A stretch of DNA of 64,000 nucleotides from positions 415,122 through 479,121 of the forward strand of contig NZ_CP065592.1 of NCBI RefSeq assembly GCF_016025255.1, given 5' to 3'. Under the pieces are notes generated by a model, which was given only the letters and a program-made list of their open reading frames with translations, made no database searches and was not told the origin of the DNA. Within the stretch, counting starts at the first letter, position 1; every line of letters begins with the position of its first letter. The DNA is from Sphingosinicella flava. Lineage in GTDB: Bacteria; Pseudomonadota; Alphaproteobacteria; Sphingomonadales; Sphingomonadaceae. A program made the translations under genes and the position numbers. Below are positions 1-64,000 of the stretch, piece by piece.

Positions 1-1396
1 CGGTGATCCATACTTTCATCTGCGCGTCGTCGTTCAGGAAACGGCCAAGGAATCGCAGCACCGTTAGGATGTCGCTATCCTCGCCCGCGACCGTGTTGCC
101 AACGAACACCCACAGGGGCCTTTCGATATTGAAATCGGCGATCGCGTCGCCTTTGGTCTCCCATAGCAGGAGCTGCTGATAGAAACTCAAAAGGCAGGCC
201 GTGAAGTAAAGCGCGCGGACTTGCTCGTCCGCATCGTCGGCAAGGTTCAGGATCAGGGATTCCTTGCCGTAACCATCAGCATAGAAGAACTTGTAGCTGT
301 AATCGAACAGGATCGCCTTGGCGTAGGTTTCTCGGACGGCATCCAGCTTGGCCCGGCGCTGCTCGGCGGTCGTGAGTGCGATCGAATCCCGCTGGGGCTG
401 TGTCAGCGACCTGAGGCTTGTCGTTTCAAACTTCAGCCGGGCTTTGCGCTTAAGGATATCCTCTTCGGCCTTTTCGACGGTAAAGCCCTTGGCCACGGCC
501 TGCGAGAAGGTTGCTGAATATTCGAAGGCAAAGCCCTTGCTCACCAGCGCTTCGCGCCGCGCCATCCATGCGCCGCCCGCGCTGCCGGTGCCGCGATGCC
601 CTTCATCGACGAGCACCAGATTGTCGCCTTCGAACGCATCGACCGCGACGGTTTTGTCCCCCATCTCGTCGCCGAGCTTGTTGATGTCGATCACTTCGAT
701 CGTGCCAGGGAAGTCGGGTGCTCGGTTCTTGTCGAACAGGCGATGGAAGGAAAAGCCCGACAGTGACAACTCGTCGAGATGTTGGCGCGATAGCCCTTCA
801 TTGGGGGTCAGCAGGATGATCTTGTCAGGGAAGGCCTTGCCGCCCTTGGCCCGAAAATAATACAGGTATTGCTTGATGTTGACGTGCAGGAGCAGGGTCT
901 TGCCGCTGCCGGTCGCACTCCAAAATGCGATCTTGGAAAGGTCGGCCTCCACATAGTCACGGAAGGGTTCGGCGCCATTTTCGGCGCGATAGCGCTCCAG
1001 CTCGTCGTTCAGTCCGGTGAGCAGCTCGTCGCGACGGTTGAAATACCAGTCGAGATAGATTTCGCTGAAAAGCAGGCTCAAATATTGGAAATATTTCATC
1101 GTCAGCACGCTGCCCTCGACGGCATTGCGCTTGTGGGTGATAGCCTGCCAGTGGCTGACGATGTTCAGGTCATAGCGGCGTAGCTCGGCCGCATCGATCC
1201 GATCGACATCGAACAAGTTTCGAGTCAGTTCGTGGAAGAAACCCGTCTGGCCGTCATCGTCCACGCCTTCATGGCGCGGGTCAGCCAGCCGGCCCTTGAG
1301 CGCGGCAAGCCCGTCTCCCTTGAAGAAGCCAAGCATCCAGCGATTGAGCACCAGCTCCTGATGAAAGGTGCGGCGAGGACGTGGGGCGCGAGCCAT
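1..1396 (-). CDS. Type III restriction Res-like DEAD/DEAH helicase, 3' end missing
   Basis: This is the N-terminal 465 residues of a superfamily 2 ATPase of the type III restriction (Res) kind; the rest lies beyond the left edge. The visible part has a Walker A ATGSGKT at residues 161-167, a DEGH box at 264-267 in place of the usual DEAD/DEAH, and a motif III-like SAT at about 294-296. The Res subunit would translocate or cleave DNA with the methyltransferase encoded just upstream. The ATG overlaps the methyltransferase stop by one base (TGATG), so the two are translationally coupled. Whether a C-terminal nuclease domain exists cannot be seen. It could also be a helicase without nuclease activity. 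Confidence 0.85.
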   Translation of the reverse strand, partial: MARAPRPRRTFHQELVLNRWMLGFFKGDGLAALKGRLADPRHEGVDDDGQTGFFHELTRNLFDVDRIDAAELRRYDLNIVSHWQAITHKRNAVEGSVLTMKYFQYLSLLFSEIYLDWYFNRRDELLTGLNDELERYRAENGAEPFRDYVEADLSKIAFWSATGSGKTLLLHVNIKQYLYYFRAKGGKAFPDKIILLTPNEGLSRQHLDELSLSGFSFHRLFDKNRAPDFPGTIEVIDINKLGDEMGDKTVAVDAFEGDNLVLVDEGHRGTGSAGGAWMARREALVSKGFAFEYSATFSQAVAKGFTVEKAEEDILKRKARLKFETTSLRSLTQPQRDSIALTTAEQRRAKLDAVRETYAKAILFDYSYKFFYADGYGKESLILNLADDADEQVRALYFTACLLSFYQQLLLWETKGDAIADFNIERPLWVFVGNTVAGEDSDILTVLRFLGRFLNDDAQMKVWIT

Positions 1397-4300
1397 CAGG
1401 CGTCACCCGTCTCAAACATCGCTTCCAAAAATGCCGGTTCGATCTGACGGAGCTTGAGCGTCTTGGTGACCTCACCATCCTCTGCGCTGCTGGTCAGCAC
1501 GGACGGGATGTTATGATCGCCGTTGATGTAGACCACTTCATATTCGCTATCGGCGGGGTTGATCGCCAGCTTGTCGCACAGCTTGGCGAGGCCCTCATAA
1601 TCGAGCGTGTCGCAATCGCGCCAAAGAACGAGCGTGCGTTCGCCGGTCGGCAGCGTGCCCTCTACCGCGACGAAGCCCTGCTTGAGTTGGATATCGATAT
1701 GCCGGACGGTGAGGCCGATCAGATAGTTGAACGTCTCGACAAGATCGATCTTGGTCGGGGCATAGGCACCCGCGCTGTCCACAGCGATATTGAGCGTATA
1801 ATCGAATGGTTTGCGCAAATCCTCGACCGACAGGATAGAACCACGCGCCTCGACATCCAGCATATAGCGAATGAGATAGTCATCGCGGGCACCAGACGTA
1901 ACCGCGTCGAGCAATCCGGTCTGAGCGTCGTCGCGCTTCAGGTTCAGATTGTTGAGCGTGTCCTCATAGCTTTCAATCTTCAGCACCTTGAAGGCGTGGC
2001 TGATACCGGTTTCGGGTGCAGTAGGTCTGCCATCGCTCCAAGTGTCGGAATAAACGATCTTCTGCGCGCGTCGCCGCAACACAGGATCAAAGTAATCCCC
2101 CTGCTCGACCAATATATATCGACGCTCACCTTTATCGTCTCTGTTGAGAGACATCACGGCGTGGGCCGTTGTGCCGCTTCCGCCAAAATAGTCTAAAACT
2201 ATCGCTTCTTTATCTTTTCGCACTACAGCGGAAATCGAGGCTTTTGTTGCGTAGAGCGCCTTGGGATAGCCAAAGGCTTTCCGCCCACCGATTATGTTTT
2301 TTAGTAGGTTGGTTCCATGGCTCGACGCATCCAAACTGGGGTCGATCCATATCGTCTTTGGCTTGCGACCTTCTTTGATCCGGTCCTTGAGCTGGACAGA
2401 ATATTCGCCTTCACCCTGCCGTTTCGCGATAAAATCGCCTATCAGCACATGCTCAAGGATTTTCTGTCGATCTGACCACCGCCAGACTCGACGCTCTCCA
2501 TTCGAGTCTATTGGCATGACGCGAGCAAGCGCGACATCTGATGTAAGGCTTTCGAACGTGACCTCTTTTATTTCGCCATCAATGATACGAAACGCGGAAA
2601 TTGCTTCATATTCAGAAGGGTAATCGGCGGTTCTTTTACCACCGATGCCCACAATCCTATTGGACTCTCGATCAACAAAAAGAGGGTATTCGGAATTTGG
2701 GCGATCGTCAGGTGTTGAAAGGCCGCCGCTGCGCCTAAATGGGAGCAGTCGATACTCCGAAATTTCGTCCTCGTACTTATATCCCTCGCCCTGCTCATCG
2801 CTCAATACTTCATCGCATATTATAGCGACTTCGGGGTTATTGGCATACGCAACCGCATAATCGTGACTCGTCGCGAAGAAGCTATTTATACCTCTACCAC
2901 GAGGGTTGCTCTGAATTGCAATCGTGCCAATATATTTTTCTTCTGAGAAAATCTCGTCAAGAGAAGATTTGAGACGATAAAGCTCCATGTCATCAATGGT
3001 GATTTGAAATATGCAGTCACGGGTCATAAATTTCTTAGAGGCCCCGACGCGACCTTCTATCATCGTAAGCCAAGACGAATGCTTGTATTGGTTTTTGTAG
3101 AAGAATGTAGCTTCTGACGTATTGTAGGGCGGATCGATGTAAACGCACTTCACCTTTTCCCGATACCGCTCGGAGAGCAGCGTCAGCGCCTGGAAATTGT
3201 CCCCATGCACCAACAGCCCGTCCATGCTGCCGTCCAAATCGGGAATAGCCTTGAGCAAGTCCGCCCGAAACGCCGCATCGAACAGCGCGGTATCTACCAT
3301 CAGATAGGGCGATGCCTTCAGGTCATCGACACTGCCGGCATCGGCGCTGTCGCGCATTCCCAGATCGTGCCACTGCGCCCATTGCGCCTGATTGCCGGCG
3401 ATGGCCGGGTAAAGCGTCTCGGGCACACGATCAAGGGTCACGCAGTAATGCGCCGCGACGACGAACTTCTTCTTTAGCCACAGTTTCTTCTGAAAATCCT
3501 CGATACTCGCGAGGAAGGTGATCAGATCCAGCGCGATGGCGCGCAGGCATTGGATCATCCGCAAATTCTTCTCGATCGCGGCGAACGCCTGCGCGTTCTG
3601 CACATCGTCGAGATTCATCACCTCGTTTTTGACGTAGAAATCCAGCTCGCGACGTAGGAACCCGCCCAGATCCTTGTGGATGAAATAGTCGGCGGTGTTC
3701 TTTTGCGTGTAGGTGCTCAGGTGCTTTTCGAGCAGCGTGCGCTGCGGGTTCTTCTCCGTCGGCGCGCGCTCGGTCAGGCCCTGCCAACCGGCTTTGACGG
3801 TCTCATCGCCCAGAACCGCCGCAACCGCCTGATCGACCAAGACATCCTGTTTGCTGCCCTTGGGCATCGCGCGATATTCAAAGCGGATGACCAGATCGCC
3901 GCCTTCCTCGGTGATAGGGACGATCTCGTCCTCGTAAGGCTCGCCGTCCTCGTCGATCAGCTCTACCGTCCGCGCTTCGGCCAGCACGAACCGACGTTCC
4001 TTGTCATTGTCCTTGCGATTGTCCTTGGCGGTATCCGCCGCGACCAGCCGGAAATGCACGGTCCGCCCATCGTCAAGCCTGAAGGCGTAGTTGGAAAAGG
4101 CTTCGCCCGACTTGGTGTAATATTGATCCTTGTTGGCCCAATGGAGCACCACCTCTTCCCCGGCGTAGGGGATGGCGTAGGTGTCGCCCTTGTACCGCCG
4201 CTGACTGATGAAATCGCCCTTGTCGTAATAGCGGCTGAAAAAGGCGAGCAGGTGGGTGAAGACGGCGTTCTCGTGTTCCGATGCGCCGGATGCCGCATCC

Positions 4301-4587
4301 TTCAGCGCGGCGCGCAGGTCCTTCACCTTGACGGTGGTTTCGGGATCGAAGCCAAGCCCCTGCGCTGCCTTGATGGCGTCGTCCAGATCGCGCTGGAGAT
4401 GCTCGCTGCTCGCTTGATTGCCGCTTGCCAGCGCCTCCGCGACGCGCTCTTTCAGCCGAGTCGAGAGATAGGCATTGATCTCGTCGGCGCGGGCATTGAG
4501 GATTCGATAGACACCGAAATCCAGCTCGGGCCGGTCGATCTGGAAAATCTCACGCAGCTTGGTGACGAGCGCGTCGTAGTTACTCAT
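1396..4587 (-). CDS. Type III-like (Mod) adenine-specific DNA methyltransferase
   Basis: This 1063-residue protein is a beta-class DNA N6-adenine/N4-cytosine methyltransferase. Catalytic motif IV (DPPYNT) is at about residues 483-488 and the AdoMet-binding motif I (FGGSGTT) at about 800-806, which is the type III Mod order. A roughly 470-residue N-terminal extension precedes motif IV, so it is longer than classical Mod proteins (about 550-650 residues). The segment between the two motifs, where target recognition domains normally sit, has visibly lower GC than both flanks. It lies 31 bp downstream of the SNF2 gene and overlaps the Res gene, so the three form one operon. The likely role is modification of the host site and specificity of a restriction-like defence complex. 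Confidence 0.88.
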   Translation of the reverse strand: MSNYDALVTKLREIFQIDRPELDFGVYRILNARADEINAYLSTRLKERVAEALASGNQASSEHLQRDLDDAIKAAQGLGFDPETTVKVKDLRAALKDAASGASEHENAVFTHLLAFFSRYYDKGDFISQRRYKGDTYAIPYAGEEVVLHWANKDQYYTKSGEAFSNYAFRLDDGRTVHFRLVAADTAKDNRKDNDKERRFVLAEARTVELIDEDGEPYEDEIVPITEEGGDLVIRFEYRAMPKGSKQDVLVDQAVAAVLGDETVKAGWQGLTERAPTEKNPQRTLLEKHLSTYTQKNTADYFIHKDLGGFLRRELDFYVKNEVMNLDDVQNAQAFAAIEKNLRMIQCLRAIALDLITFLASIEDFQKKLWLKKKFVVAAHYCVTLDRVPETLYPAIAGNQAQWAQWHDLGMRDSADAGSVDDLKASPYLMVDTALFDAAFRADLLKAIPDLDGSMDGLLVHGDNFQALTLLSERYREKVKCVYIDPPYNTSEATFFYKNQYKHSSWLTMIEGRVGASKKFMTRDCIFQITIDDMELYRLKSSLDEIFSEEKYIGTIAIQSNPRGRGINSFFATSHDYAVAYANNPEVAIICDEVLSDEQGEGYKYEDEISEYRLLPFRRSGGLSTPDDRPNSEYPLFVDRESNRIVGIGGKRTADYPSEYEAISAFRIIDGEIKEVTFESLTSDVALARVMPIDSNGERRVWRWSDRQKILEHVLIGDFIAKRQGEGEYSVQLKDRIKEGRKPKTIWIDPSLDASSHGTNLLKNIIGGRKAFGYPKALYATKASISAVVRKDKEAIVLDYFGGSGTTAHAVMSLNRDDKGERRYILVEQGDYFDPVLRRRAQKIVYSDTWSDGRPTAPETGISHAFKVLKIESYEDTLNNLNLKRDDAQTGLLDAVTSGARDDYLIRYMLDVEARGSILSVEDLRKPFDYTLNIAVDSAGAYAPTKIDLVETFNYLIGLTVRHIDIQLKQGFVAVEGTLPTGERTLVLWRDCDTLDYEGLAKLCDKLAINPADSEYEVVYINGDHNIPSVLTSSAEDGEVTKTLKLRQIEPAFLEAMFETGDA

Positions 4588-4618
4588 TGAGAATCAAACT
4601 CCCCCTAGGCGGCCATCC

Positions 4619-7492
4619 CTATACGACCGACCAGCGGATGGTGAACAAGGTTTCGCTGGTTTGCCCGCGCTGCATCCGCTTTTGAAGCGCAGCTATCAGG
4701 GAGTCTCGCCTTTCGGCGATATCATCCTCAACTGCAAAGATTTCTTGCCGCTGTTTGCGCTGCTTGCGCTCCAGTTCAGCGAGGCGGCGTTGGGCTTCGT
4801 GCTCCTCTTCCAACGTGGCCGCGCTCCGCGACTGGCGGCGCATAGCCTTAATCTGCTCCTTGGTGTCCTTGAGCGCCCGCTCGGCGGCGTAAATCTTGTC
4901 CTCGGCCCAATGCTCCAGCTTTTCCCGCGCGGCGGCGAAGTGCTGGCTGTTGGCTTCAAGCGAACGGTTGAGCGCGGCTTTTTCTGCCTGCTGGGCACCC
5001 GCCTCAATCCGGGTCGCGATGATCGACGATGGAGCATCGGCGTGCCGGGTAATCGCGCCGACCGAGAACAGCCGTTCGCATACTTCCTGATCAAGCGACG
5101 CGCCGCGATCGTCGACCCCGGAGAGCAACAGATATTCCTCGGTGTCAAAAGAGGTAACGATCAGGCGGCGCAACGTCAGCCATCCGCTTCGACCCTTCAG
5201 CCCTTCGACGACAGCGTTGCGGACGGGGTGAGTGCCCACATCGAAGACCAGTTCGGCTAGCGGGGTAGGCCGCCCCTTGGCATCATCGAGCACCGTTTCG
5301 CCGAGGGGATGCGACAGGCGGTAAAGGAAATAGCCATGTGGGTTGGGGCTGGCATCATCGCTGCCCGCACGCGAGATCAGATGGTAACGACCTTTCGGGA
5401 TGTGGTCGGCGGGCGGTTCGCTGAGATCGAAGGTTAGCGCGTTTTCATCGAAATCGGCCGCATCGTTCAGTATGAACCGCGTAACATCCCAGAATTTGCG
5501 GCCCACCTGATCAAGCTGCGCCCGGGTGGTCTCAAGTCGCAATTTCAGCCTAGCATGCACGTCCTCGTCGAAGTGCTCCAGCAGGGCGCGGCGGGTATCG
5601 TCCATCCGGGCACGGATTTGCTCGTCCAGCTCGTCCCTCAACGCTTTGAAAGCGGCGTCGATGGCATCAGGCGTGCGGCAATCCTGATAGATGGCAAGAA
5701 TGCGCTTCTCGAAATCGACGCCGGACTCGATCGTGCCGAGCACTTCGTCCGACGCCCCGAAAACACCACTGAACAGGCTGAACTTGTCACGGAGCAGCTC
5801 ATGCACCCGCTGATCGGCCTGATTGCGCTCATTCAGGAAATTGATGACTATAACGTCGTGTGTTTGGCCGTACCGGTGACAGCGGCCTATGCGCTGTTCG
5901 ATGCGCTGCGGATTCCACGGCAGGTCATAGTTGATGACCATCGAGCAGAATTGCAGGTTCACGCCTTCTGACGCCGCTTCGGTCGCAATCATGATCTGGG
6001 CGTGGTCGCGGAAATGGTCGATCAGCGCGCTGCGTATATCGATGGCCTTGGAGCCAGATATGCGGCCAGTCTCCGCGTTCGCCTTTAGCCATCGTTCATA
6101 GATGGCCTGCGTCTGTGCACTGCTGTTAGTGCCGCTAAAAGAAACAACCTGATTGGCGTAGCCGTTGGCTTCCAGATAGGCGCGCAGATAATTCTGCGTG
6201 CGGCGGGACTCGGTGAAGATGAGCGCCTTTTGCAGCGCTCCCATGCGGTCTTGCTCGGCAAAGCCAATGTCGAGCGCTTTCAGGAGTGCATAGGTCTTTG
6301 TATCGGTTCCGATCCCGCGCGCCTGTTCGGCAAGCGCCGTGACCTGCTCGATTTCCGCCCTGAGCTTGGCCGGATTGAATGGCTCAACCGCATCATCGTC
6401 TTCGTCGTCTTCGTCGAGCCACTCATCAAGGAGTTCCTCTTCGATTTCCTCGGCAGTGATGATTTCCTCTGTCCAATCGGTTTCGGGTTCATTGCCATCC
6501 CGAATTGTTCCTAGCCGCGTTCCCAACGTGTCCAACGTTCCAGCAATTGCATGGGACGAAGACGCCAACAGCTTGCGCAGGATCAGGGCCGTGAGGTGCC
6601 GCTGGCGCGAGGGGATTGCGTAGCTGTTTTCGGCTTGCAGGAATTTCGATATACCGTCGTATAGCGCCTGTTCTGGGTCAGTTGGCCGAAACGGCTGCGT
6701 AATCGCTTTTCGCTCCGTGTAGCGGACATATTCCAGCACCTGCTTGCGGAGCGTCCGCTTGCAGAAATCGGCCAACCTGAACCGCAATTCGTCAAGGTTG
6801 CCGCCCGCGTTTACATACTTTGACCGGAACGCATTTGCGTCCCCGAAAAGGTTTTCATCAATGAACGTGGAAAGGCCAAACAGCTCCATAAGGCTGTTTT
6901 GCAGGGGGGTAGCCGTGAGCAGCAGCTTCTTTCTGCCCTCCGTGGCCCACCGTAGGGCCTGCCCGATGCGGTTGCTGGGGCGATAAGCGTTCCGCAGTTT
7001 GTGAGCTTCATCGACGACCACGAGGTCCCATGCGATAGGACGCAATTCGTCCTGAAGGCGTGCCGCATAATGATACGACAGGATCACGATCGCCTTCTGT
7101 TCGAGCGGCCATGCGTGTCCGTCACGTTTAAGGGCGCGATAGGTCTTCGCGTCCAGCACCATCGCGGGCAGATTAAACTTCTCTGTCAGCTCCGCCGCCC
7201 ACTGCTGGCGGATCGAAGCCGGACAGATGATCAAGAGTTTCCGTTTCCGTTCCGCCCATTTTTGGCAAAGAACGATCCCGGCTTCTATGGTCTTGCCCAA
7301 ACCAACCTCGTCCGCGAGGATCACACCTTCCGCCAGCGGCGATTGCAGGGCGAACATGGCCGCCTCAATCTGGTGAGGGTTCAGGTCCACCGACGCGTCG
7401 AACAGCGCCATCGAGAGCTGATCAGCCGCCCCGGGAGGAGCGTGCTTGGTCAGGTCATGGGCGAAGTACTTGGCATGGTATGCAGTTGGCAT
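4619..7492 (-). CDS. SNF2/RapA-family helicase of a defence operon
   Basis: This is a 957-residue SNF2/RapA-like ATPase, taking the start at the conserved block beginning MPTAYHAKYFAHDL. It has Walker A DEVGLGKT at about residues 61-68, DEAH at 161-164, an acidic Glu/Asp insert near 345-370, and a C-terminal helicase lobe with motif VI QRIGRCHRYGQ. The last 120 residues are a charged coiled coil. In-frame ATGs also exist at 7510 and 7540, but none of the three has a good Shine-Dalgarno. It is the first gene of the operon with the methyltransferase and Res-like genes. SNF2-type remodelers accompany methylases in several phage-defence systems, and by inference it moves along or remodels DNA or protein-DNA complexes. 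Confidence 0.85.
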   Translation of the reverse strand: MPTAYHAKYFAHDLTKHAPPGAADQLSMALFDASVDLNPHQIEAAMFALQSPLAEGVILADEVGLGKTIEAGIVLCQKWAERKRKLLIICPASIRQQWAAELTEKFNLPAMVLDAKTYRALKRDGHAWPLEQKAIVILSYHYAARLQDELRPIAWDLVVVDEAHKLRNAYRPSNRIGQALRWATEGRKKLLLTATPLQNSLMELFGLSTFIDENLFGDANAFRSKYVNAGGNLDELRFRLADFCKRTLRKQVLEYVRYTERKAITQPFRPTDPEQALYDGISKFLQAENSYAIPSRQRHLTALILRKLLASSSHAIAGTLDTLGTRLGTIRDGNEPETDWTEEIITAEEIEEELLDEWLDEDDEDDDAVEPFNPAKLRAEIEQVTALAEQARGIGTDTKTYALLKALDIGFAEQDRMGALQKALIFTESRRTQNYLRAYLEANGYANQVVSFSGTNSSAQTQAIYERWLKANAETGRISGSKAIDIRSALIDHFRDHAQIMIATEAASEGVNLQFCSMVINYDLPWNPQRIEQRIGRCHRYGQTHDVIVINFLNERNQADQRVHELLRDKFSLFSGVFGASDEVLGTIESGVDFEKRILAIYQDCRTPDAIDAAFKALRDELDEQIRARMDDTRRALLEHFDEDVHARLKLRLETTRAQLDQVGRKFWDVTRFILNDAADFDENALTFDLSEPPADHIPKGRYHLISRAGSDDASPNPHGYFLYRLSHPLGETVLDDAKGRPTPLAELVFDVGTHPVRNAVVEGLKGRSGWLTLRRLIVTSFDTEEYLLLSGVDDRGASLDQEVCERLFSVGAITRHADAPSSIIATRIEAGAQQAEKAALNRSLEANSQHFAAAREKLEHWAEDKIYAAERALKDTKEQIKAMRRQSRSAATLEEEHEAQRRLAELERKQRKQRQEIFAVEDDIAERRDSLIAALQKRMQRGQTSETLFTIRWSVV

Positions 7493-7494
7493 GC

Positions 7495-7509
7495 TGCACT
7501 TTAAGTGCA
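7495..7509. promoter_or_regulatory. Perfect dyad before the SNF2 gene
   Basis: TGCACTT and AAGTGCA form seven-base arms around a single T. The dyad ends two bases upstream of the preferred SNF2 start at 7492. It could be an operator or an RNA hairpin that limits translation of the defence operon. If translation starts at 7540 it is simply coding sequence. Confidence 0.3.
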
Positions 7510-7584
7510 TAAATCGCTGAATGTCGACGCAGTTGCCCATTCAACCGCCGTTGATACGATTCGCTTGGCGATTGGGGGGAAACT

Positions 7585-8406
7585 TTGCGTCCAACAATAA
7601 TCGATGTGCGAAAAGCGATCGTCGACCGCCTGAGGCGTTCAATGGGCGGCGACTTCGTGGTGGTGGGCGCGCCCGATCATCCGTTGGTCATGCGTTCGGT
7701 TGATATCATTGTGGGCGGTCGGGCTGGGTTAACCGCTATCATGGCGATGACAGCTCAAGAGCTCCGCAGCCAAGAACATTTCACCGCGCGATTAACGTTG
7801 AACAAGATGGCTCTGCCGCCGCATACAAACTTTGTTTTTGTATCAATTGATGGTGAGCGCCCGTACTCGCTTCCAACCAACGCATTTGTAACGGAGATAT
7901 CTATTAAGGATCAGAGGGTCTGGGATGATCTGACGTCAATCTCATCCCGCCCGCAAGGCTTCCCAGATGGTAAGTCTTCCGAAAAAATACATCGGCTTGC
8001 GAGTGCGCGTTTTGGCGACACCTACAAACTCGCGCGCGTGTTGCAACGCGGTCGCTCGAAGGCCACCGCTGCACATGGCAACCGCTCAACGCGGAAGCCG
8101 CGACGCGACCGCCTCTCCCACAACATCGAGGCGGCATTCTTCGCTAATCCACCAACTTTACAAGCCATCGCCAATCTGTCCGTCGAAGGAGCTGATCGGT
8201 GGTACGATATGGATGGGGCAGAACCGTTTCCTACCCAAGCTCCAGCAGGAGCCGCTTTCGCGGAGTTATTCCCATCAAGTCCTGGTGACCCAGATAAAGC
8301 CATCCGTGCGGCTGCGTTTGCCGGTTGGGTTCTAACGCCAGCAGGAACAGGCAAGTCCCCCGACGAAATTTCGGAACTGGTCTCTCGCTATACGAGGGTC
8401 GGATGA
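7585..8406 (+). CDS. Unrecognised 273-aa protein, divergent from the defence operon
   Basis: I do not recognise this family. Translation probably begins at a TTG preceded by a GGGGGGA ribosome binding site. The protein is soluble, with no signal peptide or membrane segment. Its first about 90 residues look alpha/beta, with hydrophobic strands around SVDIIVGG and NFVFVSIDG. The middle (about 150-185) is rich in Arg, Lys and Ser. The C-terminal third has alternating helices. The SVDIIV strand recalls nuclease folds, but no downstream E-x-K is evident, so I do not claim one. It is transcribed away from the SNF2 gene and overlaps the HEPN-like gene by ATGA, so the pair form an operon likely to work with the restriction-like genes. 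Confidence 0.75.
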   Translation: MRPTIIDVRKAIVDRLRRSMGGDFVVVGAPDHPLVMRSVDIIVGGRAGLTAIMAMTAQELRSQEHFTARLTLNKMALPPHTNFVFVSIDGERPYSLPTNAFVTEISIKDQRVWDDLTSISSRPQGFPDGKSSEKIHRLASARFGDTYKLARVLQRGRSKATAAHGNRSTRKPRRDRLSHNIEAAFFANPPTLQAIANLSVEGADRWYDMDGAEPFPTQAPAGAAFAELFPSSPGDPDKAIRAAAFAGWVLTPAGTGKSPDEISELVSRYTRVG

Positions 8407-8843
8407 GCGCTCGAAAATCAAGGCATCTGCTGATGCAAGCGCTAGTGCGAGGGTCGCATCACTATGGTTCGAGCGTAGCGTTTAACTACGTTGATGACGA
8501 ACTTTCCGAACTAGGCCGCTGCCAGAAACTGCAACCGTTGCGCCGTCAGCGGCTTTTACAAATCATCCACTCGACGCGGTCGCTCGACACGTGCCTCGCT
8601 ACTATCCTGAGCAACAATGGCAGAGTTCCAGCGAATGGAATTGGTGGCATGCTTCACCAGCTCAAAGGACTTCCGCCTCATGTCAGAGGCTATCTTGACC
8701 ATGCAGCTGCTACCGCGTTTTCATCAGCAATTGCACCTAGGCGTAATCGATATGCGCATAAGGCCGGAAGCTTTCCGACATCTACTCAGGAAGTAGATCA
8801 GCTTGTCTCCGATGTGCATGCTTGCATGACCATGATCCTGTGA
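8403..8843 (+). CDS. Small HEPN-like protein with R-x4-H motif
   Basis: This 146-residue, apparently all-helical protein carries R114-N115-R-Y-A-H119. That matches the R-x4-6-H signature of HEPN RNases, including the polar residue after the arginine. The motif sits between two predicted helices near the C-terminus, its usual place in HEPN domains. Its ATG overlaps the stop of the 273-residue gene (ATGA), so the two are co-translated. HEPN proteins act as RNases or toxins in toxin-antitoxin, abortive-infection and restriction-linked systems. The assignment rests on the motif and helical character only, so the fold is inferred. The 273-residue partner could be its regulator or antitoxin. Confidence 0.65.
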   Translation: MSARKSRHLLMQALVRGSHHYGSSVAFNYVDDELSELGRCQKLQPLRRQRLLQIIHSTRSLDTCLATILSNNGRVPANGIGGMLHQLKGLPPHVRGYLDHAAATAFSSAIAPRRNRYAHKAGSFPTSTQEVDQLVSDVHACMTMIL

Positions 8844-8902
8844 CCCAAATGGGACCCCGCGAATGGGCGGTTGCTCAATCTCGCCTCTAAGTCATTGGAA
8901 AA

Positions 8903-8978
<76 letters not shown>

Positions 8979-9064
8979 ATGCCTGCAAGGCAAAGCCCGA
9001 AGAAAACGAGGTTCCGTTCCGGCGAGGCGTGCCCGCTAGCATGGGGCGATGCGGGATGCAACGG

Positions 9065-10174
9065 CTAAACGAGGCCTTTTCGCTTCAGGCGGTTGTTCCG
9101 ATCGATGGACATCAGGATACCGAGAGAGATCATTACCGTCAGCATCGCCGATCCGCCGTGGGAGAAGAGGGGGAGGGGGATGCCGACGACGGGGGCCAAA
9201 CCCATCACCATCATCAAATTGATCGCGATATAGAAGAAAATGGTGGTCGTCAGACCCGCCGCCACAAGCCGGTCGAAGCGCGGCTTGGTATCGAGCGCCA
9301 CCTTCATCCCCCATCGCAGCAGCAGGAAGAAGCAGAGGATCAGGAACAGGGCGCCCACCAGACCCCATTCCTCCACCATCGCCGGGAAAATGAAGTCGGT
9401 ATGGACTTCGGGCAGATATTTGAGATGACTCTGCGTACCGTTCAGATAGCCCTTCCCGAAAATGCCGCCCGACCCGATCGCGATCTGCGACTGGCTGATA
9501 TGATAGCCCGCGCCGAGCGGATCGAGCTCCGGATCGAGGAAGATGGTGAGGCGCCTTTGCTGGTGCGGCAGCAGCAGGAAATTATAGGCGATCGGTACGA
9601 CCATGGCGATCGCGGCGATCCCGCCCACGAACAGGCGCAGCGGCACTCCTGCGAGGAACATGATGGTCAAACCGGAAAAAACGACGAGCGAGGCGGTGCC
9701 GAGATCCGGCTGCGCGGCGATCATCAGGAACGGGATGCCGATAAGGAGCCCGGCCGGCCAGATAGCGGACCATGAGCGTATCTGCCCGGCTGGCAGCAGA
9801 TCGTAAAATCGCGCCAGCACCAGCACGATCACCGGCTTCATCAGCTCGGAAGGCTGGAGGACGATAAAACCCAGGTTCAGCCAGCTCCGCGCGCCGCCGC
9901 CAATAAAGCCGAGCGCCTGGACGAGGATGAGCAGGAAGAGAACGCCGCCATAAGCGACGAACACGAATGGCTTCATCCGCTTTGGGCTGATGAAGGAAAT
10001 GCCGATCGCCATCGTGAGGAAAAGAGAGAAGCGAATGACATGGCTCAACGCCCAAGGAGAGGGCGATCCTCCCCCAACCGAGTAGAGGACGACGCCCCCG
10101 AACAGGGCGATCACGGCCGCCAGAATGATGGCCGGCCACGACAGGCGCGCGACGGCGGCGGGAATGAAGCTCAT
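9065..10174 (-). CDS. rodA: Rod-shape SEDS peptidoglycan glycosyltransferase RodA
   Basis: This is a 369-residue polytopic membrane protein of the FtsW/RodA/SpoVE (SEDS) family, which polymerises lipid II during cell elongation together with PBP2. About ten hydrophobic segments are visible. The family's conserved C-terminal half includes GAGYHISQSQIAIGSGGIFG and a late HGGSAML segment. The start at 10174 overlaps the mrdA stop by ATGA and gives the expected N-terminus MSFIPAAVARLSW. The longer upstream frame is part of mrdA. It is the last gene of the mreBCD-mrdA-rodA cluster, the elongasome operon, so expression is probably coupled to mreB. Confidence 0.95.
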   Translation of the reverse strand: MSFIPAAVARLSWPAIILAAVIALFGGVVLYSVGGGSPSPWALSHVIRFSLFLTMAIGISFISPKRMKPFVFVAYGGVLFLLILVQALGFIGGGARSWLNLGFIVLQPSELMKPVIVLVLARFYDLLPAGQIRSWSAIWPAGLLIGIPFLMIAAQPDLGTASLVVFSGLTIMFLAGVPLRLFVGGIAAIAMVVPIAYNFLLLPHQQRRLTIFLDPELDPLGAGYHISQSQIAIGSGGIFGKGYLNGTQSHLKYLPEVHTDFIFPAMVEEWGLVGALFLILCFFLLLRWGMKVALDTKPRFDRLVAAGLTTTIFFYIAINLMMVMGLAPVVGIPLPLFSHGGSAMLTVMISLGILMSIDRNNRLKRKGLV

Positions 10175-12102
10175 GCCGCGCCTCCGGGCGGGGGCGTCTT
10201 GCCCTTGCTCGCGAGCCAGGCCGCCGCCTGACGCTCCATCCGCGTCTTGATGTCGCCGCCCCACCCTTCTTCGAACGTGGCGAGCGCGGCCATCGCTTTC
10301 TCTTTATCGAAGAGATAAGTCAGCACGTCCTTCGCCACCGGGGCGGCGGCGCGGGCGCCGCCCAGCCCGTGTTCGATGACGACCGAGGCCGCATAGCGGG
10401 GATTGCTGGTCGGCGCGAAGCAGACGAACAGGCCGTGGTCGCGATATTTCCAGTCCCCGCTCTGGCCGCGCTGGGCGCCCGCGATACGGCGCACCTGCGC
10501 GGTTCCCGTCTTGCCGCCCATCTCGATGCCGGGGAGCTCCAGGCGGCTGCGGCCGGCCGTGCCATCGCCGTTCACCACTTCCCACATGCCGCCGCGCACC
10601 GCCTCGAAATGCTCTTTGGGGAAGGGCAGAGGCTTGGCTGGAGCGTGGCGCCCCCTCAGCAGCCTTGGCTGGATGTTGAGGCCCGACGCGACCCTGCCGG
10701 CCATGACGGCGAGCTGGAGCGGGTTCACAATGACATAGCCTTGGCCGATGGCGGCATTGAGCGTATCGGACGCCGTCCATTGCTGCTTATAGCGGCGCAT
10801 CTTCCATGCGGTGTCCGGCATGGTGCCGAAACTCTGCGACACGACGGGCAGGTCGAATTTTTCGCCGAAGCTCAAGGCATGGCCCATCTTTGCAATGGCG
10901 TCGATCCCGACCCGGTTCCCCATCGAATAAAAATAGGTGTTGCAGCTCTTCGCGATCGCCCGGCGCATATTGACGGTACCGTGACGCCCCAGGCAGCGGA
11001 AGAAGCGATTTCCGAGCCGGTAGCCGCCCGGGCAATGCACAGTCTCGTCCGGATCGACGCCAGCGCCTTGCAGTGCCATCGCGACCATCGGCTTGAACGT
11101 GGATCCAGGGGGGTAAAGAGCGTTCAGCGACTTGTTGATCAGCGGATGGCGCTCATCCGCCGACAACATCCCCCATTCGTCATGGCTGATGCCATCGGAA
11201 AAATTATTGGGGTCATAAGCCGGCATGGATGCCATGCAGAGGATCTCCCCCGTATGGCAATCGAGCACGATGCAGGAACCGGATTCATTGCCGAGCCGGC
11301 GCGCCGCATAGGCTTGCAAACCCGCGTCGATGGTGAGCGGCAGGCTGCCGCCGCTTTTGTCGGGCAGGGACGCCAGCTCCCGGATCAGGCGGCCACCCGC
11401 CGTCACCTCCAGCCGCTTCGCGCCGGGCGTTCCCCGAAGACGGCTCTCCATCGTCTTTTCAAGACCTTCCTTGCCGATCTTGAAACCCGGCGTGATGTAT
11501 AGCGGATCCTTGCCTGCGGCTTGATACTCTTCCTTGTTCGCCGCTCCGACATAACCGACAAGGTGGCCAACGGCAGCACCATCCGGATAGAAGCGGCTGA
11601 ACCCTCTTAGAGGAGCAACACCCGGCATCTCGGGCTGGCGGACGGTGACGGCGGCATATTGCTCGAAGGGCAGGTTTTCGGCGACCGGGACCGGTTGGTA
11701 TCCCGCGGCATTCGCCAATTCCTTGCGGATGCGCGTCACTTCCTCAGGCGGCAGTTGCAAGATTTGAGAAAGCTCGCGAATGATCCGTTCGGCATCCTGG
11801 ATTTGATCGGGGATCAGATCGACGCGATAGTCGCTGCGGTTGACCGCGATCGGCTTGCCATAACGGTCGACGATCCAGCCACGCCGGGGAGGGACCAGCA
11901 CCATCTGGAACCGGTTTTCTTCCGACATCAATTTGTAGCGGTCATTTTCAGCGATGGCGAGCCAGCTGACCCGCCCCGCGAGCAAGGCCGCGACCCCGGC
12001 TTGGAGCCCACCCAGCACCATCGCGCGCCGCGTGAAGGTGAAGCTCTGCGAGTTTTCGGTAACGAGCGGCTTGGCGCGGCGTCTCATCGGGCGAGCCGCC
12101 AT
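10171..12102 (-). CDS. mrdA: Penicillin-binding protein 2 (transpeptidase)
   Basis: This 643-residue class B penicillin-binding protein cross-links peptidoglycan during elongation as the partner of RodA. There is an N-terminal transmembrane anchor at about residues 25-48, then a dimerisation region (from about PPRRGWIVDRYG). The transpeptidase domain has the active-site S-x-x-K in GSTFKPM (about 332), an S-x-N motif in KSCNTYFY, and the KTG triad in GGKTGTAQ (about 527). Length is typical. The start overlaps the end of mreD by 19 bp and the stop overlaps rodA, so the genes are coupled. Confidence 0.96.
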   Translation of the reverse strand: MAARPMRRRAKPLVTENSQSFTFTRRAMVLGGLQAGVAALLAGRVSWLAIAENDRYKLMSEENRFQMVLVPPRRGWIVDRYGKPIAVNRSDYRVDLIPDQIQDAERIIRELSQILQLPPEEVTRIRKELANAAGYQPVPVAENLPFEQYAAVTVRQPEMPGVAPLRGFSRFYPDGAAVGHLVGYVGAANKEEYQAAGKDPLYITPGFKIGKEGLEKTMESRLRGTPGAKRLEVTAGGRLIRELASLPDKSGGSLPLTIDAGLQAYAARRLGNESGSCIVLDCHTGEILCMASMPAYDPNNFSDGISHDEWGMLSADERHPLINKSLNALYPPGSTFKPMVAMALQGAGVDPDETVHCPGGYRLGNRFFRCLGRHGTVNMRRAIAKSCNTYFYSMGNRVGIDAIAKMGHALSFGEKFDLPVVSQSFGTMPDTAWKMRRYKQQWTASDTLNAAIGQGYVIVNPLQLAVMAGRVASGLNIQPRLLRGRHAPAKPLPFPKEHFEAVRGGMWEVVNGDGTAGRSRLELPGIEMGGKTGTAQVRRIAGAQRGQSGDWKYRDHGLFVCFAPTSNPRYAASVVIEHGLGGARAAAPVAKDVLTYLFDKEKAMAALATFEEGWGGDIKTRMERQAAAWLASKGKTPPPGGAA

Positions 12103-12599
12103 CGGTCAAGCATCAGAATGATGCGGGCGACCACCGGATAGAGGAAGACCGACAAGACGATCTGGGGTAAAAGGACGGTGAAGCTGGCCATATTGCCCAT
12201 CAGTCGTCCGATCGCCCAGCCTGCAAGACTATAGGTCAGGATGGCCAGCGCCGCGAAAAACCAGTCCATCCAGTAGTCGCGCCAATTAAGCCGCGCATCG
12301 AGAATGTCGAAGGCGAGAAAGGTCAGCGTCCACAAAGCCATGGACTGCCCGAGCGGAAGCCCGTCGACGAGATCGTTGAGCAGGCCAAGGGGAAGCGCCA
12401 TTTGCGCCGTCCACATTTCCGGCCGCAACAGCCGCCAAGCGATCAGGACCAGAAAGGCGAAATCCGGAACAATGGGCGTCGTAACGACGATCGGCAGGAT
12501 TGCGAAGAGGATGGCCGCGATGGTCGAGACCAGGGGGACATAGCGCCTGCGGGCATCACGGCGGGCCACATCGCGGTTCGACGACGCGATCCAGCTCAT
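12084..12599 (-). CDS. mreD: Rod-shape determining membrane protein MreD
   Basis: This 171-residue protein has about five hydrophobic segments and the conserved MreD pattern with P-L-G-L-L-N-D-L in the middle. MreD joins MreC, MreB, PBP2 and RodA in the inner-membrane elongasome. It starts inside the last codons of mreC (ATGA) and runs 19 bp into mrdA. The N-terminus MSWIASSNRDVARRDARRR is basic and cytoplasmic. MreD is poorly conserved in sequence, so the call depends partly on its place in the cluster. Confidence 0.92.
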   Translation of the reverse strand: MSWIASSNRDVARRDARRRYVPLVSTIAAILFAILPIVVTTPIVPDFAFLVLIAWRLLRPEMWTAQMALPLGLLNDLVDGLPLGQSMALWTLTFLAFDILDARLNWRDYWMDWFFAALAILTYSLAGWAIGRLMGNMASFTVLLPQIVLSVFLYPVVARIILMLDRWRLAR

Positions 12600-13495
12600 T
12601 GCGCGGCCTCGCTTCCCGGGGGCGGCTCGGCTTCGTTGAGCGGCAAGTTCGCGGCGGGCTGGTAGATATGCTGGACGATCGCAAAGTCGATGCGGGCCGG
12701 ATCCGCGAGCGGCCGGGCGATGGTGGCGTCACGGTCGGCGCGGGTCACTTGCGCAACGGGGATATTCGGCGGAAAGATGCCGCCAGTGCCCGATGTGACG
12801 AGGATGTCACCCTTGCGGAAAGGGTTTTCACCGACTTCCAGCGGTTTGATCTCGATGAAGCCGTCACCCTTGCCGGTCGCGATGGCGGGGATGCCGGATC
12901 TCGTCAGCTGGACCGGAACGTTGCTGGATCCATCCGTAATCAGCAAGACGCGCGCGGCATGGCGGCCGGTTTCGATCACGCGGCCGATCAATCCCTCGGG
13001 CCCACGTACCGGCTGGCCTATTTGTATGCCCGAGGCGCTTCCTGCGGAAAGGGTTGCAAGGCGGCGGCTGGAATCGAAGCTTGATCCGACGATGCGCGCC
13101 GTGGCGACACGGTCTCCGGTCGCTTGACTGACCTTCAGCAATGCCTTCAAACGCCGATTCTCGAAATTGATCGCGCGCGCTTCGATCAGCTTCTGGCGGC
13201 TTGCCTCAAGCTCTGCGCGCATCGCCCGGTTCTGCGAAGCCGCATTGAAATAAGCCCCGATTTCGTCGCCAGCGTTGCCGAAGAAACGAACCACGCTCCG
13301 TCCCGCGCCCGTAATTGGGGCAGTGACGTCAAGCGCCGCGCCGCGCAAGGCGGCAAAGCCACGCGGATCGACGGCGGCGATGATGAGCAGCAGCACTGCG
13401 AGCAACACGCCGCCCACAGCTACGATATAGCCGATGAACAGTCCGTATTGCGCCCTGCGGGAAAAACCGGGACGCCGGGTGGAGGGCGGCGCCAT
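12596..13495 (-). CDS. mreC: Rod-shape determining protein MreC
   Basis: This 299-residue protein has a single N-terminal transmembrane helix (about residues 18-42), a periplasmic coiled coil (about 70-120), and the paired beta domains of MreC, including GPEGLIGRVIETG and GDILVTSGTGGIFPP. MreC forms the periplasmic scaffold that activates PBP2. It follows mreB by 12 bp and overlaps mreD by ATGA. The proline-rich C-terminal tail is short. Family membership is clear from both domain pattern and context. Confidence 0.95.
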   Translation of the reverse strand: MAPPSTRRPGFSRRAQYGLFIGYIVAVGGVLLAVLLLIIAAVDPRGFAALRGAALDVTAPITGAGRSVVRFFGNAGDEIGAYFNAASQNRAMRAELEASRQKLIEARAINFENRRLKALLKVSQATGDRVATARIVGSSFDSSRRLATLSAGSASGIQIGQPVRGPEGLIGRVIETGRHAARVLLITDGSSNVPVQLTRSGIPAIATGKGDGFIEIKPLEVGENPFRKGDILVTSGTGGIFPPNIPVAQVTRADRDATIARPLADPARIDFAIVQHIYQPAANLPLNEAEPPPGSEAAQ

Positions 13496-13507
13496 GAGAC
13501 CGGTCTT

Positions 13508-16556
<3,049 letters not shown>

Positions 16557-16558
16557 GC

Positions 16559-17407
16559 TCAGATATCCTGCGCCAGCCGCGTGTAAAGTTCCGGGCGCCG
16601 GTCGCGAAAGAAACCGAAGGCGGCGCGGTGCTTCTTTGCCTGAACGATATCCACGGTGGCGACCAGCACGCCGGTTTCCTGCGCGCCATACTCGGCAAGC
16701 ATGTCGCCTCTCTCGTCGCAGATGAAGCTGTGCCCATAGAAGCGTTGATCCCCTTCCATGCCGATCCGGTTGGCGGCGACGACGGGGACGACATTCGACA
16801 CCGCATGGCCGATCATCGCCCGCCGCCATAGGCGGCTGGTGTCGAGATCGGGGTCATGCGGCTCGGTGCCGATGGCGGTGGGATAAAGGAGGATATCCGC
16901 GCCCATCAGCATCATCGCGCGGGCGGCTTCCGGATACCATTGGTCCCAGCAAATGCCGGCGCCGATCGTGCCGTATTTCGTCTTCCAGACCTTGAAGCCG
17001 GTATTGCCGGGACGGAAATAGAATTTCTCCGAATAGCCGGGACCGTCCGGAATGTGGCTCTTGCGATAGACACCCATGACCTCGCCTTCGTCGTCGATCA
17101 TGGCGAGACTGTTATAATGGTGGTGCCCGTCCGCCTCGAAGAAGCTGGTCGGGATATAGACGCTGAGTTCCTTGGCGAGCTTCCGCATCGCCAGGACGAC
17201 CGGATGCTCGTCCGTCGAGAGGGCCCGCGCGAAATGACCCTCATCCTGCGTGCGGCAGAAATAATGGCCCTCGAACAATTCGGGTGGCAGGATGATTTTG
17301 GCGCCTTTGGCAGCCGCTTCGCGCACCAGCCTTTCGACGGCGGCGATATTCTCCTCCACGCAATCGGAGAAGGGAAGTTGGAGGGCGGCGAGGGTAACCT
17401 GGGTCAT
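16559..17407 (-). CDS. aguB: N-carbamoylputrescine amidase
   Basis: This 282-residue nitrilase-superfamily enzyme converts N-carbamoylputrescine to putrescine, CO2 and ammonia. The Glu-Lys-Cys triad is visible in PPELFEGHYF, YRKSHIPDGPGYSEKFYF and GAGICWDQWYPEAARAM, all typical of AguB. The ATG at 17407 has GGAG seven bases upstream; a TTG twelve bases further upstream is less likely. It lies 19 bp downstream of aguA and completes the agmatine-to-putrescine route. No arginine decarboxylase is in the window, so agmatine may come from elsewhere or be taken up. Confidence 0.95.
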   Translation of the reverse strand: MTQVTLAALQLPFSDCVEENIAAVERLVREAAAKGAKIILPPELFEGHYFCRTQDEGHFARALSTDEHPVVLAMRKLAKELSVYIPTSFFEADGHHHYNSLAMIDDEGEVMGVYRKSHIPDGPGYSEKFYFRPGNTGFKVWKTKYGTIGAGICWDQWYPEAARAMMLMGADILLYPTAIGTEPHDPDLDTSRLWRRAMIGHAVSNVVPVVAANRIGMEGDQRFYGHSFICDERGDMLAEYGAQETGVLVATVDIVQAKKHRAAFGFFRDRRPELYTRLAQDI

Positions 17408-17426
17408 TCTGTTCTCCAAAGGCGCC

Positions 17427-18404
17427 TTACTCCGGCACCTGCTGGCTGATGCAGTGGAAGCTGCCGCCGCCGGTCAGGATATGATCGGCGCGGAAACCCA
17501 CGGCTTTGCGGCCGGGGAAGAGGGCGCCAATCGCCTCGACAGCGGCAGCGTCGTTCGGCTGGCCGTAAATCGGCACCACCACCGCCGCATTGCCGATGTA
17601 GAAGTTCATATAGGAAGCCGGAATGATCTCGCCATCCATCACGACTTTGCCGGGGGAGGGAACGGGCACGACCTCCAGGCCAAAGGCTTCGGCGCGGGCC
17701 CAAGCATCCGCATAGACGGCAATGTTGGGATCATCCTCTTCCGCCACGGGAATGGCAATCCGCCCTTCGCCGACGAAGCGGGCAAGATTGTCGACATGGC
17801 CGTCGGTATGGTCGTTGAGAAGGCCATCGCCCAGCCACAGGATGCGATCGAGGCCGAGATCGGCCTTCAAACGCATTTCGATTTCCTCCTTGGAGAGACC
17901 CGGATTGCGGTTCGGGTTCAAGAGGCATTGCTCGGTCGTGACGGCAAGTCCCGCACCGTCCACGTCGATCGCGCCGCCCTCCAGGATCCAGTCATGGCGC
18001 CGGGCCTCCATGTCCATCGTGTCGGCAAGCCGCAAGCCAATCGTATCGTCGCCTTCCAGGTCGTACTTGCCGCCCCACCCGTTGAAGCGGAAGCTGGCAG
18101 GAAGGCGGTTTTCTCCGGACTTGAGGATGATCGGCCCGGTGTCACGCAGCCAGATGTCGCCGAAAATCTCCTCGATTATCGTGATGTCGGGACCGGCAAG
18201 CTCCTGCGCCCGCGCCACCGCCTTTGGGTCGGCGGCGACGAGGCGCACTTCCTCGCCATTGCCATTCGCATGAACGGCACGGGCGAAAGCGGCGACCTCC
18301 TCCTGCGCGGCCTCCAGATCTTCTAGCCACAAGTCGCCATGGCTCGGGAAGCCGATCCATACCCATTCATGATGCGCCCATTCGGGCGGCTGGCGATAGG
18401 TCAT
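17427..18404 (-). CDS. aguA: Agmatine deiminase
   Basis: This 325-residue enzyme of the guanidino-group modifying family hydrolyses agmatine to N-carbamoylputrescine and ammonia. It begins MTYRQPPEWAHHEWVWIGFP. It contains the WLRDTGP and GWGGKYD motifs, the NDHTDGHVDN segment and the catalytic cysteine near the C-terminus in GGGSFHCISQQ. The frame is open 40 codons further upstream, but homology starts at 18404. It forms a two-gene operon with aguB. A 12-base inverted repeat just upstream could control it. No good Shine-Dalgarno is visible for this start. Confidence 0.94.
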   Translation of the reverse strand: MTYRQPPEWAHHEWVWIGFPSHGDLWLEDLEAAQEEVAAFARAVHANGNGEEVRLVAADPKAVARAQELAGPDITIIEEIFGDIWLRDTGPIILKSGENRLPASFRFNGWGGKYDLEGDDTIGLRLADTMDMEARRHDWILEGGAIDVDGAGLAVTTEQCLLNPNRNPGLSKEEIEMRLKADLGLDRILWLGDGLLNDHTDGHVDNLARFVGEGRIAIPVAEEDDPNIAVYADAWARAEAFGLEVVPVPSPGKVVMDGEIIPASYMNFYIGNAAVVVPIYGQPNDAAAVEAIGALFPGRKAVGFRADHILTGGGSFHCISQQVPE

Positions 18405-18412
18405 GCGCAAAT

Positions 18413-18454
18413 CCGTTCGTGCTGTCCGGGTCAGCCCCTTACCAGCACGAACGG
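18413..18454. promoter_or_regulatory. 12-bp perfect inverted repeat upstream of aguA
   Basis: CCGTTCGTGCTG (18413-18424) and CAGCACGAACGG (18443-18454) are perfect complements separated by 18 bases. The repeat ends eight bases before the aguA ATG. It could be a repressor operator or a leader hairpin controlling translation. No T-run follows, so it is not a standard terminator. Confidence 0.55.
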
Positions 18455-18577
18455 AAAAGTCATGTTCAGTTTCCCTCTGATCCATGCCCTCATTACGGGG
18501 CACCAGACCAACAGGTCGCGGCATCTATTGATTTTAACTAAGCCAGCGCTAGGCTTTACTTTGGGGAGGATTGTATC

Positions 18578-20674
18578 ATGCACATGCTTTTGGCTGCGGT
18601 CGCCGGTTCCGCTCTTACTGCGGCTGTTCCGCCTGTACCGGTTGCAGAGCCCTTCGAGGAGCAGAGGTTCGGAATAACTATCCAAGACCCCTACCGCTGG
18701 ATGGAGAAGCCTGAACGCGCGGGTGAGGTACGGGATTGGCTTGTAAATGCTGGCCAGCATGCGCGCGAAGAGTTGAGCAAATTGCCGGAGCGAGAGAAAT
18801 TTGAAGAACTGCTCAATCTCGCGAACCGGGCAGGGGTCAGTTACACGAGTGCCCAGATATCTAATCAGCGCCTGTTCTATCTAAGGTTGGATCCGGAAGC
18901 GCGCGTGTCGAAGCTCGTCGTGCGTAAGGATGGCGTCGAACGGGTGGTATTGGATCCTGCGACATCAAGCGCAGCCTTAGCCGCTATCAACAACTACACT
19001 GTCTCACCCGATGGCGGGACAGTCGCCGTGCATGTCGCAGAAGGCGGCGGAGAGGCGGGCGAAGTTCGCTTTTTGGACGTTGAGAGCGGACGCGAGATAG
19101 CGCCACGCATAGGGCCGGTTTGGGGAGAATTCCCTGTGAACTGGCTGTCCTCAAGGAAGGTTGTTTACACACGAATGGCGGACCCGCAGCCTGGCGTGGA
19201 TCCAATCCTGAACATGAGGATGTATACGATCGGGTTTGGTGAGAAAGGCCCGGGTATTCCCTTGCTCGGAGCCGGTGTCCCCAATGCTCCGGCGTTCGAG
19301 CCGCGCGAATTTCCTACTTTTTACAATCCAGCCTCAACACGCTGGGCGATGGGTTTTGGCACTGGCGCTAGGGCTGACAGCAGAATTCTCGTTACGCGCA
19401 TTGATGAGGTTCTAGCTGGTACGCCGAAGTGGCGTTCGATCGCCGAATATGCGGACCAGGTACGCAGCGCGACAATTGTTGGCGACAACATCTATCTTCT
19501 CTCTTCCAAAACAAATTCATCGAGAACGTTATTAAAGGGTTCCCTGAACGATCCGGAGCTGAAGCTGCGCCCTATCATGGAAGGCGGCGAAGTGATCCTG
19601 AGGAGCATTTCCGAGGCTGCGGACGGATTGTATCTATTCGCCAGCAAAGGGGGTGCCGAAAAGCTCTTTTTCCAGCCGAACGGTTCTGAAGAGTTCCGGG
19701 AAGTTGTTCTTCCATTCGATGGAGCTATCTCCAGTTGGGATGTCGGTGATCAAGGCCGATCCTTGCTGATGGGGCTTACGGGATGGTTGCGGAATAGAAC
19801 TCACTACCGCGTTTCAGGAGGAATCATCCAGCCCGTCAATTTGAAATCGGCTAGTTGGGAAGCTGGATCAAAGCATTCAGTTATCACCGATGAGGCGATC
19901 AGTTCCGATGGTACACGGGTGCCGATGGCAATATTAATGCCAGCGGAAGGGAAATTGCCGGCAGGGCGCCCGACCATTCTTCATGGATATGGGTCTTATG
20001 GTCTCCTCAACACCGAGCCTACTTACAGTGGGAACAACCTTGCTTGGCTGGAGCAAGGCGGAGTTTTTGCCTATTGCGGGACGCGCGGCGGCGGCGAGAA
20101 TGGGCGTGCCTGGCATGAAGCTGGACGTGCTGCCAACAAGCCCAATGCACATGCTGACTTTATTGCTTGTGCCGAACGCCTGATTCAGCTCGGTTATGCT
20201 AAGCCCTCTCAAATTACAGCTATAGGCGTTAGCGCTGGCGGACAACTCGTCTCGCCAGCGGTAATGAAACGGCCCGATCTTTTCGCAGGTATGATATTAA
20301 GGGTGGCGATGTTGAATCCGGCCCGCCTCGAAACGGCTGAAAACGGCGCCAATCAGTTCGCCGAAGCGGGGGATCCCCGCACTGAGGACGGGTTTAAGGG
20401 ACTTGTAATGCAGGATTCCTACCTCATGCTCGAGGGGGCTAAAGACATTCCTGACACACTATTGACGATCGGTTTGAATGATAGGCGCGTCTCGCCGTGG
20501 ATGAGCGGCAAGTTCGCAGCGCGAGCTGTAGCGAAATTTGGAGGTCAACGGCGCGTTTTAGTCCGTACTGAGGCTGAAGATGGGCATGGTGTAGGTTCGG
20601 CCCGTGATCTCAAGATTCAGGAAATGGCGGACATTTACGCCTTCGCTTGGAACCAGGCCACAAAAGCAGATTAA
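18578..20674 (+). CDS. Secreted prolyl oligopeptidase family (S9A) serine peptidase
   Basis: This 698-residue protein has a short signal peptide ending near AVPPVPVA, a seven-bladed beta-propeller region (about 60-400) and a C-terminal alpha/beta-hydrolase domain. The nucleophile is in GVSAGGQL and the catalytic His is in EAEDGHGVG. The opening QDPYRWMEKPE is diagnostic of S9A. It would cleave short proline-containing peptides in the periplasm. A GGGGAGGA ribosome binding site precedes the ATG and a strong terminator follows the stop. Codon use and GC (about half, 43% in a sampled 60 bases) are clearly lower than the neighbours, suggesting acquisition by transfer. Confidence 0.9.
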   Translation: MHMLLAAVAGSALTAAVPPVPVAEPFEEQRFGITIQDPYRWMEKPERAGEVRDWLVNAGQHAREELSKLPEREKFEELLNLANRAGVSYTSAQISNQRLFYLRLDPEARVSKLVVRKDGVERVVLDPATSSAALAAINNYTVSPDGGTVAVHVAEGGGEAGEVRFLDVESGREIAPRIGPVWGEFPVNWLSSRKVVYTRMADPQPGVDPILNMRMYTIGFGEKGPGIPLLGAGVPNAPAFEPREFPTFYNPASTRWAMGFGTGARADSRILVTRIDEVLAGTPKWRSIAEYADQVRSATIVGDNIYLLSSKTNSSRTLLKGSLNDPELKLRPIMEGGEVILRSISEAADGLYLFASKGGAEKLFFQPNGSEEFREVVLPFDGAISSWDVGDQGRSLLMGLTGWLRNRTHYRVSGGIIQPVNLKSASWEAGSKHSVITDEAISSDGTRVPMAILMPAEGKLPAGRPTILHGYGSYGLLNTEPTYSGNNLAWLEQGGVFAYCGTRGGGENGRAWHEAGRAANKPNAHADFIACAERLIQLGYAKPSQITAIGVSAGGQLVSPAVMKRPDLFAGMILRVAMLNPARLETAENGANQFAEAGDPRTEDGFKGLVMQDSYLMLEGAKDIPDTLLTIGLNDRRVSPWMSGKFAARAVAKFGGQRRVLVRTEAEDGHGVGSARDLKIQEMADIYAFAWNQATKAD

Positions 20675-20685
20675 TCGAGCTGATA

Positions 20686-20721
20686 GTGGCTCCTCGGAGG
20701 TAAGCCAAGGAGCCACTTTTT
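20686..20721 (+). terminator. Intrinsic terminator after the prolyl oligopeptidase gene
   Basis: GTGGCTCCT and AGGAGCCAC form a nine-base perfect stem with a 13-base loop, followed by TTTTT, starting 11 bases after the stop. Confidence 0.85.
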
Positions 20722-20736
20722 AAATGTTCGCCAGCC

Positions 20737-22392
20737 TTACTGGCCTGCCCGCGACTTGTCGCGGGCAGCACGGAATTCGGCGGTCGGGTACCAGTTCGGC
20801 CAATTGTCGCTGTCGGCGAGCTCGCGGCCGATGCGGTAGAAGAGGGCGATATCCTGCAGGCCGCCGGACCAATCCCAGTCGGAACGATATTCGTCTTTCG
20901 GGCCATGATAACGGTTGGCGGTATAATCGTCGGCCGCGGCGCGGCCTGCCGCTACGCCGCCGTTCACCAGATCGTCGCCGCTTTCGAAATAGATCATCGG
21001 GACGCCGAACTTGGCGAAGCTGAAATGATCCGAGCGGTAGAAGAAGCCTTTTTCGGGCGTCGGTTCGGGAACGATGACGCGGCCCTGATCCGCGACCGCG
21101 CGCTGGAGATAGGGTTCAAGCTCGGATTTGCCCGGCCCGATCACCACCACGTCCCGGGTTCGGCCGATGATGTTGACGCCGTCCATGTTGACGCCGCCTA
21201 CCGTCTGAGAAAGCGGAAAGATCGGGTTCTCGGCATAATATTTGGATCCGAGCAGCCCCGATTCTTCGGCGGTGACGGCGAGGAAGATGATCGAGCGGTC
21301 CGGCTGGCCCGCTTTCTTGTGCGCTTCTGCCAGAGCGATCAGTGCCGCAGTTCCCGTCGCATTGTCGAGCGCCCCGTTGCAGATGTCGTCCCCATCCGGC
21401 GCCGCATCGCAGCGGCCGAGATGGTCCCAATGTGCAGAGTAGAGAACATATTCTCCAGGGCGCTTCTTTCCTGGAAGGACGCCGATCACGTTGCGCGATT
21501 TCTGCCGCTTGATCTGGTTTTCAAGCGAAATGTTCGCTTTGAGGCCCAATGGCACGGCCTTGAAACCCTTTTGCTTCGCGGCGGCGGTGAGCGCGGCCAG
21601 ATCCTGACCTGCCGATGCCATCAGCCGTCGCGCGGCATCGTTGGTGAGCCAGCCGATCACCTTCGACTGATCCATATGGTTGTTCGCGGCGTCCATATTA
21701 TATTGCGCGCCGGTCCAAGAGGATTGGACGACGTTCCAGCCATAAGCGGCAGGTTCGGTATCGTGAACGATGATGGCGGCTGCCGCGCCCTGGCGGGCCG
21801 CTTCCTCATATTTGTAGGTCCAACGGCCGTAATAGGTCATCGCCCGGCCTTCGAACGGACCTTCCAGCCCCTTCGTCTCATAATCGGGATCGTTGATCAG
21901 GATGACGACCGTCTTCCCCTTCACATCGACGCCCGCATAATCGTTCCAGCCGCGTTCGGGCGCATTGATGCCATAGCCGACGAAGACGACATCGCTGTCC
22001 TTCAAATCGATCTTCGGCTGCACCTGGTAGCTGTTGGCAACCATGTCGGTGCGATAGTTGAAGGTCAGCGGCTGAGCACCGCCGGTAATGGTGAGCGACG
22101 TCGGCGTGGCGAGCGTTTCCACCAGCGGCACGTCCTGGAACCAGCTGCCATCATTGCCCGGCTGAAGCCCCGCCGCGCGAAACCGTTCGGCGATGAGGTT
22201 GACCGTCTTGTCCTCGCCCGGGGTCGTCGGCGCGCGGCCTTCGAATGCATCGGAAGACAATTGCTGGGTCACGGTTTTCAAAGTGTCGAGCGAAATTTGC
22301 GGCGCAACGGCGCTGGCGGACGGAGTGTCTGTGGTCGCGCAGGCGGTCAGCGCACAGGCGAGAGAGAGCAGTGAAACGGAGCGCAGGAACAT
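20737..22392 (-). CDS. M28-family zinc peptidase, lipoprotein
   Basis: This 551-residue protein has a lipoprotein signal with lipobox LTAC and Cys18, so it is probably membrane-anchored in the envelope. Residues about 130-260 resemble a PA insert domain. The M28 zinc ligands are seen in YSAHWDHLG, NGALDNATG and TAEESGLLGS, with a late YRSDHFSF histidine. Such enzymes are broad aminopeptidases that recycle peptides. It is transcribed alone between the rpsD terminator and the converging terminator of the prolyl oligopeptidase gene. The two neighbouring peptidases may cooperate in peptide use, but that is inference. Confidence 0.92.
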   Translation of the reverse strand: MFLRSVSLLSLACALTACATTDTPSASAVAPQISLDTLKTVTQQLSSDAFEGRAPTTPGEDKTVNLIAERFRAAGLQPGNDGSWFQDVPLVETLATPTSLTITGGAQPLTFNYRTDMVANSYQVQPKIDLKDSDVVFVGYGINAPERGWNDYAGVDVKGKTVVILINDPDYETKGLEGPFEGRAMTYYGRWTYKYEEAARQGAAAAIIVHDTEPAAYGWNVVQSSWTGAQYNMDAANNHMDQSKVIGWLTNDAARRLMASAGQDLAALTAAAKQKGFKAVPLGLKANISLENQIKRQKSRNVIGVLPGKKRPGEYVLYSAHWDHLGRCDAAPDGDDICNGALDNATGTAALIALAEAHKKAGQPDRSIIFLAVTAEESGLLGSKYYAENPIFPLSQTVGGVNMDGVNIIGRTRDVVVIGPGKSELEPYLQRAVADQGRVIVPEPTPEKGFFYRSDHFSFAKFGVPMIYFESGDDLVNGGVAAGRAAADDYTANRYHGPKDEYRSDWDWSGGLQDIALFYRIGRELADSDNWPNWYPTAEFRAARDKSRAGQ

Positions 22393-22465
22393 GGTTTCTC
22401 CCTTAAGATGCGGACGTCAGGTTTGGCATCTCTGTCTCAAGCGGACAAGGGAAGAGACTCGATAA

Positions 22466-22498
22466 GAAAAGGCGGCCCGGAAGGGCCGCCTCATTTTT
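22466..22498 (-). terminator. Intrinsic terminator after rpsD
   Basis: GGCGGCCC and GGGCCGCC form an eight-base stem with loop TTCC on the minus strand, followed by TTTTC, 20 bases past the rpsD stop. A weaker T-run on the other side makes it potentially bidirectional. Confidence 0.85.
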
Positions 22499-22518
22499 AA
22501 CGGAAAAGATTTTAAACC

Positions 22519-23133
22519 TTAGCGCGAATAGAATTCGACGACGAGGTTCGGTTCCATCTTCACCGGATAGGGCACTTCGTCGAGCGTCGGAACGCGGACG
22601 AAAGTGGCCTTCGCCGTGCCGTCCGGAGCGACATAGTCGGGGATGTCGCGCTCGGCGAGGGCCTGCGCTTCCATGACCAGCGCCATTTCCTGCGCTTTCG
22701 GGCCCAGTTCGATCACGTCGCCGACGTTCACGCGGCGGGACGCGATGTTGCACTTCACGCCGTTGACGCGGATGTGACCGTGGCTGACGATCTGACGCGC
22801 AGCCCAGATGGTCGGCGCGAACTTGGCGCGATAGACGATCATGTCGAGGCGGCGCTCGAGCAGGCCAATCAGGTTCTGCGACGCGTCGCCTTTCATCTTG
22901 CTGGCTTCGGTGAAGGTCCGCTTGAACTGCTTTTCGGTGACGTCGCCGTAATAGCCCTTCAGCTTCTGCTTGGCGCGGAGCTGGATGCCGAAGTCGGACA
23001 TCTTGCCCTTGCGGCGCTGGCCGTGCTGGCCGGGGCCATATTCGCGCTTGTTGACCGGGCTCTTGGGGCGTCCGAAGACGTTTTCGCCCATGCGGCGGTC
23101 GAGCTTATACTTGGCGCTGGTGCGCTTCGACAT
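22519..23133 (-). CDS. rpsD: 30S ribosomal protein S4
   Basis: This 204-residue ribosomal protein S4 is a primary 16S rRNA-binding protein of the small subunit body. It begins [21 protein letters not shown] and contains the S4 RNA-binding domain around [32 protein letters not shown]. It is monocistronic, with a likely promoter about 170 bp upstream and a terminator after it, rather than in the rpsM-rpoA cluster. The leader is long enough for autoregulation, which is known for S4 in enterics, but I see no direct evidence of it here. Confidence 0.98.
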
Positions 23134-23179
23134 GTGTCATACTCCAATTTGCTAACATTTCTGTTTCAGCCCTCCTGAT

Positions 23180-23204
23180 CCGAAAACCGGTTCCCACTTT
23201 TCGG
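23180..23204. repeat. Short palindrome AAAACCGGTTCCCACTTTT type
   Basis: CGAAAACCGGTTCCCACTTTTCGG lies in the rpsD leader, with CCGAAAA/TTTTCGG arms. Near-identical palindromes recur in many alphaproteobacterial genomes (general knowledge). It would appear as a hairpin in rpsD mRNA. Confidence 0.5.
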
Positions 23205-23297
23205 GGAGAGCTGCTGTCCCTGGAACCGCACCGCCGGACATTGCATCCGACGCGGCCGCCGCTTCACCAGGGGTGCGGAGCCAATTGCGAAGGCGCG

Positions 23298-23326
23298 CCT
23301 ATGACGGGAGAGGCCAGCAAAGTCAA
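23298..23326 (-). promoter_or_regulatory. Probable rpsD promoter
   Basis: TTGACT and CATAGG are spaced by 17 bases on the minus strand. The -35 is near perfect and the -10 is loose. It predicts a 5' leader of about 160 bases that includes the palindrome at 23180-23204. Confidence 0.5.
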
Positions 23327-23362
23327 CCTCGACAGGAAGGGCCAAGGCGCTAAAGAGCGACC

Positions 23363-23674
23363 ATGATCAGGAACCGAGTGAAGCCAGACGATTGTCAGAC
23401 CATGACGGAAGTCCGTTATGGTGTCGATCGGCTGGACGAGCAGATTGTCGCCTTGCTGGGGGAGCGGTTCGGCTATATGCGCGCTGCTGCGCGGATCAAA
23501 TCCGATCGCGGCGCAGTGCGCGATGAGAAGCGCAAGGCCGAGGTCATTGCCAATGTAAGGCGCCATGCGAAGGATGAAGGCGTACCGGATAAAGTAATCG
23601 CCGATCTTTATGAGCGGCTGGTGGAAGCCTCGATCGCATACGAATTCGACCGCTATGATGCCATGCGCGGCTAA
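23363..23674 (+). CDS. AroQ-class chorismate mutase (PchB-like)
   Basis: This 103-residue all-helical protein of the AroQ fold has the pattern R-x-x-I/V-D-x-L-D-x-x-I-V-x-L-L-x-x-R and a basic K-x-x-x-E-V near residue 65-70. The N-terminal PDDC and YMRAAARIK resemble isochorismate pyruvate lyase (PchB). The general reaction would be chorismate to prephenate for Phe/Tyr synthesis; a lyase activity cannot be excluded. No siderophore genes are nearby, so mutase is the safer call. An alternative ATG lies at 23402. The last 4 bases overlap the convergent trmJ gene. Confidence 0.88.
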   Translation: MIRNRVKPDDCQTMTEVRYGVDRLDEQIVALLGERFGYMRAAARIKSDRGAVRDEKRKAEVIANVRRHAKDEGVPDKVIADLYERLVEASIAYEFDRYDAMRG

Positions 23675-24387
23675 CGCTTGCGCGGATTGACGAGCGTGCG
23701 GAGCATACCGCGGAGCGCCTGAATTTCGCGATTTGACCAGCCAGCCTTCGAGAGGATCGTGCGCATCGTCTTGCGCGTGGCAGGGACGCGGTCGGGCGGG
23801 AAATAATAGCCTGCTTGGTCGAGCGCCTCGTCCATCTGCACAATTAGGCCTTCGAGTTGCGCTTGAGTGGCGCGAGGTTCTGCCGGTTCGCCTTCAGTGG
23901 GAACCGCCAGATCCTGGTGCTTGGACCATTCGTAAGCGACGAGAATCACGGCCTGCGCCAAATTCAAAGAGCGAAAATCCGGATTGATGGGAACAGTGAG
24001 GATTTTCTGTGCGATAGCGACCTCTTCGGTTTCAAGTCCTGAGCGTTCCGCACCGAAGAGGATGGCGCTCCCTTCGGCGTGACCACAAATCTCCTGCGCG
24101 GCAACTTCAGGCGTCACAACAGGAATGACGAGGCCGCGCTTGCGAACCGTGGTAGCATAAACATGCGGACAATCGGCCACCGCTTCGGGGACGCTGTCGA
24201 AAACCTTTGCCTTTTCAAGGACGATATCCGCACCCGAGGCTGCGGGCCCCGCTGCTGGGTTGGGCCAGCCGTCCCTCGGACGGACAAGGCGCATGTCGGT
24301 GAGACCGAAATTCAGCATGGCGCGCGCGGCCTTGCCGATATTTTCGCCGAGCTGCGGCCTGACCAGGACGATGGCGGGCGCGGTCAT
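23671..24387 (-). CDS. TrmJ-like SPOUT RNA 2'-O-methyltransferase
   Basis: This 238-residue SpoU/TrmJ-family protein would methylate a ribose 2'-OH, probably position 32 of tRNAs. It starts with the N-terminal motif [19 protein letters not shown] and has motif 2 [15 protein letters not shown] and motif 3 [16 protein letters not shown], which together form the AdoMet-binding knot. The C-terminal helices (about 180-238) match the TrmJ extension. The ATG overlaps the nrdR stop by 4 bp, so it is the last gene of the rpiB-glyA-nrdR operon. Confidence 0.92.
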
Positions 24388-24845
24388 TCGCGGACCGCCT
24401 CCGCGACGGTGACGGCGAAATCCTCGAAATCCTTGGCTTCGCGGAAATCCTTATAGACGCTGGCGAAGCGGATATAGGCGACGGTGTCGAGCGCCTGGAG
24501 GCCGTTCATCACCATCTCGCCGATCGCGCTGGACCCGATCTCGCTTTCGCCATTCGTCTCGACCTGGCGCTGGATCGAGGAGACGAGCTTATCGATCCGC
24601 TCTTGGCTCACCGGGCGCTTTCGGCAGGCGATGGCGACGGAGCGCTCCAGCTTCGTGCGATCGAATATTTCCCGCCGGTCTTCCGATTTTACGACGATGA
24701 TGTCGCGAAGCTGGATGCGTTCGAATGTGGTGAAGCGGGCGCCGCAGTCCTCGCATTGACGGCGGCGGCGGATGGACGAGCCGTCCTCGCTCGGACGGCT
24801 GTCCTTCACCTGGCTGTTGTCATGGGCGCAGAAGGGACAGCGCAA
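24384..24845 (-). CDS. nrdR: Transcriptional repressor NrdR
   Basis: This is a 153-residue NrdR. The N-terminal zinc ribbon has MRCPFC and CEDCGARF, followed by an ATP-cone domain (about 47-140). NrdR senses ATP/dATP and represses ribonucleotide reductase genes. Its start abuts the glyA stop (0 bp) and its stop overlaps trmJ by 4 bp. Length and both domains are complete. The glyA-nrdR pairing fits nucleotide and one-carbon supply. Confidence 0.97.
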
Positions 24846-26138
24846 TTACAGCCCCTGATAGATGGGGAAACGAGAGCACAGCGCGCGGACGCGGGCTTTG
24901 ACGTCGGCTTCGACGGCGGGATCGCCATCCTCGCCCTTGGCGGCGAGGCCGTCGAGCACGTCGGCGATCATGTCTCCGATGTCCTCGAACTCCGCGACCC
25001 CGAAGCCGCGCGTGGTCCCTGCGGGCGAGCCGACGCGGATGCCGCTGGTCTTCAAGGGGGGCAGCGGATCGAAGGGCACGCCGTTCTTGTTGCAGGTGAT
25101 GGCCGAGCGTTCGAGCGCCTCGTCCGCATCCTTGCCGGTGATGCCAAGCGGACGAAGATCGACGAGGGCGAGGTGGGTGTCGGTGCCGCCTGCGACGAGG
25201 TCGGCGCCGCGCGCCTTGAGACGGCCAGCGAGGGCCTGGGCGTTGGCGATCACCGCCTTCGCATAGGCCTTGAACTCCGGTTGCAGCGCTTCGCCGAACG
25301 CTACTGCTTTGGCCGCTATGACGTGGACGAGCGGACCGCCTTGAAGGCCAGGGAAAACGGCCGAATTGATCTTCTTGGCGATGTCCTCATTGTCGGTGAG
25401 GACCATGCCGCCGCGCGGGCCGCGCAATGTCTTGTGCGTGGTGGTGGTGACGACGTCGGCATGGCCGAACGGGGTCGGATGTTCCCCGGCCGCGACAAGG
25501 CCTGCGAAATGCGCCATGTCGACCATGAGCAGCGCGCCCACTTCATCGGCGATGGCGCGGAAGCGGGCGAAATCGATGTGGCGCGGATAGGCCGACCCCC
25601 CCGCGATGATCAGGGTGGGCTTATGCTCCTTGGCGAGGCGCTCGACCTGATCGTAATCAATCAGATGGTCGTCAGGGCGGACGCCATATTGGACGGCATT
25701 GTACCATTTGCCGGAAAGCGCGGGCTTCGCGCCATGCGTGAGGTGGCCGCCGGCATCGAGGCTCAGGCCCATGATCGTATCGCCGGGCTTGGTCAGGGCC
25801 AGCATCACCGCGCCGTTCGCCTGAGCCCCCGAATGCGGCTGGACGTTGGCGAAGCCGCAGTTGAAGAGTTTCTTCGCGCGTTCGATGGCGAGGCTTTCCA
25901 CCGCGTCCGAGGGTGCGCAGCCCTGATAATAGCGGCGGCCCGGATAACCTTCCGCATATTTGTTGGTGAAGACCGAGCCCTGCGCCTCCAGCACCGCCTT
26001 CGACACGATATTTTCGGATGCGATCAGTTCGATCTGGTTCTGCTGGCGGTCGAGTTCCGCCGCGATCGCATCGGCGACGGCGCTGTCGGCATTCGCCAGA
26101 GTGTCCGTGAAGAAACCGGCGTCGCGGATATCGGTCAT
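24846..26138 (-). CDS. glyA: Serine hydroxymethyltransferase
   Basis: This 430-residue PLP enzyme interconverts serine and glycine and feeds one-carbon units to folate. The PLP lysine is in [13 protein letters not shown], and [14 protein letters not shown] and the [18 protein letters not shown] block are typical. The start overlaps the rpiB stop by 4 bp. It is full length and the second gene of the rpiB-glyA-nrdR-trmJ operon. It supplies methylene-tetrahydrofolate in the same pathway as FolC encoded at 49.4-50.7 kb. Confidence 0.98.
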
Positions 26139-26593
26139 GCTTGGTCCTTGGTGAGGATGGGGTTGGAAAGCTGGTCGACGCGGCGCTGATGCCGGTCGCC
26201 CGCGAAATCGGTGGAGAAAAAGGCGTCGAGGCAGGCCTTCGCCATTTCCGGCCCGATCAGGCGCGCGCCCATGGCGATGACGTTGGCATCGTTATGGGAG
26301 CGCGCGAAGGTGGCGGAGAGGGGCTCCGAAACGAGCGCGCAGCGGCAGGCCGGGTTGCGGTTGATCGCAATGGAAATGCCGATGCCGGAGCCACAGAGGG
26401 CGACGCCATAATCGGCCTGCCCAGAAGCGATCACGTCCGCGAGCTTATAGCCGTAAAGCGGATAGTCGACGCTGTCCGTGGACGGCGGGCCGAGGTCGGA
26501 GACATCATAACCGTTTTGACGCAAATAGTCCGTCAGCACGGCCTTCAGATCCACGGCGGCGTGATCGGAAGCAATGGCGATGCGAAGGGCCAT
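26135..26593 (-). CDS. rpiB: Ribose-5-phosphate isomerase B
   Basis: This 152-residue RpiB/LacAB-family enzyme interconverts ribose-5-phosphate and ribulose-5-phosphate. It begins with [13 protein letters not shown] and contains the active-site [16 protein letters not shown] with the conserved cysteine and the [17 protein letters not shown] block. Length is usual. It is first in the operon, about 105 bp from the divergent lipoprotein gene, a gap that probably contains its promoter. Confidence 0.96.
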
Positions 26594-26698
26594 GGCATGC
26601 GTCTCCGGTAAGGTGAGCCACAGCCTCTAGTGGAGAGAAGCAGGATTCGCTACTGGATATATAGGCTCCGTGCGATCAATGGGGCATGGGGAGAGGGC

Positions 26699-27022
26699 AT
26701 GAGAGCTATATCCGGCATTTTCTACGTTTTCGTCCTAACCGCATGCGCGCATGTCGTGAGCGACAGCCCCACGGCAGACGACCTCCACTCCGCCATGATA
26801 AACCGCGTCCATACCGACATTGGAACCGAACAATCCGCTTATCTAGTCTGTGCCAAGCCGGTCGAGGTGAAATGCCGCGAGGTGGAAGAGGAACCTGGCG
26901 AGTTCGTCTGCAAATATCGTGACGCTGCGAATAGGCGGGAGGAGCGGACCGCCGTGGTGGCACAAGACGCCGGGAAATGGGTATGGCTTGATGGCGCCCC
27001 TTATTGTTCCATGCCGGACTAA
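26699..27022 (+). CDS. Small putative lipoprotein
   Basis: This 107-residue protein begins MRAISGIFYVFVLTACAHV, with lipobox LTAC and Cys16. A GGGGAGAGGG ribosome binding site supports the start at 26699 over the longer frame. The mature part is hydrophilic with four further cysteines (LVCAKP, VKCREV, FVCKYR, PYCSMP) that could pair as disulfides in the periplasm. I do not recognise the family. It stands alone between divergent rpiB and convergent hemA. Confidence 0.75.
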   Translation: MRAISGIFYVFVLTACAHVVSDSPTADDLHSAMINRVHTDIGTEQSAYLVCAKPVEVKCREVEEEPGEFVCKYRDAANRREERTAVVAQDAGKWVWLDGAPYCSMPD

Positions 27023-27063
27023 GTTTGGGGCCGGATCAATCCGGAGCGACCATTCATGGCGGG

Positions 27064-28278
27064 TTAGGCGGCCAGCCGCATCTCCAGCCGATCCCAGATT
27101 TCGACCAGCGCGTCCGCCAGTTCCCGCATCATCTCTTCGGTATGGGCGGGACCGGGCGTGAAACGCAGGCGCTCGGTGCCGCGGGGGACGGTCGGGAAAT
27201 TGATGGGTTGAACATAGGCGCCATATTCGGCGAGCAGAATGTCGCTAATCCGCTTCGCCTTGACCGGATCGCCGATCATCAAGGGCACGATGTGCGTCGT
27301 CGAAGGGAGGGTCGGGAGATTGGCTTCGGCGAAGATGCCCTTCAGCTTCGCGGCGGCGGCCTGCTGGGCTTCCCGTTCCTCGCTCGACGCCTTCAGGTGC
27401 TTCACGCTGGCGAGTGCCCCGGCGACGAGGACCGGCGACAATGAGGTCGTGAAGATGAAGCCGGGCGCATAGCTGCGGATCACGTCGACGATGTTGCGGT
27501 CCGCCGCGATATAGCCGCCCATCACGCCGACCGCCTTGCCGAGCGTACCTTCGATGATGGTGAGGCGATGCGCGACAGCGTCCCGCTCCGAAATGCCGCC
27601 GCCGCGCGCACCGTACATGCCGACCGCGTGCACCTCGTCGAGATAGGTGAGGGCATTGTAGCGATCTGCGAGATCGCAGATTTCCGCGATGGGGGCGACG
27701 TCCCCGTCCATCGAATAGACGCTTTCAAAGGCGATGAGCTTCGGCGCGTCGGCGGGTGCCGCGGCGAGCAACTCCTCCAGATGCGCCACGTCGTTGTGGC
27801 GGAAGACGTGCTTCTCGCAGCCCGAATTGCGGATGCCCGCGATCATCGAAGCGTGATTGAGCGCGTCCGAGAAAATGATGCAGCCGGGCAGGATCTTGGC
27901 GATTGTGGATAGCGTGGCTTCGTTCGACACATAGCCGGAGGTGAAGAGCAGGGCCGCCTCCTTGCCGTGGAGGTCGGCGAGCTCGCCCTCCAGCTCGACG
28001 TGATAATGGGTGTTGCCGCCGATATTGCGCGTGCCGCCGGAGCCTGCGCCGACATCGTGCAGGGCTTCTTCCATCGCCGCGATGACGGCGGGATGCTGGC
28101 CCATCGCGAGATAGTCGTTGGAGCACCAGACGGTGATCGGCTTCGGCCCGTTATGGCCGGCGAAGCAGCGGGCGTTGGGGAAGGCGCCCTTGTTGCGCAG
28201 GATATCGATGAACACGCGGTAGCGCCCCTCGGCATGAAGCCGCTCGATCGCCTGTGCGAAAACCCGCTGATAATCCAA
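27064..28278 (-). CDS. hemA: 5-aminolevulinate synthase
   Basis: This 404-residue PLP-dependent alpha-oxoamine synthase condenses glycine and succinyl-CoA to 5-aminolevulinate, the first step of heme synthesis by the C4 (Shemin) route typical of alphaproteobacteria. Visible motifs are [30 protein letters not shown], the [12 protein letters not shown] aspartate, and the PLP lysine in [15 protein letters not shown]. It is full length and stands alone between the lipoprotein gene and murI. Confidence 0.97.
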
Positions 28279-28357
28279 GATGCTGTCCTCGGGAACTTGC
28301 TTGCGCGCCCCTTACCCTAAAGCGGTTCGAAAAGGCCAGTGCGAATGGATCGCAATT

Positions 28358-29149
28358 CTAAAGCGAAAGGATGCGATCCAGACCGAAGCCTTTCAGCGCC
28401 GGAACATAAGCGTCTATATTGGGTGTGCGACGGGTGAATATGGCGGTGCCTTGGGAGGGTGTCTCTGGCCAGATGTGATTGCGCGTGAGCCAGGCGGTGC
28501 GGCGGGCGATGCCTTCGCTGCCGTCGACGAAACGGACTGGGTGCGGCGCGGCGGTCGCGAGTTCTTCCTCGACCAACGGGAAATGGGTGCAGGAGAGGAC
28601 GATCGTGTCGATGCGTTCGCCGCCGCTTTGGGAGAAGAGGCCCTCTAGGGCGCGCGTGAAGATGGCGGGATCGACCCGCTCGCCCCGCAGCTTGGCTTCG
28701 GCGGCGTCGACGAGTTCGGCGCTGCCGTGGCGGATCACGGTGCAGTCGCTCGCGAATTCGGCGGAGAGGCGGTCGACATAAGGCTGGCGGACGGTCGCTT
28801 CGGTGCCGAGCACGCCGATGACGCGGGTTTGCGACAGCGCGGCGGCGGGCTTGATGGCGGGCACGGTGCCGACGATCGGCAGATCGAGCGCCGCGCGCAC
28901 GGCATCGAGCGCGATCGTTGAGGCGGTGTTGCAGGCGATGACGATCAGCTCGGGATCGAATCGTTCGGCAAGGCGCCCGAGCAAGGCGGGAACGCGCGCG
29001 GCGATCTCCGCCTCCGTCTTCGTCCCGTAGGGATAGCCCGCGCTGTCGGCCGTATAGACGATGGGGGCGGTGGGAAGCAGGGACCGGATCGGCTTCAGCA
29101 CGGACAGGCCGCCGACGCCGGAATCGAAGATGAGAAGCGGTTTCGCCAT
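28358..29149 (-). CDS. murI: Glutamate racemase
   Basis: This 263-residue glutamate racemase makes D-glutamate for peptidoglycan. It begins [19 protein letters not shown]. It has the two catalytic cysteines in VIACNTAST and [14 protein letters not shown] and the [11 protein letters not shown] block. The frame is open further upstream only because it runs through a palindromic repeat; 29149 is the homologous start. It is divergent from plsY. The stop lies inside a small GGATCGCA/TGCGATCC inverted repeat that may serve as a transcript end. Confidence 0.95.
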
Positions 29150-29162
29150 CGGCGCCCTTGTA

Positions 29163-29228
29163 CCCCGGCGAAGGCCGGGGTCCAGCCCTTCCATCGGCGC
29201 CGCTGGGCTCCGGCCTTCGCCGGAACAC
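29163..29228. repeat. Palindromic intergenic repeat, family A copy 1
   Basis: CCCCGGCGAAGGCCGGGG and CTCCGGCCTTCGCCGGA form two facing palindromes about 26 bases apart, between murI and plsY. Two near-identical copies occur at 45500-45565 and 53465-53530. Confidence 0.85.
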
Positions 29229-29270
29229 TCAGTGGTTGCGTGCCCAAAGCGATGCGCTAAACCGGCGTCC

Positions 29271-29882
29271 ATGCTGACGCCTGATATTGCCGTACTGCCG
29301 ATCCTGTCCTTCCTGATCGGCTATGCATTGGGCTCGATTCCATTCGGGATCATCCTCACCAAGGCGACCGGCGCGGGCGATCTGCGCAGCATCGGCTCCG
29401 GCAATATCGGGGCGACCAACGTGCTGCGGACGGGCCGCAAGGGGCTGGCCGCCGCGACCCTGATCCTCGACATGCTGAAGGCGACGGCGGCGATCCTCAT
29501 CGTGCATTACCTGCTGCCCGGCCACGAAGGGGTCGCGGCGATCGGCGCGCTGATCGGGCATCTCTACCCCGTCTGGCTGAAATTCCGGGGCGGGAAGGGG
29601 GTGGCGACCTTCCTCGGCATCTTGATCGCCATGGCGCCGCTCGCGGCCCTGATCTTCGCTGGCGTTTGGATCGGCGCCCTGCTGCTCACCCGCTATTCGT
29701 CCGTGGGAGGCATGAGCGCATCGCTCTCAGCGCCCATCGCGGTTCTTTTCCTAGACGGGAATGTGCCGCTCGCGATGCTCTTCCTCGGGTTCGCCTTGCT
29801 CGTCGTCTGGAAGCATCGCGACAATATCGTCCGGCTGCTTCAAGGCACGGAGTCCAAGGTGGGCCGAAAAACGAATGGTTGA
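29271..29882 (+). CDS. plsY: Acyl-phosphate glycerol-3-phosphate acyltransferase PlsY
   Basis: This 203-residue inner-membrane acyltransferase makes lysophosphatidate from acyl-phosphate and glycerol-3-phosphate. Its three conserved motifs are [25 protein letters not shown], and the [11 protein letters not shown] loop. Five to seven hydrophobic segments are visible. The start at 29271 gives [12 protein letters not shown]; the upstream frame reads through the palindromic repeat. The stop overlaps dprA by 8 bp, indicating coupling. Confidence 0.95.
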
Positions 29883-30969
29883 GACTTTTTCCGAAGACCA
29901 GATCGCGCGATTGCGGCTTATCCGGTCCGACAATATCGGGCCGGTCACCTATTTCCAGTTGCTGGCCCGCTTTGGCAATGCGCAAGCGGCGTTGGCGGCC
30001 ATTCCCGACATGGCTGCCCGTGGCGGAGGCAAGGCGCCGCGCATTGCGCCGCGCGCGCTCGTCGAGCGTGAAATGGCGCGGGTCGCTGAACTTGGCGCAC
30101 GTTATCTGTTCTTGGGACAGGGGCTCTATCCTCCTTTGCTGGCGGAGTTGGATACGGCGCCGCCCGCTCTCATCGCCAAGGGACAATTCTCGCTTCTGGA
30201 CAAGCCCGCTATCGCGATGGTTGGCGCGCGAAACGCATCCGCAGCCGCCTGCCGCTTTGCCCGAAAGCTCGCGCAGGACGTTTCGCAAGGCGGCGCGGCC
30301 GTCGTGTCCGGTCTTGCGCGGGGAATCGATACGGCCGTGCACGACGGCGCGTTGGAAGGCGGCACCATCGCCGTGATCGCGGGCGGCATCGACGTTTTTT
30401 ATCCGCCCGAAAATGAAGAACGGCAAAAGACGATTGCCGAGCGCGGCTTGCTGATCGCCGAACAGCCGCCAGGCGTCGAGCCGCATGCCCGGCACTTCCC
30501 CTATCGCAACCGCATCATCGCCGGCCTTTCCCATGGGACAGTCGTGGTTGAAGCCGCGCCCAAATCCGGTTCTCTCATCACCGCGCGCTATGCGTTGGAA
30601 TTCGGCCGCGACGTCATGGCCGTTCCGGGTTCTCCGCTCGACCCGCGCGCGCAAGGCTGCAACAGCCTGATTCGCGACGGCGCGATCCTGATCCAGAATG
30701 CCGAGGATGTGCTGGAAACCATTCGGCCTTTCCACTTGCGCCCATTCGCCCAAGGGAAACTCGATTACACGCCTCCCACGGCCGCGCCGGACGCGAGCGA
30801 GACGGAACGGCGCACCGTGCTCGACCTGCTCAGCCCCACCGCTGTGCCGGTGGACGAAGTGATCCGGCAGGCCGAATTGGCGCCCGCCATCGTGCAGACG
30901 GTGCTGCTCGAGTTGGAACTCGCCGGGCGGCTGGAGCGGCACGCCGGCGGCAAAGTCAGCCTGGCCTGA
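29875..30969 (+). CDS. dprA: DNA-processing protein DprA
   Basis: This is a 364-residue DprA/Smf protein, which loads RecA on incoming single-stranded DNA during transformation. It has an N-terminal helix-hairpin region, the Rossmann-type core (from [20 protein letters not shown] to [30 protein letters not shown]) and a C-terminal winged helix (about 300-362). It overlaps plsY by 8 bp and precedes topA by 114 bp. ComM, encoded at 57.9 kb, is another protein linked to natural transformation. Confidence 0.95.
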
Positions 30970-31083
30970 GTCTTTTCGGAAACAGGCGCCGCCGCCCGAT
31001 CGGGATGATGGGCCAGCCGAGGCCCTTGACGAACCGCATGGCCGATCACCACCCTCGCGCGTACGTGTGAGAAGAAAGCGATC

Positions 31084-33609
31084 ATGAAACTTGTTGTCGT
31101 CGAATCCCCGGCCAAGGCCAAGACCATCGAGAAATATCTGGGCAAGGAATATCGCGTCCTCGCCTCCTATGGCCATGTCCGCGACCTGCCGCCGAAGGAC
31201 GGGTCGGTCGATCCCGACAACGGCTTCGCGATGGAGTGGGAGGCCTATGCCGACAAGGCGAAGCAGCTGAAGGCCATTACCGACGAGGCGAAGAAGGCCG
31301 ACGCGCTGATCCTTGCGACCGACCCCGACCGCGAGGGCGAGGCGATTTCTTGGCACGTGCAGGAGGTGCTGGAGAAGCGCCGCGCATTGCCTAAACATGT
31401 CGAGCGAGTGACGTTCAATGCGATCACCAAATCGGCTGTAACCGAGGCGATGGGGAAACCGCGCGGGTTGGATGTGGACCTGATCGACGCCTATCGGGCC
31501 CGGCGGGCGCTCGATTATCTGGTCGGTTTCACGCTTTCGCCCGTGCTGTGGCGTAAGCTCCCCGGCGCAAAGTCGGCGGGGCGCGTCCAGTCGGTGGCGC
31601 TGCGCCTCATTGTCGATCGCGAGCGCGAGATCGAGGCGTTCAAGCCGCAGGAATATTGGAGCGTTTCCGCCACAATGGAGGCGGACGGCACGGAGTTCCT
31701 CGCGCGCCTTGTTCGCTTCCGGGGGGATAAGGTCGAACGCCTGTCCATCGGCGACGAGGCCACCGCCCAAGCCGCGAAGAAAGCGGTCGAGGATGGCCGC
31801 TTCACCGTGGCGAGCGTCGAGACCAAGCCGCTCACCCGCAACCCGCCGCCGCCCTTCACCACCTCGACATTGCAGCAGGAAGCGGCGCGCAAATTGGGCT
31901 TCGCTGCGAGCCACACGATGCGCATCGCCCAGACGCTCTACGAGGATGGCGCGATCACCTATATGCGGACCGACGGCGTGCAGATGGCGGAAGAGGCGAT
32001 CTCCGCCGCCCGCCGCGCCATCGCTAACCGCTATGATGCGGGCTATGTACCAGACAAACCGCGCATCTATCAGACCAAGGCGAAGAACGCCCAGGAAGCC
32101 CACGAGGCGATCCGTCCGACCGATTTCTCGAAGGACAAGGCCGGAAGCGGCGATCATGCGCGCCTCTACGACCTCATATGGAAGCGCGCGATGGCGAGCC
32201 AGATGCAGTCGGCTCGGCTCGAACGCACGACGGTCGAGATGGAAGACGGCACCGGCCAGACGGCGCTGCGGGCGACGGGCCAGGTGGTGCTCTTCCCCGG
32301 CTTCATGGCGCTGTACGAGGAGGGCCGCGACGACGAGGCGGACGAGGAAAGCCGCCGCCTGCCGCGCATAAGCGAGGGGGACCAGCCGCACAAGAAATCG
32401 GTTCATGCCGAACAGCATTTCACCCAGCCGCCGCCCCGTTATTCCGAAGCCAGCCTCGTCAAGAAGATGGAGGAATTGGGGATCGGCCGCCCGTCCACTT
32501 ATGCGGCGATCCTGCAGACGCTGAAGGACCGCGACTATGTGGCGCTGGAGAAGAATCGCTTCTCCCCGCAAGAGAGCGGGCGTCTCCTGACGGCGTTCCT
32601 GGAGCGTTTCTTCGAGCGCTATGTCTCTTACGATTTCACGGCAGGGCTTGAAGAGGAACTGGACGACATTTCCGGCGGCCGCGCGGAATGGCAGAAGGTG
32701 CTCGAAGCCTTCTGGCGCGATTTCAAGCCGAAGACGGCGGAGATCATGGAGCAGAAACCGTCCGACATCACGGCGGCGCTCGACCAGTTTCTTGCCCCCT
32801 ATCTCTTTCCGGACAAAGGCGACGGCACCGATCCCCGCGTCTGCCCGGCTTGCGGCGAGGGGCGGCTTGCCCTGCGCGGCGGCAAATTCGGGGCGTTCAT
32901 CGCCTGCTCCAACTATCCGGAATGCAAATTCACCCGCCGCTTCGGCCAGGGTGGCGAGGAAGCGGGGCAGGATGCGGGGCCGCAGGTGCTCGGCAGCGAT
33001 CCCGCGACCGGCGAGGAAATCTCGCTCCGCACCGGCCGCTTCGGCCCCTATGTCCAGCAAGGCGACGGGAAGGACGCCAAGCGCGCCTCCATCCCGCGCG
33101 ATGTGCCGCAAACGGATGTCGATCTCGACTGGGCGGTGAAGTTGCTGTCGCTGCCGCGCACGATCGGCGACCATCCGGAAAGCGGCAAGCCGATCACCGC
33201 CAGCATCGGACGCTACGGGCCTTATCTCGCCCATGACGGCAAATATGCGAAGCTGGGCTCGACCGCCGAAGTGTTCGAAACCGGCATGAACGCGGCGGTC
33301 GTGAAGCTCGCCGAAGCTGCGGCAGGCGGCGCGCGAGCGCGCGGCGGGTCGCGGGAGCCGCTGAAGGTGCTCGGTGCACATCCGCGCACCGAGGCGGAGA
33401 TCAAACTGATGGAGGGCCGCTTCGGCCCTTACGTGACGGACGGCACGACCAACGCGACTTTGCCTCGCAGCATCGACCCGCAGGCGCTGACGCTCGAGGA
33501 AGCCGCGCAGTTGATCGACGACCGTGCCGCCAAGGGACCGGCGAAGAAAAAGGGACCCAAGGCGCCGGCCAAAAAAGCGCCCGCCAAGAAAGCGAAAAAG
33601 GGGGAATGA
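31084..33609 (+). CDS. topA: DNA topoisomerase I
   Basis: This 841-residue type IA topoisomerase relaxes negative supercoils. The N-terminal TOPRIM domain begins MKLVVVESPAKAKTIEKYLG with the metal motif ATDPDREGEAI. The catalytic tyrosine lies in AITYMRTDG. One zinc-ribbon repeat (CPACGEG...CSNYPEC) is followed by three or more zinc-less repeats of the form GRFGPYV. The extreme C-terminus is a Lys/Ala tail (AKKKGPKAPAKKAPAKKAKK) typical of alphaproteobacterial TopA. It overlaps the FKBP gene by ATGA. Confidence 0.98.
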   Translation: MKLVVVESPAKAKTIEKYLGKEYRVLASYGHVRDLPPKDGSVDPDNGFAMEWEAYADKAKQLKAITDEAKKADALILATDPDREGEAISWHVQEVLEKRRALPKHVERVTFNAITKSAVTEAMGKPRGLDVDLIDAYRARRALDYLVGFTLSPVLWRKLPGAKSAGRVQSVALRLIVDREREIEAFKPQEYWSVSATMEADGTEFLARLVRFRGDKVERLSIGDEATAQAAKKAVEDGRFTVASVETKPLTRNPPPPFTTSTLQQEAARKLGFAASHTMRIAQTLYEDGAITYMRTDGVQMAEEAISAARRAIANRYDAGYVPDKPRIYQTKAKNAQEAHEAIRPTDFSKDKAGSGDHARLYDLIWKRAMASQMQSARLERTTVEMEDGTGQTALRATGQVVLFPGFMALYEEGRDDEADEESRRLPRISEGDQPHKKSVHAEQHFTQPPPRYSEASLVKKMEELGIGRPSTYAAILQTLKDRDYVALEKNRFSPQESGRLLTAFLERFFERYVSYDFTAGLEEELDDISGGRAEWQKVLEAFWRDFKPKTAEIMEQKPSDITAALDQFLAPYLFPDKGDGTDPRVCPACGEGRLALRGGKFGAFIACSNYPECKFTRRFGQGGEEAGQDAGPQVLGSDPATGEEISLRTGRFGPYVQQGDGKDAKRASIPRDVPQTDVDLDWAVKLLSLPRTIGDHPESGKPITASIGRYGPYLAHDGKYAKLGSTAEVFETGMNAAVVKLAEAAAGGARARGGSREPLKVLGAHPRTEAEIKLMEGRFGPYVTDGTTNATLPRSIDPQALTLEEAAQLIDDRAAKGPAKKKGPKAPAKKAPAKKAKKGE

Positions 33610-34079
33610 CGATGTTCGCAACTGCACTGGCGCTGATGGCCGCGCTCCAGGCTCCTGTGGAGGCCCCGGCCGAGCGGACGGCGGAGTATCACAACCGGCA
33701 GGTGCTTTACCTCTATGCGCTGAAACCCGCGGAGGGCTGGATGCAGACGGCGAGCGGGTTGCGCTATCGCCGGGTGAAGGGCGACGGGACGGGCGCGCGG
33801 CCGGCGCCGACGGATACCGTCACCATCCATTATGCGGGCCGCTTCATCGACGGGGCGGAGTTCGACAGCTCGATCGCTCGGGGCGAGCCCGCCACTTTCC
33901 CGCTGCCGCGCCTGATCAAAGGATGGCAGGAAGGCGTGCCGCTGATGAGCGTCGGCGACACCTTCGAATTCGCCATCCCTGCCCACATCGCCTACGGGCT
34001 GGCAGGGAAGGGGCCGATCCCCGGCGGGGCGACGTTGCTCTTCACCATCGAGCTGATCGCCATTCCGGGGCAATCCTGA
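33606..34079 (+). CDS. FKBP-type peptidyl-prolyl isomerase, exported
   Basis: This 157-residue protein has a short signal-like N-terminus (MTMFATALALMAALQAPVEA) and one FKBP domain at about 55-155, with TVTIHYAGRFIDGAEFDSS, FPLPRLIKGWQEGVPLMSVG and IPAHIAYG. It would catalyse proline isomerisation of proteins in the periplasm. Translation is coupled to topA by ATGA; a second ATG lies two codons later. It is followed by a small membrane protein gene after 7 bp. Confidence 0.92.
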   Translation: MTMFATALALMAALQAPVEAPAERTAEYHNRQVLYLYALKPAEGWMQTASGLRYRRVKGDGTGARPAPTDTVTIHYAGRFIDGAEFDSSIARGEPATFPLPRLIKGWQEGVPLMSVGDTFEFAIPAHIAYGLAGKGPIPGGATLLFTIELIAIPGQS

Positions 34080-34086
34080 CCTCCCG

Positions 34087-34374
34087 ATGCTGAGCTTCTG
34101 GACGATCCAGCGGGCGGCGGGGACCGGCACCTTGTCGGGCATCGCGGCCCTGTTCCTCTGGCCCGCTTATGCGGCGTGGGAGCAGGTCGAGCCCGTCTTT
34201 GTCGCGGCCCTCGCCTTGACCGCCTTTTGCGGGCTGTCGATGCTGGCGATCAGCATCCACGATCTGGCGACCCGGAAGCGCGGCACGATCATGCGGCGGG
34301 TGCGGGCCTTCGATATCGTCTGGGGCTGCCTCCTCGCCGGCCCGACCCTCGCGGTGCTGACCGACTTCTTCTAG
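34087..34374 (+). CDS. Small membrane protein, unknown
   Basis: This 95-residue protein has about three hydrophobic segments (roughly 15-30, 37-56 and 76-92) separated by a basic loop around [12 protein letters not shown] recognise no family. It lies 7 bp downstream of the FKBP gene and is probably the last gene of the plsY-dprA-topA run. Its stop overlaps the end of convergent rimO by 4 bp. Confidence 0.75.
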
Positions 34375-35702
34375 CGGACCGGCACGCCGAACAGATCGTG
34401 TTCGTCGGCATCCTCGACCAGCACCTTGACGATATCGCCCTGGGCGAAACCCCCCGCATCGCGGAGGTGGACTTCGCCGTCGATTTCCGGAGCATCGGCC
34501 TTGGAACGGCCCGTGGCGCCGCCTTCCTCGTCGACCACGTCGAGGATCACGTCGATGGTGCGGCCGATCTTCGCCTGCAGCTTGGCGGCGGAGATGAGGG
34601 CGGTCTTCTCCATGATGCGGGCGTAGCGTTCCTCCTTCACCTCTTCCGGAACGGTGCCGGGCAGGTCGTTGGCGGTCGCGCCCTGCACGGGTTCGAAGCG
34701 AAAGGCGCCGACGCGGTCCAATTGCGCTTCATCCAGCCAGTCGAGCAGATATTGGAAATCCTCCTCCGTTTCGCCGGGGAAGCCGACGACGAAAGACGAG
34801 CGGACATTGATGTCCGGGCAAATTTCGCGCCACTTTTTGAGGCGTTCCAGCACCTTGGCTTCGTTGGCCGGGCGCTTCATCGCCTTCAGCACCTTCGGGG
34901 ACGCGTGCTGGAAGGGGATGTCGAGATAGGGGAGGATCAGTCCCTCGGCCATCAGCGGGATGACCTGGTCGACATAGGGGTAGGGGTAGACATAGTGGAG
35001 GCGGACCCAGGCGCCGAGCTTGCCGAGCTCGCGGGCGAGGTCGGTCATGTGGGCGCGCACCTCGCCGCCTTTCCACGGCCAGGAGGCGTGCTTCAGATCG
35101 AGGCCGTAGGCGGAGGTATCCTGGCTGATGACCAGCAATTCCTTCGTGCCCGCGGCGATCAGCTTTTCCGCCTCGCGCAGGATCGCGTCGGGGCGGCGGC
35201 TGACGAGATCGCCGCGTAGCGAGGGGATGATGCAGAAGGCGCAGCGGTGGTTGCAGCCCTCGGAAATCTTCAGATAGCTGTAATGGCGCGGCGTGAGCTT
35301 CAGGCCGCCTTCCGGAACGAGATTGAGGAAGGCGTTGGGCGGCATCGGCGCGGCGTCGTGGACGGCGCCGACCACCTGTTCGTACTGATGCGGACCGGTG
35401 ACGGCGAGCACGTCCGGAAAGCGTTCGCGGATCACTTCGGCTTCTTTGCCCATGCAACCCGTGACGATGACGCGGCCATTCTCGGCGATCGCCTCGCCGA
35501 TCGCGGCCAGACTCTCCTCCTTGGCGCTGTCGAGAAAGCCGCAGGTGTTGACCAGCACGACGTCCGCAGAATCGTAATCGGGCGACATCTGATAGCCGTC
35601 GGAGCGCAGCTTGGTCAGAATGCGCTCGCTATCCACGAGCGCCTTCGGACAGCCGAGCGAAACCATGCCGACTTTCGGCGGAGAGGGGAGCTGAATTGCC
35701 AT
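34371..35702 (-). CDS. rimO: Ribosomal protein S12 methylthiotransferase RimO
   Basis: This 443-residue radical-SAM enzyme methylthiolates an aspartate of ribosomal protein S12. The N-terminal UPF0004 domain ([36 protein letters not shown]) binds one Fe-S cluster, the radical-SAM motif is CNHRCAFC (cysteines C-x3-C-x2-C), and a TRAM domain closes the protein. The start MAIQLPSPP at 35702 is preferred; another ATG is at 35717. It is full length. Confidence 0.97.
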
Positions 35703-35758
35703 GAGTGGCGCCCACATAGTGGATACGGCGCCATTTTCCTAGAGCGCGGTGAAGCGGC

Positions 35759-35977
35759 CTAATCGTCCTTCGAGGGCGCGTTGAGATTCTCCGCGTCCGG
35801 CACGTCCTTTTGCCCAAGCTGACCATGGCCATGATAGGCCTGGCCGCTCTGCCCGCCGTGGAAGTCCTTGTCCTTGTCCGCCTTTCCGGAATGGGGATTG
35901 GGATAGGCGCCGCCCTGCGATTCACCGCCCGTCTGATCGCGGGTGCCGGACGGCGGGGCCGATTTGTCGTCGCTCAT
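35759..35977 (-). CDS. Small hydrophilic Gly/Asp-rich protein
   Basis: This 72-residue, very hydrophilic and probably disordered protein is rich in Gly, Asp, Lys, Gln and His (HGGQSGQAYHGHGQLGQ). AAGGA seven bases before the ATG makes it a convincing gene despite its size. No domain is recognised. It lies between rimO and the truncated HTH gene, overlapping the latter's end in another frame. Confidence 0.65.
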   Translation of the reverse strand: MSDDKSAPPSGTRDQTGGESQGGAYPNPHSGKADKDKDFHGGQSGQAYHGHGQLGQKDVPDAENLNAPSKDD

Positions 35978-36353
35978 GTTGTTGTCCTTGCAATGATTCT
36001 TCCCTCAACGCGGGGCGGGGGAGGGCCGTTCCGCCCCGTTGCCGAAGGTAACGAACATGATGAAATTGATACCCTGACGCTGTTTTCACCGCCTCCCGGC
36101 GCCGGGCCCGCCCCAGCGCCAAGGCCGCGTCGAAGATGCGCATGAAGCTGCTTCCCGCTCCCGCGCGCTTCAACAAGGCATAAACGGATTTCGGGCTCAT
36201 CCCCACCGCCCGCGCCGATGCGGATTGGATGCCGGTGCGGGCAAGCGCGCGAATGAAGGCGCGCTGCTTGTCCGGCGTCCAGCCGTCGTGCCGGGTGGAG
36301 GCGGAAGGAACCGGGTCGAAGGCGGGGATTTGGGAGGTGTCGTGCATCGACAA
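35922..36353 (-). pseudogene. Truncated sphingomonad-type HTH protein
   Basis: The first about 85 residues (GWTPDKQRAFIRALARTG, then an HTH with AVGMSPKSVYALLKRAG, then FDAALALGRARRRE) match a helix-turn-helix family common in sphingomonads. Family members usually continue well past 150 residues. Here homology stops after about residue 92 and the frame runs into the leader and start of the 72-residue gene. It is probably a remnant, though a short functional DNA-binding protein is possible. Confidence 0.5.
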
Positions 36354-36431
36354 GTCTATGACTCAAACATGCCCCTGTAGGAAAGTTTCTATTTGCGCGG
36401 CAGAATGGCCGCCGAATCCATGGAGGATCCC

Positions 36432-37097
36432 ATGCGCAAGGTGATCGGCGCCGCGTTCATTTCCCTTGACGGCGTCATGCAGGCTCCGGGCGGGCCGGAC
36501 GAAGATACGACCGGCGGCTTCGCGCTGGGCGGATGGCTGTTCAACTCTTTCGATGAAGAGGTGGGGCAGCAGATCGATAGGTTGTTCTCCGGCGATTTCG
36601 ACCTGCTGCTCGGGCGGCGCACCTACGATATCTTTGCCGCTTACTGGCCGTTCGTCGAAGGCGAGGACAAGGCGCTGGGCGCGCGTTTCGACCGTGCCGC
36701 CAAATATGTCGTCACGCGCGGCGATCAGCCCCTGCCCTGGCAGAACAGCCACCGCGTGCCGGACATGAGTGCGCTGGCCGAATTGAAGCGGGGCGACGGG
36801 CCGGACCTCATCATCCAGGGCAGCAGCACGCTTTACCCGCAACTGTTGAAGGCGGGCCTGATCGACCGGCTGACCGTCATGACGTTTCCGGTGGTTCTGG
36901 GGTCCGGGAAGCGACTGTTCGGCGATGGAACGCCGCCTTTGTCGATGCGGATGATCGACCATGAAGTGACAGGCGGCGGCACCGTCATCGCCACTTACGA
37001 GCCGGATGGCGGCGTCAAACCGGGCAGCTTTCAGGCGATCCCACCGACCGCAGCCGAGCTTGAACGGCGCCACCGAATGAAGGAGGGACTCTGGTGA
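36432..37097 (+). CDS. Dihydrofolate reductase-fold (RibD C-terminal) protein
   Basis: This 221-residue protein has the RibD C-terminal/DHFR-like fold. It begins MRKVIGAAFISLDGVMQAPGG, has the NADPH-binding LLLGRRTYDIFAAYWP and the late SSTLYPQLLKAGLIDRL and FPVVLGSGKRLF. GGAGG before the ATG supports the start at 36432. Such proteins are probable NADPH reductases of unknown substrate, not the folate enzyme itself. The gene stands alone. Confidence 0.88.
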   Translation: MRKVIGAAFISLDGVMQAPGGPDEDTTGGFALGGWLFNSFDEEVGQQIDRLFSGDFDLLLGRRTYDIFAAYWPFVEGEDKALGARFDRAAKYVVTRGDQPLPWQNSHRVPDMSALAELKRGDGPDLIIQGSSTLYPQLLKAGLIDRLTVMTFPVVLGSGKRLFGDGTPPLSMRMIDHEVTGGGTVIATYEPDGGVKPGSFQAIPPTAAELERRHRMKEGLW

Positions 37098-37146
37098 ATG
37101 CGGGTTGCCTCACCTCGGTCCGTTGAGCGCGGCCAATCGCTCGCTC

Positions 37147-37836
37147 TTAAGCCCGAATGCCCGTGCGCCAGCCCTCGCTGTCATGTTCGAGCCAGGCCGC
37201 GAGGCCAGCCGCTTCCGACTCATTGAAATATCGCGCGACCACATGGAGGGCGAGGTCGATGCCCGATGTCAGGCCGCCGGCGCTCATGATCTTTCCGGAG
37301 TCGACGAAGCGGCGGCCCTTGCGAAGGTCGACATTCGGGAATTGCCGCGAAAAGCTATCGTAAAATTCGTGATGAGTCGTAGCGGCGAGGCCGTCGAACA
37401 ATCCGGCGCGGGCAAGATGGAATGCGCCGGTGCAAATCGAAGCAGTGATGTCCGCCTTCGCGCTTGCTTGCTTGAGCCAGCGGTCTCCGGATTCAGTTGG
37501 CCTCATGGCCGGGACGATAATGACGTTGGGTTGCGGCGCATCGGCATGGCTATAATGCGGCACCACCACCAAACCGCCCGTCATTGTCACCGGATCGTGC
37601 GACGGCCCGACCGTATAAATTTCAAAAGGCGAGGCGGGCATTCCAAGCGATCCCGCCGTCGATGGCGCATAATCCTGAAACACCTCCCATGGACCCGCCG
37701 TGTCGATCACATTCGCATTGGGCCCGATCATGAAGGCCACTTTGATGGACTTGCTGGACGCCAGCACTTTTCCCCCGGCCAGAATGGCAATCGCCGTTCC
37801 AGCCGCCCCGAACTTCATGATTTCGCGTCTGTTCAT
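37147..37836 (-). CDS. DJ-1/PfpI-family protein with Tat signal
   Basis: This 229-residue protein begins MNRREIMKFGAAGTAIAILAGG, a twin-arginine export signal. The DJ-1/PfpI domain follows, with the nucleophilic cysteine in ASICTGAFHLARAGL. It resembles the sensor domain of GATase1-like AraC regulators and isonitrile hydratase. Without the AraC DNA-binding part it is likely an exported enzyme or sensor. It lies 102 bp downstream of a membrane LytTR regulator on the same strand and may be its partner or target. Confidence 0.85.
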   Translation of the reverse strand: MNRREIMKFGAAGTAIAILAGGKVLASSKSIKVAFMIGPNANVIDTAGPWEVFQDYAPSTAGSLGMPASPFEIYTVGPSHDPVTMTGGLVVVPHYSHADAPQPNVIIVPAMRPTESGDRWLKQASAKADITASICTGAFHLARAGLFDGLAATTHHEFYDSFSRQFPNVDLRKGRRFVDSGKIMSAGGLTSGIDLALHVVARYFNESEAAGLAAWLEHDSEGWRTGIRA

Positions 37837-37938
37837 TCCCACACTCCCCAAAAATCCGCTTTGCCCTAGAGCTTGCAAAAAAGGAGGGCGACAGATTTGG
37901 GATGAAGGGACGAAAAAGGGGGCGGAGGGACGTCCGTC

Positions 37939-38670
37939 CTAGACGAGGCTGGCGGCATCGGCCCGGTAGGCATTGCCAACCTTGTGCAAGCTGCCGTCCG
38001 TTAGGCGGATATGTTCGCCCTTTGCGAGGGTGTTGGAGGCCACCGCGTTGCGATTGACCACGACCGACCGGCTGATGCGCACGAATTGGCCGGAGGGAAG
38101 AAGTGCCTGTGCCCCTTGCAAGGTCATGCGATGGATATGGCAGCGTGCATCCGTCCGAAACTCGACGTAATTGCCGGCGGCCTTCACCCAGAGGATATCG
38201 GCCGGATTGGCAGGAAGCGCCCCGATCGCCGTGGAGCTTTCCTCGGTACGCCCGAAGCTCAGAAAGGCTGTAATCACCGTCAGCAAAGTCACGATGATGA
38301 CTTTGGGCAGGTCTGAAATCATATGAAGGGGTAGAACGGACCAAATGGACGAACCCGGCGGCATGAGGAAAAGCCATTGGACGAAGCCCGAAAGGATCAG
38401 CGTCGTCAGCATGATTGCCGCGATGCCGGCGGCACGCCCGAATGCCGTTCCGGCGCGGTACAAAACCAGCTTGTTGGCTTCGAATGCGGACAGCCAGGGT
38501 AAGATGGTAACGGCCGCCCAAAGGACCGCTTTTGCCCCGGATGAGCGCTGGTGGAGAAGAAGGTCGTACAGCACGTAATAAAGAGCGCCCATCAACACGA
38601 GAAAGAGCGCGACAAGCACTGAGGGGCCGGGTGGAAGAGGGCGAATGAGGGAGCGCGCAGCGGCCGTCAT
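37939..38670 (-). CDS. Membrane-anchored LytTR transcription regulator
   Basis: This 243-residue protein has four hydrophobic segments in the first 140 residues and a C-terminal LytTR DNA-binding domain (about 150-240) with ILWVKAAGNYVEFRT, QFVRISRSVVVNRNAV and GSLHKVGNAYRA. It would sense something in the membrane and regulate transcription directly. It is upstream of the DJ-1 gene on the same strand. The target is unknown. Confidence 0.88.
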   Translation of the reverse strand: MTAAARSLIRPLPPGPSVLVALFLVLMGALYYVLYDLLLHQRSSGAKAVLWAAVTILPWLSAFEANKLVLYRAGTAFGRAAGIAAIMLTTLILSGFVQWLFLMPPGSSIWSVLPLHMISDLPKVIIVTLLTVITAFLSFGRTEESSTAIGALPANPADILWVKAAGNYVEFRTDARCHIHRMTLQGAQALLPSGQFVRISRSVVVNRNAVASNTLAKGEHIRLTDGSLHKVGNAYRADAASLV

Positions 38671-38862
38671 GATCCGCGTCGATGTTCGCGAGATGACCGG
38701 AAGTCAATCGCTTTCATAACGGCCTAGCCCCGAAGTCCCATCAGCGATTTTCCCGATTTGGAGCGGCTCCGCCCTTGTTGTCATTGATCTGACGCCCTGT
38801 ATGAATGGGCCCTGACCTGCGAACAAGCGACAGGTTGATGAGCGGGAAAGGTCTCAAGGAAA

Positions 38863-39990
38863 ATGACGCCGGGTCGCTTTCGCTTCGAAGGCTTTTCCAT
38901 CGATGTGAGCGAGCGGCGATTGCGGCACGGCGCGATGCCGGTCGAACTGAACGGACGCTATTTCGACGCCCTCGCGCTTCTGGTTCGGGAGGGCGGGGCG
39001 CTGGTGACCAAGGACCGTTTCATGGAGGAGGTCTGGCGCGGGGTGCCGGTGACGGACGAGGCGCTGACGCAATGCGTCCGGACGCTGCGGCGGGCACTGG
39101 GCGACGAGGCGGGGCGGCCGCGTTTCATCGAGACGGTGCCGAAGCATGGCTATCGCTTCATCGCGCCCGTCACGTGGATAGAGGATGAGAATCGCGTGGC
39201 CGCGGGCAGGATGCCGGTGACGACGCCTTCCCTTTCCCGGCACGCGCTTTCGCGAACCGGGGTGGCGGGAACGATCGGCGGCGGTACGGCGGGGGTGCTT
39301 GGCGGGCTGTTTTACGGTCTTGCCGGGACGGCGCCGCCGGTCCAGCCGGGGATGGGGGCATTGTCGGTCTTGCTGGTGCTGCTGGTCGTCACCACCCTTC
39401 TCGCCCTGATCGGCGGGGCGGGCGTGAGCTTCGGAATCGCGGCGGCGCTTCACCTTTTCGGGCGCGGGAGCGGATGGGCGATCGTTGGCGGCGCGTTGGG
39501 CGGAGCCATCGTCGGTGCGGCTGTCAAGCTGATCGGGCTCGATGCCTTCGAATTGCTGGTTGGCCGTTCGCCGGGCGGCATGACCGGAGCGGGCGAGGGG
39601 GCATTGCTCGGCGGTGCCGTCGGGCTTGGTGCCTGGCTTTGGGGCCGGACCGGGGCGCTATCGGTGCGGCAGGGGGCCGGAATGGCCGCTCTGGCGGGCG
39701 GCGTCGCAGGGATCCTCATCGCTTTTCTCGGCGGGCGGCTGATGGGCGGAAGCCTCGACCTGCTCGCCCGCGATTTTCCCGCGTCCCGTTTCCGGCTCGA
39801 CGCCATTGGCGGGTTGCTGCGCGAAGAGGGGTTCGGGCCGCTCAGCCAGATGGCGACGGGGGCATTGGAAGGGGCGCTCTTCGCGGGCTGCGTGGTGGGC
39901 GCGATGATCCTTGCGGAACGGCGTTTCGGCGCGGATCAGGGCGTGGCGAGCGCGATGTCCGATGCATCGCCGCCATCCGCGCCGAAATAG
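38863..39990 (+). CDS. Winged-helix / multi-TM fusion protein (CadC-like layout)
   Basis: This 375-residue protein starts with an OmpR/PhoB-type winged helix (about 1-105: GRYFDALALLVREGG, VTDEALTQCVRTLRRALGD, FIETVPKHGYRFIAP). Six or seven glycine-rich hydrophobic segments then run from about 130 to 365. It has no receiver domain, so it would be a membrane-bound transcription regulator of the CadC/ToxR logic but with a polytopic membrane part. The last 55 bp overlap the convergent L,D-transpeptidase gene. A weak TTGTCA-N16-TATGAA promoter is at 38778-38805. Confidence 0.85.
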   Translation: MTPGRFRFEGFSIDVSERRLRHGAMPVELNGRYFDALALLVREGGALVTKDRFMEEVWRGVPVTDEALTQCVRTLRRALGDEAGRPRFIETVPKHGYRFIAPVTWIEDENRVAAGRMPVTTPSLSRHALSRTGVAGTIGGGTAGVLGGLFYGLAGTAPPVQPGMGALSVLLVLLVVTTLLALIGGAGVSFGIAAALHLFGRGSGWAIVGGALGGAIVGAAVKLIGLDAFELLVGRSPGGMTGAGEGALLGGAVGLGAWLWGRTGALSVRQGAGMAALAGGVAGILIAFLGGRLMGGSLDLLARDFPASRFRLDAIGGLLREEGFGPLSQMATGALEGALFAGCVVGAMILAERRFGADQGVASAMSDASPPSAPK

Positions 39991-41249
39991 CGAGCGATCA
40001 GGGCCGGATCGCGGCCATAGGGATCGGCCCTGAACAGCACGCCGCCGTCCGCCGTGGGCGCGGCGGTCATATAGGTGATGTAGACCGGCACCGGGTCTTC
40101 CAGATCGACCTGCTCCTCGACCTTCGGATCACTCCCCTCCGGCATGCGGCCGAAGAGCCAGGTGGCAAGGCGCTCGGCATCCTCCACCCGGACGCAGCCA
40201 TTGCTGATCCAGCGATCCTCGGCCGCGAAAAGCGATTTGTCCGGCGTGTCGTGGAGATAGATGCCGTAATCGTTGGGCATCATGAACTTGATCCGGCCCA
40301 TCGAATTCCACGGGCCGGGGCGGCGGCGGAAGCGCATGCTCGTGCCCTCGGCGGCGATGGCGGGCCAATCGAGGCTTGCGGGATCGACCGGCTCGGCATC
40401 GTCCGACCAGTCGGAGAGAATGTCATATTCCCGCTCTTCCAGATAGGGGAGGCCATTGGCGACGACTTTCGGCGCGATGAGGGTCTTCACGAGATCGGGC
40501 GGCACGTTCCAATATGGATTGACGCTGGCGAAGCGCATCAGGGCGGCCATCATCGGCGTCGGCGTTTTGGCGCTGCCGACGATCGCGCGCATGCTGTCGA
40601 CCGCCTTGCCATTTTCGTAAAGACTGATTTGCGCGGCGCCCGCATCGACCAGGATGTAGCGGCCCGCATCGCTCTCCGCCGGGAGACGGCGGGCGCGTTC
40701 GAGATTGACGAGCAGGAGCCGTTCGAAATGGTCCGGGCCCAGGTTGAGGGCGGCGATCGTGCCCGGCCCCGCGACGCCGTCCGCCTTCAGGGCATGAACC
40801 CCCTGAAAATCGCGCACGGCATTGGCGAGAACAGCGTCGTAGCGCGTGCCCGGTGAGAGGCCGAGGCGCTCGCGCAACAGGGCGACGCGTTCTCCGGCCG
40901 CGCCGGGCTTGAGCGGGGGGCCTTCGGGGATGACGACATCGGGCAAGGCCCCCCAGGTCATGCGGTAGCGCACCAGGCCGCGGCGCAGATCGGTGTAGAG
41001 CGGATGGACCGGGAGGAAGAGGTCGACCGGGGCGCCGGGATCATCGGCCTTGAGCGCCAGATCCTTCAGCAGCGCATCCCGCTCCCCCACTTCGGGGGCG
41101 ATTTCGGGATCGACATAGATCATGTCGACGCCCTGTTCGACGCTCGGCGGAATATCGACCGGCTCGATCGGCTGCCGCGTCTGCGCGGCGCCCTGCGCCG
41201 AAAGGCCGAGCGCGAGGAGGAGAGGAAGGGCAAAGCGGGCGATCATCAT
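39936..41249 (-). CDS. YcbB-type L,D-transpeptidase
   Basis: This 437-residue exported protein has a signal peptide (MMIARFALPLLLALGLSAQG), a central peptidoglycan-binding-like helical domain (GAAGERVALLRERLGL to GPGTIAALNL) and a C-terminal YkuD domain. The catalytic Cys is at about 351 in WISNGCVRVEDAERLA, and the preceding HDTPDK histidine is conserved. It would form 3-3 cross-links in peptidoglycan and confer tolerance to penicillin-type inhibitors of D,D-transpeptidases. Its 3' end overlaps the winged-helix gene by 55 bp. Confidence 0.93.
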   Translation of the reverse strand: MMIARFALPLLLALGLSAQGAAQTRQPIEPVDIPPSVEQGVDMIYVDPEIAPEVGERDALLKDLALKADDPGAPVDLFLPVHPLYTDLRRGLVRYRMTWGALPDVVIPEGPPLKPGAAGERVALLRERLGLSPGTRYDAVLANAVRDFQGVHALKADGVAGPGTIAALNLGPDHFERLLLVNLERARRLPAESDAGRYILVDAGAAQISLYENGKAVDSMRAIVGSAKTPTPMMAALMRFASVNPYWNVPPDLVKTLIAPKVVANGLPYLEEREYDILSDWSDDAEPVDPASLDWPAIAAEGTSMRFRRRPGPWNSMGRIKFMMPNDYGIYLHDTPDKSLFAAEDRWISNGCVRVEDAERLATWLFGRMPEGSDPKVEEQVDLEDPVPVYITYMTAAPTADGGVLFRADPYGRDPALIARYFGADGGDASDIALATP

Positions 41250-41474
41250 TCGACAGGTCTAACCGGTTAAAAGTGAACGGGAATCGAACCCGCCGGGACG
41301 CAAAACGATCCGTCCTCATGCCCCCCGCGAATAATCCGCCGGCCGCGCAACCCTTCAGGGCTTCTGTGCCGTGCGGGATCGGCATCCGTCTATGTAAGTA
41401 GCGGTTTCGTCGATAAATATTGGCTGAAAACATTCTCCGGGAATCATTCTGGAAATTCAGGGAATGGAGTCGAC

Positions 41475-41585
41475 ATGACGAAAGCGGATCTTGTGCAAAA
41501 AGTGGCGGATTCAATCGGGCCGGCCGTGGCGCCGACTTATGACAGCTGGTCGTGGCTGTCCTTCTTCTCAGGTTGGCTCGCTTAA
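41475..41585 (+). pseudogene. HU-like N-terminal fragment
   Basis: A 36-residue ORF starts MTKADLVQKVADSIGP, closely resembling the N-terminus of alphaproteobacterial HU/IHF-type DNA-binding proteins, then continues with unrelated residues to a TAA. In the +1 frame LVVAVLL follows at the point where HU has LVVDAFL, suggesting a frameshifted relic. GGAATGGAG precedes the ATG. It could instead be a tiny leader peptide for the next gene. Confidence 0.4.
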
Positions 41586-41658
41586 TCCGCGAAAGCGGCT
41601 CAGGGCGATTGTCCTGGGCACTGGACAGGGACATTCCCGGCCCTATTGGCGTTGGACG

Positions 41659-42042
41659 ATGATGAACAAGTCCGCGACCGATGTGATGCAGGAGATCATT
41701 TTCTCCGCCGTGATCGATTCCCTTGCCGCGCTGAAGGCGGGTTCGGGAGGGATGCAGAACGCGCTGCTGCGCGACATCAACAGCGTGCATGCCAACACGA
41801 CCTTCGCGGACCTGCCCAAGCCGTTGCAGGACGCAATCGCGGCCAGTGTCCGATCCGCCTTCACCCGGTTGTTGAAGGAGGGCTATGCGGTATCGGACCG
41901 CAAGCTCGCAGGGAGCGAGCCACGGCATCCGCCGCGTCCGCCCCGGCCCGATGGGCCGCGCCCAGGGCCGCGCGGCCAGCGCCGGCCGGGCGGCGGCGGC
42001 GGGCCCCGGCGCGGGCCGGGAACGCCGCGATCCTCAGGGTGA
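41659..42042 (+). CDS. Hypothetical protein with Pro/Gly/Arg-rich tail
   Basis: This 127-residue protein has a helical first part (MMNKSATDVMQEIIFSAVID, FADLPKPLQDAIAASVRSAF, about 1-82). A disordered tail of about 45 residues follows, almost entirely Pro, Arg and Gly, with GQRRPGGGGGPRRGPG. Such tails often bind RNA or DNA. Two adjacent ATGs at 41659 and 41662 are possible. It lies 73 bp after the HU-like fragment. Family unknown. Confidence 0.7.
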   Translation: MMNKSATDVMQEIIFSAVIDSLAALKAGSGGMQNALLRDINSVHANTTFADLPKPLQDAIAASVRSAFTRLLKEGYAVSDRKLAGSEPRHPPRPPRPDGPRPGPRGQRRPGGGGGPRRGPGTPRSSG

Positions 42043-42091
42043 TTAGGTAATCCAGGGCGAGTCAAGGCGAGCGAAGGCTCGCGGGCCTGGG

Positions 42092-42223
42092 TCAGCCAAG
42101 AATTTCCAGGGCGGCGAGCCAGGCGACCGGGTCGTGCCGGCTGAGAAGCGCGGCCTTGGATGAGGCCGGAGGGGCGCGGCGATCCTCGCGTGGAGGGGCC
42201 GGGCGGAATTTTACACTATTCAT
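42092..42223 (-). CDS. 43-residue ORF downstream of the cspA cluster
   Basis: This small ORF begins MNSVKFRPAPPRED and ends RHDPVAWLAALEILG, an ordered amphipathic helix after a Pro/Arg-rich start. It begins 17 bp after the 74-residue gene on the same strand, with GAAAAGA upstream. Its frame is open and uses neighbour-like codons. Function unknown. It is convergent with the Pro/Gly/Arg-rich gene. Confidence 0.5.
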   Translation of the reverse strand: MNSVKFRPAPPREDRRAPPASSKAALLSRHDPVAWLAALEILG

Positions 42224-42240
42224 AGGGTGTCTTTTCAAAT

Positions 42241-42465
42241 TCAAACGGGTGGAGAAAATGCTCTGTCCTCCTGTTCGGTGATGAGCGCTGCGGACTTTTC
42301 AGCCTCCAGTCGCGCCCGCATCTTGGCCCCGCGTTCCGCGCGGGACGCCATGTCGAGAAAGGCCGCTTCGGACCGCAGGCAGCGTTCCCGCACATTGGCG
42401 AGGCTGGCGGCATCTGCATCGCGCCGCGCTTCGGCGGCACGATCGAAATAATATTGCGCTGTCAT
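42241..42465 (-). CDS. Small helical protein of 74 residues
   Basis: This is a charged, probably all-helical protein: TAQYYFDRAAEARRDADAA, NVRERCLRSEAAFLDMASRA. It resembles small conserved proteins of sphingomonads, but no function is known to me. It lies 58 bp downstream of cspA, separated by a 10-bp perfect hairpin, and 17 bp upstream of the 43-residue ORF. It is probably transcribed with cspA. Confidence 0.65.
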   Translation of the reverse strand: MTAQYYFDRAAEARRDADAASLANVRERCLRSEAAFLDMASRAERGAKMRARLEAEKSAALITEQEDRAFSPPV

Positions 42466-42491
42466 TTCAAATGCCTTGATCGAGGAGGGGA

Positions 42492-42515
42492 GTGCCCCGG
42501 CGATTGCCGGGGCAC
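42492..42515 (-). promoter_or_regulatory. Strong hairpin between cspA and the 74-aa gene
   Basis: GTGCCCCGGC and GCCGGGGCAC form a perfect 10-base stem with a four-base loop nine bases after the cspA stop. No T-run follows, so it more likely stabilises the cspA 3' end or gives partial termination than acts as a full terminator. Confidence 0.6.
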
Positions 42516-42523
42516 CGACCGGA

Positions 42524-42730
42524 TCAGGCGCTCTGAAGATTCACAGCGGACGTCTTGCCGCGGCGATCCTGCTCCAGCTCATATTGGACGCGCTGGTCCT
42601 TATCGAGCGTACGCATGCCGGCAGCTTCGACGGCGCTGATGTGAACGAAAGCGTCATTGCCGCCTTCTTCCGGCGCGATAAAGCCATAGCCCTTGTCGGC
42701 GTTAAAGAATTTTACGGTGCCGGTAGGCAT
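42524..42730 (-). CDS. cspA: Cold-shock protein CspA family
   Basis: This 68-residue cold-shock protein begins MPTGTVKFFNADKGYGFIAP and has both RNA-binding motifs (KGYGFI and DAFVHI). It binds single-stranded nucleic acid as an RNA chaperone. AAGGA sits nine bases before the ATG; the longer upstream frame is leader. A leader of about 118 bases between a good promoter and the start is typical for temperature-controlled csp mRNAs. It is followed by two small ORFs. Confidence 0.95.
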   Translation of the reverse strand: MPTGTVKFFNADKGYGFIAPEEGGNDAFVHISAVEAAGMRTLDKDQRVQYELEQDRRGKTSAVNLQSA

Positions 42731-42854
42731 ATCTATTTCCTTCTTGGATAATGGCGGGCCGCCACTCGGCCCTCCGGTGCTAGAAGAGGCGAGAAGAAGG
42801 AAAGAGGTGCCGCAAAGCGCCAAAGACCGTCAGTTTGCGACTGGTAGCAAAATT

Positions 42855-42882
42855 CATATAGCAGCTTTGAGCGGGATTGTAA
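42855..42882 (-). promoter_or_regulatory. Probable cspA promoter
   Basis: TTACAA and TATATG are spaced by 16 bases on the minus strand. The predicted start near 42848 gives a leader of about 118 bases before cspA. The local AT-richness stands out from the flanks. Confidence 0.5.
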
Positions 42883-42917
42883 GAGCACCGGCAATTATTT
42901 GTCGGAACGGCCTCCCG

Positions 42918-43082
42918 TCATCGCCTTAACGAAGTTGGGGAGAAGAGATCGCGGCGCTCGACAATGAGCCGGTTATAGCCGTCAGCCAAGCCTTGGTGCG
43001 CTTGGCGGGCCTCGGGACACGAGGCGTCGGCCGCGCGCATCAGTTCGATCTGTTGACGGCAATAGAGATAATTGAGGTCCAT
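42918..43082 (-). CDS. Small protein of 54 residues
   Basis: A short helical ORF begins MDLNYLYCRQQIELMRA and continues SCPEARQAHQGLADGYNRLI. I recall similar very short proteins from sphingomonads, and the M-D-L-N-Y-L-Y start supports the ATG at 43082. Function unknown. It precedes the cspA promoter on the same strand and follows the pcrA-like gene in position only. Confidence 0.55.
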   Translation of the reverse strand: MDLNYLYCRQQIELMRAADASCPEARQAHQGLADGYNRLIVERRDLFSPTSLRR

Positions 43083-43198
43083 AAACGCTCCATGGCTGAT
43101 AAGCGGGAGCACGTGCCAAGTCTCTCAGTCGCGCAAATGCTAAAGCGATACAGGATGTTGCGCGATATGCGGATGATAACACGGGTGGCGGAAATTAC

Positions 43199-45481
43199 CT
43201 AATCCCGGTTTTCGCCCAGGCTGACGAAGCTGTCGAGGACGCGCTTTCTTCCCGCATGTTCGAAGTCGATTTCGAGCTTGTTGCCTTCGATCTCCGCGAC
43301 GATGCCGTAGCCGAATTTCGAATGGAAGACGCGCTGGCCGAGTGAAATGTCGGTGCGGCCGGGATTGCCGAGGCTGATAGCGCTCGCGCGGGCTTCGATG
43401 ACGCGCGCGGGATTGCGGTCGAAGCCGCCGGTGCTGGCGGCCCGTTGCCAGCCCGGGCCGCGTCCGGTGCCGCGCGCGACGTCGGCGAAGGGATCGGCGC
43501 GTTCGGACCAGTTGGCGCGCCAGAGGCTCTCGCCGCCGGTCATCGTGGTTTCGCTCGTCACATGCTCGTCCGGCAATTCGGCGACGAAGCGGGAGGGGAT
43601 CGAGCTGGTCCATTGGCCGTAGATGCGGCGGTTGGCGGCGTGGATGATGAAGCACTTACGCCGTGCTCTTGTGATCGCGACATAAGCAAGGCGGCGTTCT
43701 TCCTCGAGGCTGGCGAGGCCGCCTTCGTCCAGCGACCGCTGCGAAGGGAAGACGCCTTCTTCCCAGCCGGGGAGGAAGACGGTGCCATATTCCAGGCCCT
43801 TGGCGGCGTGGATGGTCATGATCGTCACCTTCTCCTGATCGCCCGCCGCGTCATTTTCCATGACAAGGCTGACATGTTCCAGGAACGCGCCCAAATTCTC
43901 ATATTCCTCCATGGCGCGCGTGAGTTCGGTGAGGTTTTCGAGGCGTCCGGCGCTTTCGGCCGAGCGTTCGGCCTGGAGCATGGCGGTATAGCCGCTCTCA
44001 TCGAGGATGAGGCGGGCGAGCTCCGGATGCGGCAATTCCGCGAGGCGGGAGCGCCAGCGGGCGAAATCGCCGACGAGATTGCCGAGCGCGCGGCGCGCCT
44101 GCGGCGTCAGCTCGTCCGTGTCGAGCATCTGCGCGGCGGCGGAGAGGAGGGGCGTTCCGGCGGCACGGGCGAAGCTGTGGATCTTCGCGACCGCCTTGTC
44201 GCCGAGACCGCGCTTGGGCACATTGACGATGCGCTCGAAGGCAAGATCGTCGGCGGGCTGGGCGATGACGCGGAGATAGGCGAGGGCATCGCGGATTTCG
44301 GCGCGTTCGTAGAAGCGGAAACCGCCGACGATGCGATAGGGCAGGCCGATGGCGATGAAGCGGTCTTCGAACTCGCGGGTCTGGAACTGGGCGCGGACGA
44401 GGATGGCGACGTCGTCGAGGCGCTCGCCCTTGCGCTGGAGGGTTTCGATCTCCTCGCCGATACGGCGGGCTTCCTCCGGGCCGTCCCAGACGCCGATCAC
44501 CTCGACCTTTTCGCCCGCGTCATATTCGGTCCAGAGGGTCTTGCCGAGGCGGGATGAATTCTGCGCGATCACGCCGGATGCGGCGCCGAGGATGTGGGGG
44601 GTCGAGCGGTAATTCTGCTCAAGGCGGATCACCTTGGCGCCGGGGAAGTCGCGCTCGAAGCGGAGGATGTTCGCGACCTCCGCGCCGCGCCAGCTATAGA
44701 TGGACTGATCGTCGTCGCCGACGCAGCAGATATTCTTGCGCTCCTGCGCGAGGAGGCGGAGCCAGAGATATTGGGACTGGTTCGTGTCCTGATATTCGTC
44801 GACGAGGATATACTTGAAACGTTGCTGATAGTTTTCAAGCACATCGCGATGCTTCTTGAAAATGGTCAGCATGTGGAGGAGCAGGTCGCCGAAGTCGCAG
44901 GCGTTCAAGGTGCGCAGCCGCGCCTGATATTGGGCGTAGAGTTCCGCGCCCCGGCCATTGGCATAGGCTTCGCTTTCCCCGGCATCGATTTCCTCCGGCG
45001 TCCACCCGCGATTCTTCCAGCGGTCTATGAGGCCCGCGAGCTGGCGCGCGGGCCAGCGTTTCTCGTCGAGATCGGCGGCAGTGATGAGCTGCTTCAGGAG
45101 CCGGAGCTGATCGTCCGTGTCGAGGATGGTGAAGCTGGATTGCAGGCCGACAAGCTCGGCATGGCGGCGGAGCATTTTGGCGGCGACGGAATGGAAGGTG
45201 CCGAGCCAGGGCATGCCTTCCACGGCTTCGCCGACAATGCGGCCGACGCGCTCCCGCATCTCGCGCGCCGCCTTGTTGGTGAAGGTGACGGCGAGGATTT
45301 CCGACGGCCAGGCGCGGCGCGTGGCGATGAGGTGGGCGAGGCGCGCGGTCAGCGCCGCCGTCTTCCCCGTGCCCGCGCCCGCGAGGACCAGCACCGGACC
45401 TTCCGTGGTCAGCACAGCCTCGCGCTGCGGTTCGTTAAGGCCCTGGATATAGCCGGGTTCGCGGGTCTGGAGATCGGTCAC
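43199..45481 (-). CDS. UvrD/PcrA-type DNA helicase
   Basis: This 760-residue superfamily 1A helicase begins at a GTG (VTDLQTREPGYIQGLNEPQRE). It has Walker A GAGTGKTAALTAR, LVDEYQDTNQSQYLW, DDDQSIYSWRGAE, the 2B region LSAAAQMLD, and AITRARR. The C-terminus FHSKFGYGIVAEIEGNKLEID is the Tudor-like domain of PcrA/UvrD that contacts RNA polymerase. It unwinds DNA in repair and removes RecA or stalled polymerase. The frame upstream of the GTG enters a palindromic repeat, so earlier ATGs are unlikely starts. Confidence 0.94.
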   Translation of the reverse strand: MTDLQTREPGYIQGLNEPQREAVLTTEGPVLVLAGAGTGKTAALTARLAHLIATRRAWPSEILAVTFTNKAAREMRERVGRIVGEAVEGMPWLGTFHSVAAKMLRRHAELVGLQSSFTILDTDDQLRLLKQLITAADLDEKRWPARQLAGLIDRWKNRGWTPEEIDAGESEAYANGRGAELYAQYQARLRTLNACDFGDLLLHMLTIFKKHRDVLENYQQRFKYILVDEYQDTNQSQYLWLRLLAQERKNICCVGDDDQSIYSWRGAEVANILRFERDFPGAKVIRLEQNYRSTPHILGAASGVIAQNSSRLGKTLWTEYDAGEKVEVIGVWDGPEEARRIGEEIETLQRKGERLDDVAILVRAQFQTREFEDRFIAIGLPYRIVGGFRFYERAEIRDALAYLRVIAQPADDLAFERIVNVPKRGLGDKAVAKIHSFARAAGTPLLSAAAQMLDTDELTPQARRALGNLVGDFARWRSRLAELPHPELARLILDESGYTAMLQAERSAESAGRLENLTELTRAMEEYENLGAFLEHVSLVMENDAAGDQEKVTIMTIHAAKGLEYGTVFLPGWEEGVFPSQRSLDEGGLASLEEERRLAYVAITRARRKCFIIHAANRRIYGQWTSSIPSRFVAELPDEHVTSETTMTGGESLWRANWSERADPFADVARGTGRGPGWQRAASTGGFDRNPARVIEARASAISLGNPGRTDISLGQRVFHSKFGYGIVAEIEGNKLEIDFEHAGRKRVLDSFVSLGENRD

Positions 45482-45499
45482 TGTCTTGCTTTTCTTGTT

Positions 45500-45565
45500 C
45501 CCCGGCGAAGGCCGGGGTCCAGCCGCTCTACCGGCGCCACTGGGCTCCGGCCTTCGCCGGAGCAC
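45500..45565. repeat. Palindromic intergenic repeat, family A copy 2
   Basis: This copy has the same CCCCGGCGAAGGCCGGGG / CTCCGGCCTTCGCCGG pair as at 29163, with a variable centre. It lies just upstream of the pcrA-like start codon. Confidence 0.85.
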
Positions 45566-45613
45566 AACGAGCATCATGAACAGTTAGGGAACGAGAGCCG
45601 CCGACTCAACCGC

Positions 45614-46156
45614 TCAGTTGCGGCGGAGAAGGTGGATATGCGCTTTTCCGAAGCGGCGTTCGGTTTCGAGCGTGAAGGCTCCGGGGATGGCGATCTCCTC
45701 GCCAGCGGTTTCCACGCTGATCCAGCCGCCGGGCGCTACCCAGGCGGGATCGGCGATGCGAACGAGGGCCATGTCGGCGAGGCCCTTGCCATAAGGCGGG
45801 TCGAGAAAGACGAGGTCGCGCGGCTGCGAGGGTGGCGCGACATGCTCGACCCCTTGCTGACGAATGTCGGCGCGCTCACGGGCGCCAAAGCGATCGACGT
45901 TCGAACGGAGCGTGTCGAGCGCGCTTCGGTCGTTTTCGACGAACAGGCAATTTCTGGCGCCACGCGACAGGGCTTCCAAGCCTAACGCACCCGTGCCCGC
46001 GAAGAGATCGGCGACGGCAAGGCCCTCGAAGCTGCCGATGCGGCTGGCGAGCATGGAGAAGAGACCTTCGCGGGCGCGATCGCTGGTCGGGCGGGTGCCG
46101 CGGCCTTCCAGGTCGGCCAGCGGACGGCCCCGCCAGGCGCCGGAGATGATTCTCAC
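45614..46156 (-). CDS. rsmD: 16S rRNA guanine-966 N2-methyltransferase RsmD
   Basis: This 180-residue AdoMet-dependent methyltransferase modifies G966 of 16S rRNA. It begins at a GTG (VRIISGAWRGRPLADLEGRGTRPTSDRAREGLF shape), preceded by GGGAGGGG ten bases upstream. AdoMet motif DLFAGTGALGLEALSRGA and catalytic FLDPPYGKGL are intact. The GTG overlaps the rluB stop (GTGA). The Shine-Dalgarno is supplied by the repeat element that also forms the end of rluB. Confidence 0.93.
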   Translation of the reverse strand: MRIISGAWRGRPLADLEGRGTRPTSDRAREGLFSMLASRIGSFEGLAVADLFAGTGALGLEALSRGARNCLFVENDRSALDTLRSNVDRFGARERADIRQQGVEHVAPPSQPRDLVFLDPPYGKGLADMALVRIADPAWVAPGGWISVETAGEEIAIPGAFTLETERRFGKAHIHLLRRN

Positions 46157-47073
46157 TTCTTTTTGCCCCTCCCTTGTCTGGCAGGGGTTGGGGTGGGTCG
46201 CGAGCTGCGCGAGCGCGGGCGCCATAAGGCGTCCGATCCGGCGTCGAGCCGGACCGGACGCGATCCCACCCTCGGTCCCTCCCTTGAAAGGGGGGGAGGA
46301 GTTTTTTTGCTCTCACCCATGCTCTTCTTAAACGCGACAAGGTCGTGCTGGCGGATTTCGTCGACCATTCCGGCGGGCAGGTCGCCCAGATGGAACGGCC
46401 CGTAAGAGGTTCGGATCAAGCGCGAGACTTGCAGACCGAGATATTCCAGCACGCGACGCACTTCACGATTCTTGCCTTCGGTCAGCTTCATTTCGACCCA
46501 GCCGTTGCGGCCGGTACGGCGTTCGAGATTGGCGTCGATCGCGCCGTAGCGGACCCCCTCGATCTCGACGCCGTGGATCAGCTCTTCCAATTGTTCCTGG
46601 CTGACGTCGCCGAACACGCGGGCGCGGTAGGTGCGCTCGACGCCCGTGGAGGGCAGTTCAAGCTGGCGCTTCAGCTCGCCATCGGTGGTGAGGAGCAAGA
46701 GGCCTTCGGTGTTCATGTCCAGGCGGCCGACCGGCATCAGGCGCGGCAGGCTCTTGGGCAGGCGATCGTAGATGGTCGGGCGGCCCTTCGGATCGCGGGC
46801 GGCGGTGAGGACTCCGGTCGGCTTGTGGAAGCGGAACAGGCGGGCGGGCGCGGGCGCCTGCACGGGCTGGCCGTCGACGGTGACGCCGTGAAGCGAGGTG
46901 AGCAGGGTCGCTGGCTTCTCGACCGCGACGCCGTTGATGGCAATCCGGCGCTCCTCGATCATCCGCTCGATATCGCGGCGGGATGCGACGCCCGCGCGGG
47001 CGAGCAATTTGGCGATGCGCTGCGGCTCCTTGGGAGAACGCGGGTTGGACAAGGCTGCCTCCGTGGCCGCCAT
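46153..47073 (-). CDS. rluB: 23S rRNA pseudouridine synthase RluB-like, with repeat-derived tail
   Basis: This is a 306-residue RsuA/RluB-family pseudouridine synthase. It has an N-terminal S4 RNA-binding domain (RIAKLLARAGVASRRDIERM) and a catalytic Asp in PVGRLDMNTEGLLLL. It would modify U2605 of 23S rRNA. The ATG at 47073 is preferred to the open frame upstream. Catalytic homology ends near FKKSMGESKK. The last about 50 residues (Pro/Arg/Ser-rich) are encoded by the palindromic element at 46157-46312. The stop overlaps rsmD. Confidence 0.93.
   Translation of the reverse strand: MAATEAALSNPRSPKEPQRIAKLLARAGVASRRDIERMIEERRIAINGVAVEKPATLLTSLHGVTVDGQPVQAPAPARLFRFHKPTGVLTAARDPKGRPTIYDRLPKSLPRLMPVGRLDMNTEGLLLLTTDGELKRQLELPSTGVERTYRARVFGDVSQEQLEELIHGVEIEGVRYGAIDANLERRTGRNGWVEMKLTEGKNREVRRVLEYLGLQVSRLIRTSYGPFHLGDLPAGMVDEIRQHDLVAFKKSMGESKKTPPPLSREGPRVGSRPVRLDAGSDALWRPRSRSSRPTPTPARQGRGKKK
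46157..46312. repeat. Composite palindromic element forming the rluB 3' end
   Basis: CCCCTCCC...GGGGTTGGGGTGGG on one side and CCCACCCTCGGTCCCTCCC...GGGGGGG on the other flank an inner near-perfect GCGTCCGATCCGGC / GCCGGACCGGACGC palindrome. It resembles the element in mutL (15739-15821). It is translated as the rluB tail. Confidence 0.65.
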
Positions 47074-47183
47074 CCGGGCAGCCGAAATGTATTCGCGCCC
47101 AGACGATTGGCCGTCATGGACACCGGCCGCCCCTTCGCTCGTTACGCGAACAGATCGAATGCCGGAAAGTTGGTGTCCATATA

Positions 47184-47627
47184 ATGCTGTTCGGAAAACG
47201 CGAAAGGGCAATATGCCGGATCCTCGTGGTGGAGGACGAGCCGTTGGTGGCGTTCGACAACGAATATCGTCTGGCGGACGCCGGCTATGAAGTGGTCGCG
47301 ACGGTCGACAATCTCGTCGACGCCCTGCGCGTGATCGAAACGGAAGCGCTCGACCTGGTGCTGAGCGATGTCCGCCTGTCGGGCGAAGGCGACGGCATCG
47401 ACGTTGCCCGGGCGGCGGCGGCGAAGGGCGTACCGGTGCTGTTCGTGACCGGCAATTGCCCGGAGGAAGCGCAAAGCCTGGCCGTCGGCTGCCTCGCTAA
47501 GCCCTATACCGACAAGGAGCTGAAGGCGGCGTTGGACGTGCTGGACCGGAAGCTGTCGGGCGAGGAGGTGAAGAAGGTTCCGGGGGGATTGAGCCTTTAT
47601 GCCAAAGCGGGGGCAAAGCCGGACTAG
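47184..47627 (+). CDS. Single-domain response regulator
   Basis: This 147-residue protein is a receiver domain only: ILVVEDEPLVAFDNEYRLADAG, phosphoacceptor aspartate in LVLSDVRLSGEGDG, the conserved Thr in VLFVTGN and Lys in CLAKPYTD. No output domain is present, so it acts through protein contacts, as in CheY- or DivK-like phosphorelays. It is divergent from rluB with a 110 bp gap. No kinase gene is nearby. Confidence 0.92.
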   Translation: MLFGKRERAICRILVVEDEPLVAFDNEYRLADAGYEVVATVDNLVDALRVIETEALDLVLSDVRLSGEGDGIDVARAAAAKGVPVLFVTGNCPEEAQSLAVGCLAKPYTDKELKAALDVLDRKLSGEEVKKVPGGLSLYAKAGAKPD

Positions 47628-47681
47628 GCAAGGGGCCAGAGATCGCTAATCTGGCGCGTGAATAGAAGCGGAGGGACTTGC

Positions 47682-49391
47682 TTGGACAGGAAACCGACCG
47701 GCCTCAGGTTGCTGAGGACCGCGCTCCAGAACCGCAAGACGGGCATCATGCTGATCTTCGGCTTTTCGGCCGGGCTGCCCTTCTCGCTGCTGGTCGGCAC
47801 GCTCAACGCCTGGCTTGGGGAGGCAAAGGTCGATCTGGCGACGATCGGCATTATCTCCTGGATCGGCCTTGCCTACGCCTTCAAATTCCTGTGGTCGCCC
47901 TTGGTCGACCGGACGCGCCTGCCTGTTGTGGGCCGCCTCGGCCGCCGCAGGGGATGGTTGATCGTCTGCCAACTGCTGCTCGCCGCCACGTTCGTTACCT
48001 TGTCCTTCACCGATCCGGTGCTGGCCATAGGCACTTTCGCATTGGTCGCAGTGGTCGGGGCCTTTGCCTCGGCTACGCAGGACGTGGTGATCGACGCCTG
48101 GCGCATCGATGTCGCGGACGAGGTCGCGACGGTCGAGATTTTGTCCTCCATCTATCAGATGGGTTTCCGCATCGCGGCTTTGGTCGGCGGCGCGCTCGCG
48201 CTGGTGCTATCGGAAAGGATCAGCTGGCCGGGCGTCTACGCCGTGATGGGGGGTGTGATGGCGCTGACTGTCATCGCCACCTTGCTCGCGCCTGACACCG
48301 CGCGGCCTCCGGCTGAATTGGGCGAGCGCGAGCTTCGCGAGCCCGGCGCGATCGACCCCAGGGTGCGCGCGGCGGGCCTTGCCGTCGTCGCAGCGGGCTG
48401 GATCTGGGCGATTCTCACCGTCGCCTTCTTCATGGTGCGGATGCTGAACCCGATTCCGAACGACCCCAACCCACCCAAGGCAAGCGACTTCACCGCCGAG
48501 ACAGGGCCGTGGATCATCGCCGCTACCGTGCTGCTTCCGGCCCTTGTCGCCACTCTCTTCAATTGGCTGCAGAAAAAGGGACGGCACGTTCTGACCGAGG
48601 CGCGTCCTGCGGATAGCGCCGCCGCGCGGGGAGCCGATCATGCTTATGGCGCGCTGCTGCTGCCGTTGGCCGACCTGATCGGGCGGCTGCGCTGGGGCGT
48701 GGTCATCGCGCTTGGCATTGTGCTCACCTATCGCCTGACCGACAGCATCTGGGGGCCATTCGCCTTCCCATTCTACCTGACGGAGCTTCAGTATAGTGCG
48801 GACGAGGTGGCGTTCGCCTCCAAGATATTCGGCGTCTTCATGACGATCGCGGGCATTGCGATCGGCGGCGTGCTGTTCGTGACGCTCGGGCGGATGCCGA
48901 CCCTCATCCTCGGCGCCATCGTCGCCGCCGCCACGAATTTGCTTTACGCGGACCTCGCGGCCGGAGCGCCCTTCATCGATGCCTTCGCCAACACCTTTGG
49001 CCTTAACAGTCTCGGCATCGATCCGCGTATGGTGCGGCTGATGATCGCCATTTCGGGCGAGAATATCGCGGGCGGGCTCGCGGGCGCGGCCTATGTCGCC
49101 TACCTCTCGTCCATAGCGAGCAAGAGCTATAGCGCGGTCCAATATGCGTTGCTGTCCTCGCTAACCCTGCTGGTCGGATCGTTGGGCCGGGGCGCGCTGG
49201 GCGAGATGATCGAGACCCAGGGTTATGTCGCCGTCTTCTATCTCACTGCCGCGCTCGGTGGTATCGCGGTGGTCTTCTGCATTCTCGAATGGATTCGTTC
49301 AGCGCACCAGCGGCGGCAGGAGGTAGCGGCGCCGGGGCTCGTTCCCGCAAGCGATGCGGCGCGGGTACAGGAAGGCGATACAGCGGCTTAA
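47682..49391 (+). CDS. ampG: AmpG-like MFS muropeptide transporter
   Basis: This is a 569-residue, 12-14 TM major facilitator with the AmpG-type opening IMLIFGFSAGLPFSLLVGTLNAWL and the VVIDAWRID and RRRGWL motifs. It would import cell-wall muropeptides into the cytoplasm, linking peptidoglycan recycling to beta-lactamase control. A TTG start with GGAGG eight bases upstream is favoured over a GTG at 47658. A long cytoplasmic loop lies between TM 6 and 8. The 3' end overlaps folC by 4 bp. Confidence 0.88.
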   Translation: MDRKPTGLRLLRTALQNRKTGIMLIFGFSAGLPFSLLVGTLNAWLGEAKVDLATIGIISWIGLAYAFKFLWSPLVDRTRLPVVGRLGRRRGWLIVCQLLLAATFVTLSFTDPVLAIGTFALVAVVGAFASATQDVVIDAWRIDVADEVATVEILSSIYQMGFRIAALVGGALALVLSERISWPGVYAVMGGVMALTVIATLLAPDTARPPAELGERELREPGAIDPRVRAAGLAVVAAGWIWAILTVAFFMVRMLNPIPNDPNPPKASDFTAETGPWIIAATVLLPALVATLFNWLQKKGRHVLTEARPADSAAARGADHAYGALLLPLADLIGRLRWGVVIALGIVLTYRLTDSIWGPFAFPFYLTELQYSADEVAFASKIFGVFMTIAGIAIGGVLFVTLGRMPTLILGAIVAAATNLLYADLAAGAPFIDAFANTFGLNSLGIDPRMVRLMIAISGENIAGGLAGAAYVAYLSSIASKSYSAVQYALLSSLTLLVGSLGRGALGEMIETQGYVAVFYLTAALGGIAVVFCILEWIRSAHQRRQEVAAPGLVPASDAARVQEGDTAA

Positions 49392-50692
49392 ACGGGCGCC
49401 TCACTGTTCGCCTTCAGCACGGTGCCCGCGAGATAGAGCGAGCCCATGATGAGGACTGGGTCAGTGTCCCCCTCGGCTGCGATGCGGCCAAGGGCCTCGG
49501 CAACGTCCTTTGCAGGTTCCGCCCTGAAGCCTGCTTGGGCAGCCAGCCCGGCGAGCGTTTCCGGAGCATGATGCTCGTGTCCCGGCACGGGCACCGTATA
49601 AAAGATCGCTTCCTTCCCTTGGAACGCCGTCAGCACGCCTGACGCGTCCTTGTTGGCGAGAAGGCCGAGGACGATGTGGAGCGGGCGGCTCGCGAAATGA
49701 TCGGCGATGGCCCGCGCGGCGGCGGGATTGTGGCCGCCGTCGAGCCAGAGCTCGGTCCCGATTGGCAGGAGATCGTGCAGCGGGCCGGGGCCAAGGCGCT
49801 GGAGACGGGCGGGCCATTGCGCCCCGTGCATGGCCGCTTCGAGGGCTTGGAACGGTACAGCGACACGATCCTGATGCCGGATCATCGCGACGGCGAGGGC
49901 GGCGTTCATCGCCTGATGCGCCCCTGCAAGGCGGGGGAGCGGAAGGCCGAACTCGCCGCCTTCGTCACGATAAAAGAGGTGGCCGCCACGGACTTCCGCA
50001 TCCCAGGTTTCGCCACGGGGGAGCCAGAGAGCATCGGCCCGGGCGGCCGCCTGGCGGATGGGTTCGGCGACATTGGGTGGGTAGGGTTGAGTGACCAGCG
50101 GCACACCCGCTTTGGCGATGCCTGCCTTTTCAGCCGCTACTTGTTCGATGCGGTCGCCGAGGAAGGCCTGGTGGTCGAGCCCGAGCTGGGCGATGCCGCA
50201 GACGGCGGGGGAGGGGAGGACATTGGTGGCGTCGAGGCGGCCGCCAAGGCCGACTTCCACGATGCAGGCGTCCGCGGGCGTCCGCGCGAAGGCGAGGAAG
50301 GCCGCGGCGGTCGTTACTTCGAAGAAACTGGGAGAAATGCCGCTCGCGACGGCGAGGACTTCGTCGAGCAGGCCGGCGAGGTGCGCATCTTCGATCAATG
50401 TCCCGGCGAGGCGGATGCGTTCGTTGAAGCGGACAAGGTGGGGACTGGTGAAGACGTGGACTTTCAGCCCCGACGCTTCCATCGCGGCGCGGAGGAAGGC
50501 GCAGGTCGAGCCTTTGCCGTTGGTGCCCGCGACGTGGAAGACGGGGGGGAGGCTGCGCTCGGGATTGTCGAGGCGGGCGAGGAGGGCGGAGATACGCTCG
50601 AGGCCCAGCACGTCCGCGCCGGGGGAGAGGAGGGCGAGGCGATCGAGCTGCGCCTGAACGCGGGGATCGTCGGAGGTGGCGAAATCGGGCAT
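49388..50692 (-). CDS. folC: Bifunctional dihydrofolate/folylpolyglutamate synthase
   Basis: This 434-residue Mur-ligase-like enzyme adds glutamate to dihydropteroate and tetrahydrofolates. The P-loop is in HVAGTNGKGSTCAFLRAAME, and the FTSPHLVRFNERIR and LWLDGGHNPAAARAI blocks are diagnostic. It is the last of the dapE-accD-folC gene run; accD is 128 bp upstream across a palindromic repeat. It is full length. Confidence 0.96.
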   Translation of the reverse strand: MPDFATSDDPRVQAQLDRLALLSPGADVLGLERISALLARLDNPERSLPPVFHVAGTNGKGSTCAFLRAAMEASGLKVHVFTSPHLVRFNERIRLAGTLIEDAHLAGLLDEVLAVASGISPSFFEVTTAAAFLAFARTPADACIVEVGLGGRLDATNVLPSPAVCGIAQLGLDHQAFLGDRIEQVAAEKAGIAKAGVPLVTQPYPPNVAEPIRQAAARADALWLPRGETWDAEVRGGHLFYRDEGGEFGLPLPRLAGAHQAMNAALAVAMIRHQDRVAVPFQALEAAMHGAQWPARLQRLGPGPLHDLLPIGTELWLDGGHNPAAARAIADHFASRPLHIVLGLLANKDASGVLTAFQGKEAIFYTVPVPGHEHHAPETLAGLAAQAGFRAEPAKDVAEALGRIAAEGDTDPVLIMGSLYLAGTVLKANSEAPV

Positions 50693-50721
50693 TAGAAGAA
50701 TGGAATAGGAAAATGCACGGA

Positions 50722-50792
50722 TGTGCTCCTGCGAAAGCAGGAGCCTAGCGGCGCCGGACCTTCAATCTGGGCTCCTGCTTTCGCAGGAGCCC
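50722..50792. repeat. Palindromic intergenic repeat, family B copy 1
   Basis: GCTCCTGCGAAAGCAGGAGC and GGGCTCCTGCTTTCGCAGGAG are facing palindromes between accD and folC. A second copy is at 52888-52955. Confidence 0.8.
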
Positions 50793-50820
50793 AAACTGCC
50801 TTTAATGACGGCATGGTGCG

Positions 50821-51672
50821 TTATGCCGCCTTCCGCTCCGGCGCCAGGTAGGACACCAGCTTCGCCAGACGTTCGCGCAGATCCTTGCGGTGCACGACCA
50901 TGTCGACCATGCCGTGATCGAGGAGATATTCGGCGCGCTGGAAGCCTTCGGGGAGCTTTTCGCGGATCGTCGATTCGATGACGCGCTGGCCCGCGAAGCC
51001 GATCAGGGCGCCGGGTTCCGAAAGCTGGACGTCGCCGAGCATGGCGTAGGAGGCGGTGACGCCGCCGGTCGTCGGGTCGGTCAGGACGACGATATAGGGG
51101 AGGCCCGCTTCCTTGAGCTCGGCGATGGCGACGGTGGTCTTGGGCATCTGCATGAGGGAGAGAATGCCCTCCTGCATGCGCGCGCCGCCGGCCGCGGTGA
51201 AGATGATATAGGGGCAGCGCGCCTCGATCGCCGCGCGGGCGCCCGCGACGAAGGCGGCGCCGACGCCCATGCCCATCGATCCGCCCATGAAGGCGAAGTC
51301 CTGGACGCCGATCACGGCCTGTTCGCCCTCGATCGTGCCGCGCGCGTTGATCAGCGCGTCCTGCTCGCCCGTGCTCTGGCGGGCGGCCTTGATGCGGTCC
51401 GTATATTTCTTGCTGTCGCGGAATTTCAGCGGATCTTCGCGCACCTGCGGCTGGGGAAGGATCGTGTATCCGGGATCGAAGATCTGTTCGAAGCGGGCGC
51501 GCGGCCCGATGCGGCCGTGATGATCGCATTTCGGGCAGACGGAGAGATTCTCCTCATACTCCTTGGTGAACACCATCGTCCCGCATTCGCGGCATTTGTG
51601 CCAGAGATTGTCCGGCGTCTCGCGCTTGGGCAGGAAGGGTATGGATTGGCGGACGCGAGTGAGCCAGCTCAT
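50821..51672 (-). CDS. accD: Acetyl-CoA carboxylase carboxyltransferase beta subunit
   Basis: This 283-residue AccD is the beta subunit of the carboxyltransferase that makes malonyl-CoA for fatty acid synthesis. The N-terminal zinc ribbon has C-x2-C in KCRECG and C-x2-C in [10 protein letters not shown]. The carboxylase body includes [15 protein letters not shown] and [21 protein letters not shown] nine bases before the ATG at 51672 supports this start. It sits 68 bp after dapE and before folC, the common accD-folC order. Confidence 0.97.
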
Positions 51673-51740
51673 GCGGGAAATCTCCTTGTCAGCGCCCGAT
51701 ATGCGGATGCGGGCGGCTTTGTCCACACTTTCGGGCGCGG

Positions 51741-52868
51741 TCAGCCGAGCGCGGCGCGGATGATCCGTTCGTAAATGGCGGCGAGGATAGCGAGGTCTTC
51801 CACCGCCACCGCCTCGTCCAATTTGTGCATCGTCGCGTTGGGCAGGCCGAATTCGACGACCGGGCAGAGTTTCGAAAGGAAGCGCGCGTCGGACGTGCCG
51901 CCGCTGGTGGACAAGGTTGCGTCGAGGCCGGTTTCAGAACGGATCGCATCGGTCACGATGCCGGAGAGCGCGCCGGGAGCGGTCAGGAAGGCCTCGCCCG
52001 AAATCTTCGCCTCGACCTTGGCGCCGGGCGCGATGTCTTCCGCGATCGCGCGCACGCGGGCGACCAGGCCGGCGCCTTTCTGCATGTCGTTGAAGCGGAT
52101 GTTGAGCCGGGCATGGGCGACGCCGGGAATGACGTTGCAGGCCGACGAGCCGCCGGACACTTCGGTCACTTCGAGATTGGAGGGCTGAAACCAGTCGTTG
52201 CCCTCGTCGAGCGGCATGGCCTTCAGCGCCTGGATCAGTGCCCCAAGCTTCGTGATCGGATTGTCGGCGAGGTGGGGATAGGCGACATGGCCCTGCGTGC
52301 CGGGGAGGTCGATCCAGATGTTGACCGACCCGCGCCGCCCGATCTTCACCGTGTCGCCGAGGCGGTGTTCGGAGGTGGGTTCGCCGACGAGGATCATGTC
52401 CGGGCGGATGCCGCGCGCCGCCATCCAGTCCATGAGCGCGACGGTGCCATGGACGGCAGGGCCTTCTTCGTCGCCGGTGATGATGAGGCTCAATGTGCCC
52501 TTATGCTCCGCCGTCCGCTCGCATGCGGCCAGGAAAGCGGCGATGGCGCCCTTCATGTCCACCGCGCCGCGTCCGTAGAGGAGGTCGCCCCTGATTTCCG
52601 GCTCGAACGGGTTGGAGGACCAGCCCGCACCGGCTGGAACGACATCGACATGGCCCGCGAAGGCGAAATGCGGGGCGCCTGATCCGCGCGTGGCGAAGAG
52701 GTTTTCGACCGGGCCGTCGGGCGCCTCGCCCGCGGTGAAGCGATGGACTTCGAAGCCGATGGTGCGGAGTTCCGCCTCCAGCACATTCAGCACGCCCGCC
52801 TCCAGCGGCGTCACGCTGGGGCACGCGATCAGGCGGCGGGTCAGGTCGACGGGATCGATTGCGGTCAT
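51741..52868 (-). CDS. dapE: Succinyl-diaminopimelate desuccinylase
   Basis: This 375-residue M20-family zinc hydrolase releases diaminopimelate for lysine and peptidoglycan. Metal ligands are seen in [25 protein letters not shown] and [12 protein letters not shown]; a dimerisation domain (about 178-290) splits the catalytic part. The ATG at 52868 gives the homologous [21 protein letters not shown]. Frames further upstream run through a palindromic repeat. Confidence 0.96.
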
Positions 52869-52887
52869 TCGAAGCTCTCTCAAGAAT

Positions 52888-52955
52888 GCTCCTGCGGAAG
52901 CAGGAGCCCAGTTTCGCCGTTCCGCGCCGCTGGGCTCCTGCTTCCGCAAGAGCAC
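52888..52955. repeat. Palindromic intergenic repeat, family B copy 2
   Basis: TGCTCCTGCGGAAGCAGGAGC and GGGCTCCTGCTTCCGCAAGAGC are facing palindromes between divergent dapE and the cupin gene. One arm has a single mismatch. Confidence 0.8.
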
Positions 52956-53007
52956 ATAGGGGTTTATGCCTAGCAATCGTTACGCCTCAAGCCCAGCGGA
53001 GACTGAC

Positions 53008-53457
53008 ATGCCGAAGATCGACCTCGACGCCATCGAAGCGACCAATCGCACCGGCTATCCCATGCCCTTTGCGGCGGACATGGGCGGGCGATGGTTCCGG
53101 CGGCTCGCGCCGGCAGGCGGGCTCAGCGATTTCGGCGTCAGCCACGTCACGTTGAAGCCCGGCGGCATTTCCAGCCAGCGGCATTGGCATGACACGGTGG
53201 ACGAATTCCTGGTCATGCTCGACGGCGAGGCGGTGCTGGTGGAGGAGGGGAGCGAGACGGTGCTGCGGCCCGGCGACTGCGCCGCTTTTCCAAAAGGGGC
53301 GCCGAACGGCCATCATCTCGTCAACCGGACGGAGGCGGACTGCACCTTCGTCGTGGCGGGGAGTCCCGACAGCGGCCAATGCCATTATCCCGATATCGAT
53401 CTCTTATGGGATTCGGCGGCCGGCATATATCGGCACAAGGACGGCGAGCCTTATTGA
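53008..53457 (+). CDS. Cupin-domain protein
   Basis: This 149-residue single-cupin protein has the metal-binding motif in SQRHWHDTVDEFLVMLDGEA and the second motif in PKGAPNGHHLVNRTE. It could be a small oxidase, isomerase or sugar-binding protein; substrate unknown. The ATG at 53008 has no strong ribosome binding site. It is divergent from dapE and convergent with a GST-like gene, with palindromic repeats on both sides. Confidence 0.85.
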   Translation: MPKIDLDAIEATNRTGYPMPFAADMGGRWFRRLAPAGGLSDFGVSHVTLKPGGISSQRHWHDTVDEFLVMLDGEAVLVEEGSETVLRPGDCAAFPKGAPNGHHLVNRTEADCTFVVAGSPDSGQCHYPDIDLLWDSAAGIYRHKDGEPY

Positions 53458-53464
53458 TCCCGTT

Positions 53465-53530
53465 CCCCGGCGAAGGCCGGGGTCCAGCCGCACGGATGGC
53501 GCCACTGGGCTCCGGCCTTCGCCGGAGCAC
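53465..53530. repeat. Palindromic intergenic repeat, family A copy 3
   Basis: This is the third copy of the CCCCGGCGAAGGCCGGGG / CTCCGGCCTTCGCCGG pair, between the convergent cupin and GST genes. Confidence 0.85.
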
Positions 53531-53543
53531 TGATGAGGCTATC

Positions 53544-54206
53544 TCAAACCGTCTGCTCGTAATGTTCGATCACCCAGGGTTCTTCCTGCGCCGCTGAAAT
53601 CCATTCCTGCATCCAGGGGTGGCTGAGGATCGTTTCCATATAATTGGCGGCGAAGGGCGGCACCTGGATCGAATAGGTGACGAAGCGGGTGACGACCGGC
53701 GCGAACATGATGTCGACCGCGCCGAAATCGCCGAACAGGTAGGGGCCTCCCGTGCCCCAGCGGGCGCGGGCCTGGGCCCAGAGCTGGAGGATGCGTGTCA
53801 CTTCCTGACGCACCGGTTCGGATAGTTGCTTGGCGGGAAATTGCTTGCGGACGTTCATGCTGCATTCGTTGCGGAGATGCTGGTAGCTCGAATGCATTTC
53901 CGCCGCCATGGAGCGCGCCATGCCGCGCGCGGCGTCGTCGGCCGGCCAATAACGATCCTTGCCGGTCTTGTCCGCCAGCCATTCGATGATGGCGAGCGAA
54001 TCCCAGATTACGGCCTTGTCGTCCCACAGGATCGGCACCTTGCCGCCCGAGGGGGCGAATTCGTTGCCTTTCGTCCTCTTGTCCCATTCGTCGTCGAACA
54101 TGGGGACGGTGATTTCCTCGAATGGCAGGCCGGATTGCTTGACGGCCAGCCAGCCGCGCAGGGACCAGGAGGAATAGGCCTTGTTGCCGATGATGAGCTT
54201 GAGCAA
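53544..54206 (-). CDS. Glutathione S-transferase family protein
   Basis: This 220-residue protein has a thioredoxin-like N-terminal domain (KLIIGNKAYSSWSLRGWLAVKQ, then KVPILWDDKAVIWDSLAIIEWLAD) and a helical C-terminal domain. It starts at a TTG with GGAGG seven bases upstream. It resembles bacterial GST-like detoxification or beta-etherase relatives; the substrate is unknown. It lies downstream of engB by 22 bp on the same strand. Confidence 0.88.
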   Translation of the reverse strand: MLKLIIGNKAYSSWSLRGWLAVKQSGLPFEEITVPMFDDEWDKRTKGNEFAPSGGKVPILWDDKAVIWDSLAIIEWLADKTGKDRYWPADDAARGMARSMAAEMHSSYQHLRNECSMNVRKQFPAKQLSEPVRQEVTRILQLWAQARARWGTGGPYLFGDFGAVDIMFAPVVTRFVTYSIQVPPFAANYMETILSHPWMQEWISAAQEEPWVIEHYEQTV

Positions 54207-54228
54207 TCTTCTTCCTCCTTCGCGCGGT

Positions 54229-54870
54229 TCAGCCGATGGCGTCGATCACTGCTTTCCGTAACTGGTCGATGCCCAATCCGGTTTCGCTGGACGTGGGAAT
54301 AATGTCCGGATGAGCGGCGGGACGCTTGCGCGCTTCCTCCTCGGTCGCGGCGGTGACGGCGGCGAGTTCGGACGCCTTGATCTTGTCCGCCTTGGTGAGG
54401 ACAAGGTGATAGCTGACCGCAGCTTCGTCCAGCATCTTCATGATTTCGCGGTCGATATCCTTGATGCCGTGACGCGCGTCGATCAGCACCAGGGCGCGCT
54501 TCAGGACAGGGCGGCCGCGCAGATAGTCGTTGACCAGATAGCGCCACTTGCGGACGATGTCCTTGGGCGCCTTGGCGAAGCCGTAGCCGGGCATGTCGAC
54601 GAGGCGAAAGCGCAACGGCTCGCCCACATCGAAGAAATTGAGTTCCTGCGTCCGGCCCGGTGTATTGGAGGTGCGGGCGAGGCCGTTGCGATTGGTGAGC
54701 TTGTTGATGAGCGAGGACTTGCCGACGTTGGAGCGGCCCGCGAAGGCCACTTCCAGCACGTCGGCGTCGGGCAGGAATTGCAGACCCGGCGCCGATTTCA
54801 GGAAGGAGATCGGCCCGGAAAAGAGCTTCCGGGCGGTTTCGTCGGGATCGGGGGCCTGTTCCTCGCTCAC
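54229..54870 (-). CDS. engB: Ribosome-biogenesis GTPase YsxC/EngB
   Basis: This 213-residue EngB/YihA GTPase supports 50S ribosome assembly. The G1 motif is in FAGRSNVGKSSLINKLTNR, with G3 in LVDMPGYGFA and G4 TKAD. A short N-terminal extension (MSEEQAPDPDETARKLFSG) is typical in alphaproteobacteria. It follows yidC on the same strand with a palindromic repeat in the gap. Confidence 0.96.
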   Translation of the reverse strand: MSEEQAPDPDETARKLFSGPISFLKSAPGLQFLPDADVLEVAFAGRSNVGKSSLINKLTNRNGLARTSNTPGRTQELNFFDVGEPLRFRLVDMPGYGFAKAPKDIVRKWRYLVNDYLRGRPVLKRALVLIDARHGIKDIDREIMKMLDEAAVSYHLVLTKADKIKASELAAVTAATEEEARKRPAAHPDIIPTSSETGLGIDQLRKAVIDAIG

Positions 54871-54879
54871 CTCTTCACC

Positions 54880-54971
54880 GTCATTCCAGCGAAAGCTGGA
54901 ATCCAGACGATCTTGTCCGCAGCACGCCAGTCTCCAGCATTGTTTAGATTCCAGCTTTCGCTGGAATGACG
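54880..54971. repeat. Palindromic intergenic repeat, family C
   Basis: GTCATTCCAGCGAAAGCTGG and CCAGCTTTCGCTGGAATGAC are perfect inverted copies about 50 bases apart, between yidC and engB. They share the GCGAAAGC core with families A and B. Confidence 0.8.
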
Positions 54972-55006
54972 GGAGGGGGCAAAATGACGGGAAGGGGCAA
55001 TAAGCA

Positions 55007-56707
55007 TCACTGCGCGTCCGCCGCGGCTTTCATGCCGGGATGGCGGCTGTAGAGCCACTTTTGCTGCAAGATGGTGAGGACGTTGTTCGTCACCCAGTAA
55101 AGCTGCAGGCCCGCCGCGAACGGCGCCATGATGAACACGAAGGCCCAGGGCATGATGGAGAAGACCTGTTTCTGCACCGGATCGCTGGGCGCCGGATTGA
55201 GTTTGAACTGCAGCCAGCTGGTGAAGCCGACCAGGATCGGCAGGATGCCGATGGCTATGACGGCGGGCGGCGTGAAGGGGAGCAGCCCGAATAGGTTGAC
55301 CGGGGTCAGGGGGTCGGGCGCGGACAGATCCTTGATCCACAGCGCGAAGGGCTGGTGGCGCATTTCGACCGACAGCAGCAGCACCTTGTAGAGGGCGTAG
55401 AAGATCGGGATCTGGATCAGGATCGGCAGGCAGCCCGCCATCGGGTTCACCTTTTCCGCCTGATAGAGCTTCAGGATTTCCTGCTGCTGCTTCTGCTTGT
55501 CGTCCTTGTAACGCTCCTGGATCGCCTTCATCTTCGGCTGGACGACGCGCATCGCGGCCATGGAGGCGAATTGCTTCTGCGCGATCGGGAACATGATGAG
55601 GCGGACGAGCAAGGTCAGGCCCATGATCGCCACGCCGAAATTGCCGATCATCCGAAACAGCCAGTGGAGCACCGAATAGATCGGCCGCTCGAACCAGTAG
55701 AACCAGCCCCAGTCGATCGCCTTGTCGAAGTGACGGATGCCGAGATCTTTTTCGTAACGGTCGAGAAGGGCGACTTCCTTGGCGCCCGCGAATAGACGGC
55801 TTTCGTAGGATACGGCCTTTCCGGGCGCGACGATGCCGGGAGCGGTGGCGATATCCGCCTGGTAGCTATTGTTGCTGCCCGCACGGAACGCTGCCTCCAC
55901 GCCCGCATCCTGCGGCGGCACGAGCGCGGTCAGCCAATATTTGTCGGTGAAGCCGAGCCAGCCGCCGTTCGAGGTGAAGCGCTGATCGCCTTCCTCGCGC
56001 AGGGTGCTGAAGTCGACGTCGTAATTGGCCTTGCCGCCGAACACGCCGATCGGGCCGGTGTGGATGGTCCAGCTGTCCGCATCCTTCGATTCCCCGACGC
56101 GGCTGATGAGGCCGTAGGGCTTCACCGCGACAGCGCCGCCGCTCCGGTTGGCGACATTCTGCTGCACGTCGAACAGATAGCCATCGTCGACAGACAGGCG
56201 GATTTGGAAGGTCTGGCCCTGCGTGTTTGACCAGCTGAGCGTGACAGGCGCGCCGGGCGCGAGGCGGTCGGCGCTCGCCGTCCAAAGGGTGTCGGGGCCG
56301 GGGAGGGCAAGGCCTTCGCCGGTCCAGCCGAAGCTCGCGAAATTCGCGTCGGGCGTTCCGGCGGGCGACAGGATCCGGATCGGCGCCGAATCGGACGCGA
56401 GCCGTTCGCCGTGCGTGACGAGAACCAGATCGTCGATCCGCGCGCCCTTCAAGTTGATCGAGCCTTGGAGGCGCGGCGTTTCGATGCGGATGCGCGGGGT
56501 TTCGCGGATCACGACATCCCGGTTGCGGATCGCGGCGGCGCCACCGGCAGTAGGCGCGGCGGTCTTGGCGGGGGCCTGTTTCCCGTCCGCGGCCTTCGTC
56601 GACGGTTCGTTGGCGGTCGGAAAATAATGCTCGGCGACGAAGCTCCAGCCGAACAGGATCAGGGCCGACAGGATGACGGCGAAAATCAGGTTGCGTTGCT
56701 CGTTCAC
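55007..56707 (-). CDS. yidC: Membrane protein insertase YidC
   Basis: This 566-residue Oxa1/YidC insertase places proteins in the inner membrane. It has an N-terminal TM (RNLIFAVILSALILFGWSFV), a large periplasmic beta domain (about 70-340) and the conserved C-terminal insertase core with MFPIAQKQFASMAAMRVVQPK. A QNA-rich region and PAD linkers near residues 40-60 are usual. It overlaps yidD by 4 bp and belongs to the rpmH-rnpA-yidD-yidC-engB run. Confidence 0.97.
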   Translation of the reverse strand: MNEQRNLIFAVILSALILFGWSFVAEHYFPTANEPSTKAADGKQAPAKTAAPTAGGAAAIRNRDVVIRETPRIRIETPRLQGSINLKGARIDDLVLVTHGERLASDSAPIRILSPAGTPDANFASFGWTGEGLALPGPDTLWTASADRLAPGAPVTLSWSNTQGQTFQIRLSVDDGYLFDVQQNVANRSGGAVAVKPYGLISRVGESKDADSWTIHTGPIGVFGGKANYDVDFSTLREEGDQRFTSNGGWLGFTDKYWLTALVPPQDAGVEAAFRAGSNNSYQADIATAPGIVAPGKAVSYESRLFAGAKEVALLDRYEKDLGIRHFDKAIDWGWFYWFERPIYSVLHWLFRMIGNFGVAIMGLTLLVRLIMFPIAQKQFASMAAMRVVQPKMKAIQERYKDDKQKQQQEILKLYQAEKVNPMAGCLPILIQIPIFYALYKVLLLSVEMRHQPFALWIKDLSAPDPLTPVNLFGLLPFTPPAVIAIGILPILVGFTSWLQFKLNPAPSDPVQKQVFSIMPWAFVFIMAPFAAGLQLYWVTNNVLTILQQKWLYSRHPGMKAAADAQ

Positions 56708-56931
56708 TTAAAGTCCTTCGTCGGTACCGGATCGTGGCCCGAGCCCCCCCAGGGATGGCAGCGGGATATGCGCTTGACGGCCAGCCAGCCGCCCTTGAGC
56801 GCCCCATAGCGCTCAAAGGCGGTGATTGCATAGGCCGAGCAGCTTGGGGAATAGCGGCAGGTGGGCGGCAGGATAAGGGACGGGCCCTTTTGCCAGCCCT
56901 TCGCCATGAGGATGAAGAGGCGGGCGATCAT
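56704..56931 (-). CDS. yidD: Membrane protein insertion efficiency factor YidD
   Basis: This 75-residue YidD/Haemolysin-like factor has the conserved CRYSPSCSAYAITAFERYGALKGG and ISRCHPWGGSGHDPVP. It assists YidC-mediated insertion. The start overlaps the rnpA stop by 4 bp and the end overlaps yidC by 4 bp, giving a fully coupled cluster. Confidence 0.96.
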   Translation of the reverse strand: MIARLFILMAKGWQKGPSLILPPTCRYSPSCSAYAITAFERYGALKGGWLAVKRISRCHPWGGSGHDPVPTKDFK

Positions 56932-57416
56932 CCTTCCGCTCTCTTCAATTTGAGAAGCGCTTTGACGAGTTCGCTTTTAAGCGCCCCGAAATCCCGCTCG
57001 ATCCCGCCCGCGCGGCCGATCAGGACATGATCGGCGCCCGCGAATCCCTCATTGGGAATGATTTCCCGGGCAAGCGCGCGAAAGCGCCGCTTCATCCGAT
57101 TGCGGACGACGGCGTTGCCGATCTTCTTGGTGACGGTGATTCCAAGGCGCATGGCGGGGTCGCCATCATCTCTTGGCCGGACGAGCAGAACGAATCCTGG
57201 CATGGGGGCACGCAGGCCCCGATTGGCGGCAAGGAAATCGGAACGGCGCGAGAGCGCCGTCAGCGTGCCTAGGCTCAGGCCGACAGCGTCTTGCGGCCGC
57301 GGGCGCGGCGGGCGGCCAGAACCTTGCGGCCGCCGACAGTCGCCTTGCGGGCGCGGAAGCCGTGACGCCGCTTGCGGACCAATTTGCTCGGCTGGAAGGT
57401 GCGCTTCATCGCTCAT
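56928..57416 (-). CDS. rnpA: RNase P protein component, start ambiguous (rpmH-nested frame)
   Basis: This is the RNase P protein, which with the catalytic RNA removes tRNA 5' leaders. The conserved body runs from [15 protein letters not shown] to the basic signature [19 protein letters not shown]. The frame has no ATG, GTG or TTG between the rpmH stop and the conserved body. It is open back to an ATG at 57416, seven bases before the rpmH start, so rpmH lies wholly inside it in another frame (162 aa). The alternative is a CTG at 57263 giving 111 residues, reached by coupling from rpmH. The GAGG motif is spaced for rpmH rather than for 57416. Confidence 0.85.
57275..57409 (-). CDS. rpmH: 50S ribosomal protein L34
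   Basis: This 44-residue L34 reads [18 protein letters not shown] at its start and ends [11 protein letters not shown], matching the family along its whole length. GAGG seven bases upstream of the ATG is well placed. It opens the rpmH-rnpA-yidD-yidC-engB run and is enclosed by the open rnpA reading frame. Confidence 0.98.
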
Positions 57417-57435
57417 CCTCGAAAATAATCTAATG

Positions 57436-57460
57436 AAAAAGGGCCGCGCAGGGCGGCCTT
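57436..57460 (-). terminator. Hairpin and T-run between the PGPGW gene and rpmH
   Basis: On the minus strand GGCCGC and GCGGCC form a stem with loop CCTGC, followed by CTTTTT. It lies 27 bases before rpmH. It may end transcription from the upstream membrane-protein gene, or act as an attenuator in the rpmH leader if the promoter at 57471-57499 is used. Confidence 0.65.
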
Positions 57461-57470
57461 GTTGCGGTGC

Positions 57471-57499
57471 CCGATAGGCAAAGCCCGCCTGCAAGTCAA
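57471..57499 (-). promoter_or_regulatory. Possible rpmH promoter
   Basis: TTGACT and TATCGG are spaced by 17 bases, the same -35 and spacing as the rpsD promoter. The -35 overlaps the stop of the upstream gene. Transcription would begin just before the hairpin at 57436-57460. The -10 is weak. Confidence 0.35.
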
Positions 57500-57813
57500 T
57501 CGCCCTGAGCAGAATTGGCCTCACGATGTTTCCGGAGCGCCTCGCGGCGGCGCGCGCTGGAGCGGCGGAGGCCCCAATCCGCCCAGCGGCCCTTATTGGG
57601 ATGTGCCCGTTTGAACCGGACATATTGGCGCTTCGCCCATTCACTATATTTGAGCGTCAGGGCGAGTCCGGCCGCGAACACGATGATGCCGCCTGGGCCG
57701 GGCAACACGCCGACGAGGGGGGAGGCGGCCATAATGACGAGCCCGAGCGCGAATAAGCCCGTTCTCACCGCTGGTATCCGCCCTAAGGCCAGCCATTTGC
57801 CGCGCAAGTCCAT
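57496..57813 (-). CDS. PGPGW-type small transmembrane protein
   Basis: This 105-residue protein has two hydrophobic segments (about 15-33 and 42-56) joined by GVLPGPGGIIVF, the PGPGW-family hairpin signature, and a strongly basic tail (KRQYVRFKRAHPNKGR, RRSSARRREALRKHRE). Function unknown. The ATG at 57813 is used here; a TTG lies two codons upstream. It is upstream of rpmH and divergent from comM. Confidence 0.8.
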   Translation of the reverse strand: MDLRGKWLALGRIPAVRTGLFALGLVIMAASPLVGVLPGPGGIIVFAAGLALTLKYSEWAKRQYVRFKRAHPNKGRWADWGLRRSSARRREALRKHREANSAQGD

Positions 57814-57925
57814 GGACAATGATCTGGGAGCGCTGTGTTAGGGTTGCAAGACGGATGGTCGCGGAAACGGCTCGACTTCGCTCCATGCTCTCTCCAGAAT
57901 GGCGCCGAAACGGAGAGGGGGGTTC

Positions 57926-59434
57926 ATGGTCGCGCACGTCGCCACCGTCGCATATCTCGGATTGGAGGCGCGCGCGGTCGAAGTTCAGGTGCAGGTCGCG
58001 GCAGGGCTTCCCGCTTTCGTCGTAGTCGGGCTGCCCGACAAGGCGGTTGCCGAAAGCCGCGAGCGCGTGCGTGCCGCCATGGCCGCGATCGGCCTGTCGC
58101 TGCCGCCCAAGCGGATTACCGTCAACCTTTCGCCCGCCGACCTGCCCAAGGAAGGATCGCATTACGACCTGCCGATCGCGCTCGGCCTCCTCGCCGCGAT
58201 GGGCGCGATCGATGCGGAGACGCTCGCCAATTATGCGGTGGTGGGCGAACTCGGCCTCGACGGGCGGCTGACGCCGTCCCCGGGCGTCCTGCTCGCCGCA
58301 TTGCACGCATCCAGCCGGGGCCTCGGGCTCATTTGTCCGGCGGCGCAAGGGCCGGAAGCGGCGTGGGCGGGGGATATCGAAGTCATCGCTCCCGCCGATC
58401 TGCTTTCCCTGCTCAATCATTTCAGCGGACGATCAATCCTGTCGTCCCCCGTGGCGGGCGAAATGGAAGGGCAGGGCGGCGGCCCCGATCTGGCGCAAGT
58501 GAAGGGACAGGAAACCGCCAAGCGCGCTCTGGAGATCGCGGCGGCGGGCGGGCATAATCTGCTGATGAGCGGGCCGCCGGGCGCCGGAAAGTCGCTGCTC
58601 GCCGCCTGCCTTCCGGGCATCCTTCCCGACCTCACGCCATCCGAAGCCCTGGAAGTTTCCATGGTCGCCAGTGTCGCCGGCGCGCTCGTCGACGGGCGAT
58701 TGACGCGCAGCCGCCCTTTCCGCGCGCCGCATCACAGCGCCTCCATGGCGGCCCTCGTCGGCGGCGGATTGAAAGTGAAGCCCGGCGAGGTGAGCCTCGC
58801 GCATCTCGGCGTCCTGTTCCTTGACGAACTGCCGGAATTCCAGCGCGCTGTGCTCGATTCGCTGCGCCAGCCGCTTGAAACGGGAACGGTCAGCGTGGCG
58901 CGCGCCAACGCCCATGTCACCTTCCCGGCGCGCGTCCAGCTTGTCGCGGCGATGAACCCCTGCCGCTGCGGACATCTTGGCGATCCCGCGCTCGCTTGTT
59001 CCCGCGCGCCTAAATGCGCGCTCGACTATCAGGCGAAGGTGTCGGGGCCGCTGCTCGACCGCATCGATCTCCATGTCGAGGTGCAAGCGGTGACCGCCGC
59101 CGACCTCGTCCTGCCGCCGCCGGCCGAAGGTTCGGCCGAGGTCGCCGCCCGCGTGGCCGCGGCGCGCGACATCCAGACCGCCCGTTATGAGGGCCAGGGG
59201 ATCCGAACCAATGCCGAAGCCGATGGCGCCCTGCTCGACGCGGCCGCGACCCCGGATGAACCAGGCCGCAAGCTGCTGGCGCAAGCGGCGGAGGCGATGC
59301 GCCTGTCCGCGCGGGGCTATCATCGCGTGCTGCGCGTCGCCCGCACCATCGCCGACCTTGCGGGAGCGGAGGAAGTGGGGCGGATTCATGTCGCCGAAGC
59401 CCTGAGCTATCGCCGCGCGGTGCCGCGCAACTGA
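57926..59434 (+). CDS. comM: ComM/YifB Mg-chelatase-like AAA+ ATPase
   Basis: This 502-residue ATPase of the YifB/ComM family promotes branch migration during natural transformation. It has an N-terminal Lon-like domain (AAGLPAFVVVGLPDKAVAESRERVRAA), Walker A in MSGPPGAGKSLLAACLPG, Walker B VLFLDELPEFQ and a C-terminal helical lid ending near RAVPRN. GGAGAGGGGGG precedes the ATG at 57926, better than the ATG at 57899. DprA elsewhere in the window belongs to the same process. Confidence 0.94.
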   Translation: MVAHVATVAYLGLEARAVEVQVQVAAGLPAFVVVGLPDKAVAESRERVRAAMAAIGLSLPPKRITVNLSPADLPKEGSHYDLPIALGLLAAMGAIDAETLANYAVVGELGLDGRLTPSPGVLLAALHASSRGLGLICPAAQGPEAAWAGDIEVIAPADLLSLLNHFSGRSILSSPVAGEMEGQGGGPDLAQVKGQETAKRALEIAAAGGHNLLMSGPPGAGKSLLAACLPGILPDLTPSEALEVSMVASVAGALVDGRLTRSRPFRAPHHSASMAALVGGGLKVKPGEVSLAHLGVLFLDELPEFQRAVLDSLRQPLETGTVSVARANAHVTFPARVQLVAAMNPCRCGHLGDPALACSRAPKCALDYQAKVSGPLLDRIDLHVEVQAVTAADLVLPPPAEGSAEVAARVAAARDIQTARYEGQGIRTNAEADGALLDAAATPDEPGRKLLAQAAEAMRLSARGYHRVLRVARTIADLAGAEEVGRIHVAEALSYRRAVPRN

Positions 59435-59515
59435 AAAGATTTGCGTTCGATGCCGATCTGCGAAATGAAACAGGAAGGCGCGGGACGCGCCATGAAGCCT
59501 AAGGGGGAGTTCTCG

Positions 59516-59920
59516 ATGGAATGGATGCTGTTGCCGCTGAAGCGCTATGCCGAATTTTCGGGACGTTCGCGCCGCAAGGAATATTGGATGTTCACATTGT
59601 TCCTGTTCCTGGTGAACATCGCGGCAGGCCTGGTCCTCAGCCTCGTCATGGGCGGCGCCGCCATGAGCGACGGCGACGGCGGGATCATGGCAGCGCTTGG
59701 CGGTTCGCTGTTGTTGCTCGCGATCCTGGGCCTGGTCTTCCTGATCCCATCCATCGCAGTTGGGGTGCGCCGTCTGCACGATCAGGATAAATCGGGCTGG
59801 TTCCTTCTCCTTGGCCTGATCCCGTACCTCGGCGCAATCGTCCTGATCGTGATGATGTGCCTCTCCGGGACGCCGGGCCCGAACCGTTACGGCCCCGACC
59901 CCAAGGCCGGCGAATACTGA
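59516..59920 (+). CDS. DUF805 membrane protein
   Basis: This is a 134-residue DUF805 protein: RYAEFSGRSRRKEYWMF, three to four TM segments, the VGVRRLHDQDKSGWF motif, and a C-terminal PGPNRYGPDPKA. GGGGGAG before the ATG at 59516 supports that start. The function of the family is unknown. It follows comM by 81 bp. Confidence 0.88.
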   Translation: MEWMLLPLKRYAEFSGRSRRKEYWMFTLFLFLVNIAAGLVLSLVMGGAAMSDGDGGIMAALGGSLLLLAILGLVFLIPSIAVGVRRLHDQDKSGWFLLLGLIPYLGAIVLIVMMCLSGTPGPNRYGPDPKAGEY

Positions 59921-59979
59921 CCTGATCGCCATTCAATTCGTCAATGCGGGCCGTTCGATCCAGTCGGGCGGCCCGCATC

Positions 59980-61062
59980 TCATTTGTCGCGCGGTTGCGG
60001 CAGGCTGCCGCCGGCGGTGACCAGGTGGCCTGATCGGCGGGCCTGCACCGCGTCGAGAAGGGTGCGAGCGGCATTTCGCACCTCCTCCTGGATCGCCTGA
60101 TCCTTGTCGAGCGCCTCGTGGCTGGTCGCGTAGGGCTCCCAATAGCCGATATAGCGGTCGAGCTCCGCTGGCACTCCGGCGGGAACGAGATGCATGAAGC
60201 GCAACCAGTCGGCGAGGCTGCGGCGGACATTTTCGGCCCCTTCGACGTCGCCATGAACGACGACCGAGAAGAGGCGGCCTTCCAGATGGCGGGGATAGGG
60301 CCAGCCCGCAAGCTCCAGTTCCTTCGCCTTCTTCGCGTCCTTGCCATGGGTGGAAGAGGGATCGGGATTGCCGCCATCGGCGCAAACGAGGCGGTCGATC
60401 ATCAGCTTCATCGGCGATGAGGTGTGATACCAGTTGACCGGCGTGATCAGCATGATGCCGTGCGCACGCACCCAGAGCGGGTAGATGTCGTTCATCATGT
60501 CCTGCGTCTGGCCGAGCGCATAATTGGGATAGCAGGAACAGGGCCAATGGCAGAGCGCGGCGGCGGTCGAGAAGCAGGCCTTGCAAGGGTGAATGCGGCG
60601 GCCATATTCCGAAGCGAGGCGGGAGAGGTTCAGCGTTTCGACCTTCACGCCGTCGACGCCGCAAATTTCGGACGCAATCTCCAGCAGCCGCCAGCTTTTC
60701 GACATTTCGCCCGGGCAGGTATGTTCGGAGCGGGATGAGCCGTTGACGATAAGGATGCAGGGCGGCTCGTTCGGGTCTTCATATTCGCGCTGGGCCCGCA
60801 CGATGGCGGCTTCGGCAGCGATCCAATCGGTCGCGAGATCATAATCCGGATCGGGGCGGCCCTGACCCGCTTTGGCGGTATGTGGGGACTTGCGATGATG
60901 GGAATAGCCTTGCCACGCCGCTTCGGTCACCGCGTCGAGAGCATCCTGGATCCCGTCGAAGGCCGGATCGACATATTGAGAGCGGAAACGCGCCTTGAAG
61001 GCGGCTTCATCCAATTGGACGCCGGGCATGCCCTTGCGCGGTTCGGGTGCTTCGCCGGCCAT
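59980..61062 (-). CDS. NAD(P)H-dependent FMN reductase-fold protein
   Basis: This 360-residue protein contains a flavodoxin-like domain with the phosphate loop ILIVNGSSRSEHTCPGEMSKSW (motif S-x-R-x-x), a cysteine-rich stretch HPCKACFSTAAALCHWPCSCYP and the ITPVNWYHTSSPMKLMIDRL block. It likely reduces FMN or quinones with NAD(P)H. A roughly 110-residue N-terminal extension precedes the flavodoxin fold and is unusual for the family. The ATG at 61062 is used. It is divergent from tRNA-Leu. Confidence 0.82.
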   Translation of the reverse strand: MAGEAPEPRKGMPGVQLDEAAFKARFRSQYVDPAFDGIQDALDAVTEAAWQGYSHHRKSPHTAKAGQGRPDPDYDLATDWIAAEAAIVRAQREYEDPNEPPCILIVNGSSRSEHTCPGEMSKSWRLLEIASEICGVDGVKVETLNLSRLASEYGRRIHPCKACFSTAAALCHWPCSCYPNYALGQTQDMMNDIYPLWVRAHGIMLITPVNWYHTSSPMKLMIDRLVCADGGNPDPSSTHGKDAKKAKELELAGWPYPRHLEGRLFSVVVHGDVEGAENVRRSLADWLRFMHLVPAGVPAELDRYIGYWEPYATSHEALDKDQAIQEEVRNAARTLLDAVQARRSGHLVTAGGSLPQPRDK

Positions 61063-61161
61063 GCTCGTCTCCGCTGTCGTTGTGGAGAGGCAACGGACGG
61101 AGAAATGCTCCGTTCCGCGCTTGCGGCGGAACAGGTTCGCGGCTAGGCACGGCACAGCGTT

Positions 61162-61246
61162 GCCCCTGTGGCGGAATTGGTAGACGCGCTCGACTCAAAA
61201 TCGAGTTCCGCAAGGAGTGCCCGTTCGACTCGGGCCAGGGGCACCA
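61162..61246 (+). tRNA. tRNA-Leu (anticodon CAA)
   Basis: Acceptor GCCCCTG pairs with CAGGGGC, the anticodon stem CTCGA/TCGAG holds loop CTCAAAA with anticodon CAA, a long variable arm follows, and CCA is encoded. It ends four bases before the convergent stop codon of the glycine-rich gene. Confidence 0.96.
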
Positions 61247-61250
61247 TTCC

Positions 61251-63818
61251 TTATTGCAGGATGTAGCCGAATTCGACCGCGAAGGTCGAATTCGGGGCCA
61301 TATTCCCCCTTGGCGTCAATCGGATGTGTGTGACTGCGGGATCGGTGCCGTCGGCCCCGGGAGCGGGCACATAGGTCCATGTCGCGCCGCCGTCGTTGGA
61401 AAAGGCGACATCGTCGCCGGTGCTGTCGAGGCCAGCATAAGACAGAACCAGGGTGGAGGGGGTCGAGCCTTCGACCAGCCGGAAGGGCGTCGTGCTGTCC
61501 GGCAAGTCGCCGAGATGCAGGCGCAAGCCCTGCGGCGTCTGGTCGACGACGATGATGCTGTCCTGGCTGACCGTTCCGCCGAAATTCACCACGTTGACGG
61601 TGTAGACCATCAGCGCCCCCGGTATCGCCTTCGGGTCCGTCGCTCCGTTGACCGGATCGCGCGCAACCTGGCTGGTTTTCATCATGGCGAGCGGCGGAAA
61701 GACCTGAAGCGTCGCCGATGCCGGATCGAGGTTCGAGACCGTTTCGGGAGGGGCGAAGCTACCGGTGAGGGCGCCGGCTTCGACTATATTTTCCTTGGGA
61801 CCATCGGTTTGCGGCACGACATTGACGGAATAGCTGCAGCTTGCGCCCGCTGGTACGCTCGCATTGCTCACCCCGAAAGCCGCCGCGCCAGCCTGTGCGG
61901 CCAGCGTGCCTATCGGACAGCTGTTCGCGGCCGCTGGATCGGCGGCATTGAGGAGATCGTCGGGATAAGCATCGTTAAAAGCGACGTCGCCAAGCGGAAG
62001 GGTCGGATTGTTGTTGAAGACGTCGATCCGCATCCGGACGGTCATTCCCGGCGCGGTTTCCGAGGGGGTGAAGCTCTTCGCGATGGTCGGCGTGCATTCC
62101 CCGCCGCTTGAAAGGCCCGTAATCTCGGCCCCGGCGATCGTGATCGCCCGGCCGGTATCGCCATTCGTCGCGCCGTATGTGGGACCGAAACGGGCAGGCG
62201 AGCCGTAAGTCGTGCCCGCGCTGCCGCCGGAGAGGTCGGCCGACAGAGGGACGGAACTCGCCACGAAGCCGCCGCCGCCGCCGCCGCCGGGCCCATAGGC
62301 CAAATGCTCCGGAAAGCCATTGGGGCCCATCCGGACGACACCGTCGCCTGCGGAACCGCCGTTTCCGCCCCTGGCGCTCACGGACAGGGATGCATCCATC
62401 GGCGCGCGAACTGTGGCGATCAGCACCGATCCGCCCGCCCCGCCGCCGCCTGCGGCGTCGGTTTCCGCGGTCGAACCGGCATCCGCGCCGTTGGCGTTCA
62501 GGGATCCGGTTCCGGCGATCTCACCGGCGCGGATGAAGATGATGCCGCCGCCCGCAGCGCCGCTGGAGGAAAGCCCGTTAGGCGGCGTCCCGGAGGCGTC
62601 ATTGTTGACGCCCGCGCCGCCGCCGCCGCCCATGACGAGCCGCTCCGCGCCCGCCTCGGGGATATCCGCTCCGGGCTGGCCGCCCGATTCAACGGGGTTT
62701 TCGATATCGAAATTGCAGCTTTGGGGGAGCGCACTGCACCAGGCATGGCCGCCCAAGCCGCCTTGGCCGCCATTGCCGCCGCCGCCGCCGCCGCTATTTT
62801 CGATGTTGATGCCGGGGTGGCCGTCCGTGCCGCCGCCGCCCGCATTGCCCGGTGCGCCGCGCGCCGATCCGCCGCCCGGATAGGCTTCCGCCCGGGTTTC
62901 GGCGATCCCGCCATTCATGAACACGAACCACGGGGCGCCCGCTATGCCTTCGCCTTTCTGGCCATTGGCGCCGTTCCAGGTCGGAGTGGCATAATCGGTC
63001 GCCGTTCCGTTGCCGCTGCCGAGATTCCGGCCCGCGCCGCCCCGGAAGCCCTGCCCGGCGACGCTGATGCCGCCGCCCGAAAAGGTGAGCCGCCGCGCGA
63101 CGTCCAGCACGACGATGCCGCCCGCGTCGCCATCCCATGGGGACGCCGTCACGGTTCCGCTGATCGTCGCTTCGTCATATTGGGGCACGCGCACGACCTG
63201 GAAGCTCCGGCGGTAATCGGTATCGCTGTAAGGGGCGGTGAAGTAGCTGTTGACGAGGCCGTCGCCGGTGGCGCCCTGAATCGTCACCGTGCCGCCGAAT
63301 TGGCCCATGGCGCTCGTCGCGCGGACGAATTCGTAGCGGCCCGCCTGCCGGATATCGGTATAGCCATTGCCATAGCCGCCAGGCGTGCCGTCGCCATAGC
63401 TGTCGTCGTTGCTGGGCGAGAACAATGCATCCTGCATCTGGATGACGAGCAGCAAGTCGCCGGGCTGAATATCCTGCGGCGCGCCGCGCGCGTAGCTCAG
63501 CTGAATGGATGTTGCGCCGGCCGAAACCGAAGTGGCGCCCGCGAAATAGGTGTTGACGACGCCGGTGAGCGCGGCCGAGCCTTCCCGGCCCGGAATGGCG
63601 CACCAATTCGCAAGGGCGGGCTGAAGGGTGAGGCAGGCGAGCGCGAGGGAGGCAACCGCCCGCCTTATCCAGACCGGCCATGGGCATGAGGCGTGCCGGC
63701 CCCGCCCATCCGTTTCATCCCCAGCCCTTTTTTCCGCCATGGCCATGGCGTTAATCCGCGAGCGTGGAAGATCGCTTAACGGCGGCGGGGATTGCCCTTT
63801 GGTTTCATGCCGGATCAT
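61251..63818 (-). CDS. Large exported glycine-rich repeat (DUF11-like) protein
   Basis: This is an 855-residue exported protein. The signal peptide sits around residues 45-72 (WIRRAVASLALACLTLQPALA), later than usual if translation starts at 63818; ATGs at 63746 and 63740 would give a normal length. Residues about 250-580 hold many glycine runs (GGGGGGNGGQGGLGGHAW, YGPGGGGGGGF). The C-terminal 270 residues are DUF11/conserved-repeat Ig-like modules (SFTPSETAPGMTVRMRIDV). It is likely a surface protein. The ATG overlaps the stop of the upstream partial gene (ATGA). Confidence 0.82.
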   Translation of the reverse strand: MIRHETKGQSPPPLSDLPRSRINAMAMAEKRAGDETDGRGRHASCPWPVWIRRAVASLALACLTLQPALANWCAIPGREGSAALTGVVNTYFAGATSVSAGATSIQLSYARGAPQDIQPGDLLLVIQMQDALFSPSNDDSYGDGTPGGYGNGYTDIRQAGRYEFVRATSAMGQFGGTVTIQGATGDGLVNSYFTAPYSDTDYRRSFQVVRVPQYDEATISGTVTASPWDGDAGGIVVLDVARRLTFSGGGISVAGQGFRGGAGRNLGSGNGTATDYATPTWNGANGQKGEGIAGAPWFVFMNGGIAETRAEAYPGGGSARGAPGNAGGGGTDGHPGINIENSGGGGGGNGGQGGLGGHAWCSALPQSCNFDIENPVESGGQPGADIPEAGAERLVMGGGGGAGVNNDASGTPPNGLSSSGAAGGGIIFIRAGEIAGTGSLNANGADAGSTAETDAAGGGGAGGSVLIATVRAPMDASLSVSARGGNGGSAGDGVVRMGPNGFPEHLAYGPGGGGGGGFVASSVPLSADLSGGSAGTTYGSPARFGPTYGATNGDTGRAITIAGAEITGLSSGGECTPTIAKSFTPSETAPGMTVRMRIDVFNNNPTLPLGDVAFNDAYPDDLLNAADPAAANSCPIGTLAAQAGAAAFGVSNASVPAGASCSYSVNVVPQTDGPKENIVEAGALTGSFAPPETVSNLDPASATLQVFPPLAMMKTSQVARDPVNGATDPKAIPGALMVYTVNVVNFGGTVSQDSIIVVDQTPQGLRLHLGDLPDSTTPFRLVEGSTPSTLVLSYAGLDSTGDDVAFSNDGGATWTYVPAPGADGTDPAVTHIRLTPRGNMAPNSTFAVEFGYILQ

Positions 63819-64000
63819 TGGCCGAGCCCCAGGCCTTGCAGCGTCTGCTGGTCGAATTTCAAGCGCATCGTCACATAGGGTCCGGCGCGGGTATAGCGTT
63901 CGTCGCTGAAATCGCGGTCCCAGAAGCCGATGACGTTCCAGCCGACCGACAGCCAGCCGTTTTCGAACGGGCTGAGGCCGATATTGGGGCCCAGGGCATA
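63815..64000 (-). CDS. C-terminal fragment of an envelope protein, cut by the window
   Basis: Only the last 61 residues are visible: ALGPNIGLSPFENGWLSVGW, then GFWDRDFSDERYTRAGPY, ending VTMRLKFDQQTLQGLGLGQ. The alternating aromatic/polar pattern suggests an outer-membrane beta-barrel end, consistent with a surface protein made with the glycine-rich neighbour. Its TGA overlaps the neighbour's ATG. The family cannot be fixed from this fragment. Confidence 0.6.
   Translation of the reverse strand, partial: YALGPNIGLSPFENGWLSVGWNVIGFWDRDFSDERYTRAGPYVTMRLKFDQQTLQGLGLGQ

Follow-up and report, generated by a model that had tools for sequence, protein, structure and literature searches.

The window analysed here, a 64,000-nucleotide stretch of Sphingosinicella flava DNA, opens with three minus-strand genes forming one operon and a divergent pair of genes next to it. 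The operon comprises a gene for a SNF2/RapA-type ATPase (SNF2; positions 4619 to 7492, minus strand), mod (1396 to 4587, minus strand), which encodes a 1063-aa type III-like DNA methyltransferase, and the 5′ part of res (1 to 1396, minus strand), which encodes an SF2 ATPase/nuclease and whose remainder lies left of the window. Leftward extension of the sequence, as suggested in the original prediction, completed res: the gene (L002:13073-16396) extends 1,927 nt beyond the left edge of the window, is adjacent to and co-directional with mod, and encodes a protein of 1107 aa. The listed ORF runs to 7540, but alignment revealed that SNF2 relatives begin near a Met at 7492, which is 16 codons further in. 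With the likely SNF2 start placed at 7492 from these relatives, the divergent intergenic stretch measures 92 nt (7493 to 7584); the two-gene divergent operon originally described was retained, and its distance of 45-90 bp was revised. No convincing promoter was found in this stretch, consensus matches between 7300 and 9000 numbering 1 versus 0.9 expected.

On the plus strand, ORF1 (273 aa, 7585 to 8406) starts with a TTG codon at 7585 preceded by a GGGGGG stretch. The start of ORF2 (146 aa, 8403 to 8843, plus strand; listed ORF 8325-8843) is most likely the ATG at 8403, which overlaps the ORF1 stop codon in the sequence ATGA. The core operon and the pair both lie within a 19.4-kb tRNA-Lys integrative island that also encodes an integrase and a Prim-Pol. 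The right end of the island is the 3′ part of tRNA-Lys(CTT) (8903 to 8978, minus strand), and the tRNA-Lys end is repeated, with 46 of 50 nt identical, at L002:4488, a position 10.5 kb beyond the window's left edge.

Profile searches confirmed the initial assignment of the core genes to a SNF2/RapA helicase, a type III-like methylase and a Res-like SF2 enzyme. SNF2 matched the Pfam domains SNF2-rel_dom (1e-33) and Helicase_C (2e-20), and its best PDB profile matches were RapA. Mod carries the motifs DPPY (aa 485) and FGGSG (aa 801), matched Pfam N6_N4_Mtase (PF01555) at 9e-19 and aligned over aa 1-1059 with the PADLOC model MTase_III PDLC03646 (1172 bits); MTase_III and MTase_II were the only PADLOC models that it matched, and its PDB relatives were Mbo45V, another Mod and the Mod of EcoP15I. 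Res contains a Pfam ResIII domain and PD-(D/E)XK residues, and the full-length protein matched REase_III PDLC03654 (1554 bits over 9-1103) and no other PADLOC model. The catalytic motifs of Res were conserved among 69 relatives, with GxGKT, PD and D/E in 69/69 and the catalytic K in 64/69. The comparison with PADLOC that had been proposed left ORF1 and ORF2 unmatched. The three-gene unit has probably been overlooked because PADLOC calls Mod and Res type III and SNF2 DrmD-like. We found no name for SNF2-Mod-Res in PADLOC, NCBIfam or the literature searched, and no publication among those found described it as a system; a prior naming is possible, as one preprint on defence-embedded genes lay outside the search.

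The expectation that the three core genes recur as a unit was borne out by 72 further complete loci, a set selected through SNF2 and spread over at least 12 phyla by our reading of the record titles. SNF2, Mod and Res were co-directional in all 72, the gene order being SNF2-Mod-Res in 69 and Mod-Res-SNF2 in 3. Of 53 genome-contig loci offering 8 kb or more downstream of SNF2, 45 contained all three genes, six contained neither Mod nor Res and two contained Mod without Res; Mod and Res were detected here with tblastn plus a simple ORF picker. Within the same order of bacteria, 16 other genomes had a match, and the 15 loci fetched from 14 of them were all complete. A passage of PMC12757443 names a SNF2 helicase, a type III restriction enzyme and a Mod among the genes carried by one Cronobacter element as cargo. 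Distances over 65 loci were correlated between Mod and Res (r 0.95), SNF2 and Mod (0.42) and SNF2 and Res (0.55), the largest r in 2000 permutations being 0.16, 0.13 and 0.11, respectively.

Plasmid records with Res at 1e-60 (n = 27) differed according to Res identity. SNF2 was present in 17 of the 18 records at ≥48% identity, most of which are near-identical enterobacterial plasmids, and in 1 of the 9 records with a distant Res (≤39% identity), the other 8 being without it. Only 18 of the 50 plasmid records with SNF2 also passed with this Res at 1e-60; five of the other 32 were examined by annotation, and all of these had Mod and a more distant Res. Another five of the 32, from Providencia, matched only a third of SNF2. 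Because SNF2 tracks Mod and Res only loosely and 8 of the 9 distant-Res records are without it, SNF2 may often accompany the system as a passenger instead of being a required subunit. The same two observations, together with the strong matches of Mod and Res to PADLOC type III models, favor the view that the locus is an ordinary type III restriction-modification (R-M) operon beside a SNF2 gene that contributes nothing specific. We consider this view unlikely, because the same strand and order in 69 of 72 complete loci and the complete set of genes in 45 of 53 loci with room for it are hard to obtain by neighbourhood chance, and because the distance correlations exceeded all 2000 permutations, with the caveat that the complete loci are a set selected through SNF2.

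The core genes frequently enclose other genes, a gap of at least 300 nt between core genes being present in 43 of the 69 SNF2-Mod-Res loci. Neighbourhood genes were called with a simple longest-ORF picker, and 65 slot proteins were picked by hand (66 listed, minus one IS256 transposase and seven proteins of locus L081, plus five of nine genes from loci without detected Mod and two from plasmid annotation). Many of these hand-picked proteins match defence-linked families; 8 of the 65 match a HEC-01A model, a count to be read with the cross-matching of ATPase models in mind. New defence genes may also be sought in the gaps between core genes, an approach already taken with Hma.

We conclude that ORF1 and ORF2 are really coding, because both have relatives in a genome of another family (G629), where the gene order is the same and the two genes again overlap. 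The ORF1 relative aligns in two pieces, one of 82 aa with 39% identity and one of 151 aa with 21%, and the ORF2 relative (L102:582-1025) is 30% identical over 146 aa. The HEPN motif is given in a passage of PMC3710099 as Rx4-6H with a polar residue after the R. ORF2 contains R114-NRYA-H119, a HEPN Rx4H motif, and N follows R in both known members (RNRYAH in ORF2 and RNSIMH in its relative). An AlphaFold2 model of ORF2 built without an alignment was all-helical at low confidence (pLDDT 39.6), and that of ORF1 reached a pLDDT of 34.9. Judging from the motif and these low-confidence predicted helices, ORF2 may belong to the HEPN proteins, in keeping with the HEPN-like label first given to it. ORF1, originally described as an unknown protein, was assigned to no family. 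Neither protein had a significant match in NCBIfam, PADLOC, PHROGs or Pfam, the best Pfam score being 10.5 bits against a cut-off of 26.8, and ORF2 had none in the PDB.

Relatives of ORF1 and ORF2 were not found in plasmids, phages or viral contigs, and a plasmid search with the G629 relatives was likewise without result. An ORF2 profile run against 398 genomes of the phylum recovered its own genome only, and ORF1 peptide patterns, in a search that detects close relatives only, gave nothing in genome contigs. Six weak ORF1 matches in genomes of the class (E 0.002-0.009) were dismissed as noise, four of them having internal stop codons. The genome sets behind several of these searches overlap. 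The idea that ORF1 is an inactivated PD-(D/E)XK fold is a guess, supported by no profile or model.

To the original prediction, the pair was an attached component of the core. This was not upheld: the pair was absent from all 105 other SNF2 loci within the stretches fetched, some of which are short contigs, and G629, the sole genome in which a clear relative of the pair was found, lacks this SNF2 and the core. At the G629 pair site, a congener carries other small genes. Homologues of the pair had been named as the deciding observation should they usually occur without the core; this was so for the single relative found (1/1). The third-position GC content of the pair (0.55 and 0.50) also differs from that of the core (0.67-0.74), the values for mrdA and rodA being 0.78-0.80 (these names, like dusA and ABC transporter, are our reading of titles or translations). 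The pair thus looks separate from the core, a separateness for which one relative provides the basis.

These observations weigh against a single five-gene system, in which the pair would be a back-up suicide effector whose HEPN RNase is released when a phage blocks restriction. Such an arrangement has parallels, since links between HEPN proteins and R-M systems recur (a passage of PMC3710099) and HEPN backup effectors are present in BREX loci (an excerpt of PMC12839542). In addition, in the nearest plasmid relative, a Blastomonas plasmid (L005), a pair of genes divergent from SNF2 lies 217 nt upstream of it, and one of the two encoded proteins contains RNNLFH (Rx4H). However, the Blastomonas pair has no sequence similarity to ORF1-ORF2 and was rejected as its counterpart, and the gene upstream of SNF2 differs from locus to locus. 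Given also the distribution and base composition of the pair, we regard a five-gene system as improbable.

We therefore favor, with a probability of roughly 0.7, two independent defence-type modules lying side by side in one tRNA-Lys island, namely SNF2-Mod-Res and an autonomous ORF1-ORF2 module. We call the core a variant of type III R-M that usually has SNF2 as a partner and offers a slot for cargo, and we infer restriction activity for it. In this scheme Mod would methylate host sites, Mod-Res would recognise unmodified sites, and Res would spend ATP to communicate along the DNA and then cut. The SNF2/RapA-type ATPase would act as a double-strand DNA translocase, clearing bound proteins or remodelling Mod-Res, which would allow restriction to succeed on protein-covered phage DNA. 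The core operon would also serve as a platform for other embedded genes, many of them defence-linked. The pair may work independently as a HEPN RNase module, perhaps as two toxin-type genes that act by cutting RNA, with ORF2 as the putative RNase and ORF1 as its partner (antitoxin or sensor); it constitutes a small candidate HEPN module. A bolder proposal, to which we give somewhat less than an even chance, is that the core represents a "motor-assisted type III" class of at least 12 phyla in which SNF2 is essential and the operon is a platform for exchangeable effectors, and that an unnamed, rare HEPN defence module, moving alone between swap sites, has ORF1-ORF2 as its founding pair.

Class 1 DISARM contains DrmD and DrmMI, and DrmD was the best defence model for SNF2 in PADLOC (663 bits). 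In NCBIfam, SNF2 scored 673 bits against a DrmD cut-off of 950 and 277 against 610 for a second DrmD model. The core resembles DISARM, parts of which are described in passages of PMC9142583, in having a SNF2-type helicase and a DNA methylase, but has Res instead of DrmA-DrmB-DrmC. MZB/DUF1998 (DrmB) had no match in the whole genome, with matches in 8 of 14 control genomes, and no DrmC phospholipase D-type nuclease was present among the scanned ORFs in and beside the operon; as far as tested, the early view that this is not DISARM held. With the DrmA profile, this SNF2 gene scored 138 bits and three further, weak matches scored 23-31 bits; the profile is unspecific, 13 of 14 controls also matching. 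ARMADA, which an excerpt of PMC12458937 describes as a RapA/BrxHII-like helicase, a PglX-like methylase and a YprA-like helicase, shares a RapA-like helicase and a methylase with the core, which differs in its Res nuclease; the PglX-type PADLOC models did not match Mod, and searches for the YprA-like helicase through the DrmA profile and the MZB domain gave no clear DrmA-type helicase besides SNF2 itself. A rearranged DISARM or ARMADA relative, with Res taking the place of a YprA-type helicase and nuclease, would fit the DrmD scores but is very improbable in view of the DrmD cut-off, the MZB/DUF1998 and DrmA results and the restriction of Mod matches to MTase_III and MTase_II.

Hma consists of a helicase, an m5C methylase (HmaB) and an ATPase (a passage of PMC8565338), and its operon hosts embedded defence genes (an excerpt of PMC12988326). 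The core is similarly a three-gene helicase-methylase-ATPase operon with embedded defence genes, but HmaB is an m5C enzyme, SNF2 scored only 181 bits with HmaA, and Mod and full-length Res did not match the HmaB or HmaC models at 0.001. DISARM, Hma and ARMADA were accordingly rejected as the identity of the core, each failing on its decisively testable features. The pair, for its part, resembles R-M-associated HEPN RNase modules in its Rx4H motif and in consisting of two genes next to an R-M system, but differs in that ORF1 and ORF2 match no family in Pfam, PADLOC or PHROGs.

The core was also compared with type III R-M systems, in which Res carries its own motor sliding along DNA. The core has adjacent mod and res genes, a Mod related to that of EcoP15I and a Res with SF2 ATPase and PD-(D/E)XK motifs. 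EcoP15I itself, as described in a passage of PMC4490356, is Mod2Res1, and for cleavage it requires ATP together with two unmethylated sites in inverted orientation. Its Mod has 644 aa, compared with 1063 aa here, relatives elsewhere having shorter Mods. Unlike such systems, the core often has other genes between its own and adds a recurrent third gene, the SNF2 ATPase. That a second motor, of the SNF2/RapA type, accompanies Mod-Res across at least 12 phyla suggests a lasting requirement, for example for clearing proteins from phage DNA, that is absent from the two-subunit type III model.

The genome is a single contig of 2.42 Mb, in which the window occupies positions 415122–479121. ORF lists and family scans bore out the original prediction: the minus strand encodes the core (an SNF2-type ATPase, a Mod of 1063 aa and a Res), and a divergent pair of genes, ORF1 and ORF2, lies on the plus strand. 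The full Res is 1107 aa long and extends left past the window edge; at full length it matched REase_III (1554 bits) as its sole PADLOC model. Alignment with ten relatives placed the SNF2 start at window position 7492, which leaves 92 nt between SNF2 and the TTG start codon of ORF1. ORF2 most likely starts at ATG 8403, in an ATGA overlap with the ORF1 stop. Within mod, GC content dips to 48.8% (window 2001–3000), mostly between DPPY (3124–3135) and FGGSG (2173–2187), and this low-GC part is probably an exchangeable target-recognition domain.

A tRNA-Lys(CTT) gene occupies window positions 8903–8978, 59 nt past ORF2, and its 3′ part is repeated (46/50 nt) at position 4488 of L002, the stretch reaching left of the window. 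The integrative element bounded by this repeat (L002:4488 to window 8903) measures 19,415 nt, with 57.6% GC versus 63.8% in window 9001–64000. The pair lies at its tRNA end, and left of the core it carries a HipA-like gene, a tyrosine integrase and a primase-polymerase/AAA gene. In a congener (G172), a 50-nt copy identical to the window's tRNA-Lys end lies ~21 kb from that genome's own tRNA-Lys (C1 near 1162443 and 1183787), suggesting that the site may be a hotspot common to congeners.

To follow the core across genomes, we searched plasmids with SNF2 by tblastn and obtained 50 records; of ten examined with annotation, nine carried the complete core, and in the other, from Hymenobacter, the stretch ends within Res. 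Scanning genome contigs with the SNF2 alignment gave at least 559 relatives, and the best 80 were re-searched with Mod and Res queries. All three genes were found in 48 of these 80, SNF2 and Mod in 12 and SNF2 only in 15, no SNF2 ORF being labelled in 5; contig edges cut off many of the incomplete loci. Where at least 8 kb followed SNF2 (53 of the best 80 among at least 559), 45 loci were complete, 2 lacked Res and 6 lacked both Mod and Res. Within Sphingomonadales, SNF2 was detected at 1e-60 in 17 of 396 genomes, own included, with a patchy distribution; the 15 loci fetched, which exclude two fragmentary matches (G100 and G130), were all complete. The genes were co-directional in all 72 complete loci besides the window (48 genome contigs, drawn from the best 80 of at least 559, plus the nine plasmids and the 15 loci of the order), in the order SNF2-Mod-Res in 69 and Mod-Res-SNF2 in 3. 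By our interpretation of record titles, the genome-contig loci belong to Pseudomonadota, Bacillota, Actinomycetota, Bacteroidota, Planctomycetota, Verrucomicrobiota with Lentisphaeria, Acidobacteriota (Blastocatellia), Nitrospirota, Synergistota, Desulfobulbaceae, Patescibacteria and Omnitrophota; a Deinococcus plasmid also carries a core locus.

The association was also examined from the side of Res. At 1e-60, Res was found in 27 plasmid records; SNF2 was also present in 17 of 18 at ≥48% identity and in only 1 of 9 at ≤39%. The 17 are mostly near-identical enterobacterial plasmids and hence amount to few independent cases. Of the 50 plasmid SNF2 records, 18 passed with the window's Res at 1e-60, five others whose annotation was examined each had Mod and a more distant Res, and five Providencia records matched a third of SNF2 only. 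Over 65 loci, own included, pairwise distances correlated at r = 0.95 for Mod-Res, 0.42 for SNF2-Mod and 0.55 for SNF2-Res, against highest values of 0.16, 0.13 and 0.11, respectively, in 2000 permutations, shared host ancestry being uncorrected. These correlations indicate that Mod-Res behaves as a single unit and SNF2 as a lasting yet exchangeable companion.

The proposal that the pair and the core form one five-gene system was not supported. Within the stretches fetched, the pair was beside none of 105 other SNF2 loci (90 + 15; best chance match among the 90, E 0.9). Neither ORF1 nor ORF2 had a relative in the 395 other genomes of the order, and 384 other genomes of the class gave one strong ORF1 match, in G629, a genome of another family (six weak matches were discounted). 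A two-sequence ORF2 profile found nothing in 397 other genomes of the phylum, these order, class and phylum sets overlapping, or in three congeners of G629. In G629 the ORF1 relative is broken across two contig ends, its 3′ part being followed by an overlapping ORF2 relative (30% over 146 aa, E 1e-26 in a single comparison); no SNF2 of the core type was found there, and no helicase match was better than E 2e-6. The two contig ends are colinear with the congener G529 and thus presumably adjoin. The G629-specific stretch amounts to 400 + 1,165 nt plus an inter-contig gap of undefined length; in G529 (locus L155:12818–14143), dusA-like and ABC-transporter-like genes enclose a 1,476-nt interval that holds two small genes of other kinds, and this site may be a swap point for small cargo. 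One of these small genes encodes a 206-aa protein with RNEFVH, an Rx4H-type motif. In the window, GC3 of the pair differs from that of the core. The pair is most likely an independent, rare module adjoining the core.

A divergent two-gene pair also adjoins SNF2 on the Blastomonas plasmid NZ_CP020084.1 (L005:8327–9774), whose core is the closest to that of the window among the plasmids examined. The 326-aa and 155-aa proteins of this pair matched no PADLOC model and are not similar in sequence to ORF1 or ORF2. By eye, the former has a D...QAKK stretch and could be a nuclease; the latter contains RNNLFH.

Gaps of at least 300 nt separate core genes in 43 of 69 loci. In 65 hand-picked embedded genes, where one gene may count under several family names, Pfam matches were AAA_15 (13), AAA_21 (12), AIPR (7), Schlafen AlbA_2 (7), Abi_2 (5), RhuM (3), DUF4276 (3), GmrSD (2), Fic (2) and kinase (1). 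The PADLOC models HEC-01A, AriA, PtuA and AbiLi had 8–12 matches each, ATPase models cross-matching. Inspected singly, nine of ten embedded genes matched such families and one had no match. In the two closest SNF2 relatives among those examined, a ~169-aa protein of no assigned family stands between SNF2 and Mod (L005:12882–13391 and, in G263, L130:11199–11675; 129-bit match to each other); it is absent from the window, where the spacing is 31 nt. The gene upstream of SNF2 differs between loci. Small DNA-binding proteins (excisionase-like HTH, Cro-like, ribbon-helix-helix) immediately precede SNF2 in ~16 of 72 loci, by eye, and none was seen in the window. Ten upstream genes from nine loci were scanned: five had no match, and the others, from four loci, matched a DEAD helicase and a DprA-like protein (G263), DUF3859, DUF3703 and a glycosidase. 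The G263 genes (L130:4462–7897), a divergent DEAD-helicase/phosphoribosyltransferase protein and the DprA-like protein, adjoin the closest SNF2 relative among those examined and could be either cargo or part of the ordinary chromosome. Embedding of genes in defence loci is already known, according to published accounts of Hma (PMC12988326, PMC8565338), of type I R-M with embedded DarTG2 (PMC12255303) and of BREX loci with embedded auxiliary effectors (PMC12839542).

We conclude that the core is a widespread variant of type III R-M that usually has SNF2 as a partner and carries embedded cargo; no name for the SNF2-Mod-Res unit was found in the libraries and literature searched. Two independent defence-type modules side by side in one tRNA-Lys island is the explanation that we favor, at a probability of roughly 0.7, lowered because SNF2 is a usual, not a constant, partner. 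The best PDB matches of the SNF2 protein were to RapA, which translocates along double-stranded DNA and recycles RNA polymerase. SNF2 might strip bound proteins or remodel Mod-Res in the course of restriction. In the pair, both ORF2 family members have Rx4H with N after R; Rx4-6H with a polar residue after R is the HEPN motif, as stated in a published survey (PMC3710099), and the sequence of ORF2 thus fits a putative active HEPN RNase. Judging from gene order, ORF1 would be its antitoxin or sensor partner. The type III motifs of Mod and Res are intact. In the type III enzyme EcoP15I, Mod2Res1 binds a site, spends a few ATPs to begin sliding and cuts upon collision with a second complex (PMC4490356).
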